Assembly: GCA_021769885.1 (NCBI GenBank) | Contig: JAETSA010000007.1 | Coordinates: 62,001 to 126,000 of the forward strand | Reading direction: 5' to 3' | DNA from: Bacillota bacterium | Lineage (GTDB): Bacteria; Bacillota; Clostridia; Oscillospirales; Acutalibacteraceae | Length of the DNA stretch: 64,000 bases | In this document: piece after piece, positions 1 through 64,000 of the stretch | Layout: every line of letters starts with the position of its first letter | Numbering within the stretch: the first letter of the stretch is position 1 | Position numbers and translations under genes: made by a program | The notes under the pieces: generated by a model | What the model was told of the DNA's origin: nothing | Seen by the model: only the letters and a program-made list of their open reading frames with translations | The model's database searches: none

Positions 1-237
1 TTGTGTATTTTGATACGCGGAACGGTTCGCCCCGCCGTAAGACGTCTGCCCACGGCGCGCGGCAACGATTGCGTCATAAGCCGCATCTAATTCCGCCATT
101 TTTTGCTGTGCAACATCGGAAAGCGGCCCGCTTTGCACGGTATCATCCTGATATTGCCGTGCAAGCTTGCGGTAAGCGTCTTTAATTTGTTCGTCAGTCG
201 CATTTTCGGGCACACCCAAAATCGCATACGGATTCAT
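1..237 (-). CDS. J-domain-like protein, partial, lacking HPD
   Basis: This is the first 79 codons of a gene that runs off the left edge of the window. The start, MNPYAILGVPENATDEQIKD, is a typical J-domain helix I, followed by AYRKLAR of helix II. The HPD tripeptide that stimulates Hsp70 ATPase is QDD here (residues 30-32). Helix III follows (KMAELDAAYDAIVAAR). The start ATG overlaps the stop of the upstream DUF5685 gene as ATGA, so the two are translationally coupled at the 3' end of the cobalamin-riboswitch operon. Known J-proteins without HPD do not activate DnaK in the usual way, so a different role, such as scaffolding, is likely. The C-terminus is not visible and any membrane or substrate domain is unknown. 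Confidence 0.8.
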   Translation of the reverse strand, partial: MNPYAILGVPENATDEQIKDAYRKLARQYQDDTVQSGPLSDVAQQKMAELDAAYDAIVAARRGQTSYGGANRSAYQNTQ

Positions 238-1121
238 ACGCTTTCGTTCACCTCTTCATATTTTTTGCGGACAGCTGTACAGGCGGATTCCAAACCGTCC
301 TGTAAAATGTTTTCCAAAATACTGCGGTGTACTTCCCCCGTAAGTAAATGGAAGCTGACCGCCGCTTCATTTGCCGTCATATGCAAAGAACGCAGAATAT
401 TTTCCTGCAATGCCGACGTTCGAAGCTCTTCGGCATTACGGATGTCATATTTCCTGATAAACGGATTGTAACTGCCGTTTTTCAAATCAGCCTCTAAATC
501 GTCGTAGGCGTCCAGCAAATAGACAAAGCGCCCAACACAGTACGCCACGCGTTCTATCACCCGTTTTTGCGTTTCGCTCCCCAAACCCGCGCAGAATATT
601 GCCGAGAGTGCCTTGGCGGACGGGTCAGCCGCGCGGTCGGCAGAGGTACAGCCCTCTTTTTCTAAAGCCGCTTGCGTCGCCATTGCCTGCTCCACCGCTT
701 CGGCAAATTGCGGATAACGCGCTTTGGCTTTTTTATATTTCCCGCGAAGATAGGGACTTATCATACGTGCGGCGATTCTTTTTATCCCTTTCGAGTCATC
801 AACATTATCCCGCGCCTTTTGATAGGACATCAGCACCGTCAGTGCAGCGGCGGCACGGTAGCTTTCGCCGCAGTTCATTTGATAATTACACTTTTTTAAA
901 GGATTAAAACGGCATCTGCCCGCTTTATATTCAGGATTTTTGCCGCTTTCGGCGCAATCCCTGAGCAGTACATAAAAGCAAGCGTCATAGCTTAACAGTC
1001 CGCGTGCGGCGAGTCCGTATTCTTCCCCGAGCACACGGCACAACGTGCAGTACACGGCTTTGTATTCCTCGTACTCACGCATTCGAAGCTCCGGCTTACA
1101 GACCTTTACATACCCGAACAA
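234..1121 (-). CDS. DUF5685 family protein
   Basis: A 295-residue protein starting MFGYVKVCKPELRMREYEEY, which I recognise as the DUF5685 family common in Clostridia. It contains Cys-rich stretches (YCTLCRVLG near residue 25; GRCRFNPLKKCNYQMNC near 68-85) that could bind metal, and a mostly helical remainder with a DAYDDLEAD acidic motif near residue 207. The start is TTG, chosen because AGGAAG lies 7 nt upstream and the family begins with MFGY. It follows metF by 17 nt and overlaps the J-domain-like gene by 4 nt. A DUF5685 gene next to a DnaJ-like gene is a recurring clostridial pairing as far as I know. Biochemical function is unknown. Confidence 0.85.
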   Translation of the reverse strand: MFGYVKVCKPELRMREYEEYKAVYCTLCRVLGEEYGLAARGLLSYDACFYVLLRDCAESGKNPEYKAGRCRFNPLKKCNYQMNCGESYRAAAALTVLMSYQKARDNVDDSKGIKRIAARMISPYLRGKYKKAKARYPQFAEAVEQAMATQAALEKEGCTSADRAADPSAKALSAIFCAGLGSETQKRVIERVAYCVGRFVYLLDAYDDLEADLKNGSYNPFIRKYDIRNAEELRTSALQENILRSLHMTANEAAVSFHLLTGEVHRSILENILQDGLESACTAVRKKYEEVNESV

Positions 1122-1138
1122 GCAAACACTTCCTCTTT

Positions 1139-1999
1139 TTACAGAATCGATGAAAGATTGCGCATAATTGCGCCTGCGACCTCGGGGCGGTTCATTGTGT
1201 AAATGTGAATCCCGTTTACGCCGTTGGCAATCAAATCAATAATCTGCTCGGTTGCATACGCGATACCCGCCTGCTTGAGGGCTTCGGGGTCGTCGGAGAA
1301 TTTGTCAATCATCACTTTAAAGCGGGAGGGCAGTGTAGTGCCCGAAAGTGCGCAGGAGCGCTCAATCTGCCGCTTATTGATAACGGGCATAATGCCTGCG
1401 AGTACAGGAACGTCTATGCCCTTTTTCAATGCACGGTACAAAAAGCTGTAAAGCGCGGTATTGTCAAAAAACATCTGCGTCACCAAAAAGTCCGCGCCGC
1501 AGTCCACTTTTTCTTTTAAATGCTCTAAATCCGCTTCGGGACTTGCCGCCTCGACGTGCCCCTCAGGGTAGCACGCCGCACCGACGGAAAAGCCGCCGAT
1601 TTCCCGCAAAGCGGTAACCAACTCGCTCGCATACTGATAATGATTCCCGTCGGGCGCGTAATTTTCAGGCAAATCGCCGCGCAGTGCGAGAATATTCTCA
1701 ATCCCCTTGGATTTCAAATCCGACACGATACGCGCAATTTCCTGCTTACTGCTCGACGCGCAGGTCAAGTGCGCCAATGCAGGGATATGCAAATCGTTTT
1801 GAATATGCGCCGCAATTTTCGGCGTATTTACGGAAGTACCGCCGCCTGCACCGTAGGTCACGCTGATAAAATCGGGACAAAAGCCCGACAGCGTATCGAT
1901 TGCCGCTTCGACGGGCGCATATGCCGCATCATTTTTCGGCGGAAAGACCTCAAAAGAGGTGGTGCGCACCTTATTTTTTAACCGTTCGGAAATTTTCAT
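1139..1999 (-). CDS. metF: Methylenetetrahydrofolate reductase
   Basis: A 286-residue FAD-dependent TIM-barrel enzyme that reduces 5,10-methylene-THF to 5-methyl-THF, the methyl donor for cobalamin-dependent methionine synthase. Family hallmarks are the N-terminal SFEVFPPK motif (residues 15-22), FISVTYGAGGG near 45 and ALRGD near 105, with normal full length. Its start overlaps the stop of the ECF S component (ATGA). It lies in the cobalamin-riboswitch operon, so 5-methyl-THF supply is probably co-regulated with vitamin B12 uptake. No metH or metE is present in the window. Confidence 0.95.
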   Translation of the reverse strand: MKISERLKNKVRTTSFEVFPPKNDAAYAPVEAAIDTLSGFCPDFISVTYGAGGGTSVNTPKIAAHIQNDLHIPALAHLTCASSSKQEIARIVSDLKSKGIENILALRGDLPENYAPDGNHYQYASELVTALREIGGFSVGAACYPEGHVEAASPEADLEHLKEKVDCGADFLVTQMFFDNTALYSFLYRALKKGIDVPVLAGIMPVINKRQIERSCALSGTTLPSRFKVMIDKFSDDPEALKQAGIAYATEQIIDLIANGVNGIHIYTMNRPEVAGAIMRNLSSIL

Positions 2000-2550
2000 A
2001 AAGCTTCATCATCCAAATCCATATATTTCAATCGAATACGTTCCGCGCGGCGCAGAAACGGCATTGTAAGAAAAACCAAAAACAGTGCGGTTGAACCCAT
2101 ATGTGCCGCATTAAACAAAAGCGATGCGGACAAAGACGCCAAAATCGCAGAGAGCGTTAGCGGTCTTACAAAAAAAATCACATTCCAAGTATCTAATATC
2201 ATACCATAAAGCCCCGCGCAGAACAAGCCGAACAGCACGATTTTCCACAGTTTGTCGCGGAATTTACAGTTTGTTAACAAACCCGAAAGCAAGCCCACAA
2301 GCCCCCACGCAAGCATTTGTGCGGGTGTCCAAAGCCCCTGGCCGAAATAAAAATTCGACAAAAGTGCCGCAAGCGCACCCGTCAAAAATCCGCTTGCAGG
2401 TCCGAACGCCATCCCCGACAGAATGACAATCGCCGTGGTTGGCTTGAAATTCGGAATCGGTGCGAAGGCAATACGTCCGAATACCGCGAAGGCAGTCATC
2501 ACGGACACAGACACCATACGCGGCAGGGTGAAGAATTTACGCTTTGCCAT
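1996..2550 (-). CDS. ECF transporter S component, probable cobalamin specificity subunit (CbrT-like)
   Basis: A 184-residue, very hydrophobic protein with about six membrane segments. The motif GMAFGPASGFLTGALAALLSN is typical of ECF substrate-binding (S) subunits. The start ATG has GGAGGTGC just upstream and overlaps the end of the ATPase gene by 14 nt. It sits in one operon with the T and A components behind a cobalamin riboswitch, so the substrate is most likely cobalamin or a corrinoid precursor. That assignment rests on the regulation and the neighbours, not on a substrate-specific residue I can identify. Confidence 0.8.
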   Translation of the reverse strand: MAKRKFFTLPRMVSVSVMTAFAVFGRIAFAPIPNFKPTTAIVILSGMAFGPASGFLTGALAALLSNFYFGQGLWTPAQMLAWGLVGLLSGLLTNCKFRDKLWKIVLFGLFCAGLYGMILDTWNVIFFVRPLTLSAILASLSASLLFNAAHMGSTALFLVFLTMPFLRRAERIRLKYMDLDDEAL

Positions 2551-4168
2551 TCCGCACCTCCGAAAGAGAAACAGGACGGGCTTCGGGTACCGTGTCTTTG
2601 AACACTTGTGCTACTGAAGAAGTATAAACCGTACCGCTTGTAAAAAAGCTGCGGCGTATATCCTGCAAAACAAATTCACCGTCGAACAGCAGTGCACAGC
2701 GGTCGGCAAGCTCTGCGGCAAAATCCAAATCGTGCGTCACAAACAAAATCGTTTTGCCCGCCGCACGCAAATCGCGAAGCACCGCGCATAACGACTGTTT
2801 ACACGCAGGGTCAAGCCCTTTGGTCGGCTCGTCGAACAGCAAAACAGCAGGATTTTTTAAAAGGGCGGCACCAATCGCCACACGCTGCTGCTGCCCTGCG
2901 CTCAAATCAAAGGGATTGCGGGAAAGCAGTGCGGAAAGCCCGAGTGCTTCGGCAATTTCCTGCACATGGGAATTTACAGGGGCAGGCTCCGGCGTACCGT
3001 TAAACAGCTTGAAAAGCGTTTTTGCCGTCGGCGGCACTGCGGCGGCATTGAGGATTTCGCCGACGGTGTCAAAGGCAAAGCAGGTCTGCGGATTTTGCGG
3101 CACAACCGCGCAGGAGAAATCTGCAGCACGCTTGACTTTGCCGCTGTAAGGGGTCAGCTCCCCCGAAAGCAGATGCAAAAAGGTCGTCTTTCCCGCACCG
3201 TTTGCGCCGATGACGGCGAAGCTGTCACCGCGGCAAAGCGTGAAATCCACCCCGCGAAGCACATCTTCGCCCCCTCTTTCATACCGAAATGCGGCGTGCT
3301 TCAGAGAAATCAGCGGGTCTCCGCGCGGAATTTCATTCTGTTCAGGCAGGCACAGCAATACCGAATGTGCCTGCATCAAGCTTCGGCACTGCCCAAGCGT
3401 TTTCGGGACAAGCTCATCAGTCGGCACACCCGCCGCAGCCGGCACAGCGACAGACGGTGCGGCGGTCGGGTACGCTTGCAAAAATGCGTCGGCACTGTCA
3501 TACGATGTGCACGTACCGTGCGCCAACACCAAAACCTGTGTAAGGAAAGGTAAAATCGGCTGAATATTGTGCTCCGTCAAAAGCACCGTCACGCCCAAAT
3601 CTGTATGCAGCTTTAAAAGCGCACGCAAAAACCGTTCGCTTGAGAATGGGTCGAGCATAGAAAACGGCTCGTCCAAAAGCAACAGGCGCGGCGAACAGAC
3701 AAACGCCGCCATTAAATTGACCAACTGCTTTTCGCCGCCCGAGAGGGTTTGGATTTTGCGGTTATATAAATCCTGCGCGCCGAAAAAGCTGACGGTTTCG
3801 GCAATTTTTAAACGGATTTCCGCCTCGGACAGTCCCAAATTTTCGGGCAAAAACCGCAATTCATTGCGCACATATTCGGAAACCTGCTGTGTATCGGGGT
3901 TCTGTGCAGTAAAGCCTATTTCCTTTACAGAATGCTCATAAGGCAGTTCAGCAATCGGATTTCCGCAGAAATCCAAGGTACCCGCACGTCTGCCTTTCGG
4001 CGCGATTTCGTTCTTTAAAAGGCGCAGGAGCGTGGTTTTGCCGCTTCCTGATGCGCCGTACAGCAATACGAATGCACCGTCCGCCACTGAAAAGGATATC
4101 GAATCCAAAACCGATGATGCCGCGCCCGCATATGTAAAGGTTAAATCCTTTGCACTGAGAATTTCCAT
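2537..4168 (-). CDS. Energy-coupling factor ATPase, two fused ABC domains (CbiO/EcfA type)
   Basis: A 543-residue protein with two complete ABC ATPase units in one chain. The N-terminal unit has Walker A GASGSGKTT, signature LSGGEKQ and Walker B LLLLDEPFS. The C-terminal unit has GANGAGKTT, LSAGQQQR and VLLFDEPTK. It replaces the EcfA/EcfA' heterodimer that powers ECF import through the T subunit. The start at MEILSAKDLTF was chosen over an upstream in-frame ATG because GGAGGTG lies 6-7 nt before it. It overlaps the T component gene by 28 nt. It belongs to the cobalamin-riboswitch operon. Confidence 0.93.
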   Translation of the reverse strand: MEILSAKDLTFTYAGAASSVLDSISFSVADGAFVLLYGASGSGKTTLLRLLKNEIAPKGRRAGTLDFCGNPIAELPYEHSVKEIGFTAQNPDTQQVSEYVRNELRFLPENLGLSEAEIRLKIAETVSFFGAQDLYNRKIQTLSGGEKQLVNLMAAFVCSPRLLLLDEPFSMLDPFSSERFLRALLKLHTDLGVTVLLTEHNIQPILPFLTQVLVLAHGTCTSYDSADAFLQAYPTAAPSVAVPAAAGVPTDELVPKTLGQCRSLMQAHSVLLCLPEQNEIPRGDPLISLKHAAFRYERGGEDVLRGVDFTLCRGDSFAVIGANGAGKTTFLHLLSGELTPYSGKVKRAADFSCAVVPQNPQTCFAFDTVGEILNAAAVPPTAKTLFKLFNGTPEPAPVNSHVQEIAEALGLSALLSRNPFDLSAGQQQRVAIGAALLKNPAVLLFDEPTKGLDPACKQSLCAVLRDLRAAGKTILFVTHDLDFAAELADRCALLFDGEFVLQDIRRSFFTSGTVYTSSVAQVFKDTVPEARPVSLSEVRNGKA

Positions 4169-5013
4169 TTGCACACCTCCCACAGCTTCGCAAGACAGGG
4201 TATAAAGTAAAATACAGCTATCGGCACGTAAATCCATATCGATTCAAAATACGCCGGCGGACGAAAACGCGGGTAAATTTCCACCCGCAAAGGCGGTGCA
4301 AGAAACATCACACACACTGTTGCCGCACTGAACAGCAGGATGACCGCATTCCAAACCGAAAATCGGTATTTCTGCCGTGTGCGCTTTGGGTCCAGCATCG
4401 CACCGCGCGCTTTCATCGACACGGCAGTCTCGAAGGAATCCTCCAAAACCCACGAGAACAAAGCCGACAGGCGCAAAAAGCGCGCCGTCAGCTGACTGTG
4501 CTTGTCCGCAGACACCGGCAGTGCCTTGCGGGTCTGTTCATATTTTTGCAGCGTTTTCGGCACAAGTGCCATAGAAAGGGAAAAGATGACGGCAAGTCCG
4601 CGTGAAATGCCCGAAAACAGGCGGTAAATGCGGTCGGCATCCAAAAATGCGCAGAAAAAGGAAAACCACATTGCCGCGCCTGTAAAATGCAGTGCGGAAA
4701 ACAGTGCGTAGAGCACAGATTCCAGCGTGACCGCCGCATCGCCGATATAAAACAGCACAGTCAGCCCGTTGCGGTTGAACAGCAAATTGAACAGCACAAG
4801 TGCGCCCCCTACCGGCAGACAAAAATGCAACAGGGCGCGCAACTCGTTTCTTTGCCCATAGCAAAGGAACGAAAGCACACCCGAAAGAACGCAAAGCACC
4901 GCGAGCACAGGCTGTACGCGCGTAACGGTTACAACCGAAACGCAAATAAGCAGCCATAAAAGCGTACCCGTATGCAATTTGTAAAACAAGGTTCGGTTAA
5001 TATGCACCGACAT
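4141..5013 (-). CDS. ECF transporter transmembrane (T) component, CbiQ-like
   Basis: A 290-residue integral membrane protein, the EcfT subunit that couples the ATPase to the S subunit. It has several long hydrophobic segments and the family ARG motif in SMKARGAMLDPKRTR near residue 215. The start MSVHINRTLFYKL was preferred to an in-frame upstream start because the upstream part would lie inside the DUF4430 gene and lacks membrane character. The remaining overlap with that gene is 17 nt. It sits between the DUF4430 lipoprotein and the double ATPase in the riboswitch operon. Confidence 0.88.
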   Translation of the reverse strand: MSVHINRTLFYKLHTGTLLWLLICVSVVTVTRVQPVLAVLCVLSGVLSFLCYGQRNELRALLHFCLPVGGALVLFNLLFNRNGLTVLFYIGDAAVTLESVLYALFSALHFTGAAMWFSFFCAFLDADRIYRLFSGISRGLAVIFSLSMALVPKTLQKYEQTRKALPVSADKHSQLTARFLRLSALFSWVLEDSFETAVSMKARGAMLDPKRTRQKYRFSVWNAVILLFSAATVCVMFLAPPLRVEIYPRFRPPAYFESIWIYVPIAVFYFIPCLAKLWEVCKWKFSVQRI

Positions 5014-5686
5014 CCCCCATTCTGCAAGTGTAAATAAACTCCACGCGGTCGCCCGCCTGCAGGGTGTAGTATTTGCAGGAAACATTCGGAAGTTCCCCAT
5101 TGACACGGTACATCCAGCCGCTCGTTTCGCCGCAATCCTTTTCCGCGAGTCCCGCGATGCTGACAACATAGCCGCCCGAGGTGATTTGACACACGGTTTT
5201 CTGCGATTTCAGCGCACGTTTGAGCACTTTCATCACAGATTCACCCTCGGTAAACTGCACATTCGCATCCGAAAAAATCACGCCGTTTTGCGGCAGAGTA
5301 TCTTTGAAGTTCGGATTTTCAAGAATCCCGTAATCAATGGCATTTTTGCAGTCTACAGTCAAAGAAACCGTATTCTGTTTTGGGGGCGCGGCGGGCGGTT
5401 GTACATCCTGATTTTCAGGCGGTACAGTCACGCCGTTTGCTCCCGTATCCGATTTCGGCGTACTATCCGCAGTCTGCGCAATTGCAGGCGGCTTCCCATT
5501 CGAATCAGGCGTAGTTTTACCGTTTTCGGACGATGACGCCGATTCCGCAGGCGATACAGCCGTATTTTCCGAAACCGCACTGCTTTCCGCAGGCTGTTCG
5601 GACAAGCCCTCTGCTGTGGGCTGTTTTTGGCAGGCGCACAGCAGAAGGCATAAAATCAAAAGTAAAGGTAAAACGCGGTTATGCAT
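4997..5686 (-). CDS. DUF4430 lipoprotein, transcobalamin/intrinsic-factor C-domain-like
   Basis: A 229-residue predicted lipoprotein. A hydrophobic leader ends in LLLCAC, giving a lipid-attachable Cys19, although the Cys at -2 is unusual for a lipobox. Residues 20-105 are a Ser/Glu/Pro-rich disordered linker. Residues 106-229 form a DUF4430 domain with the characteristic SGWMYRVNG (189-197) and a terminal beta-rich stretch. DUF4430 is the fold of the small C-terminal cobalamin-binding domain of animal transcobalamin and intrinsic factor. The gene overlaps the alpha-barrel gene upstream by 8 nt and the T component downstream by 17 nt, all behind a cobalamin riboswitch. Inference: it captures corrinoid at the outer membrane face for the ECF importer. 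Confidence 0.85.
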   Translation of the reverse strand: MHNRVLPLLLILCLLLCACQKQPTAEGLSEQPAESSAVSENTAVSPAESASSSENGKTTPDSNGKPPAIAQTADSTPKSDTGANGVTVPPENQDVQPPAAPPKQNTVSLTVDCKNAIDYGILENPNFKDTLPQNGVIFSDANVQFTEGESVMKVLKRALKSQKTVCQITSGGYVVSIAGLAEKDCGETSGWMYRVNGELPNVSCKYYTLQAGDRVEFIYTCRMGDVGAY

Positions 5687-6812
5687 CTTTTTTACGAAGC
5701 ACTAAGACCGCACCTGCGCAAAGCACAGCGACAAACGCGCCTGTAGCCGTTACGGCAGAACCCGTTTTCGGAATCTCCACCGTCTGCGCACTATCCACCG
5801 TTGTTGTATTTTCAGGAACGGACGGTGCAATCGGATTGGGATTCGTCGGCTCTTCCGCTTTCGGGGCATAGGTGAACACGCTTTCGCGATTTTCGGCATA
5901 GCGGTTTGCGGCATTCAGCGCAAGCAATACCTGATATGTCGTCAACGGGTCTTGTGCGCCCTGATAATTCATAGCACCGCCGTTTTCGCTAATAAAGCTT
6001 TTCACGCCGTCCAACAGGGTTTTGCCGTTGTTGGTATAGGCACTGTCGGTGGGATTTATCCCCAACTCGCAAAGTGCCAAAACGAACTGTGCGGTGGACT
6101 CTCCGCTCGGCGCACCCCAAGCCTCCAGTGCGCCTGTTGCGCCGATTTGTGCCCGCAAATATGCAAGGGCTTTATCAACAGCTCTGCCGACCGCCTCGTT
6201 TTCCGCATAATACGGTGCTAACGCCTGCACGGTCATAGAGGTGCTGTCTGCATCGGAATATACGCCGTAGCCCTGATCCACAGAGCAATATGCCCAACCG
6301 CCGTCGGGCTGTTGTACCGACAGAATCGCTTCTACAATCCCGTTTTTCAGAGAATCTTCAAACGGGAAATCCGATTTAAAATTCATTGCAAGCAACGGCG
6401 CATTTAAGCTTGAAAGATAAATTTGCGCGCTGTAATCCACTGCGGCAAGGGCGGCCAATAAATCGTGACCGCCGATTTTTTTAGCATCCATTCCGTTTGC
6501 CGTTACTGCCAATACGGTACGCGCCAAGTCACTCGGATACATTTTATCGAACGAAGCGGCAACTGCGGCATTTATGTAGTCCGCATATTCCGCAGGTGCG
6601 CTTTTCCCTGCACGGGAAAGTGAGAACGCCGTCCAGTCAATTAAGTTATCGACGAACGAGGTTTCCTCATAATCGAACTGCGTATTTTCGGGATTTCCGA
6701 GCCACGCGGCAACTTTGTCCGCCTCAAGGCTGTACGGCGCGGCAAAAGCAGTCATACAAAGCATAGAGAGTATGCAAAGCACTGCCAATACGCTGAGAAC
6801 TTGTTTTTTCAT
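5679..6812 (-). CDS. Wall-anchored alpha/alpha-barrel protein, intrinsic-factor N-domain-like
   Basis: A 377-residue surface protein. Residues 1-24 are a signal peptide ending TAFA. Residues 30-310 are helical repeats of the squalene-cyclase/prenyltransferase alpha6-alpha6 type, with QQPDGGWAY at 167-175, DSTSMTVQAL at 189-198 and repeated ALxxLG units. A Pro/Thr-rich spacer follows, then IPKTG (347-351), a hydrophobic span and RKKDA, a sortase sorting signal. The start was chosen for AGGAAG 8 nt upstream. Animal intrinsic factor joins this barrel type to a DUF4430-like domain. Here the two halves are separate overlapping genes, first in the B12-riboswitch operon. A terpene-cyclase role is unlikely because the protein is exported. 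Confidence 0.85.
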   Translation of the reverse strand: MKKQVLSVLAVLCILSMLCMTAFAAPYSLEADKVAAWLGNPENTQFDYEETSFVDNLIDWTAFSLSRAGKSAPAEYADYINAAVAASFDKMYPSDLARTVLAVTANGMDAKKIGGHDLLAALAAVDYSAQIYLSSLNAPLLAMNFKSDFPFEDSLKNGIVEAILSVQQPDGGWAYCSVDQGYGVYSDADSTSMTVQALAPYYAENEAVGRAVDKALAYLRAQIGATGALEAWGAPSGESTAQFVLALCELGINPTDSAYTNNGKTLLDGVKSFISENGGAMNYQGAQDPLTTYQVLLALNAANRYAENRESVFTYAPKAEEPTNPNPIAPSVPENTTTVDSAQTVEIPKTGSAVTATGAFVAVLCAGAVLVLRKKDA

Positions 6813-6887
6813 TTTAAAACTTCCTTTCTTTTTTGTGTTTTGCCGAAAACGGCGAATATTCGGTTTTGTTGATTCCTCCTTTCCGAC

Positions 6888-6923
6888 AAAAAAAGCGGGA
6901 CGCCCCAAAAATGGGAGTCCCGC
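6888..6923 (-). terminator. Intrinsic terminator of the cobalamin riboswitch leader
   Basis: On the minus strand a G+C-rich hairpin (GCGGGACTCCC, loop, GGGGCGTCCCGC) runs straight into seven T residues. It lies about 95 nt after the aptamer and about 75 nt before the first gene of the operon. This is the arrangement of a transcription-terminating expression platform. It suggests that bound adenosylcobalamin stops transcription of the uptake operon. Confidence 0.85.
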
Positions 6924-7016
6924 CCGATGCACAACAAAAGAAAGGTATATAAAGTTTCCTTAAATACCGTGATTTTGCCTGCATACTTCTCTCCCACCGA
7001 AAGAATTTTTGCACCT

Positions 7017-7215
7017 TGCAGGCAGGTCTCCTGACTTATACTTCTAACCATACGAACACGCGTGTGCTATGGTTAACCGCACGCCGCCTTCCCAAGAGCA
7101 CGGCTCTCAGTGGCATTCGGCGCGCACACAGTATCTACAGTAGCGGGGGCTGTCACGGATTTTGACCGTGTTCCCTTTTCACCGCGAAAAAGCTTTCGCG
7201 ACACCTGCAAGATAT
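7017..7215 (-). ncRNA. Cobalamin (B12) riboswitch aptamer
   Basis: The minus strand carries the canonical class landmarks in order: AAAAGGGAACACGGT near the 5' side, GACAGCCCCCGCTACTGT, GCCACTG, GGGAAGGCGG, and the 3' B12 box AAGTCAGGAGACCTGCC. The closing P1 helix pairs TTGCAGGT with ACCTGCCTGCAA. The 5' end begins only about 7 nt after the stop codon of the upstream electron-transfer gene. The downstream operon codes for a complete ECF corrinoid uptake system plus metF, which fits repression by intracellular cobalamin. Confidence 0.95.
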
Positions 7216-7221
7216 TTTATT

Positions 7222-10050
7222 TTAGAAGCTTTCACAAAACTCGGAAATTACGGTGCTGTTGTCGTTCCAGTTGTAACCGCCGCCGTTTCGAATCACTTCT
7301 TTTTCAATTATACCATTTTCCAAAGAATTTGCAAGCACAGGATATGCAGTCTGCAATTCGGCAAACACTTTGTCTGCGGTCTTTTCTTCTGTACCGCAAA
7401 GCTTCGAGAGCACTGCGAGTGCCGTCGGCAATTCTGTTTTGACTGCCGCACGCTGTGTGCAGACTGTGCCGTCCGCTTTGAGGTAATGCCCGCTGTTCGC
7501 CGTGAAGGGCGCTGTAAAGATTTGTGCGGAGCTTTCTGCTGTATATGCCCCTGAAAGCTCGACGGTGTAGTTTGCCGAAACTGCCGCAGATTTTTTCACA
7601 TCCAACAAAATCGCCGCTTTTTCGCCGCGATAAGCGAATACCGATTCAATCCCAAGCAGCTTCACACCCGCGAATGCAGCCGATTTCTCTGTAACATCGG
7701 CATACACATTCGGGAAATTCGCCTTTGCAAATGCCGCTTCTTCCAAAGTCGCCGTCGGGCCGAGTACAACGGCAACACTGTTGCCGTACTGCTTTACGGT
7801 TTCCGCAATTTCACAAACCTTCTCATTGGAAACGGGCGGCAGTTGATTATTTGCCGCGAAGATGCCGAAACGACCGCCTTTGCACAGCAGTCCCTGTTCG
7901 CCGACAGGCAACGCGCGCATCACGGTTTTGCCTAAGAAACGCAAATCGGTTTTGCAAAGTGCCGAGCAGAAATTGCACACGGATTCGACCGCATTTTCTT
8001 TCACGGGCACGCGCTTAATGACCGGCTCTTTTTCACGCAGTGCACCTGTCGGACAAACGGTGACGCACTGCCCGCAGAACATACAGCTGCTCTCCTCCAG
8101 CGGTAAGCTGTATTCGGGGCTGACAACCGTATGGAAGCCTCTGCCGAGAAGCCCGAGGTTCGTTTTGCCCATGGCTTCCTCGCACACGCGCACGCACAGT
8201 CCGCACAAAATGCATTTGTCGGTATTGCGGGCAATCAGCGAATTTACATTTTCTTCGTTGCGGTGATGCTTTTCACCTTGGAAACGTTCGGGTTTTACAT
8301 CATACTGATTCGCGTAGGAAATCAGCTTGCATTCGAAATAATCGTGACAGCCGCATTCTAAACACCGCTGAGCTTCTTTTTTCGCCGCTTCCTCTGTTAG
8401 ACCTAAAGAGACTTCGTTAAAGTTGGTTTTGCGCGTCTCTGCCGACAACTGCGGCATTTTTGCGCGCGGTTTTTTCTCGAATTTTTTGAAAAACTCGAGC
8501 GGAATTTCACGCTCCACAAAATACGGCTTTTTATAGCGTGCCGCTTCGCCGTGGAGATAACGGTCGATAATCACCGCGGCTTTCTGCGCCTCGCCGATGG
8601 CGGCAATCGCAATGGATGCCCCTTTGTTGGTCATATCGCCCACCGCGAACACACCGTCTAACGAGGTGCGGAAGGTTTCTTCATCCGCCGAGACGGTATT
8701 GCGCTTGGTCGATTCCACACACTCGAAGCCTGTAAGATTCGGATACTGCCCGATTGCCATAATCACAGTGTCTAAGGTGAGCTCCTCGGTTTCGCCCTCA
8801 ATCGGCTCGGGGCGGCGGCGTCCGCTCGAGTCGGGCACGCCCAACTGCATTTTTTGCAGCGTCGCGCTGACCTTGCCGTCCGCATCTTTAAACGCAATCG
8901 GAGAGGTCAGATATTTAAACTGCACGCCCTCTTCCTCAGCTTCGACGATTTCTACATCCTCGGCAGGCATTTCGTCACGCGTGCGGCGGTAAATGACATA
9001 GACATTTTCCGCGCCTAGACGCACGGCTGTACGGCAAGCGTCCATAGCGGTGTTGCCGCCGCCGACAATCGCCACGGTTTTACCGATTGCCATCGGCTCG
9101 CCGAGTGCGACCGTCCGCAGGAAATCGATACCGCCGACAACTGCGGGGTGGTCTTCGCCCTCGACACGCATTTTACTGCTGTTCCAAGCACCTGCCGCCA
9201 ACACGACTGCGTCATATTCCGCACGCAGTGCTTCAACGGTTGTATCCTGCCCGATTTTTACGTTGTTGCGCATTGTAACGCCCAAATCGGCAATCTGTTT
9301 GATTTCTTTATCTAAAAGGCTTTTCGGCAAACGGTATTCGGGAATGCCGTAACGCAGCATACCGCCCATTTTCGGCATTGCATCCAAAACCGTGACGCTG
9401 TGCCCCTGACGGCGCAGGAAATACGCCGCCGTAAGACCAGCAGGACCGCCGCCGACAACAGCAACGGTTTTGCCTGTATCGGGTTCAACCGACGGCACAT
9501 ACGGCGTCGCGCTTGCCATATCCATATCGGCAGCGAAGCTTTTTAAGAAAGCAATGGAAATCGGTTCATCCACAAACTGACGGCGGCACTGCTTTTCGCA
9601 CGGATGCGGGCAAACTCTGCCGATAGACGAGGGCAGCGGGATTTTTTCTTTAATAAGTCTGGTTGCCTCGGTGTATTCTCCGTTGGCAATTAAGCCGACA
9701 TAGCCCTGGCAGTCGGTGCCCGCAGGGCACGCTTTGGTGCACGGTGCTTTGCAGTCGCCGTCGTGGTCAGATAAGAGGAGCTCCAACGCGACCTTACGTG
9801 CACGCACAACGCGTTCGGTATCGGTATGTACGACCATACCGTCCGTTGCCTTTGTGGAGCAAGCGCGCAGTAATTTCGGCGTGCCCTCTACCTCCACGAC
9901 GCAAAGTCCGCACGCGCCGTACAATTCGACACGTCCGTCATAGCAAAGATTCGGAATTTTCAATCCGTTATCGGTCGCCGCCCGCAAAAGGGTCGTACCC
10001 GCTTCCACGGACAAAACGTGATTATCTATTGTAACAGTAATTTTGCTCAT
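7222..10050 (-). CDS. Fused ferredoxin / GltD-like flavoprotein / NuoG-like iron-sulfur protein
   Basis: A 942-residue multidomain electron carrier. Residues 1-75 are a [2Fe-2S] ferredoxin domain (Cys36, 47, 50, 64). About 95-165 is the GltD-type Fe-S entry domain. About 190-525 is an FAD/NAD(P)H oxidoreductase with VVGGGPAGLTAAY (198-210) and a second dinucleotide fold (AIVGGGNTAMD, about 330). Near 620-675 are two ferredoxin clusters (CILCGLCVRVC, CMFCGQCVTVC). Near 700-735 is a molybdopterin-type Fe-S site (CNFCSALC). The last 200 residues are a weak NuoG-like tail. No H-cluster motif and no evident molybdopterin catalytic domain is present. It forms an operon with nuoF- and nuoE-like genes and resembles subunits of flavin-based bifurcating complexes. 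The catalytic partner is not in the window. Confidence 0.85.
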   Translation of the reverse strand: MSKITVTIDNHVLSVEAGTTLLRAATDNGLKIPNLCYDGRVELYGACGLCVVEVEGTPKLLRACSTKATDGMVVHTDTERVVRARKVALELLLSDHDGDCKAPCTKACPAGTDCQGYVGLIANGEYTEATRLIKEKIPLPSSIGRVCPHPCEKQCRRQFVDEPISIAFLKSFAADMDMASATPYVPSVEPDTGKTVAVVGGGPAGLTAAYFLRRQGHSVTVLDAMPKMGGMLRYGIPEYRLPKSLLDKEIKQIADLGVTMRNNVKIGQDTTVEALRAEYDAVVLAAGAWNSSKMRVEGEDHPAVVGGIDFLRTVALGEPMAIGKTVAIVGGGNTAMDACRTAVRLGAENVYVIYRRTRDEMPAEDVEIVEAEEEGVQFKYLTSPIAFKDADGKVSATLQKMQLGVPDSSGRRRPEPIEGETEELTLDTVIMAIGQYPNLTGFECVESTKRNTVSADEETFRTSLDGVFAVGDMTNKGASIAIAAIGEAQKAAVIIDRYLHGEAARYKKPYFVEREIPLEFFKKFEKKPRAKMPQLSAETRKTNFNEVSLGLTEEAAKKEAQRCLECGCHDYFECKLISYANQYDVKPERFQGEKHHRNEENVNSLIARNTDKCILCGLCVRVCEEAMGKTNLGLLGRGFHTVVSPEYSLPLEESSCMFCGQCVTVCPTGALREKEPVIKRVPVKENAVESVCNFCSALCKTDLRFLGKTVMRALPVGEQGLLCKGGRFGIFAANNQLPPVSNEKVCEIAETVKQYGNSVAVVLGPTATLEEAAFAKANFPNVYADVTEKSAAFAGVKLLGIESVFAYRGEKAAILLDVKKSAAVSANYTVELSGAYTAESSAQIFTAPFTANSGHYLKADGTVCTQRAAVKTELPTALAVLSKLCGTEEKTADKVFAELQTAYPVLANSLENGIIEKEVIRNGGGYNWNDNSTVISEFCESF

Positions 10051-11804
10051 CAGTGTACCTCCACCGCGCCGAAGTTACAGTTTTCAGCGCATTTTCCGCA
10101 TTTGATGCAAATTTCGGGGTCAATGCTGTGTACTTGCTTCACCGCACCCGAAATGGCGTGCACAGGGCAGTTCCGCGCACACTTGGTGCATCCGACGCAT
10201 TTTTCCGCGTTAATTTCATAGGAAATCAGAGCCGTGCATTCGCCTGCGGGGCATTTTTTATCGGTAATATGCGCTTCAAACTCGTTGCGGAAATAACGAA
10301 TTGTGGTAAGCACGGGGTTGGGTGCGGTCTGCCCGAGTCCGCACAGCGCACCGTCTTTAATCGAATAGCAAAGCTCTTCGAGAAGCTCTATATCGCCGTC
10401 GCGTCCTTCGCCGTCCGCAATGCGCGTGAGTACCTCGAGCATACGCTTTGTACCGAGTCTGCAATGCACGCATTTACCGCAGGATTCCTTAGCAGTGAAG
10501 TCGAGGAAGAACTTCGCCATACCGACCATACAGGTATCCTCATCCATAACGACCATACCGCCCGAGCCCATAATCGCGCCTGTTGCGCCGAGTGCTTTAT
10601 AGTCGATGACGGTATCCAAAAGTGCCTCGGGAATGCAGCCGCCCGAAGGACCGCCCATCTGCACAGCTTTGAACTGCTTGCCGCCGCGAATCCCGCCGCC
10701 GATATCAAAAATGACGTCGCGCAAAGTTTTGCCCATCGGGATTTCCACAAGTCCGCCGCGCCGCACCTTACCTGTCAGCGCAAACACCTTTGTGCCCTTA
10801 CTGCCCTCTGTGCCCATGGCGGCAAACTTCTCGCCGCCGTTTAAAAGGATCCAAGCGACATTTGCAAAGGTTTCTACGTTATTGATGTTGGACGGCTTGT
10901 GCCAATAGCCTGCCTGTGCAGGGAACGGCGGTTTTAGACGCGGCATACCGCGACTGCCCTCCAAGGATTCAATCAGTGCGGTTTCTTCGCCGCAGACGAA
11001 CGCACCTGCGCCCGCCTTAATGCGCATTTTGCAGGAGAAGCCGCTGCCGAGAATATTTTCCCCGAGGTAGCCTTTTTCCTCCGCCTGATGAATGGCATTT
11101 TCCAAACGTTTAATCGCGAGCGGATATTCCGCGCGAACATAGACAATCATTTCTTTTGCGCCGATGGCATAGGCACCGATGAGCATACCCTCAATCAGAG
11201 AATGCGGGTCGCCCTCTATAACGGCTCTGTCCATAAACGCGCCGGGGTCACCCTCATCGGCATTGCAAATGAGATATTTTTCTTCGCCGTCCGAGCTTCT
11301 TGCGGCGTTCCATTTAAACCACGTCGGGAAGCCTGCGCCGCCGCGCCCCGCAAGGCCTGAGATTTTGATTTCTTCAATCACCTGTTCCGGCGTCATCTCT
11401 GAAAGCACCTTGCGGATTGCCTTGTAGCCGTCGGTGTTTTCATAATCTTCAATGCTTTCGGGGTCAATCACACCGCAGTGCCGCAGGGCAATACGGGTTT
11501 GCTTGCTTAAAAATTCCGCATCCTCGTTAGAAATTTTAAGGTTATCCAAGGCGGACAAATCCTGATTCTGTACGGCGACAACGATTTTTTCGGCATCCGC
11601 CGCAGTCACTTTCACAAGACGGGTCAAATCGCCCGATTCGTCATAAATATCGACAATCGGCTCTAAAAAGCACATGCCGTTACAGCCTGTAATGCGCAGT
11701 TCGAACGCTGTGTTTTCCGTGTTCAGTGCTTCCAGTGCATCATATACCTTCTGCGCGCCTGCGGCAATGCCGCAGCTGCCCGCGCCCACAACCACTTTCA
11801 TCAT
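10050..11804 (-). CDS. NuoF/HydB-like NADH-binding flavoprotein subunit
   Basis: A 584-residue FMN, NADH and Fe-S subunit. The N-terminal 100 residues are a thioredoxin-like ferredoxin domain with Cys11, 41 and 45. The NuoF core has GRGGAGFPTWFKW, NADEGDPGAF and CGEETALIESLEG. An N3-type cluster is formed by ESCGKCVHCRLG and a later Cys. The C-terminal 60 residues add two ferredoxin clusters (CVGCTKCARNCP, CIKCGKCAENC), as in HydB/HndC of bifurcating hydrogenases. GGAGGG lies 9 nt before the start, which overlaps the nuoE stop. It oxidises NADH and passes electrons to the fused flavoprotein. Confidence 0.93.
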   Translation of the reverse strand: MMKVVVGAGSCGIAAGAQKVYDALEALNTENTAFELRITGCNGMCFLEPIVDIYDESGDLTRLVKVTAADAEKIVVAVQNQDLSALDNLKISNEDAEFLSKQTRIALRHCGVIDPESIEDYENTDGYKAIRKVLSEMTPEQVIEEIKISGLAGRGGAGFPTWFKWNAARSSDGEEKYLICNADEGDPGAFMDRAVIEGDPHSLIEGMLIGAYAIGAKEMIVYVRAEYPLAIKRLENAIHQAEEKGYLGENILGSGFSCKMRIKAGAGAFVCGEETALIESLEGSRGMPRLKPPFPAQAGYWHKPSNINNVETFANVAWILLNGGEKFAAMGTEGSKGTKVFALTGKVRRGGLVEIPMGKTLRDVIFDIGGGIRGGKQFKAVQMGGPSGGCIPEALLDTVIDYKALGATGAIMGSGGMVVMDEDTCMVGMAKFFLDFTAKESCGKCVHCRLGTKRMLEVLTRIADGEGRDGDIELLEELCYSIKDGALCGLGQTAPNPVLTTIRYFRNEFEAHITDKKCPAGECTALISYEINAEKCVGCTKCARNCPVHAISGAVKQVHSIDPEICIKCGKCAENCNFGAVEVH

Positions 11805-12307
11805 ACGTTCGCGCCCTCCTTCGCCTGTGCGGTCAATTCTGCTAAGATTTTTTTCGCTTTATCAGGCGTTAAACTGCCGTAGGTTTCCTCGTTAATCATC
11901 ATCACGGGCGACAGACTGCAGCAGCCGAGGCACGCCACATTTTTCAGGGTAAACAAACCGTCCTCGGTGGTTTCGCCGTCGTGAATGCCTAAGGTCTCCG
12001 TAATCGTTTTTTCAATCAAGTCCGAGCCGTTTACGTGGCACGCCGTGCCTTTGCAAAGCATAATTAAATATTTGCCGACAGGCTTTAAACGGAATTGCGT
12101 GTAAAAGGTCGCAACGCCCATAATTTTGGCGGGTTTTACCCCTGTTTTTTCCGAAATATGACGAATCACGTCCTGCGGCAAATAGCCATATATCTCCTGT
12201 GCTTTTTGTAAAATCGTAATCAAGCTGCCGTCAACATTTGCATATGTATCAAGCACCGTGTCTAAAAGCGACAAATCGCTGTGCACGTTTTTGCAGCTGC
12301 ATTCCAT
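11801..12307 (-). CDS. NuoE/HydC-like thioredoxin-fold [2Fe-2S] subunit
   Basis: A 168-residue subunit of the NADH-oxidising complex. The helical N-terminal part (QEIYGYLPQDVI) precedes a thioredoxin-like ferredoxin with the four cluster cysteines in MLCKGTACHVNG and ACLGCCSLSP. The start at MECSCKNV was chosen because GGAGG sits 7 nt upstream; an in-frame ATG further upstream has no such site. It is the first gene of the three-gene NuoE-NuoF-fusion operon. The fourth N-terminal-region cysteine pair (ECSC) is extra to the family cluster. Confidence 0.93.
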   Translation of the reverse strand: MECSCKNVHSDLSLLDTVLDTYANVDGSLITILQKAQEIYGYLPQDVIRHISEKTGVKPAKIMGVATFYTQFRLKPVGKYLIMLCKGTACHVNGSDLIEKTITETLGIHDGETTEDGLFTLKNVACLGCCSLSPVMMINEETYGSLTPDKAKKILAELTAQAKEGANV

Positions 12308-12344
12308 TGGTTTTCCTCCCAATATCCATTAAAATTATTCGTAC

Positions 12345-12620
12345 AAGGTGACCGCATTCGAAACCGATACGCCGAAATCTTGACCTTGCGGCGGCTTTTC
12401 ACGTTTTCACCCTTGTCGGGCGTCAGCCCGACTGCGGTCTCAAATGCAAAAATCCATCCGCAATTCCTGCGCTTTCGGTGCGCAGCAGTCAGAAACGAGC
12501 GGATTTTTGGCTGAACAAGGCGAAAACCGCAGGAATACTGTCGTATTCCGAGGATTTTTAACGCAGTTCAGACGGAAATCAGCCATTTCTGACCGCATCG
12601 GTTTCGAATGCGGTCACCTT
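12345..12620. repeat. Structured dispersed element, copy 1, with 24-bp terminal inverted repeats
   Basis: A 276-bp non-coding element filling the gap between nuoE and the PHP gene. Its ends are perfect 24-bp inverted repeats (12345-12368 and 12597-12620, each ending in AAGGTGACCGCATTCG or its complement). Inside are two strong hairpins: 12415-12432 (GTCGGGC, GTCA loop, GCCCGAC) and 12532-12549 (GGAATAC, TGTC, GTATTCC). A second, end-trimmed copy lies at 40811-41026. Its matching hairpins have different stem bases but intact pairing, while the spacer (CTTTTCACGTTTTCACC) is conserved. It could be a MITE-like DNA element or a mobile structured RNA. Confidence 0.85.
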
Positions 12621-12693
12621 AATATAATAATATAAAGTATGCAAAAAATCAAATTGAAAATGTTGTATAATATACAGAAATACGGCAGGATTC

Positions 12694-12722
12694 TCGACAA
12701 AATTCAATAAATATTGTATACT
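12694..12722 (+). promoter_or_regulatory. Sigma-A-type promoter for the PHP gene
   Basis: TCGACA, a 17-nt spacer, then TATACT, 21 nt before the PHP start codon and just ahead of GGAG. It is the only good candidate between the repeat element and the gene. Confidence 0.6.
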
Positions 12723-12743
12723 ATTCAGTAGGAGATGCAAAAA

Positions 12744-13427
12744 ATGGAAAGATATTTAACGGAACTGCACGCACACACTCGTGAGACCAGCCGTTGTGCA
12801 AAAGACAGTGCGAAAATTGCGGTTGAAAACTATTTGCAGGCAGGATATTCGACCTTGGTCACAACCGACCACTTCAGTCCGAGCACCTTTGAAGCTTACA
12901 AGGCAGATTCCCTTTCGTGGAATGACAAGGTTGATATTTTCTTAAAAGGACACCGCGCCGCCAAAATGGCGGCAGAGCATACCGATTTAACGGTTTTGCT
13001 CGGTATGGAACTGCGGTTCAGTCGAAAAAACAATATCAATGATTATTTGGTTTACGGTGTGACGGAAGAATTTCTTCGAAAAAACGGGGATTTATTGGAA
13101 ATACGCCTGTCTGCATTCTCGGAATTGGCGCACAAAAACGGCTTGCTGATATTTCAGGCGCATCCCTTTCGAAACGGAATGACCGTAGTCAAGCCCGAGT
13201 ATTTGGACGGCTATGAAATCTACAACGCCTGCGTCCGCCACAATTCGAGAAACGGTATCGCCGAAAAATGGGCGCGGCTGCACAAAAAGGCAGGCACTTC
13301 GGGGTCAGACTATCACCAAACCGAGGACACCGCACGCGGTGGCATTGTTACTGCACAGAAAATCGAATCCAACGATATGTTGTTATCCGTGTTGCGAAAA
13401 AAAGAATACGAGTTAATTCGGAAATAG
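12744..13427 (+). CDS. PHP-domain metal-dependent phosphoesterase
   Basis: A 227-residue protein with PHP signatures: the metal-binding ELHAHTRE near the N-terminus, TTDHFS near residue 40, FQAHPFR near 140 and GSDYHQ near 190. Such enzymes hydrolyse phosphoester bonds using two or three metal ions; histidinol phosphatase and nucleotide phosphatases are relatives, and the substrate here is unknown. The start MERYLTEL was chosen because GGAG lies 9 nt before it, whereas an ATG 9 nt upstream directly abuts GGAG. It is a single gene with its own promoter and a strong terminator. Confidence 0.85.
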   Translation: MERYLTELHAHTRETSRCAKDSAKIAVENYLQAGYSTLVTTDHFSPSTFEAYKADSLSWNDKVDIFLKGHRAAKMAAEHTDLTVLLGMELRFSRKNNINDYLVYGVTEEFLRKNGDLLEIRLSAFSELAHKNGLLIFQAHPFRNGMTVVKPEYLDGYEIYNACVRHNSRNGIAEKWARLHKKAGTSGSDYHQTEDTARGGIVTAQKIESNDMLLSVLRKKEYELIRK

Positions 13428-13431
13428 ATGT

Positions 13432-13469
13432 AAAGAATGCGCTCCCGAAAAATCGGGAGCGCATTCTTT
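13432..13469 (+). terminator. Strong bidirectional-type hairpin terminator
   Basis: A perfect 17-bp stem (AAAGAATGCGCTCCCGA and its complement) around a 4-nt AAAA loop starts 4 nt after the PHP stop codon. Its 3' arm ends in TTCTTT. The A-rich 5' side would let it also work in reverse. Confidence 0.8.
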
Positions 13470-13489
13470 GGCATTGTAAATTGGATAGA

Positions 13490-13850
13490 TGCGTAGGGAA
13501 CGACCTCTGTGTCGTTCCGCGAAATCCTCGCAAAGCAAATGGGTTCACGCGTAGGGACGCTATACTCTACAAACCGTTTAATGCCCCCTCCTTGAGGGGC
13601 TGTCGAGCGTAGCGAGACTGAGGGAGTTTTCCTCGTCCGTCCGCGGGCGAACACAGTTCGCCCCTACGACTTGTAGGGAACAACCTCTGTGTTGTTCCGC
13701 AGGGTTTTAGCAAACTTGGTGCACGCCCCTACGGGGTGTAGGGCGGGGGCTTGCTTCCGCCGTTGAGTTCGTGATTTTGCGGGCGATTCGTGAATCGCCC
13801 CTACATTGGATGCACGTCACCGTTGAGTCGTGCGGATTTTGTGGGCTTGG
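13490..13850. repeat. Cluster of palindromic CCTACG repeats
   Basis: No gene is seen here. The gap is made of short inverted-repeat modules found throughout the window: TAGGGAACGACCTC with GTCGTTCCGC, GGGCGAACACAGTTCGCCC, GGGCGATTCGTGAATCGCCC, and a GAGGGAG module containing GTCGAGCGTAGCGAGAC. Most end in CCCTAC(G). The intact stems suggest selection for foldback structure or spread as palindromic units. Confidence 0.8.
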
Positions 13851-14747
13851 TCACGCTGATTTTTCGGCAATGACGGAGACGATGGCACAGCAAATGCCCG
13901 CAACGGGGTACACCACCCACGCAACGTGCCAGTAATTGCCCACAAAGCCGCAAAGCAGATATACCACGGTTGAAATCAGCATAATGGTTGCGGTGATGCG
14001 TCCGACGAGGTTTTTTCTGCGCAGGGTTTCGGGGTCTTGGCTGTTTTCCTTATTATAGGCTTCAATATCATATTTCGATTTTTGCATCCCGCCGTACACA
14101 AACATCGGCACTGCCGCCGTTAAAAACAGGAAAAATACAGATGCATACAGATATTCCCACTTCTCTTTTGCCAAGGCGGACGGCGCAAGGGCATCTGCTG
14201 CAATCAGCCACATTACGCCGAGTAAAATCAATACTGTCGGCAACACAATAAACAGCGGGAAACGGCGGTTAAAAGCGGCAATCTTTTCTTCTGTGTAAAA
14301 CGGCTGAACCTTCGGATGTGCTTTCACAAAATCGCCGTGCGACAGCCCCGCAATAATAAACACCGCCACAGCAATCACCAGCAGTGCAAAAAAGAGCAAT
14401 ACGCTGACGGTTTCACTCCAATATATACCGTAAGAGAAAAGCAAAGCAAACAGCCCGAACAGCACGCAGGCAACACCGCCGCAGATTCGATTGGTAAATT
14501 GATTATAATGCTTATCATAACCGGCGGTATCCTCTAAAAAGCTTTCGCGCACATTGCCGCGCAGGAGCACATCCATAGAACAGCCGAACAAATCGCAAAG
14601 TGCGATAAGCTTGTCGGTTTCGGGAAAGCTTTGGTCAGATTCCCATTTGGATACGGTCTGACGCGAAACCGCCATCTGCTCCGCCAGCTCCTCTTGGGTC
14701 ATCCCCTTTTGTTTGCGTAAAAACTGCATATTTTCTCCGAATTGCAT
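13851..14747 (-). CDS. XRE-family regulator with C-terminal membrane domain
   Basis: A 298-residue protein. Residues 1-65 are a Cro/CI helix-turn-helix (MTQEELAEQMAVSRQTVSKWE). Residues about 85-295 hold six or so membrane segments, including VACVLFGLFALLFSYGIYW and two spans at the C-terminus. Regulators of this form sit in the membrane and often sense envelope stress or antimicrobial peptides; the signal here is unknown. The start MQFGENMQFLRKQ was chosen because AGGAAG lies 9 nt upstream and the in-frame extension is not family-like. It is monocistronic, lying downstream of ftsZ on the same strand beyond a terminator. Confidence 0.85.
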   Translation of the reverse strand: MQFGENMQFLRKQKGMTQEELAEQMAVSRQTVSKWESDQSFPETDKLIALCDLFGCSMDVLLRGNVRESFLEDTAGYDKHYNQFTNRICGGVACVLFGLFALLFSYGIYWSETVSVLLFFALLVIAVAVFIIAGLSHGDFVKAHPKVQPFYTEEKIAAFNRRFPLFIVLPTVLILLGVMWLIAADALAPSALAKEKWEYLYASVFFLFLTAAVPMFVYGGMQKSKYDIEAYNKENSQDPETLRRKNLVGRITATIMLISTVVYLLCGFVGNYWHVAWVVYPVAGICCAIVSVIAEKSA

Positions 14748-14912
14748 AGTACATCTTCCTTTCGCTTCTTTCGAGGGCAAACCCGCATATCGGTTTTGCC
14801 TCTTTTCGCCTTTGATTCTATCAAAACGTGCGCGCAACCGCCACCAATTTTGTGTTGCGTTTGAAGATTTTCGTGTAAATTTGCAGTTGCACCCATTGTA
14901 AATCAACGGTTT

Positions 14913-14945
14913 TTAAAAAACGGCACCCGAAAGCTTCGGATGCCG
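14913..14945 (-). terminator. Terminator of the dcw cluster after ftsZ
   Basis: On the minus strand CGGCATCCGAAG pairs with CTTTCGGGTGCCG and is followed by TTTTTT. It lies about 20 nt after the ftsZ stop codon. Confidence 0.85.
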
Positions 14946-14963
14946 TGATTTTGTATCGGAAGA

Positions 14964-16064
14964 TTATTTTCTGCCGTTGAAGATGTCCAACACATCGATA
15001 TAACCGTCGTTCGGGTCGAAACCGGCGCTTGTGCTCGAAATGTCATCAAGCGGTTTTTCCTCTTCAAATGCGAAACCGCCGTTCGGCTTTTTCGGCATAC
15101 CGTTTTCGTCATTGCCGAAGCCCGTTGCGATAACGGTGACATTCATTGTGTCCTCAAGCTCGGGCTTCAAGTCCACGCCGAAGATGATGTTTGCATCTTC
15201 ATCCGCAGCCGCGCGAACAATGCCTGCCGCTGTATCGATTTCTTCCAAGCCGATGTCCTCAGAAGCGGCGATGCTGATGATGATACCCTTTGCACCGTCG
15301 ATGGTGGATTCCAAAAGCGGGCTGGAGATTGCCTTCTGCGCCGCCTGTTCCGCCTTATCCTTACCTGTTGCCGAGCCGACGCCCATATGCGCGTGGCCTG
15401 CATCTTTCATAACTGCAGTCACATCGGCAAAGTCAAGATTGATAAGTGCGGGTGTAATAATCAAATCGGAAATGCTCTTCACGCCCGAACGGAGCACATC
15501 GTCTGCAATTTCAAAAGCGTTCTTCAGCGTGATTTTCTGATCGGTTACCTGTTTTAAACGCTCGTTGGGGATAACCACCAAGGAGTCCACGTGCCCGGCA
15601 AGCTCCGCAATACCTGCTTCCGCCTGCTCCATACGGCGAGTGCCTTCAAATGCGAAAGGCTTTGTGACAATACCGACTGTCAAAATACCTTTTTCTTTTG
15701 CGATTTCCGCAATCACGGGTGCCGCACCTGTACCTGTGCCGCCGCCCATACCTGCGGTGATGAATACCATTTGTGTATCGTTCAGCGCGTCGATGATTGC
15801 GTCGCGGCTTTCCTCCGCCGCTTTCTGCCCGATTTCAGGCTTTGCACCTGCGCCGCGGCCGTTTGTCAGCTTTTCGCCGATTTGGATTTTCTGCGTCGCT
15901 TTCGAGAAATTCAGTGCCTGACGGTCTGTGTTGACTGCAATCAGTTCAATCCCCGAAAAGCCCGCCTCTGCCATACGGTTGACTGCGTTTCCGCCGCCGC
16001 CGCCTGTGCCGATAACTTTAATATTGGTTACGTTTTGCTGTTCATTATCAATTTCGTATGCCAT
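14964..16064 (-). CDS. ftsZ: Cell division protein FtsZ
   Basis: A 366-residue tubulin-like GTPase that forms the cytokinetic ring. It has the glycine-rich nucleotide loops ([15 protein letters not shown], 17-31) and the tubulin signature [10 protein letters not shown] (107-116), with the [12 protein letters not shown]7-loop region. The C-terminal 50 residues are a linker ending [12 protein letters not shown], the probable partner-binding peptide. It is the last gene of the dcw cluster, about 180 nt after ftsQ, and is followed by a terminator. No ftsA is adjacent, so another membrane tether, such as SepF, must act; none is in the window. Confidence 0.98.
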
Positions 16065-16246
16065 AATTTGAACATCCTCCTATGTAGATTTCTACTTTCA
16101 CACAATTTTATTTTTAGGGCAAAATTGCCCACGAAACCTATTTTTGTTATTGTAACACAGTTTCTTTTAGATTTCAACCGCTTTTTTCAAATGTGCAAAG
16201 CAAAATTCCCTGTCACGGCAAGGTTTTTATCTTTACACCTCAAAAT

Positions 16247-17275
16247 TTATGCGGCACTCGTTTCGGGCGAACCTGCCTGTGAAGCTGTTGAGCTTTCAGC
16301 AGTTGTATCTGCCCCAGAGGCATCGGTCAGTGCCGCCGCTGTCGCAGACTGTCCCTCCGCGTTTTGATATGCCTTTTTCTCAATCGAAAAATCTATGCTG
16401 CCTTTAAATTCCGGTGTACTTTTTTCGTTGCGCTCCAAAGTCGCTTTGATAAAATCCGCTTTGTCGGCAACCGTGTTCGCCGCACCGAGCTTTAAGAGTA
16501 TTCTATCCTTATACTGCGCTTTTATGTTGGCGCGGTCGCGAATATCCAATTGTGTCACACCGACAATTTCCTGCTCGGTAAACACCTGCATAACCGCAGT
16601 GTAATCCGCAAGTGCGGCAGTGTCGGCAAGTACAAGTGTTTCACCGGGCACTGCCGAAGCGACCTCGCCCGCCTCCAAAATCACAATGTCATCATTGACG
16701 GTCATCACGCCGTCCTCCAACACCTTGCCTGAGAGATTCAAAAGGATAAAGGCGTCGCCGTTGTCAATCGCGGCGACCGCTTTTGCCGCCGTTACGGTGA
16801 TGGTTACCGTGCCCGAAAGACTGCGTTTGATTTCCGCTTTCTCAACATAGGGCAGTGTTTTTTCAATTGCGGCAGCTGCATCCTTTTCGGAAAACAGGAA
16901 TAATTTCGCACCGACGGTAATGCCGGACGCTTCCGTCACCTGTTCGGTGTTATATATCTCGTCGCCTGCCGTCTGTATATTGGACACCTTGAAAAACACA
17001 TTCAGGCACAAAAGCACCACAACAACCACAAGTGCAAACGCCAACACAGTGCAAAGAATAATATTGCGCCGTCTGCGCTTTTTCCGCGCCGCTTCCGCCC
17101 GCATACGGCGGCGTTCATCGTTGGACAGCGGCTCGCGCCCGTTTCTATTTCGCGCGGTCTGCTGTGTCGGATTCGTCGGTCTGCGCCGTGCTTCGGGCGG
17201 GTTCGACCGCGGCGGAGCTGTTCTGCGTGGGCTCTGCCGCGAACTCCTTTGTTGATTTTTTCTCTCCTGTGCCAT
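16247..17275 (-). CDS. ftsQ: Cell division protein FtsQ/DivIB
   Basis: A 342-residue bitopic divisome protein. Residues 1-70 are a long Arg/Pro/Gln-rich cytoplasmic tail. One membrane span follows (about 71-92, IILCTVLAFALVVVVVLLCL), then a POTRA domain (FKVSNIQTAGDEIYNTEQV) and the beta domain. The C-terminus is an Ala/Ser/Thr-rich disordered tail. The first 131 nt overlap the 3' end of murA in another frame, so the basic tail is encoded by DNA that also encodes the MurA C-terminal tail. The basic tail is typical of Gram-positive DivIB, so I keep this start. Confidence 0.9.
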   Translation of the reverse strand: MAQERKNQQRSSRQSPRRTAPPRSNPPEARRRPTNPTQQTARNRNGREPLSNDERRRMRAEAARKKRRRRNIILCTVLAFALVVVVVLLCLNVFFKVSNIQTAGDEIYNTEQVTEASGITVGAKLFLFSEKDAAAAIEKTLPYVEKAEIKRSLSGTVTITVTAAKAVAAIDNGDAFILLNLSGKVLEDGVMTVNDDIVILEAGEVASAVPGETLVLADTAALADYTAVMQVFTEQEIVGVTQLDIRDRANIKAQYKDRILLKLGAANTVADKADFIKATLERNEKSTPEFKGSIDFSIEKKAYQNAEGQSATAAALTDASGADTTAESSTASQAGSPETSAA

Positions 17276-18542
17276 CTTCCTGTATCCTTTTTATGTCCGC
17301 TCCGAGTGCCTGCAAAACACATTCAGGCGCTTCGTAGCCTCTGTCTATATGTTCCACACCGCACACGGTGGTTTCGCCGTGTGCCGCAAGTCCTGCCAAA
17401 ATCAGTGCAAAGCCGCCGCGCAGGTCGGGTGCTACCGTGTGCACGCCCGTCAAATACGGCACGCCCTCAATAACTTCTGTGCGTCCCTCCACACTGATTT
17501 TCGCACCGAAACGCACAAGCTCACCCGCGTGTTTATAGCGGCTTTCAAAAATATTTTCCACAATCACCGACGTACCGTCCGCAATCGTCAGCATTGCCGA
17601 AAGCGGTGCCTGCACATCGGTTGGAAAGCCGGGATACGGCATCGTTCTGGTCATTTTCACGCGGCGCAGTCTCGGCGGCGCGCTCATACAAATCCACCGT
17701 CCGCTGACGGTCAAATCACAGCCCGCTTCTTTCATAACGGGTAGTAACGCGCCCAAATGCGCGGGAATGATATCTTTTACGCAAATTTTTCCCTGCGTCA
17801 TCGCCCCCGCCAACAAATAGGTGGATGCGGCAATGCGGTCGGGAATCACGGTATGCCCCGTGCCGTGCAAGGCTTCTACGCCGTCAATGACAACCGTGCT
17901 GTCGCCCGCACCGTGGATGCGTGCACCGCAGGCATTTAGAAAATCCGCCAAGTCGCTGATTTCGGGCTCCCGCGCCGCGTTGGTAAGCACGGTTCTGCCC
18001 TTCGCCGTTGCGGCGGCAATAATAATATTCTCGGTTGCACCTACGCTCGGGAAGGTCAGTGTAATGCGTGCACCGCAAAGCCCCTGCGGCACTTGAAACA
18101 TCAGCTTTCCCGCATCTTCCGTCAGCTGTGCGCCGAGCTGTTCCATTGCGGAAATATGCAAATCAATCGGACGAAGCCCGATTTCACAGCCACCCGGTGT
18201 GGAAAGCTTTGCTTCCCCCGCGCGCCCCAAAATTGCACCGAGAAACACCACAGAGGAGCGCATTTCGCGCATCAAATCATCGGGGATTTCACAGCCGTTC
18301 ATTCCCGTGGAATCCACCGTGACGGTGTGCCCCTCCCGCGTAACCTTACAGCCGAGGTGAGTCAAAATATTGATTGCCGCGTCAACATCGGAAAGGCGCG
18401 GGCAATTATGTATTTCCGAAACGCCGTTTACCAGTGCCGTCGCAGCCAAAATAGGCAACGCGCTGTTTTTTGAGCCGTGCACCTCGATTTCACCGCTCAG
18501 GCGCTTTTGCCCTTGAATGATGATTTTTTCCAATTTCAGCAC
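17145..18542 (-). CDS. murA: UDP-N-acetylglucosamine 1-carboxyvinyltransferase
   Basis: A 465-residue enzyme that transfers enolpyruvate from PEP to UDP-GlcNAc, the first committed step of peptidoglycan synthesis. The catalytic Cys119 is in the loop GGCEIGLRPIDLHI, and the EPSP-synthase fold starts with HGSKNSALPILAA. The family is normally about 420 residues. Here a 45-residue polar tail follows IKRIQ (EDGTGEKKSTKEF onward) and is read through the start of ftsQ with a 131-nt overlap. It is about 70 nt downstream of murG. The tail is probably disordered and not catalytic. Confidence 0.96.
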   Translation of the reverse strand: MLKLEKIIIQGQKRLSGEIEVHGSKNSALPILAATALVNGVSEIHNCPRLSDVDAAINILTHLGCKVTREGHTVTVDSTGMNGCEIPDDLMREMRSSVVFLGAILGRAGEAKLSTPGGCEIGLRPIDLHISAMEQLGAQLTEDAGKLMFQVPQGLCGARITLTFPSVGATENIIIAAATAKGRTVLTNAAREPEISDLADFLNACGARIHGAGDSTVVIDGVEALHGTGHTVIPDRIAASTYLLAGAMTQGKICVKDIIPAHLGALLPVMKEAGCDLTVSGRWICMSAPPRLRRVKMTRTMPYPGFPTDVQAPLSAMLTIADGTSVIVENIFESRYKHAGELVRFGAKISVEGRTEVIEGVPYLTGVHTVAPDLRGGFALILAGLAAHGETTVCGVEHIDRGYEAPECVLQALGADIKRIQEDGTGEKKSTKEFAAEPTQNSSAAVEPARSTAQTDESDTADRAK

Positions 18543-18613
18543 CCCTTATACGTTTACCTATGCGCTTCATACTATGCAGGCGGTCGCATAAGGGTGCATT
18601 CGCAATTGACTCT

Positions 18614-19735
18614 TCAGTTCTCTGCCAATTCCATTAAGATATTGCAGATTTCCTTTGCCGAATCCATAACCGCCATTTTTTTTGCATTTGCGCCGAGCGT
18701 CCGCAAAGCGGCGGGGTCGCTTGTCAGCGCGTCTACTGTCGCAATCAGGCTTTCGGGTGTGAGGTCTTTCTCCTCCAAAATTTTCGCGGCGTTGTTATTT
18801 ACGAGTGCCATGGCATTGTGATACTGATGATTTTCCGCGACGTTCGGCGAGGGAATCAGCACAGAGGCTTTTCCCGTTGCTTCAATTTCGGAAAGCGAGG
18901 ACGCGCCCGCTCTGCCGATGACCAAATCCGCCGCCGCAAGGCAAACATCCATATCGTCTATGTATTCCCGAATCACGACATTTTCCGCTTTTTCCAAATC
19001 CACGCCGCTTTCGCGCAGTTTTTCGGGCACCCACTTGCCGTATTTGCCCGTCGCGTGCAGGAAAAACAAATTTTTATCGGTATACCGTGCGGCAATCAGT
19101 GCCGTCATCGCTTCGTTGATGGCTTTTGCGCCGAGACTGCCGCCCATCGATAAAATCATCACCGCGTTTTGGGGAATGTGCAGCTGTGCGCGGGCAAAAT
19201 CGCGGTCGGCATCGATAATTTCGTGCCGCACGGGCAAGCCCGTTAAAATCGGCGGATTTTTACATTCGAGATGCTCCCGTGCCGCCTCGACCGTCAGCAT
19301 AACCTTGTCCGCTTTTTTGGCGAGTGCTTTATTGGTCACACCCGGGTATGCATTTTGCTCGTGAATGGCGGTCTTTATGCCCATTTTTGCCGCTGTGCGC
19401 ACCACCGGGCCGCTGACATAGCCGCCGAAGCCCACCACAACATCGGGCTGAAATTCCGCCAATATCTTTTTGACTGCCCCCGTAGATTTTAAAAGCAAGC
19501 CGACAGTCTTGATGTTTTTCACGATATTTTTCGGTGTGGGTTTTCTTTGAAATCCTGCAATTTCAATCGTTTTGAAGGCGTAACCCGCCGCAGGCACCAA
19601 GCGCGCTTCCATATGGTCGGCCGTACCGATAAACAGAATCTCCGCATTCGGGTCGCGCCGACGCACCTCTCCCGCCGCGGCAAGTGCGGGATTGATATGC
19701 CCGCCTGTGCCGCCCGCTGCAAATATGATTTTCAT
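18614..19735 (-). CDS. murG: Undecaprenyl-PP-MurNAc-pentapeptide GlcNAc transferase
   Basis: A 373-residue GT28 glycosyltransferase that converts lipid I to lipid II at the inner membrane face. It has the N-terminal AAGGTGGHINPALA loop, VVGFGGYVSGP near residue 100, GGSLGA near 192, and the nucleotide-sugar site GRAGASSLSEIEATGKAS with PSPNVAENHQ near 290. It lies 14 nt after ftsW and precedes murA, as in many Clostridia. Confidence 0.97.
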   Translation of the reverse strand: MKIIFAAGGTGGHINPALAAAGEVRRRDPNAEILFIGTADHMEARLVPAAGYAFKTIEIAGFQRKPTPKNIVKNIKTVGLLLKSTGAVKKILAEFQPDVVVGFGGYVSGPVVRTAAKMGIKTAIHEQNAYPGVTNKALAKKADKVMLTVEAAREHLECKNPPILTGLPVRHEIIDADRDFARAQLHIPQNAVMILSMGGSLGAKAINEAMTALIAARYTDKNLFFLHATGKYGKWVPEKLRESGVDLEKAENVVIREYIDDMDVCLAAADLVIGRAGASSLSEIEATGKASVLIPSPNVAENHQYHNAMALVNNNAAKILEEKDLTPESLIATVDALTSDPAALRTLGANAKKMAVMDSAKEICNILMELAEN

Positions 19736-19749
19736 AGGATGGACTCCTT

Positions 19750-21009
19750 TTAACTTTTTTCTAATCTTGAATACCGTGAAACCGACAGCACCACGCCCAT
19801 TTCAAACAACAGCATAACCAGAGACGTACCGCCGTAGCTGAAGAATGGCAAGCTGATGCCTGTATTGGGCATAGCGTCCGTCACGACCGCAAGGTTCAAC
19901 GCGGTCTGCAAGCCGACCTGAAACACGATACCCATAGAAAGTAGTGCACCGAAACGATCCTTCGCGCGCAAGCCGATGACTACGCCGCGCAGAACCAAAA
20001 GCACATACAAAAGAATGATGCCCACCGCACGGATAAATCCGAGCTCTTCGCACACGATTGCGAAAATGAAGTCATTCTGCGGTTCGGAAACATACAGATG
20101 CTTTTGCTTGGAATTGCCGAGACCCGTTCCGAACAGTCCGCCCGAACCGATTGCATACAGCGAATTGTTGGTCTGCCAGCGTGCGCCGCGCGGTTCAAAG
20201 CTTTTATCAAGCCACGCCGTAATGCGTTCGCCCGCATACTTTTCCAGAATTTCGGGATTCAGTATAAAGAAAATTGCCGCGGCTACGGCCAAAATGCCGA
20301 TCAAGATAAACCAATGCTGTTTTACCTCACCTAAAAACAGCATCACCACGCCGATTGCCAAAATCAAAACTGCACCGGACAGATGATTTTCTTTATATAC
20401 AAGAAGTGCGGTTGCCGCGATGACACCCGCGTACAGGCAAAGCATTAAAAAGGATTCGTAAACTACGATTTTGCCGTTGGAAATGGATTTGACCCATCGG
20501 GACAGCTTCCCTTGGTTCAGCATTTTGCCCGTAATCTTCTTATGGTTTTTCTCCATACTCCACGCACAGAATAAAATAATCGCAAGCTTGGCGATTTCGG
20601 ATGGCTGGAACTGTAAAGGACCGATTACAATCCAGCGGTGGAAGTCGGGTTTTGAGGCCACCATCGGCGGCAAAATGAGAACAAGCACCAAAAGAGCCGT
20701 TGAAAGCAGAAGAGCGGGAATCGCAAACAGCTTAAAATAGTCATAGCGAACCTTTGAAACCAAAAGCATCGCCACAACGCCGATTACGCTCCAAACCAGC
20801 TGACGCTTAAAGAAATATGCGCTGTCGCCGTTGTAGTTGTAATACGCATAGGTATAGCTCGCGGAGAACAGCATCACCAAACCGATGGTTAAAATAATAA
20901 TAACCAGCAGAAAAAACGGAACATCTATTTTGCCGACCGCCCAAAAATCCGATCGTTTTCTTCCCTGTTGCTTTGCCGTCCGTTTCGAATGTGCCGTCGC
21001 CTGTGCCAA
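19750..21009 (-). CDS. ftsW: SEDS peptidoglycan polymerase, FtsW/SpoVE type
   Basis: A 419-residue polytopic SEDS glycosyltransferase with about ten membrane segments. It polymerises lipid II together with its class B PBP. Hallmarks are QPSEIAKLAIILF near 152, SEPQNDFIFAIVCEELGF near 325 (containing the conserved acidic residue) and NTGISLPFFSYGGTS near 385. The loop that is often QPDLG reads ENHLSG here. It lies between mraY and murG and lacks the neighbouring murD. FtsW and the sporulation paralogue SpoVE cannot be told apart from sequence alone. Confidence 0.93.
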   Translation of the reverse strand: MAQATAHSKRTAKQQGRKRSDFWAVGKIDVPFFLLVIIILTIGLVMLFSASYTYAYYNYNGDSAYFFKRQLVWSVIGVVAMLLVSKVRYDYFKLFAIPALLLSTALLVLVLILPPMVASKPDFHRWIVIGPLQFQPSEIAKLAIILFCAWSMEKNHKKITGKMLNQGKLSRWVKSISNGKIVVYESFLMLCLYAGVIAATALLVYKENHLSGAVLILAIGVVMLFLGEVKQHWFILIGILAVAAAIFFILNPEILEKYAGERITAWLDKSFEPRGARWQTNNSLYAIGSGGLFGTGLGNSKQKHLYVSEPQNDFIFAIVCEELGFIRAVGIILLYVLLVLRGVVIGLRAKDRFGALLSMGIVFQVGLQTALNLAVVTDAMPNTGISLPFFSYGGTSLVMLLFEMGVVLSVSRYSRLEKS

Positions 21010-21048
21010 GATGCTCTCCTCCTTTTGAAAATCAAGTCTGTTCGGTTA

Positions 21049-22080
21049 TCAAATGCGAATTACGCCGTAATACAGAAGTGCCACGCCGACAGCACTGCCT
21101 AAAAGATTGATGAAAGAAAATACGACGACAATTTTTTTCTCTTTCCAGCCGCACATTTCAAAGTGATGGTGAATCGGCGCCATTTTGAAAATACGTTTGC
21201 CGTGTGTGGCTTTGAAATACCCGATTTGGATAATATCGGACAAAAATTCCATCACATACACAATACCGAAGAAAAGAATAATCAGCGGACAGTCAATGGC
21301 ATACGCAAGTGCCACCACCAAGCCGCCCAAAAACATAGAACCTGTATCGCCCATCATCACTTTGGCAGGATACCAGTTCCAAATCAAATACCCCAAAAGT
21401 CCGCCCAGCAGTGCGCCCGCAAGCAGGCTCACGCCGAACATCCCCTTCAAGGCAGAAGCAACGATAAACGCGATAGCGGCAATCGCCGTTACAGAACCGC
21501 AAAGTCCGTCCACACCATCTGTAAAGTTTACGGCGTTTACAGTTGCGTAGATAACTGCCATACCGAAAATCCAGAAGAAAAAGCCCATATCCACATTGCC
21601 GACAAACGGAATGGACATATAGGTATTGCCTGACATATACAGCGCACCGAGATACGCCAGCATCAACAGAATCTGCGCAACGGATTTCTGCATAATTGTC
21701 AGTCCGAGATTCCGTTTTTTAACGACCTTGATGTAATCGTCCGCAAATCCGACCAAGCCGAATCCGACCGCCATTAAAATGCCGCCGATCAGCTTGATTT
21801 TGACGCTGTCGGTTACTGCTGAGCCGCTTGTGAACAAGCTACCGCCGAGCAAATAATCCGTTATACAGACTGCGGCAAAGGACAACAGCGTGCTGAAAAT
21901 AAACAGCACACCGCCCATGGTGGGCAGACCCTGCTTTGCCTTATGCCATGCAGGTCCGATATCCAATATAGTTTGCCCGAATTTTAACCGTCTTAGCCAC
22001 GGAATCACGGCAAAGCCGAGTAAAAAGGCAATTAAAAAGCTCAAAACGACTGCCAAAAGGATTGCTGCTGTTGTATTCAT
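21049..22080 (-). CDS. mraY: Phospho-MurNAc-pentapeptide transferase
   Basis: A 343-residue membrane enzyme that moves phospho-MurNAc-pentapeptide to undecaprenyl phosphate, giving lipid I. Signatures are PTMGGVLF near 50, FADDYIKV near 112, NAVNFTDGVDGL near 187 and the catalytic-site stretch PAKVMMGDTGSMFLGG near 245, with APIHHHFE near the C-terminus. The ATG chosen overlaps the murF stop as ATGA; an upstream GTG in frame is less likely. Confidence 0.97.
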   Translation of the reverse strand: MNTTAAILLAVVLSFLIAFLLGFAVIPWLRRLKFGQTILDIGPAWHKAKQGLPTMGGVLFIFSTLLSFAAVCITDYLLGGSLFTSGSAVTDSVKIKLIGGILMAVGFGLVGFADDYIKVVKKRNLGLTIMQKSVAQILLMLAYLGALYMSGNTYMSIPFVGNVDMGFFFWIFGMAVIYATVNAVNFTDGVDGLCGSVTAIAAIAFIVASALKGMFGVSLLAGALLGGLLGYLIWNWYPAKVMMGDTGSMFLGGLVVALAYAIDCPLIILFFGIVYVMEFLSDIIQIGYFKATHGKRIFKMAPIHHHFEMCGWKEKKIVVVFSFINLLGSAVGVALLYYGVIRI

Positions 22081-23438
22081 TCTGCATTCCACTCCCCATA
22101 GAGTTTTTGTATAACTTCTTCGAGTGCCATTCCGCGGCTTGCTTTGAACAACACTGCGTCCCCCGCCTGCACTGTAGATATCAGTGCTTCTGTTAATGCG
22201 GATTTATCTGTAAAGTGCATCGTCCTTACAGAATCCTTTGCCGCATCGGCAATCCATACGGATGCCTTACCGAAGCAAAACAGGATATCCACGTGGCTTT
22301 GCGCCGCATAAGTACCGACGGCACGGTGGGCTTCTTCGGAAAATGCGCCCAGCTCCAGCATATCGCCGAGCACCGCAATTTTACGCGCGGCGGGTAAGGA
22401 CGACAATACGTTAAGTGCCGCTTTCTGCGAATCGGGGCTTGCGTTGTAGCAGTCCTCAATCACGGTGACCCCTGCCACATTTTTAATACGCTGACGCATC
22501 CCTGTCGGGACATATTTCCGAAGTCCGTCGGCGATTTTTTGCGGCGGTATTCCGAAGCAAAGTCCTGCGGCAAACGCCGCCAAAGCATCGTATACATTGT
22601 GCTTACCGACGGTCGGTATAGTTACGCGCTGTGTTTTTCCGCCGTCAAAGCATACCACAAATGCGGTTTCACCGTTTGCCGTTTCCATATGTTCGGCGCG
22701 AATTTCCGCCTGCGGATTCTCAATACCGAAATAAATTTGTTTATAATCTGTATTTTTGTAGCCCCAAAGCTTATCGTCATCCCCGTTTAAAATCAACGGT
22801 GCACCGTGCGGCATACCTTTTAAAATTTCGGTTTTCGCCTGCAAAATACCGTCGCGCGAGCCTAAAAACTCAATATGCGACACGCCGATGTTGGTGATAA
22901 TCGCAAGATTCGGACGGCACGCAAGCGTCATACGTTCAATTTCGCCGAAGTCGCTCATACCCATTTCAATCACGGCCGCTTCGGTCGATTCCGTCAGGCG
23001 GAACAGGGTTTTGGGCATTCCGATTTCATTATTCAGGTTTCCCTCAGTCTTGATTGCGCGAAATTGCTCGGAGAGAACGGCATAGACCATCTCTTTTGTG
23101 GTTGTCTTTCCGACACTGCCTGTCAAGCCGACAATCTTTACATCGGCGCAATGTGCGCGGTGAAACTTCGCAATATCCAAAAGTGCCTGACGCGTGCTCT
23201 CCACCAAAATATAAGGAATCTCCACCTCGGGCGGTCGTTCGCACACCACTGCGGACGCGCCGTTTTCGACAGCGGACGCACAAAAATCGTGTCCGTCAAA
23301 GCGTTCCCCGCGAATCGCAACATACAGTGCACCCGCCGATGCTTCGCGGCTGTCTATGGTCACGGCGGACACCGTCAGATTTTTTCCAAACAGCTTGCCG
23401 CTTGTTGCCTCTTCAATTTCACGTAAGTTCATTTGCAT
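22077..23438 (-). CDS. murF: UDP-MurNAc-tripeptide D-Ala-D-Ala ligase
   Basis: A 453-residue Mur ligase adding D-Ala-D-Ala to the UDP-MurNAc tripeptide. It has the P-loop GLTGSVGKTTTKE near 109, the family AVIEMGMSDFGEIE near 155, and VIEDCYNASPDS near 330. The N-terminal domain (residues 1-85) is the MurF substrate-binding fold. The start is directly adjacent to the murE stop and the end overlaps mraY by 4 nt, indicating tight translational coupling. Confidence 0.97.
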   Translation of the reverse strand: MQMNLREIEEATSGKLFGKNLTVSAVTIDSREASAGALYVAIRGERFDGHDFCASAVENGASAVVCERPPEVEIPYILVESTRQALLDIAKFHRAHCADVKIVGLTGSVGKTTTKEMVYAVLSEQFRAIKTEGNLNNEIGMPKTLFRLTESTEAAVIEMGMSDFGEIERMTLACRPNLAIITNIGVSHIEFLGSRDGILQAKTEILKGMPHGAPLILNGDDDKLWGYKNTDYKQIYFGIENPQAEIRAEHMETANGETAFVVCFDGGKTQRVTIPTVGKHNVYDALAAFAAGLCFGIPPQKIADGLRKYVPTGMRQRIKNVAGVTVIEDCYNASPDSQKAALNVLSSLPAARKIAVLGDMLELGAFSEEAHRAVGTYAAQSHVDILFCFGKASVWIADAAKDSVRTMHFTDKSALTEALISTVQAGDAVLFKASRGMALEEVIQKLYGEWNAE

Positions 23439-24875
23439 TTAAGCTTTGCCTTTCAATATTTCCGCGACGATTTCGCGTTCGTCGTAATGAATTTTGCCTG
23501 TATTGAGAATTTGATAAGTTTCGTGCCCCTTGCCTGCAAGCAATACCACATCGCCCGCTTTGGCGTGCTTCAGTGCCCAGCGAATTGCTGATGTGCGGTC
23601 GGGAATCGTTTGAATCCGCGCTTTGCACGCAGCCATTCCCGCGAGAATATCCTCGATAATTTTTTCGGGATTCTCCGAACGCGGATTATCCGAAGTCACA
23701 ACGGCAACATCGGAAAGGTCGCCGACGATTTTGCCCATTTTCGGCCGCTTGCCGCGGTCACGGTCGCCGCCGCAGCCGAACACGGTGAGGATTCGCTTTT
23801 CCGTGACCTCCCGCAGAGAAGAAATGACGTTTTGGAGCCCGTCAGGTGAATGCGCATAATCAATGACAACCGTATAATCTGTATCGGTCGGCACGACCTC
23901 GACGCGCCCGGGCACACCCTCAGACTGTTTGAGCAATGTAAGCACCTGCTCAAACGGAAGCCCTGCTTCCATAGCGCACACCGCCGCGCCCATAGAATTG
24001 TAAACCGTAAAATGCCCCGGAATCTTTACCTGCACACGCCCGATGTCGCCGCAGCCCAACAGTTCATATTGCACACCGCCTGCCGTGCAGATGATATTTT
24101 TAGCGGTATAGTCGCTGTCATCTCGATTTGCCGAAAAGGTAATGACCTTTACATCTATACCCTTTACCATTTCAAATGCGTATGCGTCATCGGTATTTAA
24201 AATTGCGGTATCCGCCATTGCGAACAGCATCCGCTTTGCCTGCATATAGTTTTCGAACGTGCCGTGGTAGTCTAAGTGATCCTGCGTCAGGTTCGTAAAC
24301 AGTGCCAGCGCAAAATGACAGCCGTCCACACGGTGCTGTGCAAGTGCCTGTGAGGAGACCTCCATAATGCAGTGCGTACAACCCGACGCAACCATTTCTG
24401 CAAACAGCCGCTGTAAATCCTTGCAGTCCGGCGTCGTCAGAGAGGCAGGGTAGACTTTTTCGCCGATGCGGTTTTCTACCGTGCCGATAAGACCCGCCGA
24501 AATACCCGCACGGCAAAACAGCCCGTGTAAAAGCATTGTCGTGGTGGTTTTACCGTTGGTGCCCGTTACGCCGATTAAGCGCAATTTCCGCGCGGGATAC
24601 CCGTAAAACGCCGCGCACAAAAGCGCATAGGCACTTCTTGTGTTTTCCACCAGCACCTGGTTTTTTGCGCCTGTGTCTTGCTCGGCAACAATCAGCACCG
24701 CGCCCTGCTTTTCCATTTCGAGCGCCGCTGTATGCCCGTCAAAGTGCGCACCTTTGATACAGACAAACACCGCACCCGCCGAAACGGCCTTGGTATTGTC
24801 CGTAATGTCCGACACCGCACAGTCCGTGTAAGCGCCCGATGTTTTCAGTTCTTGTAACAGTTCAGAAATCAGCAA
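23439..24875 (-). CDS. murE: UDP-MurNAc-tripeptide synthetase (meso-DAP type)
   Basis: A 478-residue Mur ligase that adds the third amino acid to UDP-MurNAc-L-Ala-D-Glu. The P-loop is TGTNGKTTT (104-112). The specificity motif is DNPRSE (396-401), the form associated with meso-diaminopimelate rather than lysine, so the organism probably has DAP-type peptidoglycan. HDY-type ligase residues (TQDHLDYHGT) are present near 200. It sits between the PBP gene and murF. Confidence 0.97.
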   Translation of the reverse strand: MLISELLQELKTSGAYTDCAVSDITDNTKAVSAGAVFVCIKGAHFDGHTAALEMEKQGAVLIVAEQDTGAKNQVLVENTRSAYALLCAAFYGYPARKLRLIGVTGTNGKTTTTMLLHGLFCRAGISAGLIGTVENRIGEKVYPASLTTPDCKDLQRLFAEMVASGCTHCIMEVSSQALAQHRVDGCHFALALFTNLTQDHLDYHGTFENYMQAKRMLFAMADTAILNTDDAYAFEMVKGIDVKVITFSANRDDSDYTAKNIICTAGGVQYELLGCGDIGRVQVKIPGHFTVYNSMGAAVCAMEAGLPFEQVLTLLKQSEGVPGRVEVVPTDTDYTVVIDYAHSPDGLQNVISSLREVTEKRILTVFGCGGDRDRGKRPKMGKIVGDLSDVAVVTSDNPRSENPEKIIEDILAGMAACKARIQTIPDRTSAIRWALKHAKAGDVVLLAGKGHETYQILNTGKIHYDEREIVAEILKGKA

Positions 24876-24929
24876 AATATTTCCTCCTAAAAAAGCGCTT
24901 CACTTCTCACCCCAAACGGCTGTTTTTCA

Positions 24930-27146
24930 TCAGCCGTCCTCTACATTCACATTAGATTTAAAGTACACTGTGATTACACTGCCCTTTTCCGCTTCGCTTC
25001 CCGCGTCTAAGCTTTGCTTGTAAGAAAGCACTTCGCCCGAGTTGGTATTGCCCGCAATGCGAATGTTAAAGCCTGCGCTTATTGCAATGCGGTTCGCTTC
25101 GGCAATGGACAGATTGCAAAGATCCGGCACAACTGCCGTTTCTTTCGGCGTTTCGCCGTCCGTGTAAATTACAATTACGCCGCCGTTGCGCATCTGCTGC
25201 CCTGCGGCAGGTGTCTGCGCTACGACCTTGTCGCCGTTCCCGATCACACGCAGTGTGAACTTTGCGGCTTCATTCTTCGCCTCGCTGACCGTGCGCCCGA
25301 CAAGCGACGGTGCAACGGACGAGATGTTGGAAATTTCGTCGTCCTCATATTGCGGCTCGATGTTCAAATAGGTCAGTACCTTTTCAAGCAAAATGCCTGC
25401 AATCGGCGCCGCGACCTTACCGCCGCCGTGTTCGCCGACCGGCTCATCAATCGCAATCAAAATGGAAATCTGCGGATTGTCCGCGGGAGCAAAGCCTGCA
25501 AAGGACGCAATGTAAGCCCCCTCAATACCGATTTTTTCACTTGTACCGGTTTTGCCTGCAACGTGATAGCCTGCGACATACGCATTTTTACCCGTACCGA
25601 CAGAAACAACCTGCTCCATCATACCCGCCACCGTCGAGGCGGTTTTTTCGGAAACGACCTGGCGTTTCATTGTGGGCTCGGTCTTTTGCACAACATTGCC
25701 GTCGGCATCCAAATGCGCATCCACAACATACGGCTGCATCAGCTTGCCGCCGTTGGCAATCGTATTGATGGCGGTAATCATTTGAATGGGACTCACCTGA
25801 AAGGTCTGCCCGAAAGAGCTTGACGAAAGCTCGGAAATGCCCATTTTTTCCAATGCGTGATAAGTCTTTCCCGCAACGGGATTGGCTTCGGCAGGCAAAT
25901 CAATGCCTGTTTTTTCGGTGAACCCGAACGCATCAAAATATTTGTAGAAGTTATCCTTGCCGAGTTTTTGACCGATGGTAATGAAGAACGGGTTGCAGGA
26001 GTTCATTAAGCCTTGGGTCAAATCCTCGTGGCCGTGTCCGCCGTGCTTCCAGCATTTCTGATAGTTATTTGCGACCTGAATACCGCCCGTGCAGGTGAAA
26101 GTCGTGTTCAAATCGACGACGCCCTCTTCCAAAGCCCCTGCGGCAACTACGGTTTTAAATACCGAACCCGGCTCGTAGGTATCGCTGATGGAGCGGTTTC
26201 GCCATTGTGCAAACAGGGCATTGCTGGTATCCTGCGCACGTTGTTTTTCATCGACAATTGCCGCAATGGTATCGGCAAGCGTTTGGTTGGAAATGCGGCG
26301 CGGATTGTTGAGGTCAAAATCCGGCTTGCTGGACATTCCGAGCACAGCACCCGTATCCACATCCATAATGATGCCGTAGGCGTATTTTGCGCCCGTATCC
26401 ACCATTGCCTGCGTCAGACTCTGCTCCAAATAATACTGAATGACTTCGTCAATCGTCAGGACTAAACTTTCGCCGGGCTTTGCATCATAAGTCGTGGCGT
26501 AATCGCTGGACATAGAGCCCTGCCGTGCATTTTTCGCGGTAATCACGCGTCCCGAAACGCCTGTCAGCGTTTCGTCATATTGCATTTCGATACCGCCCAC
26601 GCCTTTGTCATCCGAATCGGTAAAACCGATTATAGTCGAAGCAAAGGAAGAATACGGGTAATACCGCTTGGTATCCGGGTCAATACCAATAACCGTAGAC
26701 AGCTTTGCATCCTTGTTTTCGTTGATATACGCCTTTAGCGCGTCTTTTACATCTGTTTCGACCTCGCCCGCGATTTTTTGATAATTCGTATTGGTTTTTT
26801 CAAGCTTCTTGCGCACATCCTCTTCGTCTGCGCCGACAATTTCGCAAAGTCCGCGCACAATCAGCTCCTTTTGCGTATCGTCCGCCACTTTAGAGGGATT
26901 GATATAAATCAGCCACGCCGAAGCACTTTTGGCAAGCACTTTCATATTTGAATCGTAAATCGTGCCGCGCTGTGCGGAAATCTTGGTGTCCGAAAGCTGA
27001 TTGCGCTCCGCCTTCAGACGGTTTTCTTCCCCGTCGACAATCGCCGCCTTGCCGAGCGCGCAAATGCCGTATACAAACGCGATGGAAATAAATATCAGCG
27101 CCCATCTTGCGCGCCGTGCCGTTTCTTTTGACGGTCTTGACTGCAT
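24930..27146 (-). CDS. Class B penicillin-binding protein with PASTA domains (FtsI/SpoVD type)
   Basis: A 738-residue transpeptidase. One N-terminal membrane anchor (about residues 13-35) is followed by a dimerisation domain. The penicillin-binding domain has the catalytic SVFK motif in YEPGSVFKT, SCN in MNSCNPF, and KTGT in VAGKTGTSEK. Two C-terminal PASTA domains (APSLVGRTVSEAK and VPDLCNLSIAEAN) sense lipid II or peptidoglycan. The start MQSRPSKETARR has GGAG 7 nt upstream. Its position after ftsL and before murE is that of pbpB/spoVD. A division or sporulation role cannot be separated here. Confidence 0.95.
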   Translation of the reverse strand: MQSRPSKETARRARWALIFISIAFVYGICALGKAAIVDGEENRLKAERNQLSDTKISAQRGTIYDSNMKVLAKSASAWLIYINPSKVADDTQKELIVRGLCEIVGADEEDVRKKLEKTNTNYQKIAGEVETDVKDALKAYINENKDAKLSTVIGIDPDTKRYYPYSSFASTIIGFTDSDDKGVGGIEMQYDETLTGVSGRVITAKNARQGSMSSDYATTYDAKPGESLVLTIDEVIQYYLEQSLTQAMVDTGAKYAYGIIMDVDTGAVLGMSSKPDFDLNNPRRISNQTLADTIAAIVDEKQRAQDTSNALFAQWRNRSISDTYEPGSVFKTVVAAGALEEGVVDLNTTFTCTGGIQVANNYQKCWKHGGHGHEDLTQGLMNSCNPFFITIGQKLGKDNFYKYFDAFGFTEKTGIDLPAEANPVAGKTYHALEKMGISELSSSSFGQTFQVSPIQMITAINTIANGGKLMQPYVVDAHLDADGNVVQKTEPTMKRQVVSEKTASTVAGMMEQVVSVGTGKNAYVAGYHVAGKTGTSEKIGIEGAYIASFAGFAPADNPQISILIAIDEPVGEHGGGKVAAPIAGILLEKVLTYLNIEPQYEDDEISNISSVAPSLVGRTVSEAKNEAAKFTLRVIGNGDKVVAQTPAAGQQMRNGGVIVIYTDGETPKETAVVPDLCNLSIAEANRIAISAGFNIRIAGNTNSGEVLSYKQSLDAGSEAEKGSVITVYFKSNVNVEDG

Positions 27147-27252
27147 ATCCGCACTCCTTTCTTTCAAAAACCGAAACTGCCTAAAAACACATCAAACGAG
27201 AGCTAAGACCTACAGTTTCCCCATAAGCCCGAACCCTCGTTCTATACGTATT

Positions 27253-27816
27253 TTATTCCGCCTTCAGATATTCCAGCAGTTTTTCCGTAAGGGTCGTTTC
27301 CCCTGTCGGTTTCACACTTTTTTGCCCGGACACGGAAACACTGTCCGCCCCCGACAAATCGATATATTCGATTTGGTACCCCTCCACCTTGGTCATACCC
27401 AAATCGTTCTTGGCGTAATTCTCCACTTTTTCAAGGGAAATCATAGAATCCAGTGCCGCGTTCAGCCGCACGGTTTCCGCCTGTGCAAGCGAAAGCTCTG
27501 CTGTGGCGGTGTCAACCTCCCGTGTCAGCTCGTCCACACGCAAGCGGCTGTATAAAAGCCATGCGAACATCCCTAAGAACACCAAGGATATACACAAAAT
27601 CGCCGTTGCACGAAACGCGTTTTCCCGCATTTCTTCGCGTGCCTGTCGAACGCTTTTCTTTTTGCGCCGCACCAATTCCATTTTCGGCTTTTGCGGATTC
27701 TGCCCCTCAAACGGCGGCATTTCCACAATTTTGCGCGCGGCGGTTTGGCTGTAAGCCGAGGGTTTCGGCTCGAAACGCGCAAAATCCACATCCGAATATT
27801 TTGAATAGTTCGCCAT
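27253..27816 (-). CDS. ftsL: FtsL-like cell division protein
   Basis: A 187-residue bitopic protein. About 65 cytoplasmic residues rich in Lys/Arg (RRKKKSVRQAREEM) precede one membrane span (ATAILCISLVFLGMFAWLLY). A short extracytoplasmic coiled coil follows (VDELTREVDTATAELSLAQAE), then VENYAKNDLGMTKV, a FtsL/DivIC-type motif. Identification rests on topology and on position between rsmH and the PBP gene. FtsL sequences are poorly conserved. The long polar C-terminal tail is unusual for the family. Confidence 0.85.
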   Translation of the reverse strand: MANYSKYSDVDFARFEPKPSAYSQTAARKIVEMPPFEGQNPQKPKMELVRRKKKSVRQAREEMRENAFRATAILCISLVFLGMFAWLLYSRLRVDELTREVDTATAELSLAQAETVRLNAALDSMISLEKVENYAKNDLGMTKVEGYQIEYIDLSGADSVSVSGQKSVKPTGETTLTEKLLEYLKAE

Positions 27817-27871
27817 AATCCTTTCTCCAATCTATATCTATGTAAAGGTGTAATCAGTCGTAAAGGTATAA

Positions 27872-28792
27872 TCAGTCTTTTAATTTGCGCACACTGCGCA
27901 GTCTTGCACTGCGGGAGCGCGGATTTTCCTGCAACTCCGCGGCGGTGGGGGCTGTGCCCTTTTCGGTTATTTCGCCGCGCGGCGTATTGCCGCAAACGCA
28001 GACGGGAAATTCCTTCGGGCAGGTGCAGCCCTGCGAGAAGGTACGAAACCGCTGTTTGACCATTCTGTCCTCTAAAGAATGGAATGTGATGATTGATAAA
28101 ATGCCGCCGACCCGAAGTGCGCCGAACATATCATCCAATGCCGAATCCAACTGCCGAAGCTCGCCGTTGACTTCAATGCGTATCGCCTGAAAGGTGCGGC
28201 GTGCAGGGTGCGTGTCGCGCATTGCCTTTTGCGGCATAGAGCGTTTAATCACGTCAATCAGCTCAAAGGTCGTTTCAATCGGCTGCGTCTCGCGCTGTGC
28301 GCAGATGTTATGTGCAATGCTTTTTGCGAATTTCTCTTCGCCGTATTCGCGCAAAATACGCGCCAGCTCCGCTTCACTGTATGTATTCACGACATCCCGT
28401 GCGGAAAGTCCTGTTTTGCTCATACGCATATCCAGCGGTGCGTCCTTATGAAAAGAAAATCCGCGTTCAGCGGTATCCAACTGATGCGAACTGACGCCGA
28501 GATCGGCAAGAATGCCGTCGGCGCGCGCACCGTCCAAAATCTGTGTTATATTGTCAAAGGTATCCTGCACCAGGCGCACACGTGCGTCTTTACCGATGCG
28601 TTCTCTTAGAATCTCCATCGCTTCGGGGTCGCGGTCAATGGCAATCAGCCGTCCGCGCGCCGACAGATGGGAAAGAATCGCGCTCGAATGCCCGCCGCCG
28701 CCTGCGGTACAGTCCACATACAGCCCGTTAGGGTTGATTTCAAGAGATTCTATCGTTTCGTGAAATAAAACGGGAATATGTGTAAACTCCAT
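27872..28792 (-). CDS. rsmH: 16S rRNA m4C1402 methyltransferase
   Basis: A 306-residue SAM-dependent methyltransferase (formerly mraW) that N4-methylates C1402 of 16S rRNA. It has HIPVLFHETIESL at the start, the SAM motif VDCTAGGGGHSSAIL (27-41), ILADLGVSSHQLD near 95 and ITFHSLEDRMVKQ near 228. It is the second gene of the dcw cluster, 15 nt after mraZ. Confidence 0.97.
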   Translation of the reverse strand: MEFTHIPVLFHETIESLEINPNGLYVDCTAGGGGHSSAILSHLSARGRLIAIDRDPEAMEILRERIGKDARVRLVQDTFDNITQILDGARADGILADLGVSSHQLDTAERGFSFHKDAPLDMRMSKTGLSARDVVNTYSEAELARILREYGEEKFAKSIAHNICAQRETQPIETTFELIDVIKRSMPQKAMRDTHPARRTFQAIRIEVNGELRQLDSALDDMFGALRVGGILSIITFHSLEDRMVKQRFRTFSQGCTCPKEFPVCVCGNTPRGEITEKGTAPTAAELQENPRSRSARLRSVRKLKD

Positions 28793-28807
28793 AGACTTGC
28801 ACTCCCG

Positions 28808-29254
28808 TTAGAACTCGACATCCGAATACATTTCGATCATTTCCGACTGACGTTCCAGCTCCGCATTGCGTGTGTCGGTGTCCCAAATTTCCAAACGCTT
28901 ACCGGTACCCGCAATGGTCACCGACTTTTTTAAGCCGATTTTTTTGCAGAAATCCGCGCGGATGGTAATGCGCCCCTGCTTGTCCGTTTCGACAGGAACT
29001 ACATTGCCGAACATCACACGTTCGTAATTTCGATCGTTTTTGGAAATAATTTGCTGTGCAACCTCCTCCCAACGTTCGGGGCTGTAAATATACAGGCACT
29101 TCTCCCGCAGGGGATGGAACAGATAAAAGGAGGTGCCCACGGTTTCGCGCACCTTCGCCGGGATAAACAGACGGTTTTTCGCGTCCAGCGTATGCTCATA
29201 GGTATTGGAAAATCTCGAAAAGTCAAATTCCCGATTTTCGGCAAGTTCGCTCAT
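28808..29254 (-). CDS. mraZ: Transcriptional regulator MraZ
   Basis: A 148-residue protein with two AbrB-like/SpoVT half domains, each with its DxxxR signature (DAKNR near 25 and DKQGR near 92). MraZ forms rings and binds repeats in its own promoter to control the dcw operon. It is the first gene of the cluster, and GTGGT-type repeats lie directly upstream. The N-terminal 15 residues (MSELAENREFDFSRF) are slightly longer than usual. AAAGGGGGAT provides the ribosome-binding site. Confidence 0.97.
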   Translation of the reverse strand: MSELAENREFDFSRFSNTYEHTLDAKNRLFIPAKVRETVGTSFYLFHPLREKCLYIYSPERWEEVAQQIISKNDRNYERVMFGNVVPVETDKQGRITIRADFCKKIGLKKSVTIAGTGKRLEIWDTDTRNAELERQSEMIEMYSDVEF

Positions 29255-29293
29255 AGTTTATCCCCCTTTCGTTCCACTGAAATTCAAAGTTGC

Positions 29294-29339
29294 ACCACTT
29301 TTTGACTTTGAAGTTGATTCTGCCACCACTTTGTACCAC
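29294..29339 (-). promoter_or_regulatory. MraZ operator boxes
   Basis: Three GTGGT pentamers on the minus strand, at 29335-29339, 29325-29329 and 29294-29298. The first two are 10 bp apart (one helical turn) and the third is 31 bp further on. MraZ is known to bind short direct repeats of this kind between the -10 box and mraZ. Confidence 0.7.
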
Positions 29340-29340
29340 C

Positions 29341-29369
29341 ATTATACAAAAGGCTTTTCCTTTTTGCAA
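29341..29369 (-). promoter_or_regulatory. Promoter of the dcw cluster
   Basis: TTGCAA, a 17-nt spacer and a perfect TATAAT, immediately upstream of the MraZ boxes and about 87 nt before the mraZ start. It is the strongest sigma-A match before the 14-kb cluster. Confidence 0.8.
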
Positions 29370-29469
29370 TAGTTTTTCAGAAAAAAATCCGAGAAATTTT
29401 TATGCGATTTCCATATTCTTCCTGCGATTTTACTGTGGAATTCGCGCACAAAAAGTATATCTTCCGCCC

Positions 29470-29555
29470 ACGCGCGCATATTTCGAAAAAAAGCACAATA
29501 TATAGACGTGCAGAAAAAAAGGCAACAAAAAAAGAGCCGTGCAAAACGACTCTTT
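29470..29555. repeat. Direct repeat DR1 (left flank of the zinc-ribbon island)
   Basis: About 85 bp that reappear at 32851-32935, offset by 3,380 bp, with the core AAGCACAATATATAGACGTG followed by AGAAAAAAAGGCAACAAAA and a hairpin (AAAGAGCCG, CGACTCTTT). The two copies bracket a clearly more AT-rich segment. The hairpin plus A/T tracts could also act as a terminator for mraZ-facing or island transcription. Confidence 0.75.
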
Positions 29556-29600
29556 AGAATATGCGCATAGGCGAAACAAAGAAAAGCGCACAAAATAATT

Positions 29601-29635
29601 GCCCGCATCCAAACCGATGCGGTCACCTTAAGCAA
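29601..29635. repeat. Solo terminal hairpin of the structured element
   Basis: CCGCATC, a 6-nt loop, GATGCGG, then TCACCTTAA. This matches the right end of the element at 12591-12622, which has the same stem sense and the same TCACCTTAA tail with a different loop. No body of the element is attached. Confidence 0.5.
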
Positions 29636-29643
29636 AACAGCCC

Positions 29644-29838
29644 TTAAAAAAACTCATTATTCATAATAGTGACGAGTTTTCTGCCGATTTCTTTCGTTAT
29701 ATGTATTGTGTCATGCGTTGTTGTTCGTATTATTAATATATTATCTACAATCTCATATGTTGCAGTGCTATCAGTCACACCATTTAATGTCGTTTCTGCA
29801 AGACTGCTGTGTCTTTCTAATCGAGTTATAATTGACAT
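29644..29838 (-). CDS. Small hypothetical protein
   Basis: A 64-residue ORF with an AGAGGG site 5-6 nt before the ATG. The sequence (SIITRLERHSSLAETTLNG... ending RKLVTIMNNEFF) has no family I recognise. It has no signal peptide or membrane span. It is the most distal gene, on the same strand, of the AT-rich island between the direct repeats, 75 nt after the first zinc-ribbon gene. The Thr-rich beta-like middle (TATYEIVDNILIIRTTTHDTI) could be a small beta domain. Confidence 0.5.
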   Translation of the reverse strand: MSIITRLERHSSLAETTLNGVTDSTATYEIVDNILIIRTTTHDTIHITKEIGRKLVTIMNNEFF

Positions 29839-29913
29839 AAAATCCCTCTTAAAATTATTTCGTAAATATTATAAATAAATGCAAGGCTTATAAGTCTTAT
29901 CCGCGAAAAATTA

Positions 29914-30453
29914 TCAAGTACAGCATAATGGGCAGTAGTAGAAACAATCTTTATATCGTACCGTTTGACCATAACTATTTGTTCCTGCACTTTGATTGGG
30001 TTTTACACGGATTACCTCAGCATTAAAAGCATCTGCAACTTTTTGACAACAAGATTTGTTTTTATGCATATATCCGTCCACTTGTAAGGTAGCCGCATTA
30101 AAAGATGAAAATTTTGCTACATAATACGAAGAATCGAAAAGAGCACCAAACCAATCACTATAAGTGCTCAAAATAAGAATAATTGCAATAATTGTACCAA
30201 CCCCACTCATCAAACCGCCTTTCGTCTTTTTTCTTCGTGCAACAGGTTGTGTGTTATTTTTCATTGCAACACCAGCATTTGTATCTGCAACCGTCTGCGT
30301 ATTGTTGCAATACGGACAAGGTGTCTCACTAATCGTATTTCCGCATTTTGCGCATCTCCACTTATGTACTGCAACAGGTGCACCGCATTTGGGACAGCAT
30401 TTTGCCCTGTCGGATATTTCTGCCGAGCATTCCGGACATCTGATTAAAGCCAT
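29914..30453 (-). CDS. Zinc-ribbon membrane protein
   Basis: A 179-residue protein. Residues 1-50 hold two Cys4 zinc ribbons: MALIRCPECSAEISDRAKC with CPKCG, then WRCAKCGN with CPYCNN. A basic linker (ARRKKTKGG) precedes one membrane span (GVGTIIAIILILSTY). The outer part ends in a Cys cluster (DCFYYCPLCCT). AAGGAG lies 8 nt before the start. It shares its opening with the two neighbouring proteins, so the three are paralogous in their zinc ribbons. Function unknown. Confidence 0.8.
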   Translation of the reverse strand: MALIRCPECSAEISDRAKCCPKCGAPVAVHKWRCAKCGNTISETPCPYCNNTQTVADTNAGVAMKNNTQPVARRKKTKGGLMSGVGTIIAIILILSTYSDWFGALFDSSYYVAKFSSFNAATLQVDGYMHKNKSCCQKVADAFNAEVIRVKPNQSAGTNSYGQTVRYKDCFYYCPLCCT

Positions 30454-30507
30454 ACTGCATACTCCTTCGTTATAAATTTCTTTTCCGTAATGTATACAAT
30501 TCCGTTC

Positions 30508-32007
30508 TCAACCGTTCAATTTCAACCACAACGCCGGTCGAACGCCTCCGTATCCATCGACATAATACCCTTCTGTATTGACACTACCGCCATTATATAC
30601 ACCGGCAGCACACGTCTTGTCGCCTCCCGGCGAACGTAGCCACCACACTGTATCCAGCATTACATATTTCGGTATCGTTATATCATAACGGTTTGCTTCA
30701 TCAATGCTTAATAAAAACACTTTGTCCCTTGTCGGATTGCCGCCCGGCGTCTCAAATTGCGGATTATTGGGATTGGAATTTGTCACTTCAACAATCCTGT
30801 TTCTATCCTCTTCCGAAAAGCGATTATAAAATTCGTTATTCAAATACTTACGAAGAGAGCAATTTTCCCACGTGATATCTTCTGAATTGTTATGATACGG
30901 TAGTTGACCGATTATATCTTCCGTTATAATTAGCGCGTTCTCTCCTTGGATGTCCAATACCTTCCAATCGTAGTCTCCAAGGGAAATTGCGTCTCCTACG
31001 GATACTGCGTTATTCGATTTTCCATCTCCACGAGAGGGAAAAATGGGAAAATCGGGGAAGTCATATTCTTCAGGCGCGCTTGTATTGCTATCAACATCAT
31101 TATCTACTATATTTAATGCATCCGTCGGTCTTGAGTGGTCCGGCGATTGAGCATTCGTTTTTTCCGGAGATGTCTCCGGACGCTTCACACTGTAATTAGA
31201 ATCCGCAGTATCTTCCACATCTGTAAACTCAAATTCATCAATAATAACATCATAGAGCACAAGCAATCCCATAGTGGTTGTATCATTAGTGGCATCCAAA
31301 CAATAACCCCATACAGCATCCGCTACGCCATCTCTGCCTATACTAAAATAATCATCCATTATCCCGGCATAGTGGCGTGATGCAGGTTTAGCCCCGACAA
31401 TCTCAATACTCGCATGGTCGGCTTCCACAGACGTCCAAAAACCGCCTATATCTCCATAAAAAGATATAATTTCTCTTGCAACCTCTTCCGGTAATTCATC
31501 CGTTTCGTTCGTTGGCAATCGTGGATTTGCACATCCGTTAAGATGTTTACCACGTGCCGCACTATTGCATTCGCTAAAATTTCCGCTGAAATCATACGGA
31601 ACTAATATTTTATTTTCGCCGGCAACATAAGCAACCGTTCCATCTACAGTAATTTTGTTACCAATAGCGCCCATAGCAACCGTGTTATCTTCTTTGCTTT
31701 TATCACTTAATAAATATCCATTCCCTGATAAGATGTGTAAAAGCACGGCTATCATTGCAACCAAAATAATGGAAAGCACACCTATTACGGCAAATGTTAT
31801 TTCTTTTTTCCGTTTATTTTTTAGATTATGGGAAATTTTAACATTAGCATCCTGTCGGTTGCTGTCCGTATCATGAGCTGATGACGATAAAAATGCTTCA
31901 ACACTATTTACAGCAGTTGATTTTTCTAACGGGCATCCGCAGTGGATACACTTTTTCGCTTGATCAGATATACTTTTACCGCATTCCGGGCAATTTATCA
32001 ACGCCAT
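30508..32007 (-). CDS. Zinc-ribbon membrane protein with C-terminal DUF6273 domain
   Basis: A 499-residue protein. Residues 1-27 are a zinc ribbon (MALINCPECGKS, CIHCGCP). One membrane span lies near 70-92 (ITFAVIGVLSIILVAMIAVLL). The middle extracytoplasmic part (about 110-260) is unassigned and followed by a Ser/Asp-rich linker. The last 165 residues match the DUF6273 pattern: LGDYDWKVLDIQGENALIIT, WENCSLRKYLNNEFY, and WWLRSPG with GVRPALWLKL at the end. DUF6273 is a lectin-like or formylglycine-enzyme-like surface fold often found in Clostridia. GGAGGG lies 6 nt before the ATG. Confidence 0.85.
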   Translation of the reverse strand: MALINCPECGKSISDQAKKCIHCGCPLEKSTAVNSVEAFLSSSAHDTDSNRQDANVKISHNLKNKRKKEITFAVIGVLSIILVAMIAVLLHILSGNGYLLSDKSKEDNTVAMGAIGNKITVDGTVAYVAGENKILVPYDFSGNFSECNSAARGKHLNGCANPRLPTNETDELPEEVAREIISFYGDIGGFWTSVEADHASIEIVGAKPASRHYAGIMDDYFSIGRDGVADAVWGYCLDATNDTTTMGLLVLYDVIIDEFEFTDVEDTADSNYSVKRPETSPEKTNAQSPDHSRPTDALNIVDNDVDSNTSAPEEYDFPDFPIFPSRGDGKSNNAVSVGDAISLGDYDWKVLDIQGENALIITEDIIGQLPYHNNSEDITWENCSLRKYLNNEFYNRFSEEDRNRIVEVTNSNPNNPQFETPGGNPTRDKVFLLSIDEANRYDITIPKYVMLDTVWWLRSPGGDKTCAAGVYNGGSVNTEGYYVDGYGGVRPALWLKLNG

Positions 32008-32021
32008 GGAAATCCCTCCGA

Positions 32022-32384
32022 TTATACCTTTACAATATAGATACCGTTATCACCATTCGCCAGCCCAATTGAAAACTGACTGACACTGTCGGCAGGTGCG
32101 AATGCTTCTTTAAGCGGCGTAAAGCCACCACTGTAGCAAACGTAAAATGACGTATCCGTATCGATTCCAATTTCAATAGAATCATTCGCTTTTAGAGTGG
32201 CTATAACTAACCCGTTTTCGTCTTTTACAGTATATCTCCCCAACTGTCCTATAAAATCATTGGACGTTCGAAAAATCACTTTTCCTTTTGAGATTTGTTC
32301 CTGAATCGGAAACCCGCAATGAATACACGTTTGTGCATTGCTTGATATATCCCTTTTACATTCCGGACATTTAATCAAAGCCAT
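32022..32384 (-). CDS. Zinc-ribbon protein
   Basis: A 120-residue protein with an N-terminal zinc ribbon (MALIKCPECKRDISSNA, CIHCGFP) and an 80-residue beta-rich domain (VIFRTSNDFIGQLGRYTVKDENG...). It has no membrane span. The second in-frame ATG was chosen because AAAGGA lies at the right distance. It is the first gene of the three zinc-ribbon genes, 14 nt ahead of the next, and faces a divergent XRE gene across three operators. Function unknown. Confidence 0.8.
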   Translation of the reverse strand: MALIKCPECKRDISSNAQTCIHCGFPIQEQISKGKVIFRTSNDFIGQLGRYTVKDENGLVIATLKANDSIEIGIDTDTSFYVCYSGGFTPLKEAFAPADSVSQFSIGLANGDNGIYIVKV

Positions 32385-32455
32385 AAACAACATCCTTTCC
32401 TATATTATAAATCAAAGCTTTCTTTGTTCCTAACGTCAAAGCATTCTAATCATAT

Positions 32456-32484
32456 AGAATATTTCTTTCTACACGATAATACAA
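32456..32484 (-). promoter_or_regulatory. Candidate promoter of the zinc-ribbon operon
   Basis: TTGTAT (32479-32484), a 17-nt spacer and TATTCT (32456-32461) on the minus strand. The -35 box overlaps the first operator, so a bound repressor would block it. Confidence 0.5.
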
Positions 32485-32540
32485 CAAACGATGTATTTTG
32501 TCAACAACATATGTTGTATTTGAAAAACAACATTCATTGT
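32481..32540. promoter_or_regulatory. Three evenly spaced repressor operators
   Basis: Three 14-bp sites: ACAACAAACGATGT (32481-32494), ACAACATATGTTGT (32504-32517, a perfect palindrome) and ACAACATTCATTGT (32527-32540). Their centres are exactly 23 bp apart. They lie in the divergent gap between the zinc-ribbon operon and the small XRE gene, a typical place for CI/Cro-like binding and autoregulation. Confidence 0.75.
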
Positions 32541-32570
32541 ATTGTGTAATAATAAATCCGAGGTGATTTG

Positions 32571-32789
32571 ATGCAATATTATCCGCGCCTACGGGATTTA
32601 CGGGAAGATATGGATTTAACGCAGGAGCAGTTGGTGCAAAAGCTTCATATGCACAAAACAACGTATACAAATTATGAGCAAGGTAAGCGCGAGCCGCCGT
32701 TTGAGTTAATTATCAAGCTGGCAAAGCTATATCAAGTCAGCATTGATTATATTGCGGGGCTCACCGATAATCCGTCGATTAAAAAATAA
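32571..32789 (+). CDS. Small XRE-family repressor
   Basis: A 72-residue Cro/CI helix-turn-helix protein consisting of little more than the DNA-binding domain (LRDLREDMDLTQEQLVQKLHMHKTTYTNYEQGKREPPF) and a short tail (QVSIDYIAGLTDN). The ATG has GAGGTGA 4 nt upstream; a TTG one codon earlier is less likely. It is divergent from the zinc-ribbon operon, with three spaced operators in between. It probably regulates itself and that operon. Confidence 0.9.
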   Translation: MQYYPRLRDLREDMDLTQEQLVQKLHMHKTTYTNYEQGKREPPFELIIKLAKLYQVSIDYIAGLTDNPSIKK

Positions 32790-32850
32790 CTATTTTGGTT
32801 TTTCGCCGCACAGACCGTTTTCACTGTCTGTGCGGTTTGTTTTTAAGCCG

Positions 32851-32935
32851 TGCGCGCAAATCTCAGAAAAAAGCACAATATATAGACGTGTAGAAAAAAA
32901 GGCAACAAAAAAAGAGCCGCAGATACGACTCTTTA
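32851..32935. repeat. Direct repeat DR2 (right flank of the zinc-ribbon island)
   Basis: Second copy of the 85-bp repeat at 29470-29555, in the same orientation, including the AAAGAGCCG / CGACTCTTT hairpin. A third, partial hairpin (AAAGAGTCG with GACTCTTT) stands at 33136-33163. Confidence 0.75.
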
Positions 32936-32940
32936 CAGCG

Positions 32941-33425
32941 TGTCGAAAAAGTGGATTTTGCTCCCCTTGTCAGGGGTGACTCCCCACGGTGTGGGGAGAT
33001 GTCGCGAAGCGACAGAGGGGACTCGCCGCCGTCAGCGGCTGTCGCGCATAGCGCGACTGAGGGGTAGTTAAAAAGCTTAGTTTATTAAACTTGTCTCTCC
33101 CTCCGAAGACGGGAGGAAAAAGGTTTTTCTACAGTCGAAAAGAGTCGTACAATATGACTCTTTAAAATGTGCGGTAGGGAACAATCTTTGTGTTGTTCCG
33201 ATAGATTTTGTACAAGGTAATTGGTTTTGCGAATTGTAGGGGACGCTGTTCTCGCCTGCCGGCTCGGTCGGTGCTTCTAAGCCTCGCTTAGAGGTGTCCA
33301 CTGGACACCCGCACCCTCAGCGTCCCGCGGGCGGATGAAGGCATCCGCCCCTACGGATTGTGATTCGCCGTTCGGTTCGCGCGAAATCCAACCGTGCTCG
33401 GGCGATTCGTGAATCGCCCCTACAG
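32941..33425. repeat. Cluster of modular palindromic repeats between the island and trkH
   Basis: No gene is seen. The stretch contains a CCCCACGGTGTGGGG / TGTCGCGAAGCGACA / GTCGCGCATAGCGCGAC module, a TAGGGAACAATC unit, an inverted-orientation two-hairpin unit at 33250-33316 (see the two-hairpin repeat entries), GGGCGGATGAAGGCATCCGCCC and GGGCGATTCGTGAATCGCCC. The same modules recur in the other long gaps of the window. Confidence 0.8.
33250..33316 (-). repeat. Two-hairpin repeat, copy 1
   Basis: Read on the minus strand: GTGTCCAGTGGACAC hairpin, then TCTAAGC / GCTTAGA hairpin, then the constant tail AGCACCGACCGAGCCGGCAG. Full copies also stand at 36545-36612, 36813-36883, 39848-39921 and 62763-62830. 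Confidence 0.85.
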
Positions 33426-33438
33426 CCCTATTTTCATT

Positions 33439-34887
33439 TTAATTCTTCCGTTTCCACGTTTTATAGTAGAACACGATGAACATCGGGTAAATTTCCAAAC
33501 GGCCTGCGAGCATTAAGAAGCTCAGCACCAGCTTTGAAAACGGCGAAAGGATGCTGAAATTGCCCGAGGGACTGAGTCTGCCGAACGCCGGTCCGATATT
33601 GTTAAAGCAAGTCAGCACCGCACCGATGGCTTCGGGCATATCCACATGATCAAAGCAAACCAAAAACAGTCCGACAAAAACAATAATCACGTAAAAGCCC
33701 AAATAAGCAAGCACGCCCTGCACATATTTTCCGTCGAGAGTTTTGCCATCCACCTTAATCGCAACCACTTCGCGTCCGTTAATCGCACGTTTGAGCTGAG
33801 CGCGCGCCGCCTTGCACAGTACCAGCATACGCTCAATTTTAAAGCCGCCGCCCGTAGAGCCCGCACATGCACCGATGCAAAACAGAGCAAGCAACACCAT
33901 TTGCGAAAGAATCGGCCACTGCGTATAATCCGCAGTACCGAAGCCCGTTGTGGTGATAATCGAAGAAACCTGAAAGCCCGCATACCGAAGTGCCGTAGCA
34001 AAATTGTCGTAAAGCGGCAGAATATTCACGGTAATCACTGCGACGGAAAATACGACAGTACCGATGTACCAACGCAGCTCCTCGCTTTTCAGCACACGGC
34101 CGAACTGCCGCATCAAAAGCAGAAAATACAGGTTGAAGTTAACGCCGAAGGCGAGCATAAATATGGAAATCACAACCTCCGCATACAAACTGCCGTACGC
34201 CCCGATGCTTGCGTTGCGCACGGAGAAGCCGCCTGTACCCGCCGTAGCGAATGACGTTGTGACACTGTCAAAGAACGGCATTCCGCCTGCCCATAAAAAG
34301 ATGATTTCGAGCATGGTCAGGAAAAAGTAAATGCCGTAAAGGATGCGTGCCGTAATCATGGTTTTGGATACAAGCTTTCCTTTCGAGGGACCGGGCACTT
34401 CCGCACGCATAATAAACGCGGATTGATTTTCATGCTGCGGCAAAAATGCAAGCACAAACATCAAAATGCCCATACCGCCGATCCAGTGGGTAAAGCTGCG
34501 CCAAAACAGCAAACTGTGCGGCAAGGATTCAATTTCGGTTAAAATACTTGCGCCCGTCGTTGTGAATCCCGAGACCGTTTCAAAAAAGGCGTCAATCGGA
34601 TTCGGAATCGCACCCGTAAACACAAACGGCAGTGCACCGAAGGCGGAAATCAAAATCCACGAAACCGCTACAATCACAAAGCCTTCCCGTGCATAAATGC
34701 GGCGGTGGCGCGGTTTTTTGACGCCCATCAAAAATCCCAGCCCCAAAAGCAGGGCGGCGGTGAGCAAAAACGCCAACGGTGTGTCCGATTCGCGGTAGTA
34801 AAATGCAACGCCGAGCGGCAGTAAAAGCAAAAGAGCTTCGGCAATCAGCATTTTGCCGACCGTTGTACAGACCATTCTGTAATTCAT
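33439..34887 (-). CDS. trkH: Trk/Ktr potassium uptake membrane subunit
   Basis: A 482-residue SKT-superfamily potassium channel-like transporter with repeated M1-P-M2 units. Selectivity-filter regions include TVSGFTTTGASI near 105, SFATAGTGGFSV near 222, ITTTGFGTADY near 315 and FNNIGPAFG near 440. GGGFKIER and LDGKYVQGVLAYLGFY sit in the later half. It pairs with the TrkA-like gene 16 nt upstream, which gates it by nucleotide binding. Confidence 0.95.
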   Translation of the reverse strand: MNYRMVCTTVGKMLIAEALLLLLPLGVAFYYRESDTPLAFLLTAALLLGLGFLMGVKKPRHRRIYAREGFVIVAVSWILISAFGALPFVFTGAIPNPIDAFFETVSGFTTTGASILTEIESLPHSLLFWRSFTHWIGGMGILMFVLAFLPQHENQSAFIMRAEVPGPSKGKLVSKTMITARILYGIYFFLTMLEIIFLWAGGMPFFDSVTTSFATAGTGGFSVRNASIGAYGSLYAEVVISIFMLAFGVNFNLYFLLLMRQFGRVLKSEELRWYIGTVVFSVAVITVNILPLYDNFATALRYAGFQVSSIITTTGFGTADYTQWPILSQMVLLALFCIGACAGSTGGGFKIERMLVLCKAARAQLKRAINGREVVAIKVDGKTLDGKYVQGVLAYLGFYVIIVFVGLFLVCFDHVDMPEAIGAVLTCFNNIGPAFGRLSPSGNFSILSPFSKLVLSFLMLAGRLEIYPMFIVFYYKTWKRKN

Positions 34888-34903
34888 AAGGAATACCTTT
34901 CAA

Positions 34904-36262
34904 TCAACAAAAGATTTCTTCAAAATTTTTAAATCCGTGGTGCGAGGTGATTACCGTTACACTGTCCCCGTTTTCAATCGTATCGTCACCGCACGGATAA
35001 ATAATTTTGCCCTTGCGCAAAATACAGCCGATAATCACATTGTCGCGCAGCTGCAGCTCTTTGAGCATTCTGCCGAGATAGAACGCATCCTCCTCAGCGG
35101 CAATACGAAATTCCAACGCCTCTACGCGATCATTCACCAGTTTATACAGCGTTTGCACACTGCTGCTGCCCGAATTTTCCAACGCGCGGACATAACCGAT
35201 AATTTGATTCGCCGCCACGGTTTTGGAGGAGATAGTTGTTTCAATGCCGATGCTTCTGAGAATATCATAAGAAACACGGTTGACCTTCGCTACGGTTTTG
35301 CCCACGCCGATAGACGAAGCATACATCGTAGTAATGATATTTTCTTCATCGATTGTGGTTAAGGATACGAATGCATCCTGATTGTCCAGCCCCTGTTCCA
35401 GCAGGATAGAGCGGTCACTGCCGTCGCCCAAAATCACGGTTGCACGCGGCAAAAGCGTTGCCAGCTGTTCGGCACGCGCAGGGTCAATCTCAATAACCTT
35501 TACCTTGTGTCCGGTTTCGGAAAGCTGGCGCGCCAAATAATATCCCATCTTGCCGCCGCCCGAAATCAGCACATTTTTGGTGCGGTGGCGGTATATCCCA
35601 AGTTCCTTCATAAATGCAACCATATCACTGCGTTTAGAGGAGATATGAATGCGGTCGCCGATTTCCAGCCGAAAGCCGCCGTTCGGAATATACACCGCTT
35701 CGCCGCGCTGTACCGCGCAAATCAGCACGCGGGATTTAAAACGCTTAGAAATTTCATACACGCACATCCCACTGAGCGGATTATCCGATTTCAGCTTAAT
35801 TTCCGCCATATCTACCCGGTCACCTACAAAGCTTTCCACATTGATTGCCGTCGGGAACCGCAATACACGTGCAATTTCATTGGCGGCGGCAAATTCAGGA
35901 TTGACGACTAAGCTCAAGCCCAGCTCCTCTTTAAAGAAATGCAGCTGTTTGGCATATTCGGGGTTACGCACACGTGCAATCGTGTGGTGCGCACCGATTT
36001 TTTTTGCCACCAGACAGCAAAAAATATTCAATTCGTCTGAAGAAGTCGCGGCAATCAGCAGACGGGCTTTGTCCACACCTGCCTCGATTTGCACATCATA
36101 GCTTGCGCCGTTTCCGCAAAGCCCGATAACATCATAGGCGTTGACCATTTCTTCTACAACCTGCGGGTCTTTATCAATGACGACCACATCGTGCCCTTCG
36201 TGCGATAAATGCTCGGTCAATGCCGCGCCGACCTTGCCGTCGCCGACAATTACAATATTCAT
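34904..36262 (-). CDS. trkA: Trk potassium uptake regulator, two RCK domains
   Basis: A 452-residue cytosolic NAD(H)-binding gating subunit. Two RCK_N/RCK_C tandems are present, the first starting MNIVIVGDGKVGAALTEHLS and the second VLISGGGKMGYYLARQLSE near 230. The in-frame extension of 87 residues upstream was rejected because it is Cys-rich, runs into repeat DNA and lacks homology to the family. It lies directly before trkH in one operon. Confidence 0.95.
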   Translation of the reverse strand: MNIVIVGDGKVGAALTEHLSHEGHDVVVIDKDPQVVEEMVNAYDVIGLCGNGASYDVQIEAGVDKARLLIAATSSDELNIFCCLVAKKIGAHHTIARVRNPEYAKQLHFFKEELGLSLVVNPEFAAANEIARVLRFPTAINVESFVGDRVDMAEIKLKSDNPLSGMCVYEISKRFKSRVLICAVQRGEAVYIPNGGFRLEIGDRIHISSKRSDMVAFMKELGIYRHRTKNVLISGGGKMGYYLARQLSETGHKVKVIEIDPARAEQLATLLPRATVILGDGSDRSILLEQGLDNQDAFVSLTTIDEENIITTMYASSIGVGKTVAKVNRVSYDILRSIGIETTISSKTVAANQIIGYVRALENSGSSSVQTLYKLVNDRVEALEFRIAAEEDAFYLGRMLKELQLRDNVIIGCILRKGKIIYPCGDDTIENGDSVTVITSHHGFKNFEEIFC

Positions 36263-36544
36263 CTCAACTGTATCCCCCGTACTGTTTACTGCATTACCGT
36301 TGTATGGTATCGTTTCTTGTTGTGTAGCTATATATGATAGCACGCAAACGCATTTCTTGCAATGGAAAACGACAATTTTCGTGTGAAATCTTTTCGCTTT
36401 TTCGCAGACTCCGTTTTTATAGTATGTACAAATCAACAGCGAACACCCATTGTGTGGGGAACGACCTGTACGTCCGTGCGTCACCGTAGGGAACAACCTC
36501 TGTGTTGTTCCGCAAATTTTCATCTGATTTCGGCGGGCGGATGA

Positions 36545-36612
36545 GGGTGCGGGTGTCCAGTGGACACCTCTAAGCGAAGCTTAGAAGCACCGACCGAGCC
36601 GGCAGGCGAGAA
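36545..36612 (+). repeat. Two-hairpin repeat, copy 2
   Basis: Plus-strand copy with GTGTCCAGTGGACAC and TCTAAGCGAAGCTTAGA and the constant AGCACCGACCGAGCCGGCAG tail. It is inverted relative to the copy at 33250-33316, so the pair flanks trkHA as inverted repeats. Its sequence is the same as the copy at 62763-62830. Confidence 0.85.
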
Positions 36613-36812
36613 CATCCGCCCCTACGGGATTGCGCACTGCCGTTGGATTGTATTGATTTTTGCGGGCGAACGCAGTTCGCCCCTACGGGGTTTGCGCATC
36701 GCCGTTGGATTGTATTGATTTTTGCGGGCGAACGCAGTTCGCCCCTACGGGGTTTGCGCATCGCCGTTGGGTTTGCGTAAAAATCCAACCGTGCTCGGGC
36801 GGGCGTGGAAGG

Positions 36813-36883
36813 TCTCGCCTGCCGGCTCGGTCGGTGCTTCTGCATACTTCCGTATGCAGAGGTCTCCACCGGAGACCCGCACC
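36813..36883 (-). repeat. Two-hairpin repeat, copy 3 (variant stems)
   Basis: Minus-strand copy whose stems are GTCTCCGGTGGAGAC and TCTGCATAC / GTATGCAGA instead of the GTGTCC and TCTAAGC forms. The tail is unchanged. The base changes keep both stems paired. Confidence 0.85.
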
Positions 36884-36957
36884 CCGCCCCTACGGGTCAG
36901 CGCATCGTCATTAAAGAATACAATTTCTGCAGAAAATAAATCTATATACACCAAGCA

Positions 36958-36987
36958 AAACGGAGACCGAAAAAACGATCTCCGTTC
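36958..36987 (-). terminator. Terminator after the small membrane protein gene
   Basis: On the minus strand ACGGAGATCG and CGGTCTCCGT form a stem with a T-rich loop, followed by TTTTGCTTGG. It lies 13 nt after the stop codon of the 144-residue membrane protein. Confidence 0.7.
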
Positions 36988-36999
36988 TATATATTTCAT

Positions 37000-37434
37000 T
37001 CAGTTCTTTTTAAAAGTATACACGGTATTTATCATCAGCAAAACCGCATACACTGTAGCGAAAAGCATCCCTGCGATAAACAGGACTCTCTCCGACGCAC
37101 CGATATTTGAAGAATAGACATCCAACCGTGCGCTGAGCACAAGGCAAAATCCCGTGCACACCATACTTATCGGCAACAAAACGCGTACCGCCCGCGGCGC
37201 CGCCGCGTTCCAAAAATTGATCACCGTCAGCACCACAGCCAAAATGATCAAAGGTACGGAGAAAAGCATCCCGTATTCCGTTAGAAAGGCTTGGGCAAAA
37301 GCATTCGCAAATGCCGTAAAGAACTGCGGAAACTCGACCGATACACCGTATGTCAAAGCATCCAAGAACAAAATCCACGAATCGGCGGAAGCCACCAATC
37401 CGCTTAAGAGAAGCAAAATAGAGCATATGCGCAT
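37000..37434 (-). CDS. Small four-span membrane protein
   Basis: A 144-residue integral membrane protein with about four hydrophobic spans (ICSILLLLSGLVASA; LFSVPLIILAVVLTVINFW; VLLPISMVCTGFCLVL; VLFIAGMLFATVYAVLLMI). I recognise no family. The start MRICSILLL has AAGGGG 8 nt upstream and lies 11 nt after the stop of a 44-residue ORF. An overlapping frame of similar length (37010-37558) was rejected because it lacks a membrane pattern and a site of its own. Confidence 0.7.
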   Translation of the reverse strand: MRICSILLLLSGLVASADSWILFLDALTYGVSVEFPQFFTAFANAFAQAFLTEYGMLFSVPLIILAVVLTVINFWNAAAPRAVRVLLPISMVCTGFCLVLSARLDVYSSNIGASERVLFIAGMLFATVYAVLLMINTVYTFKKN

Positions 37435-37445
37435 AACAACACCCC

Positions 37446-37580
37446 TTAAATAAATCCTCTGACACGTAAAATTTTGTAAAGTACAATCGTCGTATAACTT
37501 GTCGCTTGATCCACGCAAACATCAGCAACATAACTCCAATTGGACTGATTGTTGACATTATCCACCATATACTGCCACAT
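37446..37580 (-). CDS. 44-residue ORF with strong ribosome-binding site
   Basis: Starts MWQYMVDNVNNQSNWSY and ends LYKILRVRGFI. GGGAGGAG lies 5 nt before its ATG, and its stop is 11 nt before the start of the membrane protein gene, so the two can be coupled. It has no signal or membrane pattern and no recognised family. It could be a small protein or a leader ORF controlling the downstream gene. Confidence 0.5.
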   Translation of the reverse strand: MWQYMVDNVNNQSNWSYVADVCVDQATSYTTIVLYKILRVRGFI

Positions 37581-37719
37581 TGGACTCCTCCCCTTTCTCG
37601 TGGTTGATTGTAACACGTCTCACCAAATATGTCAATATGATTAAAAAAGTAAAAAATTTTATATTATTTTTTATGTATTTTGAATTAAACTTATTTCGCA
37701 TACATTTTTTCTAAAGAAA

Positions 37720-37750
37720 GTCCCCCTCACGCATAAACCGTGAGAGGGAA
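37720..37750 (-). terminator. Terminator after ilvD
   Basis: On the minus strand CCCTCTCACG and CGTGAGGGGG form a stem, followed by CTTTCTTTAG. It lies about 20 nt after the ilvD stop. Confidence 0.75.
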
Positions 37751-37769
37751 GATTTTCCAAGTGAAAGAT

Positions 37770-39437
37770 TTAGATTTTCATTACTGCGCCGTCTTTGGCG
37801 GAGGAAACCATTTGCGTGTAGCGTGCGAGCCAGCCGCTCTTGATTTTCGGCTCGTGCGGCACATATGCCGCGCGGCGCGCTTCCAAGTCTTCATCGGATA
37901 CGCGCACATTTACGGACGCATTCGGGATATCGATGTCAATGATATCGCCCTCTTCAATCAGTCCGATTTCGCCGCCGCAAGCCGCTTCGGGCGCAACGTG
38001 TCCGATAGATGCGCCGCGGGAAGCACCGCTGAATCTGCCGTCTGTAATCAGCGCCACGGTTTTGTCGAGCTTCATCCCTGCCAAAGCAGAGGTCGGGTTG
38101 AGCATTTCGCGCATACCCGGGCCGCCCACAGGACCCTCATAGCGAATCACAACTACGTCGCCGTCTTTAATCTTACCGTTGTAAATTGCGTCAATCGCTT
38201 CATCCTCGCTGTCGAATACGCGGGCAGAGCCTGTGTGTGTAAGCATCTCGGGTGCAACGGCACTCCGCTTAACAACACAGCCGTCTTTTGCGATATTGCC
38301 CCACAGAATCGCCAATCCGCCGGTTTCGCTGTACGGATTGTCAATCGGACGAATCGCATTTTCATTCTTAATGTAAGCGCCCTCAATGTTTTCTCCGACG
38401 GTTTTGCCCGTTACGGTAAGCAGGGACAAATCCAAAAGCCCTTTCTTGGCAAGCTCCGCCTGTACGGCAGGCACGCCGCCTGCATTATTCAGGTCGTGCA
38501 TATGTGTCGGACCTGCGGGCGCAAGGTGGCAGAGATTCGGCACTTTTGCGCTCATTTCATTAAATGTATGCAAATCAATCGGGCAACCCGCCTCTTTCGC
38601 AATTGCAAGCAAATGCAGAACGGAGTTGGACGAACAGCCCAAAGCCATATCGCACGCAAGCGCATTCCGAAGGGATTTCTCATTCACGATGTCGCGTGCT
38701 TTGATGTCCTTTTCCACCAAATGCATAATCGCCATACCCGCGTGCTTCGCGAGCTGGGTTCTGCCCGCGTGCACGGCGGGAATCGTGCCGTTGCCGGGCA
38801 GTGCGATGCCCAAGGATTCGCAAAGACAGTTCATACTGTTTGCGGTGTACATACCCGAGCAAGAGCCGCACCCAGGGCAGGTGTTGTTTTCAAATTCGCA
38901 AAGCTTCGCGTCGTCAATCATATTCGCTTTGCGTGCGCCGACCGCCTCAAACATTTTGGAAAGCGAGGTTTCCACGCCGTCCACAAGACCCGACATCATC
39001 GGACCGCCCGAGCAGACAACCGTCGGAATGTTGATGCGCAGTGCACCGAGCAGCATACCGGGTACAATTTTATCACAGTTCGGCACAAGCACAAGTCCGT
39101 CAAAGCCGTGTGCCATCGCCATCGTTTCTACGCTGTCGGCAATCAGCTCGCGCGAGGGCAGAGAGTATTTCATCCCGATATGCCCCATCGCAATCCCGTC
39201 GCACACGCCGATAGCCGGCACCATAATCGGTGTGCCGCCCGCCATACGGACGCCTGCCTTTACGGCTTCGGTGAGCTTATCCAAATGGAAATGCCCCGGC
39301 ACAATTTCGCTGTGCGCGGAAATAATGCCGATTAAAGGTCTTTCCAATTCCTCTTTTGTATAGCCCATTGCATAAAACAGGCTGCGGTTCGGTGCGCGTT
39401 CCACACCGTGCAATACATTTTCACTGCGTGTATGCAT
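37770..39437 (-). CDS. ilvD: Dihydroxy-acid dehydratase
   Basis: A 555-residue Fe-S dehydratase converting 2,3-dihydroxy-isovalerate and -methylvalerate to the 2-keto acids of valine and isoleucine synthesis. Signatures are [13 protein letters not shown] near 118, [19 protein letters not shown] near 185 (cluster ligands) and [12 protein letters not shown]-like [19 protein letters not shown] near 465. The start [11 protein letters not shown] has GAGGAG 9 nt upstream. It stands alone, with no other ilv genes beside it. Confidence 0.97.
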
Positions 39438-39634
39438 ATGTATTTCTCCTCTTTTTGTGGATTCCTGTTGCCGCATTTCCGAAACATTTCATTGATTTCG
39501 GAAAACGCGCAATACTGTTTCTATTTTATGCGTTTATGCGCGATTTTTCAAGATGTTTTTTTATTTCATTTCATTTTTTAATAAGGAATAACAGAAAACG
39601 TCCTCTAAGCTAAACGGATTGCGCGGTTTTTCGA

Positions 39635-40043
39635 TTTGCGCGTAGGGACGGGCGAAGATTTCCCTAGTAGGGAAAATGTCGCGAAGCGACAAAAGGGTAA
39701 TGGCGTAGCCGTAACCCGTCCGTCCACGGGCGAACACAGTTCGCCCCTACGGGTTGGTGTGGGTTTTGCGGGCGGATGAAGGCATCCGCCCCTACGATTT
39801 GTATGAATCTTTCACAGTACAGCGTGAATTATACCTTCGGTAGGGCGGGGGTGCGGGTCTCCGGTGGAGACCTCTGCATACGTGAGTATGCAGAAGCACC
39901 GACCGAGCCGGCAGGCGAGACCTTGCTCCCGCCGCAGTCTTGTGCAAAATTCAACCGTGCTCGGGCGATTCGTGAAGCGCCCCTACGAGGTTGTGCTTCG
40001 CCGTTAGGTTGTGCAGATTTTTGCGGGCGAACACAGTTCGCCC
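39635..40043. repeat. Repeat-filled gap upstream of ilvD
   Basis: No intact gene is seen between 39438 and 40043. The last 400 bp hold a TGTCGCGAAGCGACA / GGCGTAGCC module, GGGCGAACACAGTTCGCCC, GGGCGGATGAAGGCATCCGCCC, a two-hairpin repeat at 39848-39921, and GGGCGATTCGTGAAGCGCCC. The right edge abuts the stop codon of the decayed Nudix gene, whose TAG is shared with a CCCTAC repeat end. Confidence 0.75.
39848..39921 (+). repeat. Two-hairpin repeat, copy 4 (variant stems)
   Basis: GTCTCCGGTGGAGAC, then TCTGCATAC / GTATGCAGA, then AGCACCGACCGAGCCGGCAG. Same stem variant as the copy at 36813-36883, but with a different loop in the second hairpin (GTGA). Confidence 0.85.
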
Positions 40044-40559
40044 CTACTTCGACGTTACAATATACCCTTTTTCCGTGAAATATTTAGAATACCGTTTTTT
40101 CTGCCGTTCTATCATTTTATCGGAATTGACGAATGCAATAAACTCTTGTTCCGTCACCCATTTGTAGGCGTCTGTTTCGCCGTCCTACAAGCGGACGGAG
40201 GCTTTGTCGCAATTCGTCACGCACAAAAAGGTGTAAAAAATACATTGACTGTCGTCAAATACAAAGCGTCCAAGCTCCGTAAAATCATTTGCGGAAATCC
40301 CCGTTTCTTCAAGCAGTTCCCGTTTAACACAGGTAAGCTTATCCTCGCCTTTCAGTGCAGAGCCGCCCGCCGTGGCTTCCCAATAGCCGCCGTAATTCGG
40401 TTTGGTTGCCGCCCGCCGCATCAGCAAATAATCACCGTCCGTGTGCCGCACCAGCACCTCACAGACAAGATGATACAGCCCCTGCGGAATCCGTTCTCCC
40501 CGAATCAGCGTTGTCCCTGTCGGCGTACCGTCTTTGTTGTATCCGTCCCAAAATTCCAT
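40044..40559 (-). pseudogene. Nudix hydrolase interrupted by an in-frame TAG
   Basis: A 171-codon reading frame of an isopentenyl-diphosphate-isomerase-like/YfcD-type Nudix protein (MEFWDGYNKDGTPTG...; Nudix box GSALKGEDKL...RELLEETG). Codon 125 is TAG (40185-40187), between DKASVRL and DGETDAYKWVTEQEF. The frame then continues 46 codons with good Nudix-like C-terminal sequence to a stop at 40044. A CAG to TAG change would explain it. The product ends at residue 124 unless the stop is read through. It could also be a sequencing error. Confidence 0.8.
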
Positions 40560-40564
40560 CGTTC

Positions 40565-40810
40565 TTAACAGTCCTTTGCATAATAATCCACATCGATTAC
40601 CGTACCGTCAGGATAGGTTTCCCGCGCGGATTTTATAAACGTGTGAAACCCCAAATGCTGATAGATTTTCAGATTTTCTGTTTCCGTCGGCTCAACACCT
40701 AAGGTCACACGCGCATAGCCCCGATTTTTTAAATCCGACAGCATAAATCGGAACAGTTCTGAAAAATAACCCCTGCCCTGATATTTTTTCTCCGTGCGGA
40801 AGGCACAAAG
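40565..40810 (-). pseudogene. GNAT acetyltransferase, C-terminal fragment
   Basis: 81 codons beginning LCAFRTEKKYQGRGYFSELF, with the acetyl-CoA-binding RGYF/QGRGYFSELF motif and GYARVTLGVEPTETENLKIY, ending VIDVDYYAKDC. A TAA stop lies directly before the first codon, where the structured element begins. The matching N-terminal part is at 41027-41176 on the same strand. The fragment lies 6 nt upstream of the Nudix start. Confidence 0.8.
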
Positions 40811-41026
40811 TTAAGCTGAGGGGAGTCGAACACAATATGCCGAAAACTTGTTCTTGCGGCGACTTTTCACGTTTTCACCGTCGGAAGGCGTCAGCCTTCC
40901 TTCCGCCTCAAACGCAAAAATTCATCCGCAACTCCTGCGTTTTCGGTGCTTCGCAGTTTAAAATAGTCATATTTTTGTTGAAACAAGGCACAAAATCGAC
41001 GGCATACTGCCGTATGCCGAGACACG
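40811..41026. repeat. Structured dispersed element, copy 2, inside a GNAT gene
   Basis: A 216-bp copy of the 12345-12620 element, without clear terminal repeats. Its hairpins are 40883-40900 (GGAAGGC, GTCA, GCCTTCC) and 41001-41018 (GGCATAC, TGCC, GTATGCC). Relative to copy 1, four base pairs are changed on both sides. The single-stranded parts (ACTTTTCACGTTTTCACC, CGCAAAAATTCATCCGCAA) stay similar. It replaces the central part of an acetyltransferase gene. Confidence 0.85.
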
Positions 41027-41176
41027 CTCCACGGCTTCTCGTTTCCAAATTTTCCAATTCGGACTTTTCTGCCGTTTGATTTGTGCATCCCACTTTGTTT
41101 CCAGCTCGTCAACCGTTGCAATTTTACAGCTGTATTGAGAAAAAGGGTCTGTCCTCTTTTTACAAATTTTTATCAT
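41027..41176 (-). pseudogene. GNAT acetyltransferase, N-terminal fragment
   Basis: 50 codons from MIKICKKRTDPFSQYSCKIA to NWKIWKREAVE, matching from memory the start of GNAT proteins that read IATVDELxxKWD. GGAG lies 6 nt before the ATG, inside the end of the DUF4037 gene, suggesting former coupling. The homology stops exactly where the structured element starts; the C-terminal part resumes at 40810. About 40-50 central codons are missing. Confidence 0.75.
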
Positions 41177-42266
41177 CATTCACTCCGTAAATACGCTGAA
41201 TCTGTTTATAACAGACTTTATCATCCGCAAAATCGGACAATCCGCCGAGTTGGCTCATCGTTCCGATGCGCGGTACATTTTCAAACACTGTGCCCCTTAA
41301 TTTTGCAACGGTTGCTTCCGCAAACTTGTCTGCAAAAATAACCTTTATATCTCTGCCGAAATAGGATTCTATACGGTAATTCACCTTATCTGTAAGTCCG
41401 CTTGCATTGTGCAAATCCGCTACGAGAGCTTGGGCTTCGACAAGGCTGTTTTCCCGCTCTGTCAAGTCCTTAGCACTTAGTGCAGCACTGATTTTCATTT
41501 TGATTGCTTCACCAATATCCAATCGAGTGAAAGCCGTACCGAACCATTTGCTGTACGGCGCATAGGTGTCTGTATACAGAAAGCACAATCGCATCAATCT
41601 TTCAGCAATTCTTGCACAAATGATTTGCGAGCCGATTTCATCGCCGACTTCCCCGCAACGCTTCACAAAAGCTTGCTCGGATGCGATGATTTCCCATTGG
41701 GATGCAATAAGATAAAGCTTAACCGCATCGGGATAAAACTTAATTTTATTTATCTGTGCTCTGAGATTCAGCTTGTCTGCAAAGAATTTGCCCGATGTCA
41801 AAGACAACAGTCTGTGCTCCGAGAACGCAAGCCAGTCCATCGGCTGAATATATTCCAAATCCGCCGTTCCGATTTCATCCACAAGAAATTCGCGAAAGGT
41901 TTGAATAAATATCAGAGGATTGACTTTACCGCTGTCAACAAACTGCGGATGTTGAACACCGCAGTCATTCGGGTCAGGCGCGGTAAAATTCACGCTGTAG
42001 CCCATAAACGTATACGGCAGATTTTCTGCAAATTCATTGGAGATTTCGTCTTTTTTATTTATATCATTTTCCCGCAGGAACATATAGAAACGAGGTCCCC
42101 ACATATGGTCGCGGGAGATTTCGTCATCATACCCGAGCACGTCCGAGCCATACCCAATCAAGCCCGCCGAATACTGCAAATCCGAAAAGTATTTATCCAA
42201 AATCGGCTTTGCACATTCCGCGAAAAATCTTTCACACAGTTCTAATCCTTTTATAAATTCAGCCAT
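41160..42266 (-). CDS. DUF4037 domain protein (nucleotidyltransferase-like)
   Basis: A 368-residue protein. The N-terminal part has the nucleotidyltransferase-like pattern LIGYGSDVLGYDDEISRDHMWGPR (residues 36-59), and the C-terminal half contains the DUF4037 region (CEVGDEIGSQIICARIAERLMRLCFL). Relatives are annotated as DUF4037 proteins. The substrate is unknown. Usual Asp residues of the fold (DEISRDH) are present. It is followed, with a 17-nt overlap, by the start of the broken GNAT gene. Confidence 0.85.
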   Translation of the reverse strand: MAEFIKGLELCERFFAECAKPILDKYFSDLQYSAGLIGYGSDVLGYDDEISRDHMWGPRFYMFLRENDINKKDEISNEFAENLPYTFMGYSVNFTAPDPNDCGVQHPQFVDSGKVNPLIFIQTFREFLVDEIGTADLEYIQPMDWLAFSEHRLLSLTSGKFFADKLNLRAQINKIKFYPDAVKLYLIASQWEIIASEQAFVKRCGEVGDEIGSQIICARIAERLMRLCFLYTDTYAPYSKWFGTAFTRLDIGEAIKMKISAALSAKDLTERENSLVEAQALVADLHNASGLTDKVNYRIESYFGRDIKVIFADKFAEATVAKLRGTVFENVPRIGTMSQLGGLSDFADDKVCYKQIQRIYGVNDDKNL

Positions 42267-42415
42267 TATTTTTCTCCGTTGTAAACCCGTTTATCGATTT
42301 CCAATTACATAATGCTATCATTTTTCTATTTGAAAACAAATGAAAACTTGATAATTTTAAAATAGTTTATCTAAACCGTATAACGCATCCATGCTTGTGG
42401 CAATTTTTGAATCGA

Positions 42416-42871
42416 TTATGATATTTTTTCCTTCACATTCTTTTTCTTTTTCGGAAAAACACTGCGCAAGGGGAATGTTCCCATAAGGCAAAAAACGACC
42501 ATTCCGAGGAAATTCATAATTACCACCGAAATTCGCGGCTCCAAAAGGCTTGTGGAATCCTTTGGGGAATCGGGGTTATATTTGATTTCTATGCTATCCC
42601 CCGGTTCCTTGGAGTGAAGCTCCCCGTCGGCGATGCCCGAAAAGACATCCCCGTCCACCGCATATTCATATGCTATATCATAAAACTTGGTGCGTCCATC
42701 CCTTTTGCTCTTTACGGCGATCACCTCTGCCGTGGTGCGCGTCCAGTCCTGTTGCTCCAGCTGTTGGGCGTAAGCCTTTACGCCATAGCCGAAGCAATAG
42801 ATTCCATAGCCGATAAATGCAACGCTGAGAATAACCAAAAGCCCCTGCTTCAAAACAGATTTCCATTTCAT
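42416..42871 (-). CDS. DUF3592 membrane protein
   Basis: A 151-residue protein with an N-terminal membrane span (LVILSVAFIGYGIYCFGYGV), a DUF3592-type extracytoplasmic beta domain (TTAEVIAVKSKRDGRTKFYDIAYEYAVDGDVFSG...GDSIEIKYNPDSP) and a second span (VVIMNFLGMVVFCLMG) with a basic KKKK tail. The family function is unknown. It lies 13 nt after the larger membrane protein and may be in its operon. Confidence 0.8.
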   Translation of the reverse strand: MKWKSVLKQGLLVILSVAFIGYGIYCFGYGVKAYAQQLEQQDWTRTTAEVIAVKSKRDGRTKFYDIAYEYAVDGDVFSGIADGELHSKEPGDSIEIKYNPDSPKDSTSLLEPRISVVIMNFLGMVVFCLMGTFPLRSVFPKKKKNVKEKIS

Positions 42872-42884
42872 ATGTATGCCCCCC

Positions 42885-43952
42885 TTATTCAGCTACCGTA
42901 AATCCGATTTCAAGAAGGATTTCGTTGATTTCCTTTAACCCGTCGGCAGAGTAAGCATAAATCAGCACATCTTCTCTGTACACGCACAACTGATGCACAC
43001 CGTCGATAATTGCGTGAAATCTTTTCCCACCGCCGGGCATATCCATTTGGTGCGCATCACGGTCAGCGGATTCCCAGTCCGCGGTTAAATTGTATACAAT
43101 CCGATTATACACGCCGTCTACGGTGTCACCGTTGGAATAATCGTAAAACTCAAATTTACTGCCGTCCTTTATCCCTGCGCGCACATCCACCAGCTTTTCT
43201 TCGTCGTATTCCCAATAGGTTACAGGGATTTCATAGGTTTCATAATCCTTTTGTTTCAACGCAGTTTCTACCGTCCCTACGCTGATATAAAATGCAGGCG
43301 GAACGCTTTTTACAGAGGTTTGTGCGGGCTTTGTGCCGATAAAATACAAAATTCCGCCCATAAAACAAAGAAACGCAACAAAAAAGGTGACAGATTTTAT
43401 ATAGGCTTTGTTCCTCTCCGACTTTTCCGCTTCGAGCTTGACACGAAGCGTCTCGGCAAGCCTGCCGTCCAAAGGATGGCGGGCGTTATAAATCCTGCCC
43501 GCTGTAAAAATGCCTAAATTGATAAGCAAAAGCACCGCATCGCAGAGTAAAGTTACGGTTATTTTGTACGGACTGTGGGATAGTTTCGCGTAAGTTGCAA
43601 GCAATATCCCCGCAAAGCCGAAAAACGCACAGTAATTGGCAAGCTTTAAAAGGCGAAAGGACTCTTTTGGATTCGTGCTGTGTTCGTGAATGAAAAATAC
43701 AAGCTTTCGTTGACTTATTTTCATATGCGCCGTCTTTTTTGAAAGCTCGAGCTCCTCGGGGTCGGTGTACCGCGGGGGTTCGTCGGTAAATTCAAGCGCT
43801 TCTTCTGTTTCTCTTTGCGCGGTGCGTTTTAAATATTCCCAACGTGTCATACCCGTAAGGTCGAACGCCCTTTTGTGCATCCAACGGATACAAAGAAAGT
43901 TCAGCGGCAGAATAAACGCCGAAAATAGAATGCTGAAAGAGAATAAGTTCAT
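42885..43952 (-). CDS. Hypothetical multi-span membrane protein
   Basis: A 355-residue protein. Spans lie at the N-terminus (FSFSILFSAFILPLNFLCI), in the middle (LANYCAFFGFAGILLATYA, ITVTLLCDAVLLLINLGIF) and near residue 205 (SVTFFVAFLCFMGGILYFIG). A soluble C-terminal domain (about 215-355) follows, with GTVETALKQKDYETYEIPVTYWEY. I do not recognise the family. The second in-frame ATG (MNLFSFS) was chosen for its GGGG site upstream. It lies 13 nt before the DUF3592 gene. Confidence 0.7.
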   Translation of the reverse strand: MNLFSFSILFSAFILPLNFLCIRWMHKRAFDLTGMTRWEYLKRTAQRETEEALEFTDEPPRYTDPEELELSKKTAHMKISQRKLVFFIHEHSTNPKESFRLLKLANYCAFFGFAGILLATYAKLSHSPYKITVTLLCDAVLLLINLGIFTAGRIYNARHPLDGRLAETLRVKLEAEKSERNKAYIKSVTFFVAFLCFMGGILYFIGTKPAQTSVKSVPPAFYISVGTVETALKQKDYETYEIPVTYWEYDEEKLVDVRAGIKDGSKFEFYDYSNGDTVDGVYNRIVYNLTADWESADRDAHQMDMPGGGKRFHAIIDGVHQLCVYREDVLIYAYSADGLKEINEILLEIGFTVAE

Positions 43953-44071
43953 AGCAGTACCCCAATAAATCACGAATATCTGTATAAATTATATCAGCAT
44001 CCCTGTATACGGTCAAGGTTGGACCGATTGGTATGCCGCAGGGAAATCCATTCGTAAAAAGGGACTATCCC

Positions 44072-44166
44072 ATTCTTCATTATTCATTATTCATTTTTCA
44101 TTCTTCATTAAAAATCCTGTCGATGAACAATGAATAATGAAAAGTGAATAATGAATAATGAAGAAT
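44072..44166. repeat. Long AT-rich inverted repeat
   Basis: Arms built from ATTCTTCATTATTCATTATT (44072-44109) and the complementary ATGAATAATGAATAATGAAG (44122-44166) flank AAAATCCTGTCG. They could form an extended cruciform or mRNA hairpin next to the tmRNA terminator. The ATTATTCATTATTCA motif is a common dispersed palindromic element in Clostridia. Confidence 0.7.
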
Positions 44167-44167
44167 A

Positions 44168-44208
44168 CAAAGGAAAAATCCCGTCGTAAACCGACAGGAT
44201 TTTTCCTT
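44168..44208 (-). terminator. Terminator of ssrA
   Basis: On the minus strand, right after the CCA end of the tmRNA, AAAGGAAAAATCCTGTCG pairs with CGACGGGATTTTTCCTTT. The 3' arm supplies the T tract. Confidence 0.8.
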
Positions 44209-44563
44209 TGGTGGAGATGGCGGTAATCGAAACCGCGTCCGAAAACACATTCCCGCAAATTTCTACGAGCGTAGCCGTTCTTTTTTAATTCCCGTCGCGA
44301 AACGCCGCACGGCAGGCTTTTCGTTTCGGTAGCCCTGTTTTGTGTGACGGGTTACAGGGCAGTGTACCCGTGCACATTTACCGCTGATGACGCTCCGTAC
44401 CGAGCCGCGGTACTCTCGGGGGAACGCTCGCCGCTAATTAAGCAGCAAGAAGTACTTTTTGATCTTTGTCGTTTATTTTCATAAACTGTGGCTGTTTAAA
44501 GCGGTACCACACCGCTGCTCGCTTATCACGGTTCAATATCCCCGTCGAAATCCTTTCATCCCC
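44209..44563 (-). ncRNA. ssrA: Transfer-messenger RNA (tmRNA)
   Basis: A 355-nt RNA gene. The 5' end is GGGGATGAAAGGATTTCGAC followed by GGGGATATTGAACCG, the usual tRNA-like opening. The 3' end is GGTTTCGATTACCGCCATCT then CCACCA, the T-arm and acceptor of an alanine tmRNA. The tag frame ends GTACTTCTTGCTGCTTAATTAG, that is VLLAA and a stop, a normal ClpXP-type degron. tmRNA rescues stalled ribosomes with SmpB, whose gene lies 3.7 kb away on the same strand. Confidence 0.95.
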
Positions 44564-44617
44564 GTATTTGTATATAGTATTGTATCACATTTTTCCGCTT
44601 ATGCAACAGGAATTTAT

Positions 44618-44908
44618 TTACAACGCGACCCAGACTTTCAGCTTGGCATCTTTCCCGCCGCAGCCGTATTCATATACCGCCAACTGCTTACCGTCGGAAG
44701 CAATTCCGTAACAGCGGTCATCTTGCTTTTTATCCATTTGCGCAGCGTAATATGTGTATGCATCATTTAAAATCTTACCAAATTCCCCGTTCGGCAATTC
44801 ACATAAAAGATTGATGTAAGCGCCATCCAATTTGTTAAGCGTCTTGATTTCTAAAAGCTCGGGAATCCCGAGAGAATGCAAACGGGATAAAATGATTTCC
44901 TCTATCAA
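44618..44908 (-). CDS. Hypothetical protein, TTG start
   Basis: A 96-residue protein (MIEEIILSRLHSLGIPELLE... to KLKVWVAL) without signal or membrane span. The middle (ILNDAYTYYAAQMDKKQDDRCYGIASDG) looks like a compact alpha/beta fold. The start TTG has GGAAGG 7 nt upstream. It is 24 nt after the VOC gene and probably cotranscribed. I do not recognise the family. Confidence 0.65.
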   Translation of the reverse strand: MIEEIILSRLHSLGIPELLEIKTLNKLDGAYINLLCELPNGEFGKILNDAYTYYAAQMDKKQDDRCYGIASDGKQLAVYEYGCGGKDAKLKVWVAL

Positions 44909-44932
44909 ACGGTATCCTTCCCCTTTTAAAAA

Positions 44933-45322
44933 TTATGCCTGAAACGAACCGATTTCAATTAAATTCCCCTCAGGGTCGGCGATATAGCAGGTTCTCTGCC
45001 CCCACGGCTCGGTGGTCGGTGCTAAAATCGGTGTTGCACCTTTTGCGGTCACTTCCCGAAAAGCTTTATCCACCGCATCAAAATTCTCGACGGAAAGCGC
45101 AATTTCGAAATGCCCGTTTACAGGCTTTGCGTAATGAAATTTATGGTCGGTCATCGCTTCAAAATCGGTTCGGCGATACAGCAAAAATAATGTGCCGTCT
45201 TTTTCGAGATAGACATTGGATGCGTCTTCCGCCTCTCGGATAGAAAACCCCAATACTTCGCGGTAAAATTTTACCATTGTCGGCATATCTTCTACAAAGA
45301 TACCGAAGCCGTCTAAATTCAT
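44933..45322 (-). CDS. VOC-superfamily (glyoxalase-like) protein
   Basis: A 129-residue protein with the paired beta-alpha-beta-beta-beta units of the vicinal oxygen chelate fold: FGIFVEDMPTMVKFYREVLGFS in the first half and HFEIALSVENFDAVDKAF with CYIADPEGNLIEIG in the second. Members include glyoxalases, dioxygenases and drug-resistance proteins; the substrate here is unknown. The final IEIGSF provides the usual Glu metal ligand. It lies 13 nt after a membrane protein gene. Confidence 0.9.
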   Translation of the reverse strand: MNLDGFGIFVEDMPTMVKFYREVLGFSIREAEDASNVYLEKDGTLFLLYRRTDFEAMTDHKFHYAKPVNGHFEIALSVENFDAVDKAFREVTAKGATPILAPTTEPWGQRTCYIADPEGNLIEIGSFQA

Positions 45323-45335
45323 AAAAATCCTCCTC

Positions 45336-46016
45336 TTAAGCTTCTGTCTGTTGTGCCGCTTTTTTCTGCCCGCTCGCCAAAATCAGCGCATAAACAAACG
45401 GAAAAACAGCCGACAGCAATTGATGCAGTTTTTGCCAAATTTGGTAGGATGTCGGCGGTGTAAGCAAGGAGAAATAAGAAAGAACCGAGTCGGAATCGAA
45501 ATCCGAAAAAAGGTCGTGCGAAACCAATAGATTCAGCAAAAAGCATAGGATAATATATGCCGCAACGGCGCCGACGGCACACCGCTTCGCACGTTTGGCA
45601 ACGGGACGCAAACGGACGAACGGAATCCCCGCCAAAATCGGCGGGATGCACGCGGTAAGCAAATCGGACAGCGTTTCCCCCAGTGTAAAAAACAGCTTGT
45701 TTTCAAAAATCGCCGAATCGTAAAAAGTTTTCGTCGCAGATTCAATGCAAAAATTGAAAAATACGTATACAAGAATAAAAATACCCAGTGCACCGATACT
45801 TCGGAGCAACAGCTTTTTTGAGGAAAGTACCCCATAAAATGCCGCAATCCATCCGACGATAAAATAAAAGCACGCAAACAGACACGGCATCAAATACGGA
45901 ATGCGCAACAAAGCATAGGGAAGATACTGCCAGCCAAACATCTGCGCAAGCAGAACAAGGCAGAGCAACAGCCCTGCGATTAAAAATCGGTTTTTATGAA
46001 GATTCTGTTTTTCCAT
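45336..46016 (-). CDS. Hypothetical polytopic membrane protein
   Basis: A 226-residue protein with about six spans (FLIAGLLLCLVLLAQMFGW; LMPCLFACFYFIVGWIAAFYG; SIGALGIFILVYVFFNF; LLTACIPPILAGIPFV; AVGAVAAYIILCFLLNLLV; FPFVYALILASG). I do not recognise the family. It is the first gene of a probable three-gene unit with the VOC protein and the TTG-start protein. Confidence 0.75.
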   Translation of the reverse strand: MEKQNLHKNRFLIAGLLLCLVLLAQMFGWQYLPYALLRIPYLMPCLFACFYFIVGWIAAFYGVLSSKKLLLRSIGALGIFILVYVFFNFCIESATKTFYDSAIFENKLFFTLGETLSDLLTACIPPILAGIPFVRLRPVAKRAKRCAVGAVAAYIILCFLLNLLVSHDLFSDFDSDSVLSYFSLLTPPTSYQIWQKLHQLLSAVFPFVYALILASGQKKAAQQTEA

Positions 46017-46079
46017 AAATGACCTCTTTGAGAAAAGGGACGAAGCTGTCCTTACGGTTTAGAATAATAGGTTACACAA

Positions 46080-46488
46080 CCCTCGTAGGGGCGCTATAAT
46101 CAAAAAACCTTATAACGCTCCCTCCTTGAGGGTGATTCCCCGCAGTGCGGGGAAATGTCCGCGAAAGCGGACAAAGGGGACCGCCGCCGTCAGCGGCTGG
46201 CACACACGAAGTGTGTGACTGAGGGAGTAGACACGAATCGCCCGAGCACAATTGGATTGGAACAAGTCCAATAGCGGACGTGGAAAACTCCCTCAGTCTC
46301 GCTACGCTCGACAGCTCCCTCGGAGAGGGAGCGATAAGCGGTTTATAGATTATAGCGCCACTACGCGTGAACCAAATTTACTTTGCGTAACGGTAAGATT
46401 CTGCGGCGGGAGCAAGCACCCGCCCTACCGATTGTGCAACTCACTTTGCGTCGCGGAAGATTCTTCGCTTCGCTCAGAATAACAAGGG
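46080..46488. repeat. Cluster of palindromic repeats downstream of the M16 gene
   Basis: No gene is seen. The gap contains two facing copies of the CTCCCTC module (46127-46228 and 46289-46340) whose inner hairpins are CACACGAAGTGTGTG and GTCTCGCTACGCTCGAC, a CCCCGCAGTGCGGGG stem, and a GGGCG unit. Confidence 0.75.
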
Positions 46489-46489
46489 A

Positions 46490-47764
46490 TTATTTTACAT
46501 CTAATTCCTCTAAAATCTCGCGTGCGGTGTGCAGCTGCTTCGCGGAAACATTCCCTTTGACGGCGAAAACAAGATTTTCCGTTGTGAAAATCTCAGCGGC
46601 GAGTTGCGCGATTCTTTGCGGCGTCACGGAATCATATACCTGTACAGATTCCTCCAAAGTATAGGGAACCTGTAAAATTTTAGATTCATAGGCAAGCGAC
46701 CAATTCAAGCCGGACGCATTATCCAGCAACAGCTCTGCCCCGAGTGTGTACGACGTTCTTGCACATTCCAAATCAAAATCGCCGCGCTTTACTTCCTTGA
46801 AAATTGCAACGACTTCACGCAGAAGCTGTAAAAAATCCTTTTCATCATAATCCAAACGCACACGGAGATTACCGATATTGCGGTACTCCTCCATAACGGC
46901 ATCATGGCCGTAAATCAAGCCTGTTTCTTCGGAAAGGTGCTGATAGAATTTGCAAAAATCGCCCGAAAATAAGACGTTGTACAGCAAATCTCGCTCTGCC
47001 TTTGTCGTTTGTACGCAATCAACGTCAAAGCAAAGCTTCATATAGGAATACTCTGCTTTACGCGTTAAAACCGTACAGTTTCTATGCTGAAAGCTCTGCG
47101 GAATCGGTGCAAGATTGTCACGGAACGGGACATCCTTTGAAAAATTTTGTTTTTCCAATATACTACCGATTTTATTTGGCAAATCATCGGGCACATTGCC
47201 CGTCAGATACACAAACAGATTGTGTGCGGAAAAAATCTCCTGCCGCGCTTCGTCCAACTGCTTTTTATGAATTTTCGCAACAGAACTGAATGTCCCGGGC
47301 GTGGGTTTAGAAAGCTGTGTCCCCGCCCAAATCGCATTTTGCGTGAGTTGGCGCATATCTGCACCAAGCTCCCGTTCATCGCGGATTTCGGCACGGATTC
47401 TGCCGCGTTCTATCGAAATTTCTTTCGCATCTAATACAATCGGAGAAAAGATTTTTTCAAAAAATTCCAGCACAAAATCCGTTTTACAGGTTGGAAAACG
47501 GATTTGAAAAATCATCATTTCGTTGTATGTCGTCGCATTAAAATCCACATAATTGCGGTCTAACAAGCGGTAAAACTCGCCGTTATATAATTTATTGAGA
47601 TTACGGAACAGAATGTGTTCGAAAAAATGCGCAAGTCCATTGTAATCCTTCGGCTCATACATCGAACCGTAGCGCAAATACAGCCACAGGCACGTTTGGT
47701 GCATATGCGGATTGGAATAGGAAAAAATATCCACACCGTTTCGGGTTGTAATTTGTTTTTCCAT
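46490..47764 (-). CDS. M16-family peptidase-like protein
   Basis: A 424-residue, two-lobed M16 unit with the inverted zinc motif HFFEH in GLAHFFEHILF (residues 44-54) and the downstream acidic ligand region ISIERGRIRAEIRDE, so it looks catalytic. The second lobe carries YGHDAVMEEYRNIGNLRVRLDYDE. The M16 family cleaves peptides inside a closed chamber and is often paired with a second, inactive subunit, but none is found here. It lacks a signal peptide, so it is probably cytosolic. It precedes, on the same strand, a repeat cluster. Confidence 0.88.
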   Translation of the reverse strand: MEKQITTRNGVDIFSYSNPHMHQTCLWLYLRYGSMYEPKDYNGLAHFFEHILFRNLNKLYNGEFYRLLDRNYVDFNATTYNEMMIFQIRFPTCKTDFVLEFFEKIFSPIVLDAKEISIERGRIRAEIRDERELGADMRQLTQNAIWAGTQLSKPTPGTFSSVAKIHKKQLDEARQEIFSAHNLFVYLTGNVPDDLPNKIGSILEKQNFSKDVPFRDNLAPIPQSFQHRNCTVLTRKAEYSYMKLCFDVDCVQTTKAERDLLYNVLFSGDFCKFYQHLSEETGLIYGHDAVMEEYRNIGNLRVRLDYDEKDFLQLLREVVAIFKEVKRGDFDLECARTSYTLGAELLLDNASGLNWSLAYESKILQVPYTLEESVQVYDSVTPQRIAQLAAEIFTTENLVFAVKGNVSAKQLHTAREILEELDVK

Positions 47765-47831
47765 TTAAAAACCTCTTTGGAAAAGAACACGGAGTACCGA
47801 GCCGCCACCTAATGGGCGTTGTACAGTAAGA

Positions 47832-48257
47832 TTACGCATCTCTGTAGGCAGGCGTATACTCGATATACCCCCTGTTATTGTGCACAATTCCAACCCAGTC
47901 CATAATCGCCGCTATCGCAAAGACAGGGTCAAGAACGGACTCTCCAATTTTATGTCCATCATATACCATACCGATATAGCCGACAACCGTATCCGTTTCA
48001 CAGCCTGTCTTGCCAAGCTTGTAATTTCTTCCGTTTCCTTTTCGCGCCTTGCCATTATTTTGATCAAGCAACTCTGTCACACAATCAAAAATTGCCAAAC
48101 TCTCGTTTTTTCTCGGTGGCAGTTGCGGAGAATCAAAATGCTCACCATCTTCCGAAAGTTTTACGTAAATCGGATTACCGCGCAAAGAGGATATTTGCAC
48201 CGAACCACCATTGTCTATAAGTTTTTGGCGAATAATATCTGACGCTTTTTTTCGCAT
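47832..48257 (-). CDS. Hypothetical protein
   Basis: A 141-residue soluble protein (MRKKASDIIRQKLIDNGGSVQ... to RGYIEYTPAYRDA). No membrane span and no recognised family. The tail VFAIAAIMDWVGIVHNNRGYIEY looks helical with a final beta pair. It lies between smpB and the M16 gene on the same strand, 31 nt after smpB. Confidence 0.65.
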   Translation of the reverse strand: MRKKASDIIRQKLIDNGGSVQISSLRGNPIYVKLSEDGEHFDSPQLPPRKNESLAIFDCVTELLDQNNGKARKGNGRNYKLGKTGCETDTVVGYIGMVYDGHKIGESVLDPVFAIAAIMDWVGIVHNNRGYIEYTPAYRDA

Positions 48258-48288
48258 AACAGCACTCCATCTATCTCCATAATGCTTT

Positions 48289-48756
48289 TTACCGCATCCG
48301 TTCTTTCATTTCGCGTTCGATGTGGCGGGTGGCTTCCTTTTTGGCGGCGACATCGCGTTTGTCGTAAAGCTTTTTACCTTTGCAAAGCCCGACCTGCACT
48401 TTTGCCCTGCCCTTTTTAAAGTAAACGGACAGCGGTATAAGCGTCAAACCCTGCTGTTTGGTTGTGCCCAACAGGCGCATAATCTCTTTTTTGTGCATCA
48501 AAAGCTTGCGTACGCGTAAAGGGTCGCGGTTGAAAATGTTGCCGTGGTCGTAGGGGCTGATGTGCATTCCGTTGACGAACATTTCGCCGTCTACAATACT
48601 GCACCACGCATCTTTCAGATTGCATTTGCCCTGCCGCAGAGATTTCACCTCTGTACCGTGCAGTTCAATGCCCGCTTCGTAAGACTCCAGCACGAAGTAG
48701 TCGTGCAGAGCTTTTTTGTTTTGTGCGATTGTTGTGTTTTGTGATTTCTCTGCCAT
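48289..48756 (-). CDS. smpB: SsrA-binding protein
   Basis: A 155-residue protein that delivers tmRNA to stalled ribosomes. It has [29 protein letters not shown] near the N-terminus, the oligonucleotide-binding barrel, and the basic tail ending [19 protein letters not shown]. The ssrA gene it serves is in the same window at 44209-44563. Confidence 0.97.
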
Positions 48757-48774
48757 GACTATTTCCTCATCATG

Positions 48775-48860
48775 CGGGACGATGAGGGCATCGTCCCCTA
48801 CGAATAAAACGAATTTACTTTGTTCTGTTTGAGATTCTTCACTGCGTTCAGAATGACAAT
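48775..48860. repeat. Short repeat-rich gap
   Basis: GGGACGATGAGGGCATCGTCCCCTACG (one palindromic unit of the CCTACG family, in two halves) and a TTCTTCACTGCGTTCAGAATGACA unit. No gene. Confidence 0.6.
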
Positions 48861-48861
48861 A

Positions 48862-49461
48862 TTATAATAAGCTCCTGCCTGCGAGGGCTCTAGTTAAGGT
48901 GACTTCGTCGGCGTATTCCAAATCCGCACCGACGGGAACACCGTAGGCAAGGCGCGTAACCTTCAGACCCAACGGCTTTAACAGTCTGCCGATGTACATC
49001 GCGGTCGCTTCGCCCTCGACGGTCGGATTGGTCGCCATAATCACTTCGTTTACGGTATCGTCATTTAAGCGTGCCAATAATTCCTTCACCGTCAAATCGT
49101 CAGGACCGACGGAGTTCATCGGGGAAATTGCCCCATGCAGAACGTGGTACATCCCCTTGTATTCGTGCGTGCGCTCAAAGGCGATGACGTCGCGCGGGTT
49201 TTCCACCACGCAAATCGTGCTTTTATCACGCGCGGGACTTTGGCAAATCGGGCAGACTTCGTCTTCCGTCAGATTGCGGCACACGGCGCACTGGTGGATT
49301 TTCTCGTGCGCGCCGATGATTGCGCCCGCGAATCTGCGCGCTTCTTCCTCCGAAAGACCCAAAACATAGAATGCCATACGCTCCGCCGACTTTGTGCCGA
49401 CAGAGGGCATTTTGCGAAATTCATCAATCAGTGTTTCTAAAATCGGAATGGTATAAGCCAT
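48862..49461 (-). CDS. recR: Recombination mediator RecR
   Basis: A 199-residue protein of RecFOR gap repair. It has a helix-hairpin-helix start (FRKMPSVGTKSAERMAFYVL), a Cys4 zinc finger (CAVCRNLTEDEVCPIC) and a TOPRIM domain (ICVVENPRDVIAFE, ATNPTVEGEATAMYIG). Its start overlaps the stop of ybaB and it is the third gene of the dnaX-ybaB-recR operon, the arrangement found across Firmicutes. Confidence 0.97.
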   Translation of the reverse strand: MAYTIPILETLIDEFRKMPSVGTKSAERMAFYVLGLSEEEARRFAGAIIGAHEKIHQCAVCRNLTEDEVCPICQSPARDKSTICVVENPRDVIAFERTHEYKGMYHVLHGAISPMNSVGPDDLTVKELLARLNDDTVNEVIMATNPTVEGEATAMYIGRLLKPLGLKVTRLAYGVPVGADLEYADEVTLTRALAGRSLL

Positions 49462-49808
49462 TAAAACAACCCGCCCATACCGGGGATGCCTTGTAATCCG
49501 CCGGTGATTTTGCCCATTTCGCGCTCAGCGGTTTCGTCTGCCTTACGCATCGCTTCATTGAGTGCCGCTAAGAGCAAATCCTCAAGCATATCGGGCTCTT
49601 CAGGATCCATTACCTCGGGTTTAATATGAATTGCTTTGATTTCGTGCGAGCCGTTGACTGTCACATCCACAGCCCCGCCGCCTGCCGTTGCGGAATACTC
49701 TGCTACTGCAAGCTCTGCCTGCGTGGCCTCCATATTCGCCTGCATTTCCTGCAATTTTTTCATCATATTGCCGCCTGTCGGGCCTTGGTTGGGGATTCTT
49801 GCTTTCAT
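49461..49808 (-). CDS. YbaB/EbfC nucleoid-associated protein
   Basis: A 115-residue protein with MMKKLQEMQANMEATQAELA and the family core AVDVTVNGSHEIKAIHIKPEVMDPEE. YbaB/EbfC dimers bind DNA and are encoded between dnaX and recR, as here. The Met/Gly-rich tail (GGLQGIPGMGGLF) is common in the family. Confidence 0.95.
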   Translation of the reverse strand: MKARIPNQGPTGGNMMKKLQEMQANMEATQAELAVAEYSATAGGGAVDVTVNGSHEIKAIHIKPEVMDPEEPDMLEDLLLAALNEAMRKADETAEREMGKITGGLQGIPGMGGLF

Positions 49809-49847
49809 TTTTTATCTCCTCTTTATGTATAATTATTCATTTGAATT

Positions 49848-50020
49848 TTGGCGGGGCACCGAGTTACGGCTTCGCCATTACCCTTTTGTCTGCTTCGCAG
49901 ACATTTCCCCTAAAAGGGGAATCCACGTCGTCCCCTACGAGGTTGATGTGAAGCCGTTGGTTTTGCGGGCAATCCAACCTTGCTCGGGCGGGCGTGGAAA
50001 CCCGCCCCTACGAATCGTCA
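49848..50020. repeat. Repeat cluster between dnaX and ybaB
   Basis: TTACGGCTTCGCCATTACCC, TGTCTGCTTCGCAGACA and CCCCTAAAAGGGG in a row, then GGGCGGGCGTGGAAACCCGCCC. The same three-hairpin run appears at 62550-62610. Read as RNA it would fold into serial hairpins inside the dnaX operon. Confidence 0.75.
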
Positions 50021-50033
50021 TGTGCAAAATTTC

Positions 50034-51713
50034 CTATTGGTCAATCACATTCACGCCGAGTGTGCGTGCACGGTTTAGCAAATCGGCAAGGGGGTCTTTC
50101 TTTTGCGGTGCTGTCTGCGGTGCGGCAGACGGTGCTGTATTAAATATGCCAAGCTTGTATTTCACGCCCGTAACATCATAAACCGCGCGGGCAATACAGT
50201 TGGCATGCGAACCCGTCTGCAAAAACTGCCCCAGCAGCGGATTATCCGATTTAATCAGTAAAAGCTCCCCGCGAATGACTGCGGTGGAATTTGCCATATG
50301 CGGCACAAGCGGACGGTCAATCGTTGCCAACCGCTCGAGTGCTTCGCTCCATTTGGTAAATTCGGTGTCGGTCGGCACAGCGGCAGGACTTGCCTGCGGT
50401 GCGGCGGATGCCTTCGGTGTTTCCGCCGTATGTGCTGCGAACGGTGCTTCGGACAGTTCGGATTTTTTCGGCGCTTCGGACGGCATTTTCTCCGTATTTG
50501 CCGCAGTCTGCGGCGCGTTTTCTGTAATGCTGTTCTGCTTTACAGGCTCGGATGGTATTTGGAATGCGCCTGTTTCCAAGCGGCGTTCCAGCTCCGAAAT
50601 GCGGGCGATGAGCGCGTCGGTATTTGTATCCAACCGCTCGTCCGACATACGCAGCAAAGCCATCTCTACTGCGGTTCTGCGGTGTGCGCCGCTCTTCAAG
50701 CGGACGGCGGTATCGTTCAAAATATCCAGTGCGGAAAGGATACGCGCAAGTGTAAAGCTTTGTGCCTGTACACGTATTTTCTGAAGCTCTGCCTGCGGAC
50801 AAACAATCAAATCCTGATAATTCGGCACACTGCGTGCAAGCATCAGCGCACGGAAGTGTGAAATCAAGTCCGCTACAAGACGTTCCATATTGCAGGCGTT
50901 ATTATATAAGTCGTTTAAAACCGTCAGCGTCTTTTCGCTGTCACGCGCGGCAATCGATTCCGCAAGCGAGAATAAATGCTCACGCCCTGCAAGCCCTGCG
51001 GCATCGCCGACGACGGATTCCGTAATCTCCCCGCCGTATGCCGCACAACGGTCTAAAAGCGACAGCGCATCACGCATCGCGCCGTCCGAAACACGGGCAA
51101 TCAGCATCGCGCCGTCGTCCGTTAAGGCAATATGCTCCTGCTCGGCGACATATTGCAGTCTCGCGGCGATATCCTGCGGTTCAATGCGTTTAAAGTCGAA
51201 TCGCTGACAGCGCGAAAGAATTGTCGAGGGCAATTTGTGCACTTCGGTGGTTGCCAAAATGAATTTGACGTGTGCGGGCGGCTCTTCCAGCGTCTTTAAA
51301 AGCGCATTAAACGCACCTGTGGAAAGCATATGCACTTCGTCGATAATATACACACGGTATTTCGCGTGCGTGGGCGTGTAATTCGCCTCTTCACGCAAAT
51401 CGCGGATATTATCCACACCGTTGTTGGAGGCGGCGTCAATCTCAATCACATCTAAAATCGAGCCGTTGTCGATTCCGCGGCAGGTATCGCAGGTATTACA
51501 AGGGTTGCCGTCCACGGGATGCTCACAGTTAACCGCTTTTGCAAGAATCTTCGCACAGGAGGTTTTGCCCGTACCGCGCGAGCCGGTAAACAAATACGCG
51601 TGCGACAGCCGACCGCTTTTGACAGCACCTGTCAGCGACGCCGTCACGTGCGGCTGGCCTACAACATCCGCAAAGGTCTGCGGACGCCATTTGCGGTAAA
51701 GCACCTGATACAT
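50034..51713 (-). CDS. dnaX: DNA polymerase III subunits gamma/tau
   Basis: A 559-residue clamp-loader ATPase. It has the N-terminal YRKWRPQTFADVVGQ, Walker A GSRGTGKTS (about 45), a Cys4 zinc site (CEHPVDGNPCNTCDTC), IIDEVHMLS and the sensor LSRCQRFDFKRI. A low-complexity Ala/Pro-rich region (about 400-470) precedes the tau domain. The start MYQVLYRKWRP was chosen over a 42-residue upstream extension that would run into the SRP RNA gene. Its operon continues with ybaB and recR. Confidence 0.96.
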   Translation of the reverse strand: MYQVLYRKWRPQTFADVVGQPHVTASLTGAVKSGRLSHAYLFTGSRGTGKTSCAKILAKAVNCEHPVDGNPCNTCDTCRGIDNGSILDVIEIDAASNNGVDNIRDLREEANYTPTHAKYRVYIIDEVHMLSTGAFNALLKTLEEPPAHVKFILATTEVHKLPSTILSRCQRFDFKRIEPQDIAARLQYVAEQEHIALTDDGAMLIARVSDGAMRDALSLLDRCAAYGGEITESVVGDAAGLAGREHLFSLAESIAARDSEKTLTVLNDLYNNACNMERLVADLISHFRALMLARSVPNYQDLIVCPQAELQKIRVQAQSFTLARILSALDILNDTAVRLKSGAHRRTAVEMALLRMSDERLDTNTDALIARISELERRLETGAFQIPSEPVKQNSITENAPQTAANTEKMPSEAPKKSELSEAPFAAHTAETPKASAAPQASPAAVPTDTEFTKWSEALERLATIDRPLVPHMANSTAVIRGELLLIKSDNPLLGQFLQTGSHANCIARAVYDVTGVKYKLGIFNTAPSAAPQTAPQKKDPLADLLNRARTLGVNVIDQ

Positions 51714-51757
51714 CGGGAATCCTCCTTTTTTCTTTTCTAAAATTTTGCAAAAAAATA

Positions 51758-51892
51758 CCTTAACTCGGTCATGCACCGTGCAGGTGAGCTGCGGCGCACA
51801 GGCTGACCGCTTAATGCTGCTCGGTTCCCCGCCTGACATGGTTCACGGAGCGCTGTCGCACAGGACCCACACGGCACACGACCCAATTAAGG
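51758..51892 (-). ncRNA. ffs: Signal recognition particle RNA (small bacterial type)
   Basis: About 135 nt directly upstream of dnaX, the usual place in Firmicutes. The apical domain has the universal GTGAACCATGTCAGG and GAGCAGCATTAAG strands around a GGGGAACC tetraloop region. A long stem pairs TAATTGGGTCGTG with CATGACCGAGTTA and GTGTGCCGTG with CACGGTGCAT. A T tract follows (TATTTTTTTG). The RNA binds Ffh for co-translational targeting. I see no separate Alu domain. Confidence 0.93.
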
Positions 51893-51899
51893 TAGAATT

Positions 51900-51928
51900 A
51901 TTATACTATGAAAAATCTCTAAATGCAA
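51900..51928 (-). promoter_or_regulatory. Promoter of ffs
   Basis: TTGCAT (51923-51928), a 17-nt spacer and TATAAT (51900-51905), placing the start about 7 nt downstream at the SRP RNA 5' end. Confidence 0.75.
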
Positions 51929-52022
51929 GAGAAAAATCGTTTAATTTTTATTGTTATTTTGTGCAGAATTTGCTATAATATATACATTGGATTTTTCCAC
52001 CCCCATATCGGAGGTCTTTTAT

Positions 52023-53588
52023 ATGTTCAACATTGTCCCGCATCCAAATGAAATTCTGATTACAAGCGGTAAGGTCGGCTTCGAATTAAATGAGGACACC
52101 ACCATTACAAAAGTGCCTTATATTGACGAATTTCGCGATTTTGTCAAAAGGGAGTTCGACATTCGCCTGCACCGTGATTCCGAAGCGACGGAAAATTCGA
52201 TTATTTTGATGCGCACAGACGAAATTACGGACATCGAGGGCTATCGTCTTGTTTCCCGCGACGGCTGTATTTACATTTACGGCGGCGCGGACAACGGCAT
52301 TTTTTACGGCTTGCAGACCTTAAAGCAAATCTTGCTGCAAAGCAACGGCAAAATTCCGCATCTGTTTATTGAGGACAAACCGCGCTACAAATACCGCGGA
52401 TTTATGTTGGATTCGGGTCGGTATTTTCAGTCCGTCAAGGAAATCAAGCGTTACATTGATTTATTGGCGCTCCACAAAATCAATATCTTTCACTGGCATT
52501 TGACCGAAGACCAGGGCTGGCGGGTAGAAATCAAAAAATATCCCCTGCTCACTGAAAAGGGCTCCAAGCGCAGTCATACAAATTTCGGTGTGAAGCCCGA
52601 AAGCGGATTTTACACGCAGGCGGACATCCGCGAGGTTGTGGAGTATTGCCACCGCCGCTTCATTAAGGTCGTGCCCGAGTTTGACATCCCGGGGCATTGT
52701 GTGGCGGCGATTGCCTGCTACCCCGAGCTTGCCTGTTTTCCCCGAAAATTGGAGGTTGCCACGCACTGGGGCGTAAAGCACGATATTCTTTGCGCAGGCA
52801 AAGACAATACATATACCTTCGTGTTTGACATTATCGACGAGCTGTGCGCGCTGTTCCCCGACGAGTATTTTCATCTCGGCGGCGACGAAGCTTTCAAAAT
52901 GCGTTGGAAGCTCTGCCCGCACTGCCAAAAGAAAATGCAGGCGGAAAATATTCCGAACGAAGAACAATTACAGCATTATTTTATGAGCCGCGTTGCCGCC
53001 TATGTAAAAGAAAAAGGCAAAATCCCGATGATGTGGAATTATGACGGCGTAGAGAGCACGGAATTTTTAGACCGTGATATCATTTGGCAAATCTGCGGCG
53101 TAAACAAGCAGAACGATATGTTGGAACGCGAGATGCAGAACGGCAGAAAAATGTTTCACTCTTCCGCATATCCGTATTACTTGGATTTCCCTTACGCATG
53201 GGCAAACCTCAAATTCGCCTATGAATTTGAACCTGATATGGGGGAAAATCTGTTCGGCGTGGAAGCACCGTTATGGACGGAATACGTGCCGACGCAAAAG
53301 AAAGCGGATTACTGCACATTCCCGCGTCTCGGTGCAATTTCGGAAACGGCGTGGTCTGCCCCCGAGGACAGAAGCTATGCCCGATTCGAGGAAGGACTTC
53401 CCGAGTATTTTGATTTGTTAAATGCCTATGACGTGCGCTACGCCACGATGAAGCAGGCTATGCCTTCTTTATTTCGCGGCAAGATGCAGTCCCTTTGGTT
53501 CAACCGCCGCGTACTGCACTGGCAGGGACTTCATAACCTGATTGACGACGCACGGATAGAAGCCAGAGCAAAAAAGGAAGCAAAGTAG
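52023..53588 (+). CDS. GH20 beta-N-acetylhexosaminidase
   Basis: A 521-residue glycoside hydrolase with an N-terminal GH20b-like domain (about 1-115) and the GH20 barrel. The catalytic Asp-Glu pair is HLGGDEAFK (D288, E289), and HWHLTEDQGWRVEI (157-170) is the substrate loop. It removes terminal GlcNAc/GalNAc. No signal peptide is present, so it probably acts in the cytosol on imported glycans. GGAGG lies 10 nt before the ATG. glpK follows 78 nt later on the same strand. Confidence 0.92.
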   Translation: MFNIVPHPNEILITSGKVGFELNEDTTITKVPYIDEFRDFVKREFDIRLHRDSEATENSIILMRTDEITDIEGYRLVSRDGCIYIYGGADNGIFYGLQTLKQILLQSNGKIPHLFIEDKPRYKYRGFMLDSGRYFQSVKEIKRYIDLLALHKINIFHWHLTEDQGWRVEIKKYPLLTEKGSKRSHTNFGVKPESGFYTQADIREVVEYCHRRFIKVVPEFDIPGHCVAAIACYPELACFPRKLEVATHWGVKHDILCAGKDNTYTFVFDIIDELCALFPDEYFHLGGDEAFKMRWKLCPHCQKKMQAENIPNEEQLQHYFMSRVAAYVKEKGKIPMMWNYDGVESTEFLDRDIIWQICGVNKQNDMLEREMQNGRKMFHSSAYPYYLDFPYAWANLKFAYEFEPDMGENLFGVEAPLWTEYVPTQKKADYCTFPRLGAISETAWSAPEDRSYARFEEGLPEYFDLLNAYDVRYATMKQAMPSLFRGKMQSLWFNRRVLHWQGLHNLIDDARIEARAKKEAK

Positions 53589-53665
53589 GCGTAGAGGCGT
53601 GGCGCCGAGTGCACGCCCTCTACCAAAGGTTTACAATAAAATTATTCTATATAGGGGTGTTCGTT

Positions 53666-55180
53666 TTGGCAAAAGCAAAGTATGTTCTCGCCCTTGACCA
53701 GGGCACAACCAGTTCCAGAGCAATTCTTTTTGACAAGCGCGGCAATATCGTTGCCAAATCCCAGCACGAATTTAATCAGATTTATCCGCAGCCGGGCTGG
53801 GTAGAGCATAATGCGATGGAAATTCTCTACTCGCAGTTCCAGGCGGTCACCGAGGTCATCAATGCAAACCGCATTTACACCTCGGACATTGCCTCTATCG
53901 GCATCACCAATCAGCGTGAAACCACCATTTTATGGGACAAAGGCACAGGCAAGCCGATTTACAACGCCATTGTTTGGCAGTGCCGCCGCACCGCGGATAT
54001 GTGCGAAGAAATCAAAAAAGACGAAGAGCTGACCGCATACATCAAGGCGCATACGGGGCTTGTGGTGGATGCGTACTTCTCCGCAACAAAAATCAAGTGG
54101 ATTTTAGACCACGTACCGGGCGCACGCATCCTCGCGGATGCAGGGCAGCTTCTGTTCGGCACGGTGGAAACCTGGCTGATTTGGAATCTCACGGGCGGCG
54201 AGGTACATATTACCGATTATTCCAATGCGTCACGCACGATGCTCTTTGACGTAGATAAGCTGTGCTGGGATGAATACATCTGTAAAAAGCTGAATATCCC
54301 GATGAACATTCTGCCGAAGCCCGTACCCTCGAGTGAAGTCTACGGCGAGGTAGCCCCCGGTCTTTTGGGCTTTGAGGATATCGTCGGCGTACCGATTGCG
54401 GGTGCGATTGGCGACCAGCCTGCGGCACTGTTCGGGCAGGGCTGTTTTGAAGCGGGGCAAGCGAAGAACACCTACGGCACAGGCTGTTTCCTGCTGATGA
54501 ACACAGGCGAAACGCGCGTGCGGTCGAAGAACAACCTAGTCACGGGCGTTGCCTGGGGCTTGAACGGCAAGGTCGAGTACGCCATTGAAGGCTCTGCGTT
54601 CAATGCAGGGTCGGTCATTAAATGGCTGCGCGACGATTTACGGCTGATTGACTCGGCTCGCCGTTGTGATGAGCTTGCCGAAAGCGTAGACAATGCAAAC
54701 GGCATCTATTTCGTGCCTGCATTCACGGGGCTCGGTGCACCGTATTGGGATATGTATGCGCGCGGCACGATTGTGGGACTTACGCGCGGCGTAAAGCGCG
54801 AGCACGTGGCACGCGCGGTTTTGGAAGCAATCGCATTCCAAATGACTGACCTCTTGGAAGCGATGCGTGCCGATTCAGGGATTGCCCTTTCGGAACTGCG
54901 CGTAGACGGCGGCGCATCTGTCAGCGACGTGATGATGCAGATTCAGGCAAATCTCATCCGCACCAAAGTAAACCGCCCGAAAATGGTGGAAACCACAGCA
55001 CTCGGCGCGGCATTCTTAGCAGGTCTTGCCGTCGGATTCTGGACAGATTTAAAAGAACTCGAAAACATCCGCAAGGTTGACAAGGTATTCGAGCCGAAAA
55101 TGGTGCTTGAAGAGCGCGACCGCCTGTATAAAGGCTGGCTGCGCGCGGTGGACTGCTCGAGAGGCTGGATTGAGCATTAA
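53666..55180 (+). CDS. glpK: Glycerol kinase
   Basis: A 504-residue FGGY-family kinase that phosphorylates glycerol to glycerol-3-phosphate. It has KYVLALDQGTTSSRAILFD at the start, GWVEHNAMEI near 50, TNQRETTILWDK near 83 and the FGGY signature region TYGTGCFLLMNTG with WLRDDLRLI. The start is TTG, chosen because AGGGGTG lies 6 nt upstream and family proteins begin at AKAKYVLALDQGTT. No glpF or glpD is nearby. Confidence 0.96.
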   Translation: MAKAKYVLALDQGTTSSRAILFDKRGNIVAKSQHEFNQIYPQPGWVEHNAMEILYSQFQAVTEVINANRIYTSDIASIGITNQRETTILWDKGTGKPIYNAIVWQCRRTADMCEEIKKDEELTAYIKAHTGLVVDAYFSATKIKWILDHVPGARILADAGQLLFGTVETWLIWNLTGGEVHITDYSNASRTMLFDVDKLCWDEYICKKLNIPMNILPKPVPSSEVYGEVAPGLLGFEDIVGVPIAGAIGDQPAALFGQGCFEAGQAKNTYGTGCFLLMNTGETRVRSKNNLVTGVAWGLNGKVEYAIEGSAFNAGSVIKWLRDDLRLIDSARRCDELAESVDNANGIYFVPAFTGLGAPYWDMYARGTIVGLTRGVKREHVARAVLEAIAFQMTDLLEAMRADSGIALSELRVDGGASVSDVMMQIQANLIRTKVNRPKMVETTALGAAFLAGLAVGFWTDLKELENIRKVDKVFEPKMVLEERDRLYKGWLRAVDCSRGWIEH

Positions 55181-55222
55181 GATAGTTCTCATTATTCAAA
55201 GATTCGTAGAAGGAGATAGCTA

Positions 55223-55966
55223 ATGTCTTTATTAGAGCAAATCAATGAGCTAAATAAACGAGATAATGATTTAGTTAATTGCAACAGCGAAATTGTAATT
55301 AACACTATTTTTTCTTCGTTAAAAAAGCAACTTTTTGATTTAATTTTAGAAAAATATAAATCTCAACATGTTTATGGATACATATGGTCTAAAATACCTG
55401 ATGACTGGCATGACACACGAGAAAAATTCATAGAAAACTTTAATGGGACTCTTTGGGGAGGGCCTCATCAATATTACGATTGGGTCGTCTCTAATAAATT
55501 CGAAACCAACCGCACAGATGATGACATTATTGAACTTTCTTTTCGGGTTCCTAAGGGTCCCATTAGTGGTAATTATGAGGGTTCTATACATCCACTAAAA
55601 TGGAGAGCAAAACGTTTCCCGTCTGAATACAGTGCTGTTTATAAATACAAAGATCATATTTTCATGTCTCCATTTCCGCTGTGGAAACCTGATGAAGATG
55701 ACAGCAAATTTAAAACTTCTGGAGTAATGATAGAATTTTCTTCATGCGAATTGTTTTATCAAAATATCAAGGAGTTGTTAGATAAAGCTTTATCAAAAGA
55801 AGGTTTTAATAATTATTCCTTAGAAATACAAAGTGCCTATGATGTAGTAAGATTGCCAAAATGCGAATACAAATCTCTCTTTAGTTCAAGGCTTATTGTT
55901 ACTGATGAATGGTATACCATTCAAAACTACGATGGTAAAATTCTTTGGTTCGACATACACTGGTAA
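55223..55966 (+). CDS. AT-rich orphan protein
   Basis: A 247-residue soluble protein starting MSLLEQINELNKRDNDLVNC and ending YDGKILWFDIHW. I recognise no family. Base composition is far more A+T-rich than both neighbours, and AAA, TTT and ATT codons dominate, which points to a recently acquired gene. AAGGAG lies 7 nt before the ATG and it begins 42 nt after glpK. Repeat-rich DNA follows. Confidence 0.75.
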   Translation: MSLLEQINELNKRDNDLVNCNSEIVINTIFSSLKKQLFDLILEKYKSQHVYGYIWSKIPDDWHDTREKFIENFNGTLWGGPHQYYDWVVSNKFETNRTDDDIIELSFRVPKGPISGNYEGSIHPLKWRAKRFPSEYSAVYKYKDHIFMSPFPLWKPDEDDSKFKTSGVMIEFSSCELFYQNIKELLDKALSKEGFNNYSLEIQSAYDVVRLPKCEYKSLFSSRLIVTDEWYTIQNYDGKILWFDIHW

Positions 55967-56094
55967 TTTACTTTCCATATGATATAATAGTTCCCTACAT
56001 TATGTGAAAACCAACAACGTATTTGTCCAAAAAGGAATTTCTGCAATAAAGCTCATCTACAAAGCAGGAGCGAACTGCCTACGGTATGCATAAA

Positions 56095-56350
56095 TCAACG
56101 GCGGCGCCCCGCAAAAAAGATCTTACGGAACGACACAGAGGTCGTTCCCTACGCCCGTAGGGGCGGGTTTCCATGCCCGCCCGAGCACGGTTGGATTTTG
56201 CACAAACCGAGCGGTGAACCGCAACCCGTAGGGGCGAACTGTGTTTGCCCGCGGATGAACGTGAAAAACGCCCTCAGTCACGGCTTCGCCGTGCCAGCTC
56301 CCTCATAGAGGGAGCGAAAAGAGGTTTGTAAATTATAACATCATTACACG
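56095..56350. repeat. Cluster of palindromic repeats before the malic enzyme gene
   Basis: No gene is seen from 55967 to 56414. Modules include GGAACGACACAGAGGTCGTTCC, GGGCGGGTTTCCATGCCCGCCC, GGGCGAACTGTGTTTGCCC (one arm changed) and CTCAGTCACGGCTTCGCCGTGCCAGC followed by GAGGGAGC. Confidence 0.75.
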
Positions 56351-56414
56351 GGATACATTCCTACCGGTATATGCCCGTCGAAAAGAATATTTAAAAGGAG
56401 AAGCAAAACCCCAA

Positions 56415-57587
56415 ATGGATTACGCAAAGGAAAGTCTGCGCCTGCACTACGAGTGGCAGGGCAAAATTGAAATCAAAACACGAGCAAAAGCAAACGATAA
56501 GGAAGCACTGTCGCTTGCCTATACCCCCGGCGTTGCCCAGCCGTGCCTGGAAATTCAAAAGGATATTTCGAAATCCTATGAATTGACCCGCCGCTGGAAC
56601 ACCGTTGCGGTGGTGACGGACGGCACTGCCGTTTTAGGGCTCGGTGACATCGGTCCCGAAGCAGGTATGCCCGTTATGGAGGGTAAATGCGTGCTGTTCA
56701 AGGAATTTGGCGGCGTCGATGCGATTCCGCTTTGCGTGCGCTCCAAGGATGTGGACGAAATTGTCAACTGCATCGCGCTCTTGGCAGGCTCGTTCGGCGG
56801 CGTGAACTTAGAGGACATCGCCGCACCGCGTTGTTTTGAAATCGAACAGAAGCTCAAAGAGAAAACCGATATTCCGATTTTCCACGACGACCAGCACGGC
56901 ACAGCGGTCGTGGTTGCCGCCGCCGTACTCAATGCACTGCGCGTGGTCAACAAAAAAATTGAGGACTGCACCGCCGTATTTTCAGGCGCAGGTGCGGCAG
57001 GCATCGCCATTGCAAAGCTCCTGATAAGTCAAGGCATTAAAAGCGTCATTATGTGCGACAGCAAGGGAATTATTTGCAAAGGTGATGAAACACTCAATGC
57101 CGCGAAAAAGGCAATTGCGGAATTTACCAATCCCGAACACAAAACAGGGTCACTTGCAGACGCAATGCGCGGCGCGGATATTTTCATCGGTGTTTCCGCC
57201 CCCGGGATTGTAACGGAAGATATGGTGCGCTCTATGAACGCCGGCGCAATCGTTCTGCCGATGGCAAACCCCGTTCCCGAAATTATGCCTGACAAAGCAT
57301 TGGCGGCAGGCGCGGCGGTTGTCGGCACGGGCAGAAGCGACTTCCCGAACCAAATCAACAACGTGCTTGCGTTCCCCGGCATTTTCCGAGGCACATTGGA
57401 TTGCAGAGCCGGCGATATTAACGAGGAAATGAAAATTGCCGCCGCAAAGGCGATTGCGTCCCTTGTGTCCGACGAAGAACTGACGGCGGAGTACATTCTG
57501 CCGAAAGCCTTTGACGAGCGCGTCGGCAAAACCGTCGCCGCTGCGGTTATGGAAGCCGCCAGAAAATCGGGCGTAGCAAGAATCTGA
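56415..57587 (+). CDS. NAD(P)-dependent malic enzyme
   Basis: A 390-residue enzyme decarboxylating malate to pyruvate. Hallmarks are LAYTPGVAQPC (about 34-44), the metal/substrate loop FHDDQHGTAVVV near 157, and the dinucleotide fold FSGAGAAGIAIAKLL near 190, with ANPVPEI and NNVLAFPGIFRG later. This is the short bacterial type without a phosphotransacetylase domain. GGAG lies 14 nt before the ATG, a long spacing, but no better in-frame start exists. It is followed by a strong terminator and is probably a single gene. Confidence 0.95.
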   Translation: MDYAKESLRLHYEWQGKIEIKTRAKANDKEALSLAYTPGVAQPCLEIQKDISKSYELTRRWNTVAVVTDGTAVLGLGDIGPEAGMPVMEGKCVLFKEFGGVDAIPLCVRSKDVDEIVNCIALLAGSFGGVNLEDIAAPRCFEIEQKLKEKTDIPIFHDDQHGTAVVVAAAVLNALRVVNKKIEDCTAVFSGAGAAGIAIAKLLISQGIKSVIMCDSKGIICKGDETLNAAKKAIAEFTNPEHKTGSLADAMRGADIFIGVSAPGIVTEDMVRSMNAGAIVLPMANPVPEIMPDKALAAGAAVVGTGRSDFPNQINNVLAFPGIFRGTLDCRAGDINEEMKIAAAKAIASLVSDEELTAEYILPKAFDERVGKTVAAAVMEAARKSGVARI

Positions 57588-57604
57588 AAGCTCTTTACAG
57601 CATA

Positions 57605-57652
57605 AAAAGCACCTGCTTTTCCGTGGAAAGGCAGGTGCTTTTACTGTTTTTC
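57605..57652 (+). terminator. Terminator after the malic enzyme gene
   Basis: A perfect 12-bp stem, AAAAGCACCTGC and GCAGGTGCTTTT, with a 14-nt loop, then ACTGTTTTT. It starts 17 nt after the stop codon. Confidence 0.85.
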
Positions 57653-57772
57653 GGAAATCCAAAATCAGAATCCCAAATTAAGGCTTGCAACTGTCTGTAA
57701 TTTTCTGTATAATAAGCAATAGATATTGTTTACAGTCGGTACATTCCGACCACCTAAGGAGTCGCACCACAG

Positions 57773-58507
57773 ATGTTGGGTAAATTTGTCAAAGTTCGGG
57801 TCACCAAACCCCTCGGCCGCTTTGACCGTGAGACCAACGTAAAATATCTGCTGAATTACGGCGTCGTTGAAAGCGGACTTTTGCCGCACTCCCCTGTTGC
57901 GGGCGCGTACATTATGGGCGTTGACCACCCCGTGCGCAATTTTGACGGCCGTGTTACAGCAGTCATTAAGGACAAACGCCGCCATGCGGTATATCTTGTC
58001 GTCTCACCGAAATCCAAGCGGTTTATTATCAACGATATAAAACCTGCCGTTGCCTTCTTGCATAAAGGGCAGGGCGTCACCATAGAATGCTTTTATGAAC
58101 GGTCCTGCGGCGCAGTTGTGTTCCGCGATATCGGCGGCGAAAAACGCTTTTTGCTGATTAAAAATAAACGCAGTGCCCATTGGGGCTTCCCGAAAGGGCA
58201 CGTAGAGGCGAATGAAACCGATGAGGACACTGCACGGCGCGAGGTTTTGGAGGAAACGGGCTTGCACATTGAAATTCTGCCCGAGTTCAAAGCGAAATCC
58301 GCTTATACCATTCAAGGGCGAATCGACAAAACCGTGCTGATTTTTTTAGCCACCACAAAGGACACGCAAACCGTCATTCAGCAAAGCGAAATTGAGGACT
58401 ATATCTGGCTCGGCTACGATGCGTGCCTTCGCACCCTCAATTACGAAAACGACAAAAGTATTTTGGAACGTGCAAAAGCCTATATGGATAAGCACAACCT
58501 GATGTAA
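57773..58507 (+). CDS. Inorganic-pyrophosphatase-like domain fused to a Nudix hydrolase
   Basis: A 244-residue two-domain protein. Residues 1-105 (MLGKFVKVRVTKPLGRFDRE, VKYLLNYGVVESG, AYIMGVDHPVRNFDGRVTAVI) follow the pattern of the small clostridial inorganic-pyrophosphatase-like family, which reads VxVDRPLG...YPVNYGYVEG...AYILGVDxPV. Residues 110-240 are a Nudix domain with the complete box G142-x5-E148-x7-R156-E157-V-L-E-E161-T-G163. The combination suggests cleavage of a nucleoside diphosphate-linked compound such as Ap4A, then removal of pyrophosphate. In the first domain the PPase-like Asp/Glu residues look thinned, so its activity is uncertain. It precedes a membrane protein gene by 15 nt. 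Confidence 0.8.
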   Translation: MLGKFVKVRVTKPLGRFDRETNVKYLLNYGVVESGLLPHSPVAGAYIMGVDHPVRNFDGRVTAVIKDKRRHAVYLVVSPKSKRFIINDIKPAVAFLHKGQGVTIECFYERSCGAVVFRDIGGEKRFLLIKNKRSAHWGFPKGHVEANETDEDTARREVLEETGLHIEILPEFKAKSAYTIQGRIDKTVLIFLATTKDTQTVIQQSEIEDYIWLGYDACLRTLNYENDKSILERAKAYMDKHNLM

Positions 58508-58522
58508 ACAAAGGAGAACTGT

Positions 58523-59020
58523 ATGGCAGAGACGCTTGCACAAACGCTTGTTGAGCTGTTTCAGGATAAAATTCCGCCCGAGCTTACCGCCTTTTTGATT
58601 TCGTTGCTCCCGATTTTGGAGCTGCGCGGCGGTATGATTGCCGCCCGCCTTTTGGAAATGAATTTTCTGGAGGCGTTCGCCATTTGCTACATCGGCAATA
58701 TGCTTCCGATTCCGTTTATCATTTTGTTTATCAAAAAGATATTCGAATTTCTGCGGCGGTTTAAATTCTTTGAAAAAATCATTACGCGGCTGGAAGCCAA
58801 AACCGAGCGCAATAAAGATAAGGTTCTGCGCTATAAATCCTGGGGGCTTTTGATTTTTGTGGCGATTCCCCTGCCCGGTACAGGCGGCTGGACGGGTGCT
58901 TTAATGGCGGCGCTTTTGGATATCGATATGAAACGCTCGCTCCCGATTATTGCGTTGGGCGTATTCATTGCGGGCTTAATTATGTCTTTCTTCACTTATG
59001 GCATTTTCTCTATGGCTTAA
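58523..59020 (+). CDS. COG2426 small multidrug-export-like membrane protein
   Basis: A 165-residue membrane protein of the Sm_multidrug_ex family, with LTAFLISLLPILELRGGMIAA, ICYIGNMLPIPFIILF, the Lys/Arg-rich loop, and LIFVAIPLPGTGGWTGALMAALL. The PLPGTGGWTG motif is diagnostic. Its transport substrate is not established. It lies 15 nt after the Nudix fusion gene and may be cotranscribed. AAGGAG lies 6-7 nt before the ATG. Confidence 0.88.
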   Translation: MAETLAQTLVELFQDKIPPELTAFLISLLPILELRGGMIAARLLEMNFLEAFAICYIGNMLPIPFIILFIKKIFEFLRRFKFFEKIITRLEAKTERNKDKVLRYKSWGLLIFVAIPLPGTGGWTGALMAALLDIDMKRSLPIIALGVFIAGLIMSFFTYGIFSMA

Positions 59021-59088
59021 GAAATTGAATATACGTCGGCGTATCAAAGTTGATTTTTGATACGCCTTTTTCAAAGGAGCATATGCAT

Positions 59089-60855
59089 ATGAAAACCGTT
59101 TCTTTTTCTGATTTTATCGGCAGTGATCAAAATGCAAAAAACGGCGACTGTGCCGTGGTGATGCAAAATGTGCTGGCGCAGATTCAGGCACTCGGCGAAC
59201 CGTGCGTTTTAGAACTGCCCGAAGACGGTGAAATCCATATCTATAAGGATTTTTGCCCGGTTCGGGAGTACCACACCTCGAATACGGACAGTGTACGGTT
59301 CCCGAATAAGACCTTCGGGATTCTCCTGGAGGATATGGAAAATTTAACCGTCGAGGGGAACGGCTGTCGGTTTGTGTTTCACGGTGATATGTCCGCCTTG
59401 GGCGTCGTGCGCTGTAAAAACATCACGCTCCGCAATTTTTCCTGGGACTTTGAAAGCCCGACAACCTCACAGGTTACTGTAAAAGAATCCGGCAAAGGGT
59501 ACGCCGTTTTTGAAGCGGCAAAGGGCTGTGATTTCGAAATCCGACACGGTAAAGTCCAATGGATTTGCAGTAAAAGTCCTTACACAGGCAAGCCTTATTA
59601 CACACAGTATAACGCACACAAAAGCTATTGCGTTGTGGGATTTGACCCCGAAACCAAAATACAGAGAAGATACCGTATCACGCAGTCCCCATTTTCACGT
59701 GCGCTGTTTTGCAAAAAGACGGGTACCGCCGAAATTCGGGTGCGCTATTTCGGCGATGCGCCCAAAGTATGGCAAAAAATCGGTATGGTTGCGCAAATGT
59801 GTGCTTCCCGTCAGCGCCCGACAGCAGGTGCATTCTTTTGGGAAAGCGAAAACATTACTGCCGACGGTATTACACCGCATTATCTGCACGGCTTCGGCTG
59901 GCTGACGCAGATGTGCAAAAACGTGGCGTTCAAAAACTGTCGGTTTGTACCGAATGCGGACGGTCGGCTTTGCACAAGCTATGCCGATTTGATTCACGTT
60001 TCGGGCGCAGGCGGCAAGGTAGAGATTGAAAACTGCACCTTTTCCCACGCGCATGACGACCCGATTAATATTCACGGCACATTCACCCGCGTAGAAAGCC
60101 GTGTGGATACAAACACCCTTCGTCTGCGTTACGTGCACAAGCAGCAGGGCGGATTTCCGCAGTTCCACATCGGAGACGAGGTTGTTTTTTGTGCGCGGGA
60201 TACCCTCGCCCCGCTCGGCGGCACGGAAGAAATCTTTACCGTAACCAAAGCAGGCGCACCCGGCGCGGACGGAAACGATATGAAAACGATGACGGTTGCC
60301 TTTGACAAGCCCCTGCCGTCGGAAATCTGCGACAAAATTGCCGCCGAACCGAAATATGTTGCCGAAAACGTCACCTATACGCCCGAAGTCACAGTGCGCG
60401 GATGTACCTTTGATTCCATTCCGACGCGCGGCATTCTCTGCACCACCCGCAAAAAGGTCTTGATTGAAAACAATCGCTTCGACCATATGGCAATGGCGTG
60501 TATTTTCATTTCGAATGACTCCAACGAGTGGTATGAATCGGGACCTGTACGCGATATGACGATTCGAAACAACGAATTTTTCATCCGCGAAACGGGGCAG
60601 ACCGAGTGGAACGACGCCCCTGCGGTATATGTGCATCCCGTTGTCAAGGGCGGCAAGCTGCCCGAAACACCTGTGCATAAAAATATCACGATTGAAAACA
60701 ATACCGTTCACTTGTTCCACGACCGCGCATTTGTAGTGGAAAGCGTGGAAAATCTGACGATTCAAAACAACAGAATCATTCGTGAATCGAGTGAAACAGG
60801 CAACGTGTGCGCCATCACCGCCTGCCAAAATGTAAACTGCGATATACAGGAGTGA
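59089..60855 (+). CDS. GH110-like right-handed beta-helix protein
   Basis: A 588-residue protein of parallel beta-helix turns (NLTVEGNG, NITLRNFSW, NVAFKNC, ITIENNTVHL, LTIQNNRI). The stretches GDMSALGVVRCKNITLRNFSWDF, SHAHDDPINIHGTFTRV and TRGILCTTRKKVLIENNRFDHM resemble alpha-1,3-galactosidases of family GH110, which cleave blood-group-B-type alpha-galactose. The Asp-Asp pair in HDDPINIHGT is where that family has catalytic acids. No signal peptide. The start MKTVSFSDF is 9 nt after AAGGAG; an ATG 6 nt upstream is too close. Exact substrate is unknown. Confidence 0.75.
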   Translation: MKTVSFSDFIGSDQNAKNGDCAVVMQNVLAQIQALGEPCVLELPEDGEIHIYKDFCPVREYHTSNTDSVRFPNKTFGILLEDMENLTVEGNGCRFVFHGDMSALGVVRCKNITLRNFSWDFESPTTSQVTVKESGKGYAVFEAAKGCDFEIRHGKVQWICSKSPYTGKPYYTQYNAHKSYCVVGFDPETKIQRRYRITQSPFSRALFCKKTGTAEIRVRYFGDAPKVWQKIGMVAQMCASRQRPTAGAFFWESENITADGITPHYLHGFGWLTQMCKNVAFKNCRFVPNADGRLCTSYADLIHVSGAGGKVEIENCTFSHAHDDPINIHGTFTRVESRVDTNTLRLRYVHKQQGGFPQFHIGDEVVFCARDTLAPLGGTEEIFTVTKAGAPGADGNDMKTMTVAFDKPLPSEICDKIAAEPKYVAENVTYTPEVTVRGCTFDSIPTRGILCTTRKKVLIENNRFDHMAMACIFISNDSNEWYESGPVRDMTIRNNEFFIRETGQTEWNDAPAVYVHPVVKGGKLPETPVHKNITIENNTVHLFHDRAFVVESVENLTIQNNRIIRESSETGNVCAITACQNVNCDIQE

Positions 60856-60860
60856 CTGTA

Positions 60861-61055
60861 ATGGACGTTCGTGTCGGAGACCTTTTGGAAATGAAAAAAC
60901 CGCACCCCTGCGGCAGCAAGCAATTTGCCGTTTTGCGTGTCGGTATGGACTTTCGTCTGCGCTGTACGGCGTGCGGACGCGAGGTGATGGTGCCGCGCGT
61001 CAAGATTGAAAAAAGCATTAAAAAAATAATACGGAAAGATGAAGAAACAGAATGA
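60861..61055 (+). CDS. DUF951 protein
   Basis: A 64-residue protein, [20 protein letters not shown]...[20 protein letters not shown], with the DUF951 pattern of a treble-clef-like CxC pair (PCGS and CTACG). Its start is 5 nt after the stop of the beta-helix gene and its end overlaps the prfA start. DUF951 is often found near rRNA or translation genes in Firmicutes; function is unknown. Confidence 0.88.
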
Positions 61056-62122
61056 TTGAAAAATTAGAGGGCATTGAAGAGCGTTTGTCTGCAATCAACG
61101 AACAGCTTTGCGATCCGTCGGTTGTGTCCGACCAAAAGTTGTACGCCTCGCTGATGAAAGAGGCAAAGCATTTGACACCGATCGTCGAAACCTTTGCCGC
61201 TTACAAAAAGATAAAATCCGCAAACGAGCAAGCGCGCGAATTGCTGAATGAAAGCGGCACGGACCGCGAGCTTCGGCAAATGGCACAGGAAGAATTTGAA
61301 GAAACCGCAGCAAAGCTGGAGACCTTACACGAAGAATTAAAGATTCTGCTGCTCCCGCGCGACCCGAACGATGACAAAAACGTGATTGTGGAAATCCGCG
61401 GCGGTGCAGGCGGTGAAGAAGCGGCGCTGTTTGCCGCGTCGCTTTATCGTATGTATTCGATGTACGCCGAAGCAAAGGGCTTTAAAATTGAGTTGATTAA
61501 CGCAAACGAAACCGAGCTCGGCGGATTTAAGGAAATCAGCTTTACCGTGGAAGGCGACGGCGCATATTCACGGCTGAAATTCGAAAGCGGCGTGCACCGC
61601 GTCCAGCGCGTACCCGAAACCGAAAGTCAGGGGCGTGTGCATACCTCTACCGCGACGGTAGCGGTACTCCCCGAGGCGGAAGAAGTGGAATTTGAGCTGA
61701 ATCCCGCCGATTTGCAAATCGATGTGTTCCGTTCCAGCGGTGCGGGTGGGCAAAAGGTCAACAAAACCTCGTCTGCCATCCGTGTGACGCATTTGCCCAC
61801 GGGTATGGTTGTGGAGTGTCAGGACGAACGCAGTCAGCACAAAAACAAGGACAAGGCACTTAAGGTTCTGCGTTCCCGCCTTTATGAAATCGAACGCGCC
61901 AAGCACGACGCCGAAATCGCAGGCGAGCGCCGCAGTCAGGTCGGCACGGGTGACCGCAGTGAACGCATCCGCACCTACAATTACCCGCAGGGACGCGTGT
62001 CCGACCACCGCATCGGACTGACGCTTTACAAGATTGAGCAGATTCTGAACGGCGACCTTGACGAAATTATTGACGCACTGATTACGGCAGATACTGCCGA
62101 AAAACTAAAATCGGCAACATAA
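61052..62122 (+). CDS. prfA: Peptide chain release factor 1
   Basis: A 356-residue class I release factor with the GGQ peptidyl-hydrolysis motif in [16 protein letters not shown] near 230, and PET as the anticodon-like PxT tripeptide in RVPETESQG, so it reads UAA and UAG. The C-terminal part ([27 protein letters not shown]) is full length. The family prmC gene usually follows prfA; it does not here, the next 800 bp being repeats. Confidence 0.97.
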
Positions 62123-62139
62123 CCGAATGACGCGAAAAT

Positions 62140-62193
62140 CACCCCGCGCAAAACGATTTTGTGTTTTGCGCGGGGTGTCTATATTTAATATTT
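62140..62193 (+). terminator. Terminator after prfA
   Basis: A 15-bp stem (CACCCCGCGCAAAAC and its complement) 17 nt after the stop codon, with a TATTTTTTC tract 13 nt beyond it. Confidence 0.75.
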
Positions 62194-62204
62194 TTTCAAA
62201 ACGG

Positions 62205-62910
62205 CAGGCTTTCACGCCCGTCATTGGGTTGCGCTGTTCTGTCATTCTGAGCCGCAGGCGAAGAATCTCACATAGAACAAAGTAAATTTCACAATCGGCA
62301 GGGCGTGGGGGTGCAGGTCTTCGGTGGAGATCTCTGCATACATTTGATTCGCGCGTAGGGACGGACGTCCCGTCCGTCCGCGGGCGATTCGTGAATCGCC
62401 CCTACGGGTGTAGGGAACGACCGATGACGCGTTCCGCAAATTCAGCGTGATGTAAATTTGATTTACAAATTGTAGGGGTCGCTGTTCTCAGCGACCCGCG
62501 GGCGAACGCAGTTCGCTCCTACGGGGTGTGCAGATTTTGCGGGCGGATGAAGTTACGGCTTCGCCATTACCCTTTTGTCTGCTTCGCAGACATTTCCCCT
62601 AATAGGGGAATCTTCATCCGCCCCTACGGGTTTGTGTTTCGACGTTTGGTTGTTCTGATTTTTCACTTGCTCGGGCGCTTCGTGAAGCGCCCCTACAATT
62701 TATGCAAGCTTGTCATTCTGCGCGCGTAGGGACGGACATCTTGTCCGTCCGCGGGCGGATGAGGGTGCGGGTGTCCAGTGGACACCTCTAAGCGAAGCTT
62801 AGAAGCACCGACCGAGCCGGCAGGCGAGAACGCCGCCCCTACGAATTGTGCATCGCCATTGGTTTGTACGAATTTTGCGGGCAAACACAGTTCGCCCCTA
62901 CTGCTGTCTT
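62205..62910. repeat. Large mosaic of palindromic repeats
   Basis: The longest gene-free stretch of the window. It contains GGGACGGACGTCCCGTCCGTCC, GGGCGATTCGTGAATCGCCC, GGGTCGCTGTTCTCAGCGACCC, GGGCGAACGCAGTTCGCTCC, the three-hairpin run at 62550-62610 (as in the gap at 49868), GGGCGCTTCGTGAAGCGCCC, and a two-hairpin repeat at 62763-62830. A degenerate two-hairpin remnant stands at 62307-62347. No ORF has coding support. Confidence 0.8.
62763..62830 (+). repeat. Two-hairpin repeat, copy 5
   Basis: GTGTCCAGTGGACAC and TCTAAGCGAAGCTTAGA with the AGCACCGACCGAGCCGGCAG tail; the sequence is the same as the copy at 36545-36612, about 26 kb away. Confidence 0.85.
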
Positions 62911-62926
62911 TTTATATACTGACGGT

Positions 62927-63655
62927 TTAGGTACTGCAAAATGCTTCAATCGCGCGGCAAACAAAATCTGCCGTGCCTTTGCCGCCGGCTTTGTCAATCG
63001 TTTCAGTAAAATCGCCGCCCCCGGCGTACATTTTTCCGAGGTTTTGCAACATTTCGTCGGAACAGGCATAAAAGTGCACTGTGATAAAATCCTGCAATTT
63101 TTTCACTTGCTTCTGCACAAGGTCGGATGCGGGCGGCAAGGCCTGCATGGCACCAAATTCCGTGAACAGTGCCATCATCCGTTCGGACAGTGTTTTTGTT
63201 TCTGCCGCTGTGCGTCCTTTTGATTTCTCCGCAAATTCCTTGTACGCCGCCGTTTGCCCCCAAGTGGCTTTGGCTTCTGCGGCGTATTCATCGAGTTTGC
63301 TTGTATCAAATGCTGTAAAATCCATTTCTTTCACTCCTATCGCTTTGATTCCACGGGCAAAAAGGATTAGATTTTCCAAATGCTCTTTTTTGAGCGTCAA
63401 CAGAGCAATCTGCTGTTCCAGTGCCTTGTTACGGTCAAAATCAGGGCTTTCGAGAATCGCTTTTATTTCCTTTAACGGGAATTTCAATTCACGGAACAGT
63501 AAAATCTGCTGCAAACGTTCCAGTGCTGTATCGTCATACAGTCTGTACCCTGCCTCTGTAACTGCCGTCGGCTTCAGCAGTCCGATTGCATCGTAATGGT
63601 GCAGTGTGCGCACACTGACCCCTGTGAATTTGCTGACTTCTTTTACGGTTCTCAT
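62927..63655 (-). CDS. MerR-family regulator with TipAS domain
   Basis: A 242-residue protein. Residues 1-70 are a MerR winged helix (VKEVSKFTGVSVRTLHHYDAIGLLKPTAVTEAGYRLY). A coiled-coil dimer helix follows (NKALEQQIALLTLKKEHLENLI). The last 120 residues match the TipAS antibiotic-recognition domain (YAAEAKATWGQTAAYKEFAE, FYACSDEMLQNLGKMYAGG). TipA-like regulators bind thiopeptide-type compounds and activate their own promoters. It is a single gene next to rtcB. Confidence 0.92.
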   Translation of the reverse strand: MRTVKEVSKFTGVSVRTLHHYDAIGLLKPTAVTEAGYRLYDDTALERLQQILLFRELKFPLKEIKAILESPDFDRNKALEQQIALLTLKKEHLENLILFARGIKAIGVKEMDFTAFDTSKLDEYAAEAKATWGQTAAYKEFAEKSKGRTAAETKTLSERMMALFTEFGAMQALPPASDLVQKQVKKLQDFITVHFYACSDEMLQNLGKMYAGGGDFTETIDKAGGKGTADFVCRAIEAFCST

Positions 63656-63734
63656 TCCGTTCGCCTCCCGTGTAACAATAGTAAACTATGACACAACGTC
63701 AGAGTCAAGAGAATTTTAAAAAAATACAAAAAAT

Positions 63735-63802
63735 GGGCAGTACGCGAATCCTTCTGCAGGTTCTTTTCGAACTGCACAACGGATAAAGTGCGCAACCTGC
63801 CC
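63735..63802. repeat. Palindromic repeat between rtcB and the MerR gene
   Basis: GGGCAGTACGCG ... CAACCTGCCCCTAC with an internal TTCTGCAGG / CTTTTCG region. It ends in the same CCCTAC as the other palindromic families, and the CTA of that end is the stop codon of rtcB. Confidence 0.55.
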
Positions 63803-64000
63803 CTACTCTGCGGCTTTAAAGTTATAAATGGGCTTTAAGTGTGTGAGAATTTCGGCGGTGGATTGGATATTTTCGACAATCTCGTCCATATTTTTATACG
63901 CCATCGGGGACTCGTCAAGGGTGGCGGCGTTGACACACGTGGTGTAAATGCCCTGCATTTGTGCCTCATACTCCGCCAAGGTCAGCTTTTCGAATGCGGC
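63803..64000 (-). CDS. rtcB: RtcB RNA-splicing ligase, C-terminal end
   Basis: The last 65 codons of a gene that continues past the right edge: MQGIYTTCVNAATLDESPMAYK, then NMDEIVENIQSTAEILTHLKPIYNFKAAE. The ending DEAP/SPMAYKxMDEIVENI...KPIYNFK is that of Firmicutes RtcB, a GTP- and manganese-dependent ligase joining 2',3'-cyclic phosphate to 5'-OH RNA ends. The catalytic His/Cys part is outside the window. Confidence 0.85.
   Translation of the reverse strand, partial: AAFEKLTLAEYEAQMQGIYTTCVNAATLDESPMAYKNMDEIVENIQSTAEILTHLKPIYNFKAAE

Follow-up and report, generated by a model that had tools for sequence, protein, structure and literature searches.

A riboswitch-linked gene pair resembling a split transcobalamin, beside a CbrT-like ECF importer in a Clostridia genome

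Described systems for corrinoid capture and the present locus

Vitamin B12 and its analogues are a contested resource in the gut, where Bacteroides capture B12 at the outer membrane. In Gram-positive bacteria, proteins with a toroid and a transcobalamin-like SLBB domain were predicted by Burroughs et al. in 2007 to be B12 scavengers (PMC1796856). In the portion of that paper covered here, an exported SLBB domain is combined with an alpha/alpha toroid and in some cases with a Gram-positive anchor, the genes lie in operons with CbiO and CbiQ, and the hosts are mostly devoid of B12 synthesis; moreover, two paralogous extracellular SLBB proteins were suggested to form complexes. On the import side, the closest described system is ECF-CbrT (PDB code: 6fnp), for which the covered text of PMC5997447 mentions no extracellular capture protein. 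The animal carriers transcobalamin (TC), intrinsic factor (IF), and haptocorrin (HC) hold an alpha/alpha barrel and a C-terminal beta domain (DUF4430) on one chain, and according to the covered part of PMC5599065, TC-alpha and TC-beta assemble in a cobalamin-dependent manner when expressed separately.

The window, a 64,000-nucleotide stretch of a Clostridia genome, shares features with all three. As in the systems of 2007, as far as the covered text describes them, it encodes a TC-type SLBB domain with a toroid next to CbiO- and CbiQ-type genes (the latter assigned by context), in a genome with no CbiC match. It differs from the toroid-SLBB fusions of that text in that toroid and SLBB domain are encoded by separate, adjacent genes with different anchors, and further in its cobalamin riboswitch and CbrT-like S component. 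The original prediction had allowed that related operons might already have been described, and the 2007 prediction bears this out. Both domain types of TC, IF, and HC are present, and a natural fusion relative matches these proteins first, but the system of the window is bacterial, consists of two chains, each with its own envelope-anchor signal, and adjoins an ECF importer. Compared to ECF-CbrT as presented in the covered text of PMC5997447, the S component is similar nearly from end to end and genes for the A-A protein and in the T position are present in the operon, whereas the window has a dedicated module, a fused A-A protein, and surface capture genes ahead of it. No account of a split, doubly anchored form was found in the open-licence library searched. 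A system of this kind had therefore been foreseen in the 2007 paper; its split, double-anchored form appears to be common.

The operon, its switch and its products

All features described here lie on the minus strand. The cobalamin riboswitch that had been noted ahead of the gene pair was found at 7004..7223 as a match to RF00174 over all model positions (1-189; 113.5 bits against a gathering threshold of 31.5, E 1.1e-27). Between the riboswitch and the first gene, an inverted repeat (6895-6905/6913-6923) followed by a U run forms an intrinsic terminator hairpin (6892..6923), which was also called by a terminator scan and folds at -24.3 kcal/mol, compared to a shuffle mean of -13.2 (z -4.5). 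Judged from its sequence, this hairpin is likely to be the expression platform of an OFF switch. A promoter-like site, TTGCAA-16-TATAAT with a TG element, was called at 7307..7334 from its consensus match alone; it falls within the 3′ end of the gene upstream.

The first gene of the pair (5679..6812) encodes a 377-aa protein that had been described as an exported helical barrel with an IPKTG tail, and this description holds. The product has a hydrophobic N-terminal signal and ends in an IPKTG-hydrophobic-RKK tail, and the IPxTG motif is aligned in 9/9 of the closest barrel sequences. The tail is a candidate sorting signal; the NCBIfam anchor models score below their cut-off on it, and five sortase matches are found in the source genome. 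No Pfam family reaches its cut-off in this protein; the alpha/alpha barrel is predicted from an AF2 model (pLDDT 88, pTM 0.81, barrel at approximately residues 28-320) and from the family profile. In Foldseek, the model matches drimenyl-diphosphate synthases best (6.0e-5), with TC at rank 13 (4.9e-4), and it also matches GH88/GH105 and GH76 proteins. A single-sequence search of the PDB gave no credible match, and the matches of a profile search were cyclases. The modelled barrel fold of the window is therefore not by itself diagnostic of IF, because terpene cyclases top its ranking.

The second gene (4997..5686) shares 8 nt with the first (5679-5686), so that the two domains are carried by overlapping genes and not by one chain. 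Its 229-aa product was correctly described as a DUF4430 lipoprotein with a linker: a lipobox-like LLCAC N-terminus is followed by a long linker and a C-terminal DUF4430 domain of the TC beta-domain type (PF14478; E 6e-19, 68.7 bits against a cut-off of 23.8). Neither single-sequence nor profile searches of the PDB with this protein found a credible match. The separate wall and membrane anchoring that had been claimed for the two halves is supported by sequence signs, the IPKTG tail and the LLCAC N-terminus, respectively. The arrangement of the genes and the riboswitch is as originally noted, and chance is excluded as an explanation of the riboswitch and DUF4430 matches.

An ECF importer had also been placed next to the pair, with genes (1996-5013) that lie outside the interval to which the claim was assigned; its A-A and S components could be substantiated, and the T component is assigned by context. 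The membrane protein in the T position (4141..5013, with an ATG start inferred from the sequence at 5013) shares 17 nt with the DUF4430 gene; it matches no Pfam family at E<=1 and nothing credible in a PDB sequence search, and its homologs lie beside A-A and S genes in related loci. From this gene context, it is predicted to be a CbiQ-type ECF T component. The next gene (2537..4168, ATG start inferred at 4168) encodes a double ECF ATPase with two PF00005 domains (E 7.6e-51), scoring above the cut-off for TIGR01166 (cbiO) and under it for TIGR04520/04521. The S component (1996..2550) scores above the cut-offs of PF12822/PF07155, and its sole credible PDB match is 6fnp chain A of ECF-CbrT (E 1.1e-8, residues 4-172). 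It is followed, with an overlap of 4 nt, by metF (1139..1999; PF02219 and TIGR00676 above cut-off), a methylenetetrahydrofolate reductase gene and operon partner.

In the source genome, B12 synthesis was probed through CbiC alone, with no match, and no FecCD match, i.e. no BtuC-type importer, was found; the one PF02310 match lies within a B12-dependent methionine synthase. The ECF genes adjoin the pair in only three of eight close orthologous regions, are absent in four, and the remaining region is a short contig. Each of nine genomes tested, including that of the window, has one CbrT-like S component with an A-A gene nearby.

Fold, recurrence and anchors among relatives

AF2, whose training included TC and IF structures, gave a model with pLDDT 85.6 and pTM 0.78 for L068, a natural relative with barrel and DUF4430 on one chain. 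In a fold search of the PDB, the best 15 of 554 matches of this model are all TC, IF, or HC (E 1.5e-9 to 4.4e-7) and span 542-573 alignment columns, compared to 4.2e-5 and 291 columns for the next best. It also matches the isolated TC beta domain (target TMs of 0.74, for 5no0, and 0.70). Full-length superposition on TC, IF, and HC is poor (rmsd 9-17 Å), so the placing of the two domains relative to each other is not confirmed. No TC, IF, or HC chain was retrieved at E<=1 when profiles of either half were searched against sequences. The fold search with this fusion supports homology of both halves to TC, IF, and HC, and the claim that they are of the animal type stands on it; the barrel taken alone ranks cyclases above TC.

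Each of the eight close orthologous regions also has a barrel gene next to a DUF4430 gene; one of the eight (L032) has no riboswitch. Co-occurrence with cobalamin riboswitches was counted, as suggested along with the original prediction: of the 52 riboswitch matches in 59 related genomes, three of them under the gathering score, 46 are followed by a same-strand DUF4430 gene at a distance of up to 10 kb. Conversely, 24/72 DUF4430 places in relatives have no riboswitch within 10 kb upstream, and a barrel match is absent in 12 of 17 extra, hand-picked DUF4430 regions. Across the phylum, a riboswitch is followed in this way by a DUF4430 gene in 38 of 47 DUF4430-bearing genomes. Among 80 loci found by barrel homology, a DUF4430 gene lies directly 3′ of the barrel gene in 56. 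Clean split pairs, whose barrel protein itself lacks a DUF4430, make up 39 of these; in the other 17 the barrel chain bears a DUF4430 besides the separate gene, which therefore need not be the sole partner. These 17 resemble the complexes of paralogous SLBB proteins suggested in the covered part of PMC1796856. DUF4430 occurs within the barrel chain, in any order, in 30/80 loci, and five have a barrel-then-DUF4430 chain with no DUF4430 gene after it. With a model built from nine riboswitches of this family, a same-strand riboswitch was found upstream in at least 45 of the 80 loci, a lower bound given the short contigs, and on the other strand in one; in 35 no same-strand upstream riboswitch was found, in part because contigs end. 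L047-L050 and L125 belong to both genome sets, and the counts of the two sets were not added.

Both halves bear sequence signs of envelope anchoring. An N-terminal hydrophobic segment is present in 63/63 stand-alone DUF4430 proteins checked, and many barrels carry S-layer domains. Barrel anchors were called by regular expression and checked by a Pfam scan, which took in 47 of the 56 C-terminal tails (nine tails are <=25 aa long); the per-locus assignment, which combines the pattern calls with three tails judged by eye (L064, L077, and L104), is consistent with the totals of the scan (22 and 8). In L094 and L109, the barrel protein lacks a tail and starts with a lipobox-like sequence, suggesting that some barrels may be lipoproteins themselves. 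In the fused forms L043, L068, and L095, paired hydrophobic segments lie between barrel and DUF4430, so both domains would be outside.

Competing explanations and the proposed capture mechanism

The functional interpretation originally proposed is, as a whole, partly supported. We consider it probable that the locus is a riboswitch-repressed operon for corrinoid capture by a split TC/IF-like pair and import via a CbrT-like ECF transporter. At low cellular B12, the terminator would not be formed and the two surface proteins would be made. The barrel half would be fixed outside through its wall sorting signal, and the beta half (DUF4430) would belong to a lipoprotein whose linker is flexible. 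As in the homologous TC and IF, the corrinoid may be held between the halves, in which case the ligand is proposed to draw the two chains together, and the membrane-tethered half would present it to the S component. We infer that each chain is located at the surface, that corrinoid is bound and drives the closing, and that it is then passed on to the importer.

An alternative that we regard as unlikely is that the DUF4430 lipoprotein alone binds corrinoid for the importer, while the barrel has a separate job and no shared site, e.g. raising the local corrinoid concentration or, at the wall, binding a protein that carries corrinoid. In six loci (L136, L137, L138, L139, L143, and L147), a small DUF4430 lipoprotein gene directly follows the riboswitch with no barrel, and a 172-177-aa protein comes next; the PDB was searched with one of these proteins, that of L136, which matches 6fnp_A (E 1.5e-4). 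Against this stand the L068 fusion, which matches TC, IF, and HC with both domains, and the 61/80 loci in which barrel and DUF4430 are adjacent or form one barrel-then-DUF4430 chain, nine more ending near the locus end. Capture of another ligand, such as cobalt, folate, alpha-ribazole, or another tetrapyrrole, is very improbable: metF in the operon and a match of the S component to the family of folate S components, which at 28.9 bits (E 8e-7) stays under the cut-off of 60, would fit it, but the cobalamin riboswitch, the CbrT match, the TC-type folds, and the B12-dependent methionine synthase in a genome with no CbiC match do not; folate and cobalt were set aside on the first two of these. The barrel can hardly be an enzyme, terpene-cyclase-like or glycan-active and co-regulated by coincidence, since the cyclase and glycoside hydrolase matches are countered by its export signal, the envelope-anchor-type tails, the recurrence with DUF4430 and cobalamin riboswitches, and the B12 binders matched first by its one-chain relative; a plain terpene-cyclase-like enzyme was set aside on this context.

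Returning to the split corrinoid-capturing pair, a wider and more tentative reading, which we hold to be possible but doubtful, is that in Clostridia and Paenibacillus the IF fold serves as a two-layer, ligand-closed bridge, in which one corrinoid molecule links the halves over the wall space and thereby brings cargo to the ECF importer. As parts of this same tentative reading, the barrel anchors in the outer envelope would be exchangeable (mostly S-layer homology, sorting signals in the clade of the window, and few dockerins) and the DUF4430 half would be kept at the membrane by a lipid or a helix.

As far as the covered text goes, the catching of corrinoids outside the membrane by Gram-positive gut bacteria has so far only been predicted. 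A split, IF-like pair whose members can be purified separately opens this predicted capture to direct test, and the pair is, according to the survey, widespread and tied to riboswitches. The pair is also relevant to the proposal that the B12 carriers of animals arose in bacteria: if the bridge reading is true, animal IF and TC would be single-chain descendants of a ligand-assembled pair.

The riboswitch-headed operon

The features of this operon, given in order, lie on the minus strand of the window. A promoter-like site matching the consensus (7334-7307) precedes a cobalamin riboswitch (RF00174 match, 7223-7004), and a terminator hairpin, recognised by its inverted repeat, its fold, and a terminator scan, is located at about 6923-6892. 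As originally predicted, the riboswitch stands ahead of two overlapping genes, one for a 377-aa barrel protein (6812-5679) and the other for a 229-aa lipoprotein (5686-4997), whose DUF4430 domain is confirmed by a PF14478 match (E 6e-19). These are followed by a putative T gene (5013-4141, start inferred), a double ATPase gene (about 4168-2537, start inferred), a gene for a CbrT-like S component (2550-1996), and metF (1999-1139). From the barrel gene through metF, each gene overlaps the next, given the starts inferred here, and translation along this stretch is therefore probably coupled. A DUF5685 gene (1121-234) comes after metF and is also present in six of eight close orthologous regions. 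The large genes upstream (7222-12322) end at the riboswitch and, judging from their sequence, seem to encode iron-sulfur/NAD-type oxidoreductase subunits. The nearest of them runs to position 7222, so that its stop codon shares two bases with the beginning of the riboswitch match. Similar-sized large genes occupy the same place in seven of the eight close regions.

Structural likeness to the animal B12 binders

The AF2 model of the window barrel (pLDDT 88, pTM 0.81, 84-sequence alignment) has type II terpene cyclases as its closest PDB folds (Foldseek, best 6.0e-5); GH105-type proteins come shortly after them, as does transcobalamin at rank 13 (4.9e-4). Taken alone, the modelled barrel is thus generic, of the alpha/alpha type, and the proposed intrinsic-factor type finds its support instead in a one-chain relative. 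The PF14478 domain occurs in the C-terminal region of transcobalamins, according to PMC4350170, and the locus L068 encodes a natural fusion of a barrel, two hydrophobic helices, and DUF4430. The comparison of its predicted model (pLDDT 85.6, pTM 0.78), folded from an alignment of 39 rows of which 16 cover DUF4430, is the decisive one: every one of the top 15 PDB matches is to transcobalamin, intrinsic factor, or haptocorrin, over 542-573 alignment columns, and the isolated transcobalamin beta domain is matched separately (Foldseek). With an rmsd as high as 9-17 Å, this model does not confirm how the two domains pack together. The L068 model also matches a Ruminococcus gnavus structure titled "putative metal binding protein" (PDB 3u7z; 123 columns, E 3.2e-3, target TM 0.68); this match probably falls on the DUF4430 part, and 3u7z may be a corrinoid binder of this family.

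Split and fused forms and their anchors

A barrel-homology scan of the collection provided the best 80 of at least 564 loci, from sources including named Clostridia, Ruminococcus bromii, Flavonifractor plautii, Paenibacillus, Cohnella, and Desulfosporosinus. Among these best 80, a DUF4430 gene directly follows the barrel gene in 56, comprising 39 clean pairs, in which the barrel chain lacks DUF4430 as in the window, and 17 in which it also has its own, a layout that may be what Burroughs et al. saw as a second SLBB protein. One chain carries barrel then DUF4430 in five loci, DUF4430 lies only before the barrel on the same chain in three, the barrel stops no more than 900 bases before the locus end in nine, and seven have none of these layouts, four of them (L078, L080, L102, and L116) with a DUF4430 gene just upstream. 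In this same set, a riboswitch lies upstream on the same strand in 45 of 80 loci and 20 of 39 clean pairs, and relatives of the A-A and S components are found in 54 and 51 loci, respectively. Three fusions (L043:7089-8927, L068:7836-9500, and L095:5862-7526) have a pair of hydrophobic segments between the domains, and a fourth (L088:7983-10094) has two such segments and a lipobox-like FLCSC inside the chain; such segments would place the barrel and the DUF4430 part alike on the outside.

In the best 80 of at least 564 loci, each of the 63 DUF4430 genes that stand alone and score above 110 bits encodes a hydrophobic segment ahead of the domain; by a simple pattern, nine look lipobox-like, and in the window clade the segment ends in cysteine. 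The IPxTG motif is kept in all nine closest barrels, and the host genome has five sortase matches. A Pfam scan of 47 barrel C-terminal tails found S-layer homology domains in 22 and type I dockerins in eight, and per-locus assignment gives the 39 clean pairs 21 S-layer and two dockerin tails. From these tail and segment counts, an outer-attached barrel with a membrane-attached DUF4430 half appears to recur across loci, mostly through S-layer domains. Since only two dockerin tails belong to clean pairs, most dockerin-bearing barrels, those of R. bromii included (L061:7014-8999, L065:6918-8996, and L066:7095-8996), also carry their own DUF4430 (six of eight). The other dockerin barrels are L058, L071, L077, L083, and L104, and Pfam E-values are 2.3e-9 for L061, 5.9e-9 for L083, and 3.5e-11 for L058. 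Such tails suggest that corrinoid capture may dock on cohesin scaffolds.

For low-GC Gram-positives, Burroughs et al. 2007 (PMC1796856) connected B12 scavenging with transcobalamin-like domains, alpha/alpha toroids, anchors, and CbiO/CbiQ operons, and suggested that there had been transfer to animals. A search of open-licence papers, whose silence is weak evidence, brought up no later paper recognisable as laboratory work on these proteins from bacteria, and none that describes the two halves as separate chains, each with its own anchor. The kind of scavenging system was therefore already predicted in 2007, and its split, doubly anchored form is apparently new.

Linkage, proposed mechanism, and probable corrinoid use

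The barrel is matched at E<=0.001 in 20 of 59 genomes, the host's own counted, and a profile built here detected DUF4430 in all 22 regions extracted around barrel matches outside that genome. Barrel and DUF4430 are separate neighbouring genes in 8/8 of the close orthologous regions (L025-L032), and a riboswitch is present in 7/8; none was found in the eighth, either as L009 or as extended to L032. The expected adjacency of ECF genes holds in the window but in only three close regions (L025, L029, and L030); these genes were not found in the regions L026, L027, L028, and L032, and L031 is a 3.9-kb contig. Each of nine genomes tested (own counted) has a single S-component match, and an A-A gene lies no more than about 300 bases from it. 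The genome G006 carries two barrel-DUF4430 sets, on C1 (L032) without riboswitch or ECF genes and on C8 (L046) with both. The link between DUF4430 and the riboswitch can also be seen without using the barrel: of the 52 cobalamin riboswitch matches in the 59 genomes (three below the gathering score), 46 have a same-strand DUF4430 gene within 10 kb downstream, and 48 of 72 DUF4430 places have such an upstream riboswitch. In a phylum-wide sample of 149 genomes, DUF4430 occurs in 47, with riboswitch linkage in 38; four of the nine without linkage have no RF00174 match.

The riboswitch and terminator suggest that low adenosylcobalamin would relieve repression. Corrinoid would then be captured between barrel and DUF4430, as the homology implies and as is consistent with the Cbl-dependent assembly of separately expressed TC-alpha and TC-beta reported in PMC5599065. 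The main rival is that DUF4430 alone binds corrinoid, which is suggested by small loci without a barrel (L136:2958-3889, similarly L137, L138, L139, L143, and L147), where, directly after a cobalamin riboswitch, a small DUF4430 lipoprotein-like protein is followed by a 172-177-aa protein; that of L136, the only one searched against the PDB, matches CbrT. Five other loci (L132, L133, L134, L135, and L148) have a DUF4430 gene preceding a very divergent barrel (37-39 bits), with a riboswitch upstream and no close ECF match beside the pair. After capture between the two halves, delivery to the CbrT-like S component would follow, as operon structure and the S-component match indicate.

The host genome has no match to CbiC or the FecCD importer, and its single PF02310 match lies within methionine synthase on the window's contig. 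The host therefore probably lacks corrin-ring synthesis, and the main use of the corrinoid it takes up is probably methionine synthesis, a role with which metF in the operon is consistent.
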